The translations under genes were made by a program, and so were the position numbers. From a virus: a stretch of DNA of 25,251 bases. Each line of letters opens with the position of its first letter. The stretch's first letter is position 1. Location of the stretch: IMG/VR virus record IMGVR_UViG_3300031952_000128, positions 1-25,251 of that record. One strand, written 5' to 3'. A model generated the notes under the pieces. The model saw nothing but the letters and a program-made list of their open reading frames with translations, made no database searches and was not told the origin of the DNA. Shown here one piece after another: positions 1-25,251 of the stretch.

Positions 1-101
1 TCCTTGGCTGCTGGGCCTACCACGAGGACAGTTTCTCCAGGCTCCAGCATCAAGAGTCTAACGGCGAGCCTGTACTTCGCTGCTTCAATCCGACCTGTCA
101 T
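1..101 (-). CDS. Partial CDS at window edge, function unknown
   Basis: An ATG at 101 opens a frame that runs off the left edge (33 codons seen). A GAGGAG Shine-Dalgarno site lies just upstream, and the ATG overlaps the TGA of the preceding gene by four bases (ATGA), which suggests translational coupling. The visible peptide starts MTGRIEAAKYRLAVRLLMLE and continues PGETVLVVGPAAK. The hydrophobic strand followed by a glycine resembles the start of a nucleotide-binding loop, but the decisive residues lie outside the window, so no function is assigned. Confidence 0.6.
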   Translation of the reverse strand, partial: MTGRIEAAKYRLAVRLLMLEPGETVLVVGPAAK

Positions 102-817
102 GGCATCTCCTCAACGCCCACCGGGCATGGCCCGCTGCTGTCCTCGCCGCAGAGGGCGGCGTAGCCGGACTCCGACGTGTCAAGCATGGTCTCGCTACAA
201 CCCGGGCAACTATCGACGCGGATCATGTCTTGGCATCCGTTGGCTCCACAGACTCGTAGATGGGCACCACACCCCCACCGGTCGTAGTTGGCTGGCCCGA
301 CGGCGAGTATCTGTGGGTTGGACGAAGAGTAGACCCCTGCCCCTGAGCATCCGAGGGGCTGCCCGTTGTAGGATTCTCCGTAACTTGTGATGGTGTAGCC
401 GCCCTCTGGAGCACTCCTATCTGTTGCTCCAGCCCCACTATCCGATCCCTGAGCGTCCAGCGGGTCGGATCGTCCGTACCCATCTCCTCCTCCAGCGCTG
501 TCACCCGCTGCTCGACTGTTGCCAAGTGATCCAAGAAGTCCCCCGTCTCGGCGAACTGCAAGGGCTTCGGATGCGTGTGAAGTTGCGGTTCCTGCGGTAC
601 AGTACGTAGCGGCTTCAACTCGGCACTCGCCCAGTCCCACTTCTCCGTTGTCCGCCACCACATGAACACCAGCACAATAGCCCACATCGCTACTATCGTT
701 AGAAGCAGGATTAACCAGTGGTTCATTCGCTACCTCTCTTTCCTTGCAGGCCCCACTCGCGGTCAAGGTTAGCAGTCCGCAGACGGCTACGAGGGCAAGC
801 AGGGCTGTCCACTTCAG
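98..817 (-). CDS. Lipoprotein-like protein with C-terminal RlpA-like double-psi beta-barrel
   Basis: The frame is open from 817 to the TGA at 98. From a CTG at 817, which overlaps the previous stop as CTGA and follows a GAGG, it reads a signal peptide (LKWTALLALVAVCGLLTLTA) and then S-G-A-C, an acceptable lipobox. The last ~95 residues (about 388 down to 98) match the RlpA/expansin-type double-psi beta-barrel: SYGESYNG, a GCGAHLRVCG stretch, then DSCPGC and LDTSESGYAALC, with the usual Asp and paired Cys. RlpA-family barrels act on peptidoglycan. The middle (about 726-390) is Gly/Ser/Ala-rich and lies out of frame over the coiled-coil gene 223-726, so it may be only an open linker. No ATG or GTG start exists; the alternative start is TTG at 766. 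The barrel could instead be reached by a -1 shift from the overlapping gene. The domain call is firm; the start and continuity are not. Confidence 0.6.
   Translation of the reverse strand: MKWTALLALVAVCGLLTLTASGACKEREVANEPLVNPASNDSSDVGYCAGVHVVADNGEVGLGECRVEAATYCTAGTATSHASEALAVRRDGGLLGSLGNSRAAGDSAGGGDGYGRSDPLDAQGSDSGAGATDRSAPEGGYTITSYGESYNGQPLGCSGAGVYSSSNPQILAVGPANYDRWGCGAHLRVCGANGCQDMIRVDSCPGCSETMLDTSESGYAALCGEDSSGPCPVGVEEMP
223..726 (-). CDS. Membrane-anchored coiled-coil protein (spanin-like architecture)
   Basis: The ATG at 726 has a good GAGAGG site six bases upstream. The 167-residue product starts with one transmembrane segment (about residues 4-24, NHWLILLLTIVAMWAIVLVF), followed by a linker and a heptad-like stretch (about 62-110, with LATVEQRVTALEEEMG and VGLEQQIGVLQ). 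One N-terminal membrane helix plus a coiled coil is the layout of inner-membrane spanins, but no sequence family was recognised. The last ~50 residues are low-complexity and overlap the barrel domain of the other frame, so they may be incidental. The whole gene lies inside the longer lipoprotein frame. A role in lysis is inference from architecture only. Confidence 0.7.
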   Translation of the reverse strand: MNHWLILLLTIVAMWAIVLVFMWWRTTEKWDWASAELKPLRTVPQEPQLHTHPKPLQFAETGDFLDHLATVEQRVTALEEEMGTDDPTRWTLRDRIVGLEQQIGVLQRAATPSQVTENPTTGSPSDAQGQGSTLRPTHRYSPSGQPTTTGGGVVPIYESVEPTDAKT

Positions 818-1047
818 GCTGACCTCGATTCGCTGATGGCCTCGCCAAGCGCTCTGCGAACAAGATCAATCGTCGGCGCATTTGTGATTGTCCACGACGC
901 TCCACAGAGGCAATCCCACGCTCCGTTTGCGTCGCAACCATTCGACTGCGCGTCACCATATGCACTGAGATCAGCTCCTGTCGTACCCTCGATAGTTATG
1001 AGGGCATGAAGTGCCGCCTCTAAGGCGTCCTTAATGATTGGTTTCAT
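814..1047 (-). CDS. Hypothetical small protein, 77 aa
   Basis: The ATG at 1047 follows GAGAG. The protein is not recognised. It has helical ends (MKPIIKDALEAALHALITIE and IDLVRRALGEAISESRSA) and a short central Cys-containing stretch (CDANGAWDCLCG), which could bind a metal. Its TGA overlaps the CTG that could start the lipoprotein frame, so the two may be coupled. Confidence 0.6.
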   Translation of the reverse strand: MKPIIKDALEAALHALITIEGTTGADLSAYGDAQSNGCDANGAWDCLCGASWTITNAPTIDLVRRALGEAISESRSA

Positions 1048-1088
1048 CTCTCATTCGCTCCCTTCCGACTGCTCTTGCGAGCGAGCCG

Positions 1089-1313
1089 CTAACTAGCCTG
1101 CGAGAGCTTATAGTCGAGTTCGCTCTCGAGCCAACGACGTAGACCGTCGTCTTCATGGTTGGTGCGATCCCAAGTTGTGAGACCATACACCGTAGGTTGA
1201 GTTGACCAGCTTTCGTGAGCTTCACAGAACTTGCAGTCACCATGGTAGCGACTGTCGAGTCGTGCTTCAGTCTCGATCATCCAGTGGTGCGTACAGACAG
1301 TCGACAGAACCAT
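1089..1313 (-). CDS. Small zinc-finger-like protein (HW-I ... GxCKxC type)
   Basis: The 74-residue protein carries CTHHWMIE near the start and then GDCKFCEAH. Small phage proteins with an H-W-(I/V)-I/E strand followed by G-x-C-K-x-C-G are widespread in phages of environmental bacteria and are taken to be zinc-binding; that family resemblance is from memory. The candidate ligands seen are C7, H9/H10, and the two Cys and His of CKFCEAH. The start overlaps the end of the upstream gene by 37 bases, and its Shine-Dalgarno site is weak. Its biochemical role is unknown. Confidence 0.65.
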   Translation of the reverse strand: MVLSTVCTHHWMIETEARLDSRYHGDCKFCEAHESWSTQPTVYGLTTWDRTNHEDDGLRRWLESELDYKLSQAS

Positions 1314-1510
1314 CTTAAGTACTTTCGTTGAGCTTTGATTTCAGCTAGACTTTGAGCAGCTCGAGAAACGTCTCGGGCAGCTCCAACCCATGCATGAAAG
1401 TCTCTTGATCCTTCGGTCTGTAGCCACCAGCCATAACTGTCACTGAACGTGAGTAGAGACGTTATCGCTCGATCAAGTTCTTCACGTCGTCGATTATACT
1501 CATTCATCAT
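1277..1510 (-). CDS. Hypothetical protein, 77 aa, coupled to the helicase gene
   Basis: Tandem ATG codons at 1510/1507 overlap the last codons of the primase-helicase gene (whose TGA is at 1500-1502), a typical coupled start. The product is charged and helical at the N-terminus (MMNEYNRRREELDRAITSLL), with an aromatic centre (YGWWLQTEGSRDFHAWVGAA). No family was recognised. Confidence 0.6.
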   Translation of the reverse strand: MMNEYNRRREELDRAITSLLTFSDSYGWWLQTEGSRDFHAWVGAARDVSRAAQSLAEIKAQRKYLRWFCRLSVRTTG

Positions 1511-3482
1511 CTTGTGCTTTCTGATACTCGAGCGGGACGTTCTTCTTCGTGGTTTCGATCTGAACGATAGCTCCTGATCGAAGGAGTTGCTTGATTGACT
1601 TAAGAGCTGCGTTCTCTGTCATTTCTGTCTGAGTACAGATTTCAGCTAGCGTAAACGATTTGTCAGGACTGTCGTCGAAGAACAGCGCAATCTGGTCCGT
1701 CACTGCTTTCTGTCCCGAGAGCTTTTCACGTCCGATATCTGTAATCAGTTCTGCTGGACGATGTCGTCCCGTTGCGTAGTCGAAAATGAACTCCATCTTG
1801 TCGTAGCTGTCGTCTGGAAAGCTGCGACCTTCAATCTTGATCTTTGTCGTTCCCGTTGCACGCTTTTCAACTCGTATCTCGGTATCGACGGCTCCCCAGA
1901 TTGCACTCGAGCCTCTAGCTCCGGGCCCCGACTTGCCAGAGTGGTGAACGATTCCAATCGCCATGGTTGGCAAAGCTCGAAGCAGCGAGTTCGCTGCGTT
2001 CATTACAATCCCCATAGCAGTCGCATCGTTTTCATCACCTGTGTGGATTGACGCTAGCGGATCGATAATCAGGAGCTTTGACTTGAATCGAAGGACGTCT
2101 TGTCGTAACAGCGACAGCGCAACTGGATCGTCGAACTTCACTCCTTCACGATGAATGATCCTAACACGATCTGTCCCGTTCTGACCGAAGATCTTAGCTA
2201 CGCGTACAGCTAGCTCTCTTCTAGGACCTTCTTCTTCGACGAACATAACGTTGCCGGGCTCGTTAGGCGTCCAGTCTGCAAAGCCCATAAACGCTGTGCA
2301 GTTTGCTACGGCCTCCATCAGCTCGATGGCGATAAATGTCTTGCGAGTCTTCGGGTTGCCAGAAATGAGGAACTTCTGTTCTGCCTCGATAAGCCCAGGG
2401 ACGATCCATATCGGTTCTACTTGAGCTAGCTCGAACATGTCCGTAAGTGTCATGAGTCTAGGTCTGGGCTTCGGGTCAATACCACTGAGAGCAAGCTGCT
2501 CAACGAGCAAATTCTCTCCGCACCAAGCACAAAAGTCAACGATGTCCTTCCCTCGCGATCTTGGTGGGAATGGCAATCGAGCAATTTCGAGTCGACTCTG
2601 AACGACGCGATTGAGATCTTTGACAAGATTGTCTCCTGCGTCGTCAGCATGAGGGATGACGATAATCCTAGTAAAGCGAGTCAGATCTCGTTCCCACTCA
2701 TGCTTGAAGTGAGCTCCAGACGTGCCAAGAACAACAGCGTTGATCTTGCGATCTTTGAGAATCTGTTTCGTCTTTAATGTGTCGGTCTCTCCTTCAGTGA
2801 TAAGACAAGTTCGTGATTCTGATTCGTCGATACTGTCTAGATTGTAGAGACCGAAGTGACTGTTCTTAATCGAGCCTTTTCGTCCGTCGATCGTACGAAC
2901 TTTAATGCCGGTGAGTCTGTCTCGCTCGTAGTAGGGAAACAGTAGACGACTGTCGTCGTAGCCGAGACGTGCATCAACGAGCGTATCGTACTTGAGACTT
3001 CGAGACGCTAAGTATTCATGAACGACATCTAGAGACGGGTCGAGAGCTTCTTGACACGCTGTCATCCATTCACCCATCGACGTTGACAAGTACGCAAAGT
3101 GCTTCGTTTCTTGATCATCTGCCTTAAACTCAGTATCGACTCTTGCGAGTCTATAGTTCTCGACGACAGACTGAGCTTCGGCTGGTGAGAGATTATGAGC
3201 AATGATAAGGAATTCGCGTGGAGTAAGAGCTCGAGATTCTGAAGGCTTGCTGAGCTGACTGACGTAGGCCGTTCTGCACGACTCTTTGTGGCAGAGATAG
3301 CTTCCCGAATCAAGGTTGACCCCAGCTTTCTTCTCTGTATCACGACCTGGGTGTGTCGGCAGGACGCAGTTGATCCCCTCCCACCCATCCTCGTTTGGTC
3401 TACCTTCTACTGAAACATCATACTGTTGGTAGAAGGTCAGCCATCTCGGCCTCGGTGGGGAGACCGGTCTTACTTTGGGCAA
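1500..3482 (-). CDS. Primase-helicase: zinc motif, TOPRIM, RepA-like ATPase, winged helix
   Basis: The 660-residue protein probably primes and unwinds DNA at the phage replication fork. Domains in order: an N-terminal Cys motif (C39, C64, C69; LCHKESC) like a reduced primase zinc ribbon; a TOPRIM domain with EGETD at 230-234 and HADDAGD at 278-284; a RepA/AAA_25-type helicase domain with a P-loop at 375-382 (GNPKTRKT), Walker B LLIID at 470-474, and the VHHSGKS...GARGSSAI region at 512-528 typical of RepA-type hexameric helicases. A C-terminal winged helix follows (about 593-655). The P-loop has Arg where the family usually has Gly, which is odd. The start is a TTG with AAGGG upstream; it overlaps the ribbon-helix-helix gene by 65 bases, and no in-frame ATG or GTG lies near. 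Confidence 0.9.
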   Translation of the reverse strand: MPKVRPVSPPRPRWLTFYQQYDVSVEGRPNEDGWEGINCVLPTHPGRDTEKKAGVNLDSGSYLCHKESCRTAYVSQLSKPSESRALTPREFLIIAHNLSPAEAQSVVENYRLARVDTEFKADDQETKHFAYLSTSMGEWMTACQEALDPSLDVVHEYLASRSLKYDTLVDARLGYDDSRLLFPYYERDRLTGIKVRTIDGRKGSIKNSHFGLYNLDSIDESESRTCLITEGETDTLKTKQILKDRKINAVVLGTSGAHFKHEWERDLTRFTRIIVIPHADDAGDNLVKDLNRVVQSRLEIARLPFPPRSRGKDIVDFCAWCGENLLVEQLALSGIDPKPRPRLMTLTDMFELAQVEPIWIVPGLIEAEQKFLISGNPKTRKTFIAIELMEAVANCTAFMGFADWTPNEPGNVMFVEEEGPRRELAVRVAKIFGQNGTDRVRIIHREGVKFDDPVALSLLRQDVLRFKSKLLIIDPLASIHTGDENDATAMGIVMNAANSLLRALPTMAIGIVHHSGKSGPGARGSSAIWGAVDTEIRVEKRATGTTKIKIEGRSFPDDSYDKMEFIFDYATGRHRPAELITDIGREKLSGQKAVTDQIALFFDDSPDKSFTLAEICTQTEMTENAALKSIKQLLRSGAIVQIETTKKNVPLEYQKAQDDE

Positions 3483-3627
3483 GATAATCCCTTATGGCTT
3501 GTTCCAGAGCTACATACGCTGGGATGTTCTGTCTGATCGCAGAGACTTTGAGCTCCTTCCAGAGCTCTAGGTTGAGGGAGATGTTAACGCCCCGTCGGCG
3601 TGCTTGATCGTATGGTCGTCTAGCCAA
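3418..3627 (-). CDS. Ribbon-helix-helix DNA-binding protein
   Basis: The 69-residue protein has a basic N-terminus (MARRPYDQARRRG), a single beta strand (VNISLNLELW) and two helices (KELKVSAIRQ, then PAYVALEQAIRDYLAQ), the classic ribbon-helix-helix plan. Such proteins act as dimeric repressors in phages and plasmids. The start is a TTG at 3627, eight bases inside the upstream 87-codon frame. The 3' end overlaps the primase-helicase gene, so both are probably on one transcript, and this protein may regulate the replication genes (inference). Confidence 0.75.
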   Translation of the reverse strand: MARRPYDQARRRGVNISLNLELWKELKVSAIRQNIPAYVALEQAIRDYLAQSKTGLPTEAEMADLLPTV

Positions 3628-3883
3628 GGCTCAGATCTTCGAAGTACGAGAGCTCCTCGGGGAGCAGAATTCCGCCACGACCTCTTGCACGTTTGGCTGA
3701 AAGCTTCCAGTTTGGTACAGTCCAGCCCCAAGTTCGCCCTCGATGGCGTCCTTCTCGACAGCTCCCACAATTGCAGCCGCATGGACATCGTCGAACTGTC
3801 GAGAAGAACCACTTGCGAAACAAGAACCACTTCTCGTCCCAGAAGCCGAACTCCCAAGATTGTCGCCGTCTAAAGAGCTTCAC
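3620..3883 (-). CDS. Uncertain 87-codon frame, aromatic and Cys-rich
   Basis: A GTG at 3883 follows AGTAGGAG at good spacing. The product is unusual: it starts MKLFRRRQSWEFGFWDEKWF, goes on through a Cys-rich patch (CPCGCNCGSC), and ends LLPEELSYFEDLSLG. The same DNA in another frame (3631-3879) reads as a more ordinary protein, so at most one of the two is likely to be real along most of the length. The good ribosome site is the main support for this frame. Confidence 0.35.
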   Translation of the reverse strand: MKLFRRRQSWEFGFWDEKWFLFRKWFFSTVRRCPCGCNCGSCREGRHRGRTWGWTVPNWKLSAKRARGRGGILLPEELSYFEDLSLG

Positions 3884-3921
3884 TTCCGTACTCCTACTGC
3901 TTTGAAGACCTGCTTACTCAT
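3631..3921 (-). pseudogene. Alternative frame interrupted by one TGA (broken or read-through gene)
   Basis: The ATG at 3921, after GAGAG and overlapping the stop of the upstream gene, reads MSKQVFKAVGVRK, meets a TGA at 3880-3882, and stays open to the TGA at 3631. The part after the stop contains QFDDVHAAAIVGAVEKDAIE and then GELGAGLYQTGSFQPNVQEV, which has normal protein-like composition, better than the competing frame 3620-3883. Either a point mutation or assembly error made the TGA, or the stop is read through. No family was recognised. Confidence 0.4.
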
Positions 3922-4099
3922 TTAGCTCTCTCATAGTATCGAGTATCGTACGTCTCAAACTTCGTATCTCTTCTAGCTGGGCCTGCTCTCTTTTCAGTTC
4001 TCTTCGTATGTGAATCTTCAAACGCTGGTCAAAGGTCGTCTGATGGACACACTTTCTGTAATACCACAGCCAAACTGCGACTAGCTTTGCTATGATCAT
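3914..4099 (-). CDS. Small protein with hydrophobic N-terminus and charged helix
   Basis: The 61-residue product starts with a short hydrophobic stretch (IIAKLVAVWLWYY), then a strongly charged helix (LKIHIRRELKREQAQLEEIR). Its ATG overlaps the previous TGA as ATGA, and AAGGAAAAG lies upstream. It could be a small membrane-anchored peptide. The function is unknown. Confidence 0.6.
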   Translation of the reverse strand: MIIAKLVAVWLWYYRKCVHQTTFDQRLKIHIRRELKREQAQLEEIRSLRRTILDTMRELNE

Positions 4100-4314
4100 G
4101 CTAGCTTTTCCTTTTTGGCAGTTACGATCTTCTCACACATCTTGCAGACAGGCTTGAAGTCGTGACCGACAATTCCCCATCCAGCTGCGAGCCAGTTCCC
4201 ACAGAAGGGATCTGCGTAGATCGAGTAACCGTAGTTACTGATACGTCGGACTATATGAGCTACCGAGCCTCGACCAGCTTTGATCTTGAGTCCTGCATCA
4301 AGTGGTAGCTCCAT
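4096..4314 (-). CDS. Small Cys-containing protein, 72 aa
   Basis: The ATG at 4314 follows GAGAGG. The protein has C38 and a CKMC pair at 57-60 with a Lys-rich tail, so a metal-binding knuckle is plausible. It overlaps the next gene by ATGA. No family was recognised. Confidence 0.65.
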   Translation of the reverse strand: MELPLDAGLKIKAGRGSVAHIVRRISNYGYSIYADPFCGNWLAAGWGIVGHDFKPVCKMCEKIVTAKKEKLA

Positions 4315-4325
4315 CAGATACCTCT

Positions 4326-4514
4326 CTAACAGCAGCAGTAGTCAGTCAGCTCCATGAACCAAGCGCCTATCTTCTTCTCGCTGTTATCTGGGTAGACCAC
4401 AACGGGTTGAAGCATCCCTTGGTCTTGTCTGACAACCACCTGTGCTCCATCCTTCTCTTCTCGATGCTTGATACCTTGCAAGGTACAATAGTTACACTTT
4501 GTCAGTTCACTCAC
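4326..4514 (-). CDS. Small Cys-rich protein, 62 aa
   Basis: A GTG start at 4514 is preceded by AGGAGG, the clearest ribosome site in this stretch. The product has a CNYC pair at residues 7-10 and ends in three Cys after a YCCC tail, suggesting metal binding or disulfides. The middle is beta-like (AQVVVRQDQGMLQPVVVYPD). No family was recognised. Confidence 0.65.
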   Translation of the reverse strand: MSELTKCNYCTLQGIKHREEKDGAQVVVRQDQGMLQPVVVYPDNSEKKIGAWFMELTDYCCC

Positions 4515-4524
4515 TCAAGGCCTC

Positions 4525-4716
4525 CTAGTTCGAGAACGCAATTGCTCTTTCGATGTGGTAGTAGACGTCTTTGAAGGTTGTCCCGTCGGCTCGCTCGAAA
4601 GTACAGACGAGATCGCTGTCTGCCCACGTTGTAGCCCAGTAGAATGTCATAGCGATGATCTTGACCTTCTCGTCTCTAATGACAACTTCCGTACCGATAG
4701 TGAGTATTCTACTCAT
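4525..4716 (-). CDS. Small beta-rich hypothetical protein, 63 aa
   Basis: The ATG at 4716 is preferred over an ATG at 4740 because it overlaps the previous stop as ATGA and gives a compact protein starting MSRILTIGTEVVIRDEKVKI. The sequence looks like a small beta barrel (KVKIIAMTFYWATTWADSDL). It is of unknown function in a run of coupled minus-strand genes. Confidence 0.65.
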   Translation of the reverse strand: MSRILTIGTEVVIRDEKVKIIAMTFYWATTWADSDLVCTFERADGTTFKDVYYHIERAIAFSN

Positions 4717-5030
4717 CCTGTCCATGCTCCTCGACGACAAGTATGTATCGGGCAGAATTCGTTACATGTGTGAGGTGTCAGTAGACTCTCGTCGACGTAC
4801 GCGTAGGTGTAGCCACCCTTGACGTCTGGACGATCTACTGAGACGTTATGAAAGTGGTGCTTATCACAAGTTCCGCGGAACAGCTTCGCGACGAAGCTGC
4901 CGATGGCGTCTTTCGGACTTGGAGGCTTTGTTCCGCAGATTACGATCCCGACTTTTCCTCCAGCCCAAGCGTAGTCACCTAGACTCTTGTCTGACTTCAC
5001 GTAGACCATGTCTCCTGGCGACGGTTTCAT
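4713..5030 (-). CDS. Hypothetical protein, 105 aa, SH3-like N-terminus and C-terminal Cys cluster
   Basis: The N-terminus (MKPSPGDMVYVKSDKSLGDY) has the look of a small SH3-like barrel. The C-terminus carries several Cys and His (TCDKHHFHN, TCNEFCPIHTC) that could bind a metal. The start is an ATG at 5030 with only a weak ribosome site, three bases after the TGA of the upstream membrane peptide gene. No family was recognised. Confidence 0.65.
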   Translation of the reverse strand: MKPSPGDMVYVKSDKSLGDYAWAGGKVGIVICGTKPPSPKDAIGSFVAKLFRGTCDKHHFHNVSVDRPDVKGGYTYAYVDESLLTPHTCNEFCPIHTCRRGAWTG

Positions 5031-5034
5031 CTTA

Positions 5035-5172
5035 TCACGCCCACCACCTCAGTAGAGCAATGACTGCTGCGACTGGCACTGCTGTCAGCACGATAGCACT
5101 CATCCCGAGGACAACTATCAAAATGTAGATGAAGAGCCCCTCGACGATTTTCTCTACGGTTGCCTCTTTCAT
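5035..5172 (-). CDS. Two-helix membrane peptide, 45 aa
   Basis: This short frame starts with an ATG overlapping the previous stop (ATGA). The product, MKEATVEKIVEGLFIYILIV and on to AVIALLRWWA, is amphipathic at the start and then carries a long hydrophobic region, enough for one long or two short membrane helices (about 12-30 and 31-43). Small phage peptides of this shape include holins, but also many of unknown role. The coupled gene order is the main support. Confidence 0.65.
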   Translation of the reverse strand: MKEATVEKIVEGLFIYILIVVLGMSAIVLTAVPVAAVIALLRWWA

Positions 5173-5255
5173 TTCAGCGCCAGAGAGATTACTGCAATCC
5201 CTAGTAGGATTATCGCTAGTGAATTGAGTGTAGTCGCTAGTATCAAGTGGTTCAT
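5169..5255 (-). CDS. Single-pass membrane micropeptide, 28 aa
   Basis: The ATG at 5255 overlaps the preceding TGA (ATGA) and lies eight bases after AGAGGAG. The whole peptide is nearly one membrane helix: MNHLILATTLNSLAIILLGI followed by AVISLALK. It starts like the coiled-coil membrane protein at 223-726 (MNHWLILLL), which may be chance. The ribosome site and the coupling on both sides argue that it is translated. Confidence 0.65.
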   Translation of the reverse strand: MNHLILATTLNSLAIILLGIAVISLALK

Positions 5256-5422
5256 TCTAGCATCTCCTCTAACTTCTTCTGAGCGCTTTCTGCCGCTTTC
5301 AGCAGTTTTCTGGCAACTCGACCCTCTTTTCGTCCAGCATTCATTTGTAGAAGAGGAATAGCGGCGGCGAGACCTAGATCAAGGGCTCTGGCTTCGTTCT
5401 TCGTTACTACCATTGTCTTCAT
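5252..5422 (-). CDS. Small basic helical protein, 56 aa
   Basis: ATG at 5422 after CAGGGA. The product is helical and Lys/Ala-rich, with GRKEGRVARKLLKAAESAQK near the C-terminus, and it overlaps the next gene by ATGA. It may bind nucleic acid, but no family was recognised. The ribosome site lies partly in the arm of a perfect hairpin (5426-5459). Confidence 0.65.
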   Translation of the reverse strand: MKTMVVTKNEARALDLGLAAAIPLLQMNAGRKEGRVARKLLKAAESAQKKLEEMLE

Positions 5423-5425
5423 GTC

Positions 5426-5459
5426 CCTGCTGCTTTAGGAGAGACTGTAAAGCAGCAGG
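5426..5459 (-). promoter_or_regulatory. Perfect 12-bp inverted repeat over a ribosome site
   Basis: The arms 5426-5437 and 5448-5459 are exact reverse complements (CCTGCTGCTTTA) around a 10-base loop. There is no T-run on either side, so this is not an ordinary intrinsic terminator. On the minus-strand transcript the 3' arm contains the AGG of the ribosome site for the gene starting at 5422, so folding could reduce its translation or mark an RNA-processing point after the Ig-like gene. Confidence 0.6.
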
Positions 5460-5469
5460 CACAGGCAGC

Positions 5470-5790
5470 TTACCGAAGCCCTGGTTCGCCTGCAGTAAGA
5501 GTAACGCCCGTAGCTTCTGAGGCTACGACGTCGATGAGCAGATCGCCCTGGATCGTCTTGATGCCTTCACCAAGGTCAGCGTCCGCACTGACAGTGAGAG
5601 TTGCTTGACCCAAGGCACCGGTCGAAATGACTTCAGCACTCAAACCGCCCTCGGCAAGCTCGAGTGTTGCGACTTCGACGTTGTCGATAGCCCATTGAGG
5701 TGAACCTTCAATTGCTGCTGGGTTGCCTTCGGCATCCGTGACAGCGATATCGATTCTGACCTTCTGAAGATCGTTGATCGTTACTGCCAT
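5470..5790 (-). CDS. Bacterial Ig-like (BIG2-type) domain protein
   Basis: The 106-residue protein is a single beta-rich domain: MAVTINDLQKVRIDIAVTDA, then GSPQWAIDNVEVATLELAEG, then GQATLTVSADADLGEG. The pattern of a W followed by ...VATLE...GLSAEVISTGALGQATLTV matches Ig-like (BIG2) domains, which phages often use on capsids or tails as surface or decoration proteins. It begins MAVTI after AAGGA and ends just before a perfect hairpin. Its place among leftward small genes, away from the head module, is unusual for a virion protein. The role on the particle is inferred from the family. Confidence 0.75.
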   Translation of the reverse strand: MAVTINDLQKVRIDIAVTDAEGNPAAIEGSPQWAIDNVEVATLELAEGGLSAEVISTGALGQATLTVSADADLGEGIKTIQGDLLIDVVASEATGVTLTAGEPGLR

Positions 5791-5791
5791 T

Positions 5792-5929
5792 CTACTTGTT
5801 CCTTTCTTTGGGTGGGTGGATAGTGAACACTAGACACGGTACGTGCTTTTTGTGTTTAGGTGGTGGGTGCTCGATCTTGACTTCGGTAGTGACTGTAACT
5901 TTGATCACCTCAATGGCTTCTCCTTTCAT
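5792..5929 (-). CDS. Small Lys/Pro/His-rich protein, 45 aa
   Basis: The ATG at 5929 lies two bases past the stop of the previous gene; the stop lies one base before the Ig-like gene. The product begins MKGEAIEVIKVTVTTEVKIE and continues with a Pro/His/Lys-rich stretch (HPPPKHKKHV). It is not recognised. Spacing within the gene run and an AAGGAG-free but tightly packed start give moderate support. Confidence 0.5.
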   Translation of the reverse strand: MKGEAIEVIKVTVTTEVKIEHPPPKHKKHVPCLVFTIHPPKERNK

Positions 5930-5930
5930 G

Positions 5931-6164
5931 CTAGTTCTCGCTAAACGTATGAGTAACTTCTTCGATGATGTCGATTGGGACGAGGATCAGAACCTCGACG
6001 CAGGGAGGAGTAAATGGTTTCATCCATATGCAAAAGATGTCGTCAACCTGTGCGTAGAGGGGCTCGTCGGGTTCTGGTAGTGTACCGTAGACGTAGCAGC
6101 TACCTACGGGTGCCGGCATTAACGTAGCAGAATTGCTGAGGCAGCCTCTAACTCTGACTAGCAT
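5931..6164 (-). CDS. Hypothetical protein, 77 aa
   Basis: The ATG at 6164 is preferred: it lies eight bases after the previous stop with AGAGAG upstream, whereas the earlier ATG at 6188 would overlap the previous gene. The product is mixed, with CYVYGTLPEPDEPLYAQVDD and a hydrophobic C-terminal strand (VEVLILVPIDIIEEV). No family was recognised. Confidence 0.6.
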   Translation of the reverse strand: MLVRVRGCLSNSATLMPAPVGSCYVYGTLPEPDEPLYAQVDDIFCIWMKPFTPPCVEVLILVPIDIIEEVTHTFSEN

Positions 6165-6172
6165 CGTCTCTC

Positions 6173-6403
6173 TTACCCTCGATGCCATTCGCTGCAGACG
6201 GTTTCTTGACCTGGTAGAACATCCAAGTCGTAGACTTCGCGTTGTAGCTTCTTGATGAGTGCTGACATTTCTTCGTAGGACTTGCAGGCTCTGACTTTCC
6301 GAGGCATCGAACCGAGGAACGTACTGTTTGCTGCTAGACGACTAAGTAGCCGGCTAGCCGTTGCCTTCTGAAACTCGCTCGGGAGTTCGTTCACGTCGAT
6401 CAT
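6173..6403 (-). CDS. Hypothetical helical protein, 76 aa
   Basis: The ATG at 6403 has an AAGGAG site and overlaps the previous stop as ATGA. The sequence is helical (ELPSEFQKATASRLLSRLAA; SYEEMSALIKKLQREVYDLD). No family was recognised. Confidence 0.7.
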   Translation of the reverse strand: MIDVNELPSEFQKATASRLLSRLAANSTFLGSMPRKVRACKSYEEMSALIKKLQREVYDLDVLPGQETVCSEWHRG

Positions 6404-6654
6404 TCGCGTCTCCTTCCTCGCTCTATTGCTCGTTCCGAGAGCCAGTTCGCCAACGGTTCTTCGCCTTTGTGGTAGGCGTTAGCGTCTCTATAGACGCTCA
6501 TGGCATAGAGTCCGCACGGATGGCAATACTTTGCCCGTGCCTCCTCAAGCGCCACGTTAGCCGACTCCGCCGAGATGAAGTATTCGCTCTTGTCGGATAC
6601 AAACGGAGCCACGTTACTGTTTGCGACGACGAAGAATTCCAGCTTTATAGTCAT
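6400..6654 (-). CDS. Hypothetical protein, 84 aa, ferredoxin-like pattern
   Basis: The start at 6654 lies three bases after the previous stop, with GGGAAG upstream. The sequence begins MTIKLEFFVVANSNVAPFVS and has a helical middle (SANVALEEARAKY) followed by CHPCG. Beta-alpha-beta small proteins with a strand of this kind occur widely in phages, but no function is known to me. Confidence 0.65.
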   Translation of the reverse strand: MTIKLEFFVVANSNVAPFVSDKSEYFISAESANVALEEARAKYCHPCGLYAMSVYRDANAYHKGEEPLANWLSERAIERGRRRE

Positions 6655-6657
6655 CGA

Positions 6658-7005
6658 TTACTTCCCGCACTTGTCGCATGGCTCAGGGACGGGTTCGAGT
6701 TGGTCTTCTGTGTAGGTGAAGTTGTAGTTAGTCCTATAGGCGATGAAGGGGTGCGCGATTGTTACCTCGTCGCCATTCCTCACCTTGACGCGCTGATCCT
6801 TGCTGTACTTCGGCGTCAGCACGACCGGCTCCGGTGCTATCGGCCCCACTCGGTGGCAATTCTTCACCAGCCACTGTACTTGCTGGCCCGTTGACGGCAT
6901 TCTAGCCAGCAGCCACTCGGGACCGATAGCCAGGACAACTGCCTCGACAACGCCGCCAGCATAGTTGACTGTGTTACCGACCTCAATTTCATCGTCTGAA
7001 TGCAT
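6658..7005 (-). CDS. Hypothetical protein with C-terminal CxxC, 115 aa
   Basis: The ATG at 7005 has GGAGG at ideal spacing and is chosen over upstream in-frame ATGs at 7053 and 7017. The sequence is beta-rich (DDEIEVGNTVNYAGGVVEAV) with repeated short strands and ends in EPCDKCGK, half of a zinc ribbon. The strand pattern hints at SH3-like barrels, but no family was recognised. Confidence 0.65.
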   Translation of the reverse strand: MHSDDEIEVGNTVNYAGGVVEAVVLAIGPEWLLARMPSTGQQVQWLVKNCHRVGPIAPEPVVLTPKYSKDQRVKVRNGDEVTIAHPFIAYRTNYNFTYTEDQLEPVPEPCDKCGK

Positions 7006-7068
7006 TTCGACCTCCATTACATTGAGTCTAAAAGGTTCGAGGGGCCTAATCAAGTAAACTGTGTTTCA

Positions 7069-7344
7069 TCAGGCGAATTCTCTAGTTAACAATTGAGTTA
7101 CTTGTGTAAAGTGAGCAGGTTTGCTGTCGAACGTACCAAGGGATTCGATACGTTCAAAGCACCAGTTGAACCAGACTGTTGACTCGCAGTCCCAGCCATA
7201 TAAGCTCCAGCCGTCGAGTCTCTGGCACGTACTATACTGCCCAGCTTCTGTTAAGTGGATGCCTTCGACGCCGTCTCGTATCATTGCTTCGAAATCGAGG
7301 CTGTGTACGGATTCTTTGCCGTACAATCGAACTAGCTCAAACAA
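7069..7344 (-). CDS. Small phage protein of the W-TSTY...W-x-x-WC type
   Basis: The 91-residue protein includes LDGWSLYGWDCESTVWFNWC, which resembles the WTSTY...SxWxxWC motif seen in many small phage proteins of unknown role, and it is a paralogue of the upstream gene (7396-7608). The only standard start is a TTG at 7344 with no ribosome site. The same frame is open upstream to the TGA at 7396-7398 and the extension (ADIYVVDSSSDLFELVRLYG) looks coded. The true start may therefore be earlier, or the gene may be reached through the upstream stop. Confidence 0.65.
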   Translation of the reverse strand: MFELVRLYGKESVHSLDFEAMIRDGVEGIHLTEAGQYSTCQRLDGWSLYGWDCESTVWFNWCFERIESLGTFDSKPAHFTQVTQLLTREFA

Positions 7345-7395
7345 GTCTGAGGAGGAATCTACTACGTAAATGTCGGCAACTCGTGGCTCGAGGAG

Positions 7396-7608
7396 TCAGC
7401 CAGGCTTTCTTTCAACCCAACCAGGTGAGCCGTCGAGGCACCACTGAACCCAGCCACATACTCCTTCGTCGAGGTACGTCGATGTCCAAATCCCGCCACA
7501 AGGCTTCATACCGTAGTTAGTAACGGGAATCAGTTTGTCGGTAGAAGGCTCGCCGTTAACGTTTCTGGGAACCCAGATCTGCTGAGGGAGCCTGATCGTT
7601 GTTCTCAT
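7396..7608 (-). CDS. Small phage protein of the WTSTY...W-x-x-WC type
   Basis: The 70-residue protein carries GGIWTSTYLDEGVCGWVQWC, the conserved core of a widespread small phage family whose function is unknown to me. The ATG at 7608 follows the stop of the upstream gene by 11 bases. It ends in TGA followed by C, and the next gene lies in the same frame and has a related motif, so the two may have arisen by tandem duplication. Confidence 0.7.
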   Translation of the reverse strand: MRTTIRLPQQIWVPRNVNGEPSTDKLIPVTNYGMKPCGGIWTSTYLDEGVCGWVQWCLDGSPGWVERKPG

Positions 7609-7619
7609 GTCTAATAAGG

Positions 7620-8021
7620 CTAGCTACGTCTCGCGATACCTTCGTCGATTTGCGTCTGTAGCTGTTCTGTGACTTCTTTGACCTCTGCGAGCGCGGCGGC
7701 AGTTTCTTCGCGTAAGTTCTCTGTATTGCAGAGCCAGCACCCATGCAGAGAACCATCGCTATGCTGAATAGATTGCTTCTTAACATCTAGTGAAGCTCTG
7801 TCACATTCGGGACACGGCCAACGACCAGATAACAAAAGCGTTCGGGCTATCCAGTGTTCCAGCGCCGCTATGAGGTCGCGATGACAAGTTACAGCACGAA
7901 CAGTCAGAGCAGCATCCTGCTCTGTAAGGCAATCAGCTATCATTCGACCGTTCATGCCGTGACCACTAAGAATCTTCACCCACAAGTCGTTGTCACGTTC
8001 GATTCGCCAATCAGTCTGCAT
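7620..8021 (-). CDS. Zinc-finger-like protein, 133 aa
   Basis: The protein has an N-terminal helical half and then two Cys pairs, CPEC at 70-73 and CWLC at 95-98, a four-Cys zinc ribbon layout. A long acidic helix follows (REETAAALAEVKEVTEQLQT), perhaps a short coiled coil. Its start lies 15 bases after the previous stop. A nucleic-acid-binding or protein-bridging role is a guess; no family was recognised. Confidence 0.7.
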   Translation of the reverse strand: MQTDWRIERDNDLWVKILSGHGMNGRMIADCLTEQDAALTVRAVTCHRDLIAALEHWIARTLLLSGRWPCPECDRASLDVKKQSIQHSDGSLHGCWLCNTENLREETAAALAEVKEVTEQLQTQIDEGIARRS

Positions 8022-8036
8022 GGTCGTCTAACCCCA

Positions 8037-8225
8037 CTATTTGCTTGCTCTAACAGATTCCCAGAAGGCACTCAAGTCGACGCGGCTGCTGCTGATAGCA
8101 ACACGCGTCTTACCTTTGTCCTTCGACAGGCGATTTATGCTGACTTCGTGCGATGCTGCAGCTCCCTCGAGTCGCTGCAGCAATTCATCAGACACCATTT
8201 CTTCGTGATAGTGACCCTCTGTCAT
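8037..8225 (-). CDS. Hypothetical protein, 62 aa
   Basis: The ATG at 8225 follows GAGGAGAAACGAAC and overlaps the previous stop as ATGA. The sequence has a helical His/Glu-rich start (MTEGHYHEEMVSDELLQRLE) and a short basic/Ser C-terminus. It is the second gene after the promoter at 8430-8458. No family was recognised. Confidence 0.65.
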   Translation of the reverse strand: MTEGHYHEEMVSDELLQRLEGAAASHEVSINRLSKDKGKTRVAISSSRVDLSAFWESVRASK

Positions 8226-8398
8226 GTTCGTTTCTCCTCTCGGTGTGCTAACGCTATGCCTAGTGCTAGACCTGCAGCGAAAGCTTGAACAGCATGTCGG
8301 TATATAGGGTCAGGGGGCCAAGCGAAGACGTAGACGAGGAAGCTAATGCTGACTGCGAGTAGAGTGATTGTGAAGAGTTGACTATTCGAGAGAACCAT
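8222..8398 (-). CDS. Two-helix membrane protein, 58 aa
   Basis: The ATG at 8398 has an AAAGGAG site. The product has two clear hydrophobic segments (about residues 9-27, TITLLAVSISFLVYVFAW, and 36-52, AVQAFAAGLALGIALAH) joined by a short PPDPIYR loop, with a charged tail. It is the first gene behind the strong leftward promoter at 8430-8458. The shape fits a small holin or other membrane protein; which one cannot be told. Confidence 0.7.
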   Translation of the reverse strand: MVLSNSQLFTITLLAVSISFLVYVFAWPPDPIYRHAVQAFAAGLALGIALAHREEKRT

Positions 8399-8429
8399 GC
8401 TGTTAGCTCCTTTCTAAAGTGTTGTTATA

Positions 8430-8458
8430 ATTATAGGGGGCCTCGAGAGGAAGGTCAA
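8430..8458 (-). promoter_or_regulatory. Sigma-70-type promoter for the main leftward operon
   Basis: On the minus strand, TTGACC (8453-8458) and a perfect TATAAT (8430-8435) are separated by 17 bases. It lies downstream of the terminator at 8474-8509 and 32 bases ahead of the ATG at 8398, so it probably drives the long leftward run of small genes. Confidence 0.8.
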
Positions 8459-8473
8459 GTCCTTACTGTAGTA

Positions 8474-8509
8474 GGAGAAAAGTTGGGGGCTGCTCGAAGG
8501 CAGCCCCCA
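8474..8509 (-). terminator. Intrinsic terminator after the gene at 8526-8732
   Basis: The arms 8484-8493 and 8500-8509 (TGGGGGCTGC and its complement) form a 10-bp GC-rich stem with a six-base loop. On the minus strand the stem is followed by AACTTTTCT. It ends the short transcript of the small winged-helix gene just before a new promoter. Confidence 0.85.
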
Positions 8510-8525
8510 GTGTTCGAGCTTAGGC

Positions 8526-8732
8526 TTACGCAGCTTTGGCTTTGCATAGTCGCCACTTGTTCGGGCTGACGTGCTCGAACAGAGCCGAGGGCTCAAGGGC
8601 TTCGACGATTGCGAAGTAGCCGGAGTCTTTTGTCCCGCTCGCACGCCAGAGATCTTGCTTGCTGAACGTTTCTTGCTTGAGACTACGCGCCAGCTTAGCG
8701 ACTTTTTCTGGAGTCCACCCGTCAGTAGTCAT
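8526..8732 (-). CDS. Small winged-helix-like protein, 68 aa
   Basis: The ATG at 8732 follows GGGAGG. The protein has a helix pair (TPEKVAKLARSLKQETFSKQ) and a beta hairpin-like end (FEHVSPNKWRLCKAKA), a compact winged-helix impression. It has its own promoter (8756-8784) and terminator (8474-8509), so it is expressed alone. That suits a regulator. No family was named. Confidence 0.7.
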   Translation of the reverse strand: MTTDGWTPEKVAKLARSLKQETFSKQDLWRASGTKDSGYFAIVEALEPSALFEHVSPNKWRLCKAKAA

Positions 8733-8755
8733 TTTACGTTACCTCCCATATAATA

Positions 8756-8796
8756 AGTATAGATGATAGAGAGACGCTTATCAAGGGTTCTCTGTC
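8756..8796 (-). promoter_or_regulatory. Leftward promoter with upstream GACAGAGAAC element
   Basis: On the minus strand, TTGATA (8779-8784) and TATACT (8756-8761) are 17 bases apart. Two bases upstream of the -35 lies GACAGAGAAC (8787-8796), also found at the same spacing at the promoter at 9702-9730. The promoter serves the single gene 8526-8732. A lone TATAAT further upstream (8806-8811, minus strand) has no convincing -35. The 150-base gap 8762-8911 holds nothing else I can name. Confidence 0.75.
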
Positions 8797-8911
8797 ACTT
8801 GACCGATTATACGAAAAGTACTTGAAGAATTGTACAGGGAATTTTAGTTGTTCAAAACGCAGGATTTCGCGGGGTTTCGTCGTTTTAGCTGTAGGAGAGA
8901 CAACTCGTCTT

Positions 8912-9136
8912 CTAGCTGTCTATAGTGTCGTAGTTCGGGTCATCCCCCGTCGGTCGGAGGGACTTTAAGCAATCCTTGTAGGCTGCCTCTAATTGCCGGT
9001 ACACGGCCTCGCCATCCGTTATGATGTCGAAGTCCCAACTCCTGCGGGATATCTGTAAACTCTGGCATTCCCTAGCACCGACGATGGCGCTCACCGCATT
9101 CAAGAGACGTCTAGTTTGTCGTTTGTCCATCGCCAT
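8912..9136 (-). CDS. Hypothetical protein, 74 aa
   Basis: The ATG at 9136 lies inside the end of the winged-helix gene (26-base overlap) after GGGGGAACA. The sequence has a basic N-terminal helix (MAMDKRQTRRLLNAVSAIVG) and an acidic end (GDDPNYDTIDS). It is probably cotranscribed with the regulator. No family was recognised. Confidence 0.6.
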   Translation of the reverse strand: MAMDKRQTRRLLNAVSAIVGARECQSLQISRRSWDFDIITDGEAVYRQLEAAYKDCLKSLRPTGDDPNYDTIDS

Positions 9137-9692
9137 CTTGTTCCCCCGAGTTTAGGTCTAAGCTTTTGTACTCGTAGGGGCTGTTCTTGTAAGGCCCGTC
9201 GATTTGAGTAACTAGCTTACTCTGTAGAAGCTGACGGAGGACTTCTCGTACGCTAGAGTCTGATACTCCTGTCTTGGCGATAATCTCGGCGACAGTGTGA
9301 GGAGCTGGTTCTAGAAGGAGAAAGTCCCTGACACGTTCTGTGACTGTTTTTCGCTTAGTTGGGGCTTCGACTTGCTGAGCGTGTTTTGTTGGTGTTCCTC
9401 GAAAGCCGTATCTTAGTTTGTCCTTCGAAACCATTATGTCTCGAGGGTTTGCTGGTTGCCCTTCGACTTCGTCTGCGAGAGCCTTGAGAACTCTTTCGAT
9501 ATCAGTTTTTGTTTCTCCTGTAGCTCGAGCAATTTCGGCTAGCGTGAACATCGAACTCGAAGGAATTGACAAGAAGAGCTCTACCCGAAGTCGGGTAATT
9601 AGTCTGTCTCTTTCCCAGACTGCCTTCTGAATGACATGATGAACGTGTTCTGACTTGATGCTGTCAATGGCGACTTCTAGCTCTTTTTCCAT
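9111..9692 (-). CDS. Double winged-helix DNA-binding protein
   Basis: The 193-residue protein has two helix-turn-helix/winged-helix units, about 38-75 (FTLAEIARATGETKTDIERV) and 118-172 (HTVAEIIAKTGVSDSSVREV, then QLLQSKLVTQIDGPYKNSPY). The second closely resembles the C-terminus of the primase-helicase (QLLRSGAIVQIE...PLEYQKA). It is the first gene leftward from the control region, directly behind its own promoter and next to the repeat array, so it is a good candidate for the factor that binds those repeats (inference). The start is the ATG at 9692; its ribosome site is weak. Confidence 0.8.
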   Translation of the reverse strand: MEKELEVAIDSIKSEHVHHVIQKAVWERDRLITRLRVELFLSIPSSSMFTLAEIARATGETKTDIERVLKALADEVEGQPANPRDIMVSKDKLRYGFRGTPTKHAQQVEAPTKRKTVTERVRDFLLLEPAPHTVAEIIAKTGVSDSSVREVLRQLLQSKLVTQIDGPYKNSPYEYKSLDLNSGEQDGDGQTTN

Positions 9693-9701
9693 CGTACTTA
9701 A

Positions 9702-9742
9702 AGTCTAGCGGGTGCCGAGAGTCGAATCAAGTGTTCTCTGTC
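9702..9742 (-). promoter_or_regulatory. Leftward promoter at the control region with GACAGAGAAC element
   Basis: On the minus strand, TTGATT (9725-9730) and TAGACT (9702-9707) are 17 bases apart. GACAGAGAAC (9733-9742) sits two bases upstream of the -35, exactly as at 8756-8796, and it touches the first copy of the repeat array. It drives the double winged-helix gene. Confidence 0.75.
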
Positions 9743-9924
9743 GTAGTAATTGGCGTAGTAATTGTCGTAGTAGTAATTGTCGTAGTAGTAATAATAGGGG
9801 TTTTTCGCTCGAATTACTACTACGAGGCCTACTGATGTCGTAGTAGTAATTGCTGTAGTAGTAATGGGGGCCCTAAAGGGCCCCCCATTACATTACTACT
9901 ACTACGACACAATTACTACTACGA
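9741..9924. repeat. Nine-copy iteron-like array around a GC palindrome
   Basis: A (T)CGTAGTAGTAATTG-type unit occurs at 9741-9752 and 9754-9764 (short forms), 9765-9779, 9780-9792, 9838-9852 and 9853-9865 on the plus strand, and inverted at 9812-9825, 9892-9907 and 9911-9924. Between the last direct and first inverted copies lies GGGGGCCC-TAAA-GGGCCCCCC (9866-9886). The palindrome has no T-run. This 450-base non-coding region between divergent promoters is a likely replication origin or multi-site operator. Copies within the right half face each other across the palindrome. Confidence 0.85.
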
Positions 9925-9981
9925 CTCATTCGACTTAGGCCTCGGATCCTGTAAGGAAACTTAAGGACTTTGTGGAAACAC

Positions 9982-10010
9982 TTGAGCTTTGGCGAGAGGT
10001 ACCGTATAAT
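9982..10010 (+). promoter_or_regulatory. Rightward promoter for the packaging/head operon
   Basis: TTGAGC (9982-9987) and a perfect TATAAT (10005-10010) are 17 bases apart. The expected start near 10015-10018 coincides with the 5' strand of the closing stem of the leader RNA. Just upstream is AACACTTGA, as at the 9702-9742 promoter. Confidence 0.8.
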
Positions 10011-10014
10011 CATA

Positions 10015-10127
10015 AGTAGCGAAGGTAGAGGGATATACGCGGGACTATATTCGTTGTAGAGGCACGACGGCGCGAAAGCGGAAGGTCCCAGTGGGATAAT
10101 GAGCCTCTTCCTTCTACCTTCGCTACT
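10015..10127 (+). ncRNA. Structured pseudoknotted 5' leader RNA upstream of the terminase genes
   Basis: Read by eye: P1 pairs 10015-10033 with 10109-10127 (19 bp, one G-U). Inside it, P2 pairs 10041-10045 (GGGAC) with 10085-10089 (GTCCC). P3 pairs 10051-10054 with 10064-10067. P4 is CGC-GAAA-GCG (10071-10080), a GNRA tetraloop. The P3 loop AGAGGC (10058-10063) is complementary to GCCTCT (10103-10108), a six-base pseudoknot that abuts P1. The RNA would start at the promoter's transcription start and end 17 bases before the terminase start. I match it to no known riboswitch, ribozyme or packaging RNA class. No T-run follows, so it is a leader rather than a separate terminated transcript. Confidence 0.7.
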
Positions 10128-10144
10128 CTAGTAGGTAGGTCAGG

Positions 10145-10723
10145 TTGGGATCACAGGCACAGGCCGTAGCTAGAGCTGAGACTTTCCTCGGGTACTACTT
10201 TCTTCTTGGTCCGACTCGTTCTCAAGCTAAGCTCGTCGAAGTTATTAGGGCGATGGGTGTAAAGATTGCTCCCGGGACGATCGAGGAGTATTCTCGATCG
10301 TATAACTGGGTTGAGAGAGTTATCGAGCTGGAAAAGAAGCTCGGCGACCCCATTGCTAGCGCAATTATCGATACGAAAGAGACGATGAGTCTCAAGCAGG
10401 CTGAGCTCGGGAGGGCAATGCAAGATATTGCTCGAAGGAAGCTTGCTCTGATGACGGACGACAATTCGCCGATCGAAGTTGGTGCAAACGATGTTGTACG
10501 CTTGGCTGAGGTCGGACAGAAGATCGAAAGGTTGGCTGTAGGTGAAGTAACAGAGCGAAGGGAAATCGTTACGTCTGTTGTGAATAACGTCGTCCAACCT
10601 TTCTGCGATTTGTTTATACAGATTAACGTAATTTCGAGTGAGCAAGAACGACTACATCGCTTCGCCGAAGGCGCCGACAGGATTATCGATGGATATGCTG
10701 TTACATCAGTTGAGTCACAGTAG
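10145..10723 (+). CDS. terS: Small terminase subunit-like DNA-binding protein
   Basis: The 192-residue protein directly precedes the large terminase, the usual place of the subunit that recognises phage DNA. It has an N-terminal helix-turn-helix-like region (TRSQAKLVEVIRAMGVKIAP, then GTIEEYSRSYNWVERVIELE) and a long helical C-terminal part (LKQAELGRAMQDIARRKLAL) that would oligomerise. The start is a TTG at 10145 after TAGGTAGGTCAGG. The sequence is not a close match to a family I can name; position and fold pattern support the call. Confidence 0.65.
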   Translation: MGSQAQAVARAETFLGYYFLLGPTRSQAKLVEVIRAMGVKIAPGTIEEYSRSYNWVERVIELEKKLGDPIASAIIDTKETMSLKQAELGRAMQDIARRKLALMTDDNSPIEVGANDVVRLAEVGQKIERLAVGEVTERREIVTSVVNNVVQPFCDLFIQINVISSEQERLHRFAEGADRIIDGYAVTSVESQ

Positions 10724-10744
10724 TTTCCGAAGGGACGTGACAGG

Positions 10745-12427
10745 GTGAGTGCCGTCGCTACGAAGCTGCACAGACCTTCTGATTTGCTAGGGCTGAATAC
10801 CTTAGAGCGGGGGCAGAACGACGACATCTGTGACTGGATCGAATCAAACTTCTACGTCCCAGCTGGCAGAGATCGCACACTTTTGAACCTAATGTTGCAC
10901 CAAAAAGGGATTCTACGTTTCGCATTCACGCGAGACAAGACAGACCACTTCCCTTATACCACGATTATCTTCTCCACAGTGAAAAAGTCTGGCAAGACAA
11001 CTATCGGCGCAGCTGTAGGACGCTGGTTCGCAGAGACACAGACAAGTTACAGCTCGATACTCTGCTTAGGCAACGACGAAAGACAAGCAACAGAACGAGC
11101 TTTTGCTTTCATTAAGAACAGTATCGCCCTTACTCCAGGCTATGACAAGAAGCGAGACATACTACGAGATCGCTGGAAAGTAGCTACCACGTACGCACTC
11201 TGCCTGGAGTCAGGCACCAAAATCGAAGCTGTAGGAGTAGATGCCGCGGGTGAAGCAGGTGGTGCACCGGCTCTGACGCTTTGGACCGAACTCTGGGGCT
11301 TTGAAACCCGGGAGGCGGTAGAGTTCTGGAACGAGCTTACGCCGGTGCCCACTCTACCAGATTCTATTCGCTGGGTAGATACATACGCTGGCTACGACGG
11401 CGGTAGTGACTTACTTCGTAGCTTGTACGATAAGGGCAAAGAATCAAGACAGCTTACCAATGACGAGTTCGCTAAAGCTGTCTGTAGAAACGAAGTTGGA
11501 GAAACCTACGACGACTTTCTGTTCGCCTTCGAGGAGCTGCGAGGGGACCCAGAAGCCTCGGTACCGATCTGGGTCAACGAGGCTTCTGGTCTATTTATGT
11601 ACTGGGACGAAGAGATTGTAGCCCGGCGTATGCCCTGGCTCAGGGGTGTAGCTGGCGAACGCTACTACAGAGAGCAGGAAGCCCAGCTACCACCTAATGC
11701 ATACAACAGATTCCACCGTAACGTCTGGGTAGGAGATGAGTCTGACTTTGTCCCGATGATTAGCTGGAACAACTGCTATGATCCTAGTCTGGAGCCTCTG
11801 ATTCCGGGTGACAAGACGCCGATAGTGTTAGGCGTCGATGCAGCATCCACAGGAGACTGCTTCGGTATCGTAGCTGTCTCGAGACATCCTAAGCGACACG
11901 ACGATGTAGCAGTCCGAGCTTGTAGGAAGTGGACACCACCGAAGGGAGGCATCATCGACTACTCAGAGCCAGAAGACTTCCTCCGCTGGATCTGTCTTGG
12001 TGGCTGTGTCAACGGGCACCCGAGACCAACGCAATATCGTCCAGCGATACACGATGATTGTCCTCTCTGTGTGATTGGTCGCTGGGACGTTCCTCTGCAT
12101 AACGTCGTTCACATTGCTTACGATGCTTATCAATTAGTAGACATGATGCAGAGGATCTACAGGGAGGATATAGCCTGGGCTGAAGGCTTCTCACAACAGA
12201 GTGCTCGGCTTGAAGCAGACCGCAGGCTCCACGATCTGATCATTATGCAACGCATCGCACACGACGGCGATCCTGATCTGAAGGAGCACATTCGCAACGC
12301 TAATGGAAAGACTCAGAAGGACCAAGACTCGACGATGCGTATCGTCAAGCGTCACCCAGACAAGAAGATTGATCTAGTTGTCTGCTTGTCGATGGCTACA
12401 GACAAATGCTTGGAGCTGTTGCTCTAG
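10745..12427 (+). CDS. terL: Terminase large subunit
   Basis: The 560-residue protein packages DNA by ATP hydrolysis and cuts concatemers. The P-loop is VKKSGKTT at 79-86; a Walker-B-like strand is LTLWTELW at about 177-184, with E182 as candidate catalytic acid but Thr where Asp is common. The RNase H-like nuclease acids are visible as VLGVDAAS (about 360), HIAYDAYQLVDM (about 456) and IDLVVCLSMATDK (about 545). The start is a GTG at 10745, 22 bases after the small terminase stop. A perfect 12-bp inverted repeat lies inside the gene (11549-11589). The 60-base gap after the stop holds only a weak CTCG/CGAG hairpin. Confidence 0.93.
   Translation: MSAVATKLHRPSDLLGLNTLERGQNDDICDWIESNFYVPAGRDRTLLNLMLHQKGILRFAFTRDKTDHFPYTTIIFSTVKKSGKTTIGAAVGRWFAETQTSYSSILCLGNDERQATERAFAFIKNSIALTPGYDKKRDILRDRWKVATTYALCLESGTKIEAVGVDAAGEAGGAPALTLWTELWGFETREAVEFWNELTPVPTLPDSIRWVDTYAGYDGGSDLLRSLYDKGKESRQLTNDEFAKAVCRNEVGETYDDFLFAFEELRGDPEASVPIWVNEASGLFMYWDEEIVARRMPWLRGVAGERYYREQEAQLPPNAYNRFHRNVWVGDESDFVPMISWNNCYDPSLEPLIPGDKTPIVLGVDAASTGDCFGIVAVSRHPKRHDDVAVRACRKWTPPKGGIIDYSEPEDFLRWICLGGCVNGHPRPTQYRPAIHDDCPLCVIGRWDVPLHNVVHIAYDAYQLVDMMQRIYREDIAWAEGFSQQSARLEADRRLHDLIIMQRIAHDGDPDLKEHIRNANGKTQKDQDSTMRIVKRHPDKKIDLVVCLSMATDKCLELLL
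11549..11589. repeat. 12-bp perfect inverted repeat within terL
   Basis: CCAGAAGCCTCG (11549-11560) is repeated in reverse complement at 11578-11589, with 17 bases between. It lies in coding sequence and encodes PEAS and NEASG on the two arms. It could form an mRNA hairpin, or be chance. Confidence 0.6.
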
Positions 12428-12487
12428 TGTGTTGCTCGGGACGAGTCTACGACTTTTGAAACGAGAGGTAGGATTCACTCACTAGAG

Positions 12488-12754
12488 ATGAACCAGAAAT
12501 CTGATCAACCGCGCAGTAGTCTGTCTCTCGTCGAGTGGCTCCCTGCAGGACTCTTAATTGTGATTCCTTTACTCGGTATCGCAATTATCAATCGAGGCGC
12601 TGCCGTTCTGATTATGATCCTCTTCGCCTTAATTGCTCTGTTCTTCGGGATTTTTGCTTACGACGCTCGACGAACCTTACGAACCTTTCGCGAAGATCAA
12701 GAGCAGTGGGAACACGATCGTGATCAGACTGAAAGTAGTACACAGACCAGATGA
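12488..12754 (+). CDS. Small two-helix membrane protein, 88 aa
   Basis: Two transmembrane segments are clear (about 18-35, WLPAGLLIVIPLLGIAII, and 39-59, AAVLIMILFALIALFFGIFA), followed by a charged tail (RTLRTFREDQEQWEHDRDQT). Such a protein between terminase and portal could be a holin or another membrane protein. The ATG at 12488 has only a modest ribosome site. Confidence 0.65.
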   Translation: MNQKSDQPRSSLSLVEWLPAGLLIVIPLLGIAIINRGAAVLIMILFALIALFFGIFAYDARRTLRTFREDQEQWEHDRDQTESSTQTR

Positions 12755-12849
12755 ACCAGAAAACTCCTCAACTCGCAGTACAGATTCGTCGCTGCAGACG
12801 AACGAACTACGAGCTCAAAGTCGCGAAACAGCTTACAGCAGTCAACTAA
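12751..12849 (+). CDS. Basic micropeptide, 32 aa
   Basis: The ATG at 12751 overlaps the previous TGA as ATGA. The product, MNQKTPQLAVQIRRCRRTNY followed by ELKVAKQLTAVN, is strongly basic. It begins MNQK like the preceding protein, which may be chance. Coupling is the main evidence. Confidence 0.5.
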   Translation: MNQKTPQLAVQIRRCRRTNYELKVAKQLTAVN

Positions 12850-12858
12850 GGCTAAAAG

Positions 12859-13107
12859 ATGACACTACAAGTCGTTGAGGGCAGAAAGTCTGAGTACCCA
12901 GACACAGGCTGTGAGCTATCTCCGACCTGTCTTGACTGTACTCAGCCAGTCTGTCGCTACGATCTACCAGCAGTTAGTGCCAGACAGCCCCGCAACGAAG
13001 CTCGCGATAAAGAACTCGTCCGACTCAAAGCTACTCACACAGCGAATGCTCTCGCTAAACGCTTTAATCTCTCACGACGTCAAGTCTTTAGGATACTTAG
13101 CTCATGA
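12859..13107 (+). CDS. Cys-rich plus helix-turn-helix protein
   Basis: The 82-residue protein has an N-terminal Cys knuckle (GCELSPTCLDCTQPVCRYD; C18, C24, C27, C32) and a C-terminal helix-turn-helix (HTANALAKRFNLSRRQVFRI). Small phage proteins with CELSPxCLxCPxxxCRYD plus a helix-turn-helix are familiar but functionally uncharacterised as far as I know. The TGA overlaps the portal ATG (ATGA), so it is translated with the head genes. Confidence 0.75.
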   Translation: MTLQVVEGRKSEYPDTGCELSPTCLDCTQPVCRYDLPAVSARQPRNEARDKELVRLKATHTANALAKRFNLSRRQVFRILSS

Positions 13108-14924
13108 CTAGACGAAAAAGCAACGGCGACGGTTCAGCCGAAAAGGCACTAGACCTTGCTGCCTTGAGCAGCTCTGTTGTTGCTACCCAGACAGGCGAAG
13201 CAAACATTGCTTCCGATACCTACGTGTTTTGGATCGCTCAAATGGCTCAGGGCATTGAGCCGTGGGGTGGTAACCTGAAGGTACGTGATCGCCAACTACG
13301 TGAGTTCTTCCCACAGGAATACATCCTTTCTTCCGCCGTATCCTCAGCTGCTGTACGCAATGCTACGTTTGAGTACGTCCTGAAAGGCCCACCTCGAACA
13401 GTCAAAGCTTGTCAGTACATGCTCAGTAATGCTAACCTCGGCATGGGCTGGGAAGACTTCATCGTACAGTTTTCGCTCGACCTCTACAACCAAGACAGCG
13501 GGGCTTACATCGAGTTCATACGAGCCCAAGACGACGAGTCCGCCCCAATTATCGGCATCAACCACTTGGACTCAGCTCGCTGCTACCAAACGGGCAATCC
13601 AGAACAGCCCGTAATCTATATTGATAAGGACTCCAAGCAGCACAAGCTGAAGTGGTACCAAGTTAAGGCCGTCTTCGAGGTGCCAGCGCCGATTGAGTCT
13701 AGCGCAGGACCGTTCCTACGTAGGCAGTACTCCGTCATGACGCGAGCTTTAGCTGCCGCTCAAATCATTAAGGACGTTACGACGTACACAGGAGAAAAGG
13801 TCGGCGGGAGACACGACCGGGCAATCCACCTACTACGCGGCATCAGTGCAGACAAGGTACGTGCTGCGATGTCCCAAGGTCAGCTGAATGCTGATGAACG
13901 CGGTCTGCTCCGTTACATGATTCCAATTATGGTGTCAAGCATTGACCCGAAAGCCGAAGTGTCCCACGATACTATTGAAATGGCGAGCCTGCCCGACTCC
14001 TTCGACCTCGATGTCACAATGAAGTGGTACATCGCTGCTGTAGCAATGGCTCTCGGCATCGATTACCAGGAACTTGCTCCGTTACCCGGCGGTGGGCTCG
14101 GTACTTCGCAGCAGTCAGAAATACTTCATATGAAGACCCGTGGTAAGGGTCCCGGCATGTTCCAAAAGCTGATCACTCGGCTCATGAACTACACGATTCT
14201 GCCTGCAAACGTCGAGTTTTCGTTCCACGAACAGGACTTAGACGCAGAAAGTCAGCGTGTCGGCATGGCGAAGACCCGAGCAGAAACCCGTAAACTGCAG
14301 ATTGAATCATCAGAAATCACAGCAGAAGCAGCCAGACAAATCGCAGTCGATCAAGGCGACTTGACAGAAGAACTGTTCCAGTACCTCGGTGGCTCAGACG
14401 TTACAACGGATGAAACAGTTGAAGGTACGGCTCAGCCGAACAAGCAGCCTCCACAGGTAACCCAGCGGGCCCCAAAACCTACGCAGCCAGCGCCAACTGC
14501 TCGCCCCGCCACTCCAAGTGGCGGTGGGGGTCAGGGGCCCGCTGTTGCTCAAAAGGCTGTACAGTACTCAGATGGCGGCTGGAATGTAACTACACTCAAT
14601 GGCGAAGTTATCGGGCACTTCGACTCGCTTTCTGAAGCTGAAGCCGAAGCATACAAAGTGATTTCCCACGAAGGCAACAAATGGGTACTCTACTCCCACG
14701 ACCATAGTAAGGTGCTTGGTCGCTTCAACAGCGAAGCTGAAGCTAGAAATCGTGAACGCGAGATCAACTTTTTCAAGCATAGCGTAAAGCAGGCTGACGA
14801 CGAAGTCAGAGCTGGTGACGAAGGCGTCGAAGCCGACCGCCTTGAGCTCGAAGACACAGTAGCAGAACAAGCCCTCAGAGCGTTCAACAGCATGAAGCAT
14901 AGACTCGAAGCGGCAGCAGAATGA
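13104..14924 (+). CDS. Portal protein with C-terminal tandem domains
   Basis: The 606-residue protein sits between terminase and head-morphogenesis genes. The first ~430 residues have the portal pattern: YILSSAVSSAAVRNATFEYV, an amphipathic clip region, then GIDYQELAPLPGGGLGTSQQ, a wing/stem segment common in portals, and FQKLITRLMNYTILPANVEF. A Pro/Gln/Gly-rich linker (about 437-482) leads to two copies of a short strand-helix domain: GGWNVTTLNGEVIGHFDSLS (about 488-520) and NKWVLYSHDHSKVLGRFNSE (about 523-557), similar to DUF2188. The portal is the dodecameric DNA gate; the tail domains are an addition of unknown job. Confidence 0.88.
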   Translation: MTRRKSNGDGSAEKALDLAALSSSVVATQTGEANIASDTYVFWIAQMAQGIEPWGGNLKVRDRQLREFFPQEYILSSAVSSAAVRNATFEYVLKGPPRTVKACQYMLSNANLGMGWEDFIVQFSLDLYNQDSGAYIEFIRAQDDESAPIIGINHLDSARCYQTGNPEQPVIYIDKDSKQHKLKWYQVKAVFEVPAPIESSAGPFLRRQYSVMTRALAAAQIIKDVTTYTGEKVGGRHDRAIHLLRGISADKVRAAMSQGQLNADERGLLRYMIPIMVSSIDPKAEVSHDTIEMASLPDSFDLDVTMKWYIAAVAMALGIDYQELAPLPGGGLGTSQQSEILHMKTRGKGPGMFQKLITRLMNYTILPANVEFSFHEQDLDAESQRVGMAKTRAETRKLQIESSEITAEAARQIAVDQGDLTEELFQYLGGSDVTTDETVEGTAQPNKQPPQVTQRAPKPTQPAPTARPATPSGGGGQGPAVAQKAVQYSDGGWNVTTLNGEVIGHFDSLSEAEAEAYKVISHEGNKWVLYSHDHSKVLGRFNSEAEARNREREINFFKHSVKQADDEVRAGDEGVEADRLELEDTVAEQALRAFNSMKHRLEAAAE

Positions 14925-16051
14925 CAACAGCTACGCTGAACGAGATCGAGACAGAGCTCTCGAGCTTCGTAGGCGAAAAGTTCAAGACGAAAGCTCTCGC
15001 TGAACTCGATTCTGACGAGCTTTGGGCTCAACTGAAGATCGATACACTCAAAAGAATGGGCCCGATCTTCGGTGTCATCCTCCTCGCTGGTGCAGATGCA
15101 GTGTCTACAGGGCTTAAGTTCAATCGCTTTCATGATGCTCGTGGTCGCTTTGGGTCTGCTGGTGGTGGGAAGTTGACTCCAGAACAGCTTCAGACGTCGT
15201 TACATCAACTTGACTATGCTCGTTCTGCTAAGTGGGGGTTCGAACCAGATTTTCATTCAGAGAGCATCGCACTGATTCATCAAGGGAAGCTTTCTCCTGA
15301 AGGGAAGTCGAACAGCTTTGCTAAGTGTAATCTCGACTATGGCAAGCGTGGTCAGGCCTCGGGGATCGCAGCCTACGGACCTGATGGCAAGATGTCAGGT
15401 ACCTTCAACGGTCTAACGAGTGGTCCTGATAGTGGAGCGTTCAAGATTTCAGTATCTCCAGGTAGTCAGCGACGAGGCGTTGGCTTAAGCTTGCTCAACG
15501 AAGCTCATCGTGAAGGCTTCGACCTCGTAGGAAGCATTCCAAAGAACTCTTGGACTCAGTCAGGTCGGAGTTTGATGAGAGCTTGGCTAGAACGACAAGC
15601 TAGTCAGAAGTCGCTTGGCTACAAAGCTAAACCACCAACAGAACTTCAGACGATCCTCCTGAAAGAAGTCCTGCCAACATATATGGACGAGTGGTGGGCT
15701 CAGATCGAAGCAACGAGTCGACAGCAGATCCGTACAGCAGTAGCAACGATGACACGAGAAGGCTACGATACGAGCTACGTCGTCAAGCAGCTTGAACAGA
15801 TCTTCAGTCCGCAGCGAGCTCAGCTCGTCGCAGTAACTGAAGTGACTCGTTTGTTTGCTAAAGGAGCTCAAGCTGCTTACAAAGCTGACGGCATCAAGCG
15901 GGTCACGTGGCGATCAGTCAGGGACCCTTGGGTCTGTAGCGTTTGTGGTGATCACAACGGCAAAGAATTCGATATCGATACAGTAGAGCCACCAGCTCAC
16001 CCACGATGTCGTTGCTTCCTCTCACCTGTAGTCGTAGTTAAAGGTGCTTGA
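14921..16051 (+). CDS. Head morphogenesis (Mu gpF-like) protein with inserted GNAT-like domain
   Basis: The C-terminal ~140 residues (about 235-376) show the Mu gpF/SPP1 gp7 signature: VAVTEVTRLFAKGAQAAYKA, then WVCSVCGDHNGKEF (C339, C342) and PPAHPRCRC (H360, C363, C365). The N-terminal ~65 residues are helical. Between them, after a FNRFHDARGRFGSAGG linker (67-82), lies a ~150-residue segment with an acetyl-CoA-binding GNAT motif, ISVSPGSQRRGVGLSLLNEA (QRRGVG at 183-188), followed by WTQSGRSLMRAWLERQ. The gene starts four bases inside the portal stop. The gpF-like part takes part in head assembly; the inserted acetyltransferase-like domain is unexplained. Confidence 0.85.
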   Translation: MTTATLNEIETELSSFVGEKFKTKALAELDSDELWAQLKIDTLKRMGPIFGVILLAGADAVSTGLKFNRFHDARGRFGSAGGGKLTPEQLQTSLHQLDYARSAKWGFEPDFHSESIALIHQGKLSPEGKSNSFAKCNLDYGKRGQASGIAAYGPDGKMSGTFNGLTSGPDSGAFKISVSPGSQRRGVGLSLLNEAHREGFDLVGSIPKNSWTQSGRSLMRAWLERQASQKSLGYKAKPPTELQTILLKEVLPTYMDEWWAQIEATSRQQIRTAVATMTREGYDTSYVVKQLEQIFSPQRAQLVAVTEVTRLFAKGAQAAYKADGIKRVTWRSVRDPWVCSVCGDHNGKEFDIDTVEPPAHPRCRCFLSPVVVVKGA

Positions 16052-16053
16052 CG

Positions 16054-16467
16054 ATGCCGATCTACTTGAAAGCAATCGTCCCGAAGCGATTCAAGCAGCC
16101 TGACCTCAATACTCCGCGACTTGCTTTACTTAGCTTCGGACGTGACGTTCAGTCAAACATGCAGACTTACCCGCCATGGATGCCGTGGAAGTCACGCCCA
16201 CCAAAGACGGGCTTAAGAGCTGGTGGCAAGCGAACAGGAGATCTTGGTCGTGCGTGGTCGCTGAGATGGGACAGTCCTTATTCGTTAACAGTTGGCAACC
16301 CAACCGAGTATGCAGGCTATGTTCAAGGCTACCGCGGTCATGGCGGAATGGGCCAGAGACAAGTATCTGCTCTCGCCCGTCGTGGTTGGATCTCAATTAC
16401 AGATGTAGTTTCACGTCTCTGGCCCAAACATTTGGGTCAGTTCAAGACGTCATTCAAATGGAAGTAA
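16054..16467 (+). CDS. Putative head-tail or minor tail protein
   Basis: The 137-residue protein contains GDLGRAWSLRWDSPYSLTVG and then TEYAGYVQGYRG, a beta pattern like HK97 gp10-type tail-completion proteins (Y-A-x-Y-V-Q-x-G). The ATG at 16054 is preferred to TTG at 16048 because AAAGGTG lies at good spacing. It lies between the head-morphogenesis and protease genes, an unusual place for a tail-completion protein. Family assignment is tentative. Confidence 0.5.
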   Translation: MPIYLKAIVPKRFKQPDLNTPRLALLSFGRDVQSNMQTYPPWMPWKSRPPKTGLRAGGKRTGDLGRAWSLRWDSPYSLTVGNPTEYAGYVQGYRGHGGMGQRQVSALARRGWISITDVVSRLWPKHLGQFKTSFKWK

Positions 16468-16481
16468 AGGAGGGCTGTACT

Positions 16482-18203
16482 ATGGCAGATGCAGACAGCC
16501 TACTCGATGTAGAGTCAGAAGGAGGAGACGTTGAGGGTCTGAAGTCGGAAAGTCGACTCGGGAGTTCAGTTTTAGTCTCGATGAAGGAGCTCCTTAGACG
16601 AATGGGAGAAGTCCTGAACGTAGTTGATCGAGGCGAGAAAACTGAAAAGCCTAAAATCGAGGATACTGGAAGCAAGTGCGATTGTCCTGCAACTGAGAGT
16701 CCATCGTCGAATCGACCGTACGGCAACGCTCAGTCGTTTACTGAAGTCGATAGCTTCCTTGCGACGATGAGTGAGACTGCTAAGATTACTGGTCAGACGG
16801 AACAGTTTCGAAGCATTCTTGACAACATCTTGAATGACGATGAGCTTTCTCCTACTGATCGAGCTAATCGAATCGCAAAGGCAGCGCAAGAGCTTCCGAC
16901 TCGGGTCGAGAATCCGCCTGAGTACAAGGCTGTCGAGCTTGGCGACAAAGCAGTCCAGGGTGTTCAGTTCGTCATAGGCAGGCGGAAGGGACAGACGACG
17001 ACGTCAGTCCAGACTGTGATCTTCGACAAGCAGAACTGGGATGTCGGTCGAGCGAAAGCTTGGCTCGATAAGAACGGCATGCATGCAGCGAAGCTCGACG
17101 AGACTGAGAACTCGCTTCGCTTCAGGCAAGCAGACCCAGGAGAGTTTCAAGAAGGCTCGTTCAGGACAATTCAGCCTGGCAAGAAATCAGTCGAGCTGAA
17201 GCTATTCAAGGACCGGACAGGAGCAACGCGCTGGATCTCATTCTCTGCAAACGCCTTCAAAGACAGAGAAGGCGAGATATTCAGTACCAAGGCACTGCAA
17301 GAAGCTGTCGATTGGGCTGACCGGTCTAGCCAGCGAGGGCCACTGCTCCTGTATCACGTTCCCACAGCAGAGATTGGTCAATGCGACTTTCAAGCTCTGG
17401 AAGGTCGAATGTTGATCGAGAGTGGGACGTTTGACGACAGTGAACTCGGACGCAAATCAGCAGAGTACTTTTTGGCCCACGCTGATGAAGAGTTCGGGAT
17501 GTCTGTCGGCTACAGGTATCGGCGAGAAGACAAGGCGGACGGGGTCTACGATTGGATGCAGGTCTTCGAGCGGTCGATAACACCGTCGGGTGATGCTGCT
17601 AACCCTTGGACCCGGTTCAGCGCAGTAAAGGAGGTCTCCATGGAGGGGAAGAAGAAGGAGTTCCTCGAAGGCATTCTGGGACCGGAGCTGACCCAGTCCG
17701 TCATCGAGCAGGCTCAAAACGAAACAAAGTCCCTTGAGGACGACATCGCCTTCAAGTCGAACGGTGACGATCCTGAAGTGACACCGCCTCTAGTTGAAGG
17801 CGAAGAGAAGAAGCCCGAAGCTGAAGTCAAGCCCGAAGGTGAGGAAGAGAAGCCCGAAGTCGAAGTCGAGGAGAAGTCACTCAACACCGAGCAGCTGACT
17901 GAGCTACTCAAGAGTGTCCTCGGCCCAGTTCTCGAAGAAGTGAAGTCCATTGGTGAGCGACTTGCTACTGTCGAAGGTCAGTCGACTAAGACAGCAGAGG
18001 CGATCAAGACTCTATCGGAGAGTGACGACGAGAAGATCTCTGCACTCCTCCGACCTCGAGTTGGTGATCCGGCTCTCGCTGGTAAGAGTGCGACTGCTGG
18101 CGGTGGTGAAGAACTCACTGACGAAGAAAAGAAGTCACTCGAGCAGAGGGGAAGCGATCCAACGGATGCCTACCTCGCTCAGCTGACAGGAAAGAAGGCG
18201 TAG
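16482..18203 (+). CDS. Prohead protease with C-terminal scaffold
   Basis: The ATG at 16482 follows AAGGAGGG; a frame open further upstream overlaps the preceding gene and is not used. The 573-residue protein carries an N-terminal region typical of phage head proteases (IFDKQNWDVGRAKAWL, DETENSLRFRQ, GSFRTIQPG), then an S78-like protease core: LLLYHVPTAEIG (His about 290), ESGTFDDSELG, FGMSVGYRYR (Ser about 339), and ERSITPSGDAANPW. After the protease the sequence becomes a Glu/Lys/Pro-rich linker (about 437-467) and a helical scaffold-like part (LLKSVLGPVLEEVKSIGERL). A strong internal start at 17640 suggests separate scaffold expression. Confidence 0.85.
   Translation: MADADSLLDVESEGGDVEGLKSESRLGSSVLVSMKELLRRMGEVLNVVDRGEKTEKPKIEDTGSKCDCPATESPSSNRPYGNAQSFTEVDSFLATMSETAKITGQTEQFRSILDNILNDDELSPTDRANRIAKAAQELPTRVENPPEYKAVELGDKAVQGVQFVIGRRKGQTTTSVQTVIFDKQNWDVGRAKAWLDKNGMHAAKLDETENSLRFRQADPGEFQEGSFRTIQPGKKSVELKLFKDRTGATRWISFSANAFKDREGEIFSTKALQEAVDWADRSSQRGPLLLYHVPTAEIGQCDFQALEGRMLIESGTFDDSELGRKSAEYFLAHADEEFGMSVGYRYRREDKADGVYDWMQVFERSITPSGDAANPWTRFSAVKEVSMEGKKKEFLEGILGPELTQSVIEQAQNETKSLEDDIAFKSNGDDPEVTPPLVEGEEKKPEAEVKPEGEEEKPEVEVEEKSLNTEQLTELLKSVLGPVLEEVKSIGERLATVEGQSTKTAEAIKTLSESDDEKISALLRPRVGDPALAGKSATAGGGEELTDEEKKSLEQRGSDPTDAYLAQLTGKKA
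17640..18203 (+). CDS. Nested in-frame scaffold protein (internal start in the protease gene)
   Basis: Inside the protease frame, AAAGGAGGT (17627-17635) stands four bases before an in-frame ATG at 17640 (residue 387), exactly between the protease core and the scaffold part. The 187-residue product starts MEGKKKEFLEGILGPELTQS and is acidic and helical. Lambda C/Nu3 makes its scaffold in just this way from an internal start in the protease gene. A full-consensus ribosome site inside a coding region is unlikely by chance. Confidence 0.7.
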   Translation: MEGKKKEFLEGILGPELTQSVIEQAQNETKSLEDDIAFKSNGDDPEVTPPLVEGEEKKPEAEVKPEGEEEKPEVEVEEKSLNTEQLTELLKSVLGPVLEEVKSIGERLATVEGQSTKTAEAIKTLSESDDEKISALLRPRVGDPALAGKSATAGGGEELTDEEKKSLEQRGSDPTDAYLAQLTGKKA

Positions 18204-18204
18204 T

Positions 18205-19674
18205 ATGGACGTAATCGAACAACTCGCAAAAGAACTCCTGCCAGCTCTTCAGAAGGCTCAGGCAGGGCAGTACGGTGTAGGGTACAAGCACGATGCAACG
18301 GGTGTACCCACAGGACAGTACATTCACGGTCCGGGTGGCAACCTCGCTTTCCCGGGCGTCGATCCGTCAGTCTTTCACACAGTCGTTGGGAACAAGGGAA
18401 TTCTCGGTCAGTTGCCAGCAACGCCGTCTCAGTACACGAACCCAACGTACTACGTGATTACAGGAGTCACCGGTGATACTGGGAGTGAGCAGAATGCCGT
18501 CTGCGAGAGACCGCCATCAGCTGGTCTCAAGAAGACGTGTCTGATCACTTCGGTCTTCGGACGGTACTCCAGGTCAACTCGAGAGATCGAGTTCGATCGA
18601 GTTGGTAAGCTTCGCGATCGTGCAGACCCGATGGACCTAGTTCTCGTCGGTAGCCCGATTGCTCAGTCCGGTGTCTTCAATACCGGTCCCGAGAGCGTGG
18701 CGACTCCTGAAGATCTCTTGAAGAACGAGATCAAGCAGCTGATGTGGGAGAGGAACGTTTCTCTTCACAGACTGGTCTCGGTTCAGCTGTGGCAGGGGAA
18801 CCCGGTGAACAACTCGGTCGGTGGTGGCTACATGGAGATGACCGGCTTCGACCAGCTGATCAACACGGGATACGTCGACGCTCAGACGAACCAGCGGTGC
18901 TACGCAGTTGACTCTGACCTGAAGAACTTCAACTACGGACGCATTGACAACGCAGCTGGTGGGACATCGATCGTGGCTACGGTCTCAGCGGCCTACCACT
19001 ACGTGAAGGATCTGGCTGAGCGGACGGGAGTCATGCCCGTACGGTGGGTTCTTGCTATGCGGTCGACGATGTTCTACGAGTTGACAGCTGTGTGGCCGTG
19101 TTCCTACCTGACGTACCGATGCCAAGTGACCGGCGACCAGGAAGTCGTTGTTCAGGGCACGGAGCAGGTCCGAATGCGAGACGAGATGCGGGCCGGGAAG
19201 TATCTCCTGATTGATGGTGAGCGAATCGAGGTCGTCCTCGACGATGGTATTGCCGAAGCGACGAACACGACCAACGCTAACGTCGTGGCAGGATGCTTTG
19301 CTTCTGACATCTACCTGATCCCGATGTCTGTCGTCGGCGGGCGGGGAGTTACGTACCTCGAGTACGCTGACTACAACGCTGCACCGATGCGATCGGTCCT
19401 TCAGGCAGGTGCTCAGGAGATCATGGTCGAGGGAGCGTTCGCTACAACGCTGATGCGGTCGAACTGGTGTATCTACTGGATTACGAAGCTTGAGCCACGG
19501 TTGGTCATGCGGACGCCATGGCTTGCTGCTAGGATCCAGAACGTACAGGTCTGCCCGCTCCAGCACGAGCGCGAGCCATTCCCGGCTGATCCTTACTTCA
19601 CAGATGGTGGGGTCGTAGGGCCTAGGCCAGGCCCAAGTTATTATACCCCTTGGAAAAACCGAGCGGCTCAGTAG
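18205..19674 (+). CDS. Major capsid protein
   Basis: The 489-residue protein directly follows the protease/scaffold gene (one base apart), the position of HK97-type major capsid proteins. Features: an N-terminal helical stretch (MDVIEQLAKELLPALQKAQA), strong beta content, Gly-rich loops, and MTGFDQLINTGYVDAQTNQR, a plausible A-domain start. The C-terminus ends in a Pro/Tyr-rich tail. It is long for the family (often 300-400 residues), so an insertion domain is likely. I see no clear N-terminal cleavage site. Confidence 0.82.
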   Translation: MDVIEQLAKELLPALQKAQAGQYGVGYKHDATGVPTGQYIHGPGGNLAFPGVDPSVFHTVVGNKGILGQLPATPSQYTNPTYYVITGVTGDTGSEQNAVCERPPSAGLKKTCLITSVFGRYSRSTREIEFDRVGKLRDRADPMDLVLVGSPIAQSGVFNTGPESVATPEDLLKNEIKQLMWERNVSLHRLVSVQLWQGNPVNNSVGGGYMEMTGFDQLINTGYVDAQTNQRCYAVDSDLKNFNYGRIDNAAGGTSIVATVSAAYHYVKDLAERTGVMPVRWVLAMRSTMFYELTAVWPCSYLTYRCQVTGDQEVVVQGTEQVRMRDEMRAGKYLLIDGERIEVVLDDGIAEATNTTNANVVAGCFASDIYLIPMSVVGGRGVTYLEYADYNAAPMRSVLQAGAQEIMVEGAFATTLMRSNWCIYWITKLEPRLVMRTPWLAARIQNVQVCPLQHEREPFPADPYFTDGGVVGPRPGPSYYTPWKNRAAQ

Positions 19675-19685
19675 AGGCTAGATAG

Positions 19686-20318
19686 ATGGAAGAGAGAACT
19701 GGTAGAGGTCGGTTCGTCCGCACGGATGCTTTTAAAGCTAAGCTGCGGGAGGCTAATGCTCGCCAGTTCTCTGTTCCTGGAGCAAGAGCTAGACACAGTG
19801 AAAGAACTCACCAGCTTTGGCAAGATCCCGACTATCGAGCGAGACAGGTTGCTGCTAAGAAAGGTAGGACGTTGCCGCTTAGTCAGCGTCAACGAATAGG
19901 AGCTTCTCACAGAGGGATGAAACGTCCTCTCGAGACGGGTCGACGTATCTCTGAAGCTCAGAAAAAGCGTTGGGCTGGTCTGTCAAGGGAGGAACGTCTT
20001 CGAATATGTACTCCCGGTCTTAAGTTAGCTAGAACAACGTCTCCAACGTCTATCGAGATGATAGTTAGAGATCTGTTAGAGAGTCTAGGGGTTCGATACT
20101 GCTCTCAGTACCCAATCGGTCCGTTCGTAGTTGATTTCTACATCCCTCGTCGTCGACTCGTTGTAGAGTGTGATGGGGAGTACTGGCACAACTTGCCAGG
20201 GAAGAGGGAGGAAGATATGCGGCGAGACGATTGGCTGCAAGAAAGAGGGTATCGAGTTCTTAGGCTAAGTGAGAGTCAAATTCATCGAGGCGAATTTGGC
20301 GAGTTATCCTACAACTGA
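19686..20318 (+). CDS. Free-standing EDxHD (Vsr-like) homing endonuclease
   Basis: The 210-residue protein has a basic N-terminal half with NUMOD3-like repeats (KGRTLPLSQRQRIGASHRGM and RRISEAQKKRW), which bind DNA in homing endonucleases. The C-terminal nuclease is of the Vsr/DUF559 type: TSIE (E124), PIGPFVVDFYIP (D150), ECDGEYWH (E161, D163, H168) and RRDDWLQERGYRVLRL. This is the EDxHD layout known for I-Bth0305I-type enzymes. It stands alone, 12 bases after the capsid gene, with no intron seen in the window. Such genes spread by cutting alleles that lack them and often sit beside essential genes. Confidence 0.85.
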   Translation: MEERTGRGRFVRTDAFKAKLREANARQFSVPGARARHSERTHQLWQDPDYRARQVAAKKGRTLPLSQRQRIGASHRGMKRPLETGRRISEAQKKRWAGLSREERLRICTPGLKLARTTSPTSIEMIVRDLLESLGVRYCSQYPIGPFVVDFYIPRRRLVVECDGEYWHNLPGKREEDMRRDDWLQERGYRVLRLSESQIHRGEFGELSYN

Positions 20319-20330
20319 ATAGAGCGTAAA

Positions 20331-20399
20331 TGGGAGCAGGTCGGGGATAGCGTGCCTCACCTGCCACCAGGTTAACCGTGAGTCGTCGTCCTGCTCCCA
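20331..20399 (+). promoter_or_regulatory. Structured leader element ahead of the sugar cassette
   Basis: TGGGAGCAGG (20331-20340) and CCTGCTCCCA (20390-20399) are exact reverse complements enclosing 49 bases. Inside, CTCAC (20356-20360) pairs with GTGAG (20378-20382), or alternatively ACCTG (20359-20363) pairs with CAGGT (20368-20372); these two folds exclude each other. A six-codon frame starts at 20330. No T-run follows, so it is not an ordinary terminator. The element lies in the 100-base gap between the homing endonuclease and the first sugar gene. A ribosome site (AAAGGAG) lies just beyond it. Confidence 0.5.
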
Positions 20400-20419
20400 A
20401 TCGCTCAAAGGAGACTTCT

Positions 20420-21358
20420 ATGCTGACTGGTCGAATTCTCGTAACTGGGGGGAGTGGCTTCTTAGGGCGAGGACTCCTACGTCGAATTCGTCGAGAGTCT
20501 TGGCCCTGCGAAGTAACTTGCCTATCTCGTGATGAAACCAAACAGTACGAGCTCAAGCGTCGATATCCAGAAGTACGCTGTGTTCTTGGCGATGTTCGTG
20601 ATCTCGAACGACTGACAGCTGCTGCTGCTGGTCATGACATCATCATTCATGCTGCTGCTCTCAAGTACATCCCCGAGGCCGAGTACAACGTTCAGGAGTG
20701 CATTGACGTGAATATTCATGGCTCGCGAAACGTTGTGCTAGCAGCACTTCGGGCTGGTGTACGGCAAGTTGTTGGGCTCAGTACTGATAAGGCGTGTCTG
20801 CCCGTTAACACCTACGGGATGACAAAAGCTCTTATGGAGCGTATGTTCGCAGCAGCGAATGGTCGGGAGACACGATTCTCGACAGTACGGTATGGCAACG
20901 TCGTAGGTTCAACGGGTAGTGTGATTCCTATCTTTCAACAGCAGTTGAAGGACTTCGGCGAGGTACGAGTTACTGACAAGAATATGAGTCGATTCTGGTT
21001 GTCGATTGATGAAGCAATTGACCTTATCGTCTATGCTCTTACGAACGAAGCTGTTGGACTACAGACATGTGTCTATCGCTGTGGTGCTATGCGAATCATC
21101 GATCTTGCTGAGCTTATTGCTGGCGGCAAACCAGCACAGATAACAGGAATGCGACCAGGTGAGAAGATCGACGAACGATTGGTAGACTATTCAGAATCTC
21201 TACGCTGCGAGCAAGATGGCGATTACTACATTCTGTACCCGCCTACAGTTGCTCCGGTAGGTGCTGGAGAACCCTGGACTTATCTGTCGTCATCTCCTGC
21301 TCATTGGATTACGAGGGACGAGATGGCGAATATGATCGCAGATGCAGAAGAGGTGTAG
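20420..21358 (+). CDS. NAD(P)-dependent sugar-nucleotide 4,6-dehydratase, PseB/FlaA1-like
   Basis: The 312-residue protein has the Rossmann motif TGGSGFLG (9-16), the AAALKYIPEAEYN segment characteristic of UDP-GlcNAc dehydratases of the PseB/CapD group, catalytic T-D-K at 122-124 and Y132...K136 (NTYGMTK), and YGNVVGSTGSVIPIF. PseB converts UDP-GlcNAc to a 4-keto-6-deoxy sugar, the first step of pseudaminic-acid-type pathways. The ATG at 20420 has AAAGGAG; an upstream GTG (20378) has none. It starts a run of cotranscribed sugar genes. Exact stereochemistry cannot be told from sequence. Confidence 0.87.
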   Translation: MLTGRILVTGGSGFLGRGLLRRIRRESWPCEVTCLSRDETKQYELKRRYPEVRCVLGDVRDLERLTAAAAGHDIIIHAAALKYIPEAEYNVQECIDVNIHGSRNVVLAALRAGVRQVVGLSTDKACLPVNTYGMTKALMERMFAAANGRETRFSTVRYGNVVGSTGSVIPIFQQQLKDFGEVRVTDKNMSRFWLSIDEAIDLIVYALTNEAVGLQTCVYRCGAMRIIDLAELIAGGKPAQITGMRPGEKIDERLVDYSESLRCEQDGDYYILYPPTVAPVGAGEPWTYLSSSPAHWITRDEMANMIADAEEV

Positions 21359-21360
21359 CT

Positions 21361-21939
21361 ATGCTAAGTCTGTGGGACAAGTTCGGCGTTGCTGACTGGG
21401 TAGAGTCGTTCTGGGATGGGTCTGGTATCGACGCCTTTCGTCAGGAAGTCGCCGACTGGATAGGGCCTCAGACAGGACGGTTTCTCGATCTTGGCTGCGG
21501 TACTGCTCGAATGGCTCCTCTTCTGACAGGCTGTCGATACGTCGGCGTTGATGGTTCAGAAGAGATGTTACGAATTGCTAGAACTCGCGTCCCTATTCGA
21601 GCTCTTCGTCTGCGGGACCTTAACGATAATCTACCCTTCAAGAATGCCTCGTTTGACGCTGCTCTTTGTATGGAGGTGATCAGGCACCTCTCGTCGTACG
21701 AAGTCGTTCTTAAGGAACTAGCGCGAGTTGTCAAGTCGCGAGTCTATATCGTAGACGCCTTTGATGGGAGTTGGGAATCTCATACGGGTACGACCGAAGC
21801 AGCCGGTCAGACGTTTCCAGATAATCGCTGGTCGCTACCACAGTTCTTAACTGACGTAGAAGTTCACTTCCCCGAGTGGTGGGTTAAGATCGAGACGTTT
21901 AGCAACGGGGCAACAGGAATACGAATCGAGGCGCCGTAA
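21361..21939 (+). CDS. SAM-dependent methyltransferase
   Basis: The ATG at 21361 lies two bases after the dehydratase stop, with GAAGAGGTG upstream. The 192-residue protein is a class I Rossmann methyltransferase: motif I FLDLGCGTARMAPLL (GCG at 45-47), VGVDGSEEMLRIARTRVP, and FDAALCMEVIRHLSSYEVVL. It probably methylates a sugar or sugar nucleotide, given its place between the dehydratase and the aminotransferase. The exact acceptor is unknown. Confidence 0.83.
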   Translation: MLSLWDKFGVADWVESFWDGSGIDAFRQEVADWIGPQTGRFLDLGCGTARMAPLLTGCRYVGVDGSEEMLRIARTRVPIRALRLRDLNDNLPFKNASFDAALCMEVIRHLSSYEVVLKELARVVKSRVYIVDAFDGSWESHTGTTEAAGQTFPDNRWSLPQFLTDVEVHFPEWWVKIETFSNGATGIRIEAP

Positions 21940-23054
21940 TGGACTTGCCGGTTATCCCAGTATTCAGACCGTCTCTGCTCTGTTCGGCAGGACACCCTAG
22001 ACTGGACGAGACGCTTAGTTCTAGTTGGTGGGGTACCGGTGCGATGGTGATCGAGTTCGAGAAACGCTTTGCTGAATACGTTGGCGTAGAAGCAGAGCGT
22101 TGTCTAATGCTCAATAGCTGTACGTCAGCGCTACACCTTGCTGTTCTTCTCTATCCCGAAGCTCGTCGCTTTCTCGTTCCCGGTATCACTTTCGTCTCGA
22201 CTGCTCTGGCACCTCTCTACGCAGGCAAGCCTGTAATCTTCGTTGAGGTCGGGGATGATCTCTGCATTGATCAAGATGACGCTCTGAATAAGATGGTTAA
22301 CAGCGATGTAGTAATTGCTGTTCACATGGGTGGTATGGCAGCAGATCTGACTCGTCTCCGTGGACGCTGTTCAATTATCGAGGATGCTGCTCATGCGTTA
22401 GGCACCTATCATATCGAGCGACACGTCGGTACTGTTGAGACTGGCTGTTTCAGCTTTCAGGCGACGAAGATGCTACCGATAGGTGACGGAGGAATGCTCG
22501 TAATGCCTGAAGGGGCTAATCGACAGCGACTGGCGGCTCTTGCTTGGTGTGGGATCGAGGGAACGACTTGGGATAGAACGTCTAGCAGCTACAAGTGGCA
22601 GTATCAGATCAACGAATCGGGCTTCAAATATCGAGCGAATGATCTCCAAGCGGCTCTAGCTCTTGATCAGTGGTCAGAGCTACATCGAGCTCTTGCCGAG
22701 AAACGCCTGATAGCCGATAACTATAGAGTGGGTCTCGATAATCTCGACTGGCTGGTACTTCCCAAGGTACGACTGCCAAGCTCTCCCAGCTGGCAAGAGT
22801 TTATCATTCGAACGCCATATCGTGTTCGACTTCACGATCATCTAGAAGAGCTCGGGGTCTCAACAACAGTCCACTACACACCAATCAATCAGTACAAGCC
22901 ATTCTGGGGAGTAGACGAAGGTCTTGCTTCGCCACAGTCGCTACCTCGGACAGAAGCGTTAGCGACTCAGATCCTCACTATCCCGTCTTATGTAGGGATG
23001 ACAGACGAGGAGCAGGGAAGAGTTATCGATGGTATCTGCAGCTTTAAGCCTTAA
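21939..23054 (+). CDS. DegT/DnrJ/EryC1-family PLP aminotransferase (PseC-like)
   Basis: The 371-residue enzyme puts an amino group on a keto-sugar nucleotide. Motifs: MLNSCTSALHLAVLL, IIEDAAHALGTY (PLP-ring Asp) and SFQATKMLPIGDGGM with the PLP lysine at about K177, plus a C-terminal VHYTPINQYKPF segment typical of the family. The start overlaps the methyltransferase stop by one base (TAATG). Next to a PseB-like dehydratase it fits PseC (4-aminotransferase). GNAT acyltransferase genes follow, as in nonulosonate and N-acyl amino-deoxy sugar pathways. Confidence 0.87.
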   Translation: MDLPVIPVFRPSLLCSAGHPRLDETLSSSWWGTGAMVIEFEKRFAEYVGVEAERCLMLNSCTSALHLAVLLYPEARRFLVPGITFVSTALAPLYAGKPVIFVEVGDDLCIDQDDALNKMVNSDVVIAVHMGGMAADLTRLRGRCSIIEDAAHALGTYHIERHVGTVETGCFSFQATKMLPIGDGGMLVMPEGANRQRLAALAWCGIEGTTWDRTSSSYKWQYQINESGFKYRANDLQAALALDQWSELHRALAEKRLIADNYRVGLDNLDWLVLPKVRLPSSPSWQEFIIRTPYRVRLHDHLEELGVSTTVHYTPINQYKPFWGVDEGLASPQSLPRTEALATQILTIPSYVGMTDEEQGRVIDGICSFKP

Positions 23055-23490
23055 GCTACGTCCGGCAGGAGATGACGATGTAGGCTGGCTTGTCAGTCTT
23101 AGAAACGAGCTTGCTTCTTACTTCTTATCTCAAGACGTGGCGACGTCTGTTCAGACTCATCGACTCTTAGCGGCATCTAAGACCTACATCGTCGAGCAGA
23201 CGAGCGAAGGACCAATTGCTTCTTTCGCTTTTTACAACGCAGACGGCGTAGAGGTAGAGTTCGGGAGATTCATGGTAGTCCGAGGGAGGCACGGTCAGGG
23301 TCTCGGACATTCAGTTCTTACTATGGCTCTAGAAGAAGCGTGGATATTAGGCTTTCGTCGAGTCCGTCTAGTCGTAAGAGCTGATAACGATGTAGCTCGA
23401 AGTCTCTATCTTGACGTCGGGTTTCGTCAAGAGGTCCAACTGAACGGTACTATCGAGATGTGGCGGGATCTAAAATGCTGCCAGCTATAG
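23029..23490 (+). CDS. GNAT acetyltransferase (possibly PseH-like)
   Basis: The 153-residue protein has a GNAT core: VVRGRHGQGLGHSVLTMALE (acetyl-CoA loop at 85-93) and VVRADNDVARSLYLDVGF. The N-terminus, WLVSLRNELASYFLSQ, is like the amino-sugar N-acetyltransferases PseH and WecD-type enzymes. Its ATG overlaps the aminotransferase end by 26 bases. It would acetylate the amino group made by the preceding enzyme (inference). Confidence 0.78.
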   Translation: MVSAALSLKLRPAGDDDVGWLVSLRNELASYFLSQDVATSVQTHRLLAASKTYIVEQTSEGPIASFAFYNADGVEVEFGRFMVVRGRHGQGLGHSVLTMALEEAWILGFRRVRLVVRADNDVARSLYLDVGFRQEVQLNGTIEMWRDLKCCQL

Positions 23491-24110
23491 CGATTGCTTT
23501 TCCACTTGTCGGCGATTTGTGTATCGTGAGAAATACGGTTCTGTCTGATGCGACAGAAATGGTTTCTTGGCGGAATGCCAGCCGAAATGCTTTCTTCGAT
23601 ACTCGACCTGTATCGCTCGAACAGACTATTCGTTTTCTAGAAGAGTGTGAAGGATATGCTCTCACAATCGTAGAAAAAGCTACAGAACAGACTTGTGGTT
23701 TCACTAGTTTCCATAACTTCGGGCCCGGCAACCGACGAGTAGAGTGGGCACGGACAATGATTGATCCGAGCATGAGAGGCAAGGGCATTATTCAGGAAGT
23801 ATGTCATCTAATCTTCCCATACATCTTCGAAAACACACTAGTCGAAAAACTCTGGGGCTCTGTACGTTTGGACAATTTTGCTGTTGGTGTTCATTACAAT
23901 GTATCGGTGGGAATGGAACTCGAGGGGCTGCTGTGCCAACACGAGTTTACTCCCGACGGTAGGTTGATTGACATCGTCCTTGTTGGCTGTCAGAAGGAGC
24001 GTTATCTCAATCACTTCGACTGGATTGCACGGTGTTATGACGAGCCTAATGAATTGGCTATTATGTTAGAAAAGCATTTGGGAGGTAAACTGTGCAGCTC
24101 CCAGCCATAA
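23475..24110 (+). CDS. Second GNAT (RimJ/RimL-type) acetyltransferase
   Basis: The 211-residue protein fits the GNAT_3 group: EWARTMIDPSMRGKGIIQEV (acetyl-CoA loop MRGKGI) and KLWGSVRLDNFAVGVHYNVS, followed by VGMELEGLL. The ATG at 23475 is chosen; a GTG at 23460 is the alternative. It overlaps the preceding GNAT gene by 16 bases. It may acylate another position of the sugar, or a different substrate. Confidence 0.75.
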   Translation: MLPAIAIAFPLVGDLCIVRNTVLSDATEMVSWRNASRNAFFDTRPVSLEQTIRFLEECEGYALTIVEKATEQTCGFTSFHNFGPGNRRVEWARTMIDPSMRGKGIIQEVCHLIFPYIFENTLVEKLWGSVRLDNFAVGVHYNVSVGMELEGLLCQHEFTPDGRLIDIVLVGCQKERYLNHFDWIARCYDEPNELAIMLEKHLGGKLCSSQP

Positions 24111-24808
24111 CTGTTGTTTCTCCGCTCTTCATCCCAAATTCTGAGGGTGGATTTTCCCGTCTGATGGGCGCGAAGCAGACCGTTATCTCTTGGGGTCGTC
24201 ATTTGCATTACACAGGTCAACTTCGATTACATCTTGTTAATGATTCAGTTGCTGTCTCAGAAGATGAAGTCGCCAAAATTGTCTCATATAGTCCTTTTGA
24301 GGCTGTAATCTCTCACACACATGGACGCGGGGTCGGGGGAGCGTTAAACGAGGGAATACAAGCTGCTCTTGCAGTATCTCCACTGGTTCTCATGACAGAT
24401 GACAGCTATTCTCTTGTTGACGATCTCGACTTGACGCCTTGGGCTATGGCACTAATGCGCAACGACGATATCGGAGCTGTGAGTCTGATGCCTCCTCGTC
24501 CTGGACAAACCGGTGGTGAGGTTCTGTATCTCTATGAGATTAGGACGGAAGGGCTGGCAGGCGTAATTCTTCATCGCCATGCTTATGCTTGGAATGGTCG
24601 GCCAATGTTGTATGCCCAGCGATGGTTCAACGCTTATGGCTGGTTCCTTGAGAATGTCACAGGATATGAACTTGAGAGTGAATATGCTCAGCGTTATGTT
24701 GACACACCTGGCCCGCCTGTGTTCTATGCTTTCTTCGACCCATGGCAGCATGTGTGGTCAGGTGTTCGACTTGGAGACAAACCCCCAGGCTGGGATGAGA
24801 AGTCATGA
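24092..24808 (+). CDS. GT-A type glycosyltransferase
   Basis: The GTG at 24092 has an excellent GGGAGGTAAAC site and overlaps the previous gene by 19 bases. The protein opens with AITVVSPLF, a usual first strand of GT2-like enzymes, then LRLHLVNDS, HGRGVGGALNEGIQAALA, and LVLMTDDSYSLVDDL, where TDD at 102-104 replaces the DXD motif. It probably attaches the cassette's sugar to a phage or host acceptor. It is related to the partial gene at the right edge. The acceptor is unknown. Confidence 0.75.
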   Translation: MQLPAITVVSPLFIPNSEGGFSRLMGAKQTVISWGRHLHYTGQLRLHLVNDSVAVSEDEVAKIVSYSPFEAVISHTHGRGVGGALNEGIQAALAVSPLVLMTDDSYSLVDDLDLTPWAMALMRNDDIGAVSLMPPRPGQTGGEVLYLYEIRTEGLAGVILHRHAYAWNGRPMLYAQRWFNAYGWFLENVTGYELESEYAQRYVDTPGPPVFYAFFDPWQHVWSGVRLGDKPPGWDEKS

Positions 24809-24996
24809 CTCTATCTGGTAAGTCCGTTATCTGTCAGCACTGTCGAATGTGGCAGATGTTCTGGTATGGTCGAACTCGTCGTTGTCGACGATGTGGGAAG
24901 ATGTTAGAGTTCGAGAAGACGTTCGACGAGATCGTACCTTCGAATGCTATTCGATACTCATCGATGGGTTCAGGTCCCGGTAGAATACGATGGTAG
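24805..24996 (+). CDS. Zinc-ribbon protein, 63 aa
   Basis: The ATG overlaps the glycosyltransferase stop as ATGA. Two Cys pairs, CQHC (10-13) and CRRC (27-30), with a basic strand between (YGRTRRCRRCGK), form a classic four-Cys zinc ribbon. Its place between two glycosyltransferases suggests it is part of the cassette, but its role is unknown. Confidence 0.7.
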   Translation: MTLSGKSVICQHCRMWQMFWYGRTRRCRRCGKMLEFEKTFDEIVPSNAIRYSSMGSGPGRIRW

Positions 24997-25001
24997 GTAG
25001 C

Positions 25002-25251
25002 ATGATAGACTTGCCAGAAATCAGTCTTGTAGTAGCTGTCTACTTCCCTGCTGATGAACGAGGGCTAGTCAGAGAAGAAGGCTTTCGTCAATCACTGTCT
25101 TCATGGGATGTCAATTTGACGTACGGGGGCGAGATAAATCTGATTGTAATCAATGATGGGCCGATTCTGAAGCCTTATCGTGAGTGGAGTCGAGGGCAGC
25201 TGTCTATGGGTCACGAGCGAAGTGGGGCTGGCAGGTCGGTAAACATTGGTT
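25002..25251 (+). CDS. Partial glycosyltransferase, paralogue of 24092-24808
   Basis: ATG at 25002 after TGGTAGG; 83 codons to the window edge. It starts MIDLPEISLVVAVYFPADER and continues with GEINLIVINDGP and GAGRSVNIG, which align with the first third of the upstream glycosyltransferase (ITVVSPLFIP, LHLVNDS, GVGGALNEG). The catalytic part lies outside the window. Confidence 0.7.
   Translation, partial: MIDLPEISLVVAVYFPADERGLVREEGFRQSLSSWDVNLTYGGEINLIVINDGPILKPYREWSRGQLSMGHERSGAGRSVNIG

Follow-up and report, generated by a model that had tools for sequence, protein, structure and literature searches.

The terminase operon of this virus opens with a leader RNA whose base pairings, at 10015-10127, are confirmed, and nearly all of the stability that this leader has in excess of chance is owed to one inverted repeat, the closing helix P1. 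The window, that is, the whole stretch of DNA that was analysed, is a 25,251-base virus record (IMGVR_UViG_3300031952_000128). In the data searched, the element stands alone, as an orphan among structured 5′ leaders, an already known kind, and the support that it gives to a new RNA class is weak. As a tentative explanation, we propose that it could be an optional 5′-terminal domain of the terS-terL transcript, which would shield the 5′ end of the mRNA and insulate the ribosome-binding site of terS.

Pairing and stability of the terminase leader

Along the + strand, an intergenic stretch between divergent operons is followed by a promoter, the element, a Shine-Dalgarno (SD) sequence, terS, and terL (Table 1). 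The first-pass annotation had described a structured leader at the opening of the terminase operon, and the promoter and both terminase genes are indeed all in place. The position of the −10 hexamer (10005-10010) puts the predicted +1 at about 10016-10018, which, for a start predicted from consensus, falls 1-3 nt inside P1; the closing helix is located at the predicted transcription start, as had been claimed. At its other end, P1 finishes 6 nt before the SD of terS, which is left outside the fold. On the + strand, the interval 9600-10800 showed no terminator-like site. Within the leader, GGAAGG (10080-10085, + strand) is followed by the minimal frame GTG GGA TAA TGA (10091-10102), which may be an upstream frame of two codons with stops in tandem, although chance is probably the better explanation.

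Table 1. Features of the terminase leader and its surroundings in the window.
Feature	Position	Strand	Basis or remark
Sigma-70-like promoter, TTGAGC-17-TATAAT	9982-10010	+	Pattern match, 10/12 consensus positions
P1, 5′ arm	10015-10033	+	Pairs with 10109-10127; first 14 nt (10015-10028) correspond to the short SD-bearing leader of the sister phage
GGTAG, left copy of 5-bp direct repeat	10024-10028	+	Sister comparison; sister sequence skips the element here
P2, 5′ strand	10038-10046	+	MFE and centroid
P3 hairpin (10051-10057/10064-10070)	10051-10070	+	MFE and centroid; 6-nt loop AGAGGC at 10058-10063
P4, 3-bp hairpin CGC-GAAA-GCG	10071-10080	+	MFE and centroid; GNRA tetraloop cap
P2, 3′ strand	10084-10093	+	MFE and centroid; 10084-10089 and 10091-10093, A10090 bulged
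GCCTCT, candidate pseudoknot strand	10103-10108	+	Sequence; complement of P3 loop, abuts P1 3′ arm
P1, 3′ arm	10109-10127	+	Absent from sister (L004/L009)
GGTAGG, likely SD of terS	10134-10139	+	Sequence; includes right GGTAG copy
terS, small terminase subunit	10145-10723	+	TTG start; PHROG 6299, E 2.2e-8
terL, large terminase subunit	10745-12427	+	PHROG 9, E 6.7e-40

The pairings themselves are as originally described: a 19-bp closing helix around the nested stems P2 and P3, a GNRA-capped hairpin, and a six-base complement between a loop and a tail strand that touches the closing helix. P1 comprises 18 Watson-Crick pairs and one G·U (95% complementary in the inverted-repeat listing), and the minimum free energy (MFE) and centroid structures concur on P1-P4. 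The P3 loop and the candidate pseudoknot strand are complementary at 6/6 positions by Watson-Crick pairing. According to the calculation, reserving both strands for the pseudoknot costs 0.7 kcal/mol, while the six-pair duplex alone is worth −8.7.

The stability of the fold is distributed very unevenly. The whole element reaches −53.2 kcal/mol, against −32.8±3.4 in shuffled sequences (z −6.0), while its 75-nt interior folds by itself like its shuffles (z −0.74, p 0.23). For the P2-P4 core, whose boundaries were picked post hoc, after the fold had been seen, the excess is borderline (z −2.05, p 0.03). The inverted repeat of P1 is, in turn, exceptional: in 727 kb of other loci, no perfect 15-bp stem with a spacer of 20-150 nt was found, and there were two of 14 bp. 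A Watson-Crick complement of 6 bp between a loop and a single strand appears in 0.125% of 4000 shuffles of the interior, or in 0.8% if G·U pairs are allowed; being rarer than chance, it is suggestive, for a feature that was selected after the fact.

A close relative and the search for other copies

A close relative, IMGVR_UViG_3300031885_001794 (loci L004 and L009; hereafter, the sister), was found in IMG/VR by protein pattern. It is the sole close relative found, with 97% identity in TerL and about 93% in DNA. L009 matches the window exactly in both promoter hexamers and over the 30 nt that end at 10028, and its sequence then reads ...AAGTAGCGAAGGTAG|GTGTGTGTTTGGGATCAC. In effect, the initial 14 nt of the P1 5′ arm serve as the leader of the sister and carry its SD, and the remainder of the element is absent. 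The junction lies at the 5-bp repeat GGTAG, whose right copy in the window is at 10134-10138. Homologous leaders upstream of terS, which the first-pass annotation had named as the material for a check, were sought, and what this relative keeps is the promoter and the 5′ arm without the rest. The element thus appears to have been dispensable in the lineage of the sister.

The element probably predates the separation of both phages, and the copy of the sister would have been lost by slippage between the GGTAG repeats. Such slippage, across a long hairpin flanked by direct repeats, would explain the difference in one step, whereas a gain in the lineage of the window needs an inverted copy of the leader plus a spacer whose source was not found by BLASTN of phage and plasmid records. 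As judged from these two phages, loss in the sister would be about twice as probable as gain in the window lineage. A transposed or mobile element was considered and rejected, since there are no inverted ends beside the flanking 5-bp GGTAG repeats and no further copies.

Other differences are observed farther along the terminase operon. Right after terL, the sister has about 1.2 kb (L009 4560-5820) with an open reading frame (ORF) of 320 aa that shows no Pfam or NCBIfam match, while the window has a 0.3-kb stretch (12483-12769). The Mu gpF-like gene (14921-16051) is not the same in window and sister in the portion that precedes the gpF domain. Taken together, this looks like an exchange of cargo near the head genes. 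The structural region of the window also contains a gene for a Vsr/DUF559-like endonuclease (19686-20318), possibly a homing-type insertion. On the 3′ side of the structural genes, 20378-24808 encodes a PseB-like dehydratase, a methyltransferase, a PseC-like aminotransferase, and two GNAT acetyltransferases; with all matches under the NCBIfam equivalog cut-offs, this cassette looks like a phage-borne amino-sugar (nonulosonate-type) pathway.

Searches beyond the sister did not reveal a second copy of the element. With Rfam 15, there were no matches at the gathering score in the window and none at E≤10 on 9950-10200, which bears out the earlier statement that no named class fits. BLASTN of the element against phage and plasmid records returned only chance matches of 20-30 nt. 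Of three IMG/VR scans with patterns taken from the core, two returned nothing and one returned two loci that contain the same stretch, which folds differently from the element, and a scan for the arm pattern gave three chance loci plus the sister; in GTDB, pattern scans found neither the core nor TerL. A profile search with TerL brought relatives at 20-53% identity. A covariance model built from the element (R1) was run on about 110 related terL loci, and the window itself was the only match; the one other row reported (E 0.69) comes from the minus strand and is an inverted repeat rich in GC. Except in the sister, no TerS homologue was detectable at the other terL loci. In two loci that were inspected (L015 and L037), other genes precede the one before terL, and no promoter and leader of this sort are seen there. 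A search of the literature on phage leader RNAs at the terminase yielded nothing relevant.

The recurrence of a fold that distinguishes a conserved class of structured RNAs was, therefore, not seen in the data searched (IMG/VR, GTDB, and about 110 loci). The proposal that the nested core and the pseudoknot act as a functional RNA is not supported either, with a shuffle-like interior, no homologue found, and a sister that has only the 5′ arm. It is quite improbable that the element represents a new class of pseudoknotted leader RNAs, so far with one copy, whose role would be to control the transcription or translation of phage late genes via RNA polymerase, a phage protein, or a ligand.

Possible roles of the element

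The long P1 helix could act passively. By hiding the 5′ end from pyrophosphohydrolase and from nucleases that sense 5′ ends, it would produce a longer-lived late mRNA. It is known that 5′-terminal stems stabilise bacterial mRNAs and that RppH-type enzymes need unpaired 5′ nucleotides, with at least two required by RppH of Bacillus subtilis (PMC3997798, a review). In the computed ensemble, the 5′-terminal nucleotides are nearly fully paired for any start in 10016-10018, versus about 0.8-0.9 unpaired in the leader of the sister. Given the predicted +1, few nucleotides are thus left unpaired at the 5′ end, according to these pairing probabilities. P1 may also lock away the 5′ arm, which would then be unable to pair with the ribosome-binding region of terS. 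By calculation, the region from the SD to the start codon takes 6.4 kcal/mol to open when the element is present, compared with 10.2 for the empty site after joining and 9.2 for the sister. For their part, P2-P4 and the pseudoknot may merely compact the loop.

Among the functions that had been offered for this leader, only a 5′ stability element fits the computed values, while a riboswitch, a ribozyme, or a packaging RNA received no positive support. Against a protective stem, the sister manages without the element, and the data searched gave no homologue whose pairing could speak for selection. In addition, a short and simple hairpin would protect a 5′ end equally, so that the elaborate interior is left unexplained, and a 19-bp helix could be open to cutting by RNase III, which would remove the protection of the 5′ end. 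If the element does stabilise or insulate the terminase mRNA, both phages, which are about 93% alike, would constitute a natural pair with and without it, with a difference of about 110 nt at one promoter.

The main rival, doubtful but still a serious one, is that the element is a functionless mutational by-product, in which template switching in DNA replication, or a similar event, reverse-copied the 5′ leader and captured some 75 nt between the arms; its structured appearance would then be due to the inverted repeat alone. Template switching can create perfect RNA stems in one event (PMC8794818). In agreement with this, the sister has the 5′ arm as an ordinary leader, which the window exceeds by just the 3′ arm and the spacer; the interior folds no better than its shuffles, and many other indels are found nearby between window and sister. 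Nevertheless, template switching by itself leaves the unique spacer of 75 nt unaccounted for. Moreover, beyond the copied part one G·U is followed by three further pairs, few shuffles contain a 6/6 loop complement, and a single deletion in the sister accounts for the difference in one step. A strong inverted repeat that coincides with a start site can pass for an elaborate functional RNA, and this is mainly what the element illustrates.

It is less probable, and on the whole unlikely, that the element works at the level of DNA, with its arms as spaced binding sites (an operator, a packaging start, or a cos-like site beside terS) and the folding of the RNA as incidental. In many phages, cos or pac is located at terS. 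Here, the predicted transcription start is flanked by the arms, another, large array of inverted repeats (9740-9934) shares the intergenic region and is conserved in the sister, and a gene for a helix-turn-helix regulator (9111-9692, minus strand) is divergent from the operon. By contrast, only one arm exists in the sister, and the motif of the P1 arm is unlike the TCGTAGTAGTAATT repeats. The fold also depends on the strand: it reaches −53.2 kcal/mol in the transcribed strand and −42.4 in the complement, because P1, P2, and P3 contain G·U pairs that can form only in RNA of the transcribed strand. Such pairs, of which there are several, would be mismatches in a DNA cruciform, and this asymmetry mildly favours RNA.

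The array deserves description in its own right. It consists of TCGTAGTAGTAATT-type repeats in both orientations, between the divergent operons, and includes a large two-storey hairpin (9837-9925), the folding of which is seen for either strand (z −11.4 and −9.4). The sister retains this hairpin, with the apical helix shortened in both arms together. The array is a candidate origin, operator array, or bidirectional terminator, and, as far as the sequences of both phages indicate, it is better supported than the leader, which lacks such coordinated changes of its arms. The adjoining minus-strand gene, divergent from the terminase promoter, encodes an IclR/TrmB-like protein that is a candidate regulator of the region of the array and the terminase promoter.

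A cis-acting role of the RNA, either in processive antitermination of the late operon (similar to HK022 put or EAR) or as a binding site for a phage protein that controls late genes, is improbable. Such a role would suit an element that opens a long rightward operon, with a compact fold capable of a pseudoknot and a small ORF downstream (12859-13107) that weakly resembles a late activator (PHROG 836). On the other side, there is no Rfam match, the sister lacks the element, its late operon being largely collinear with that of the window in the stretch compared, and the bypass of a terminator remains hypothetical here. That the element belongs to an undescribed class of riboswitches that bind a ligand, or of ribozymes that cleave themselves, is very improbable: the topology, the GNRA-capped side hairpin, and the pseudoknot complement speak for it, but no Rfam model matched at E≤10, no homologues were found, and a riboswitch would miss its expression platform, with the SD outside the fold and no terminator after it.

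Comparison with known systems

The THF-I riboswitch and, in part, the twister ribozyme are built from a closing helix, an inner helix, a loop paired to a tail, and a side hairpin. The order of strands in the element is alike, as a resemblance of topology only and with no Rfam match even at E≤10. With the antitermination RNAs HK022 put and EAR, the element shares that a structured RNA opens a long operon, although it has no sequence or model match to them. Hairpins produced by template switching (PMC8794818) are similar in having a near-perfect stem, with one arm that reverse-complements a sequence present beforehand; in contrast to them, the element has a long, unrelated spacer. Finally, as in the stabilising stem-loops of ompA, papA, and aprE, a helix begins no more than 1-3 nt from the 5′ end and precedes a ribosome-binding site that is outside the helix. 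This likeness is one of predicted structure, and the element differs from these leaders in that its helix has 19 bp and surrounds a branched loop of 75 nt.
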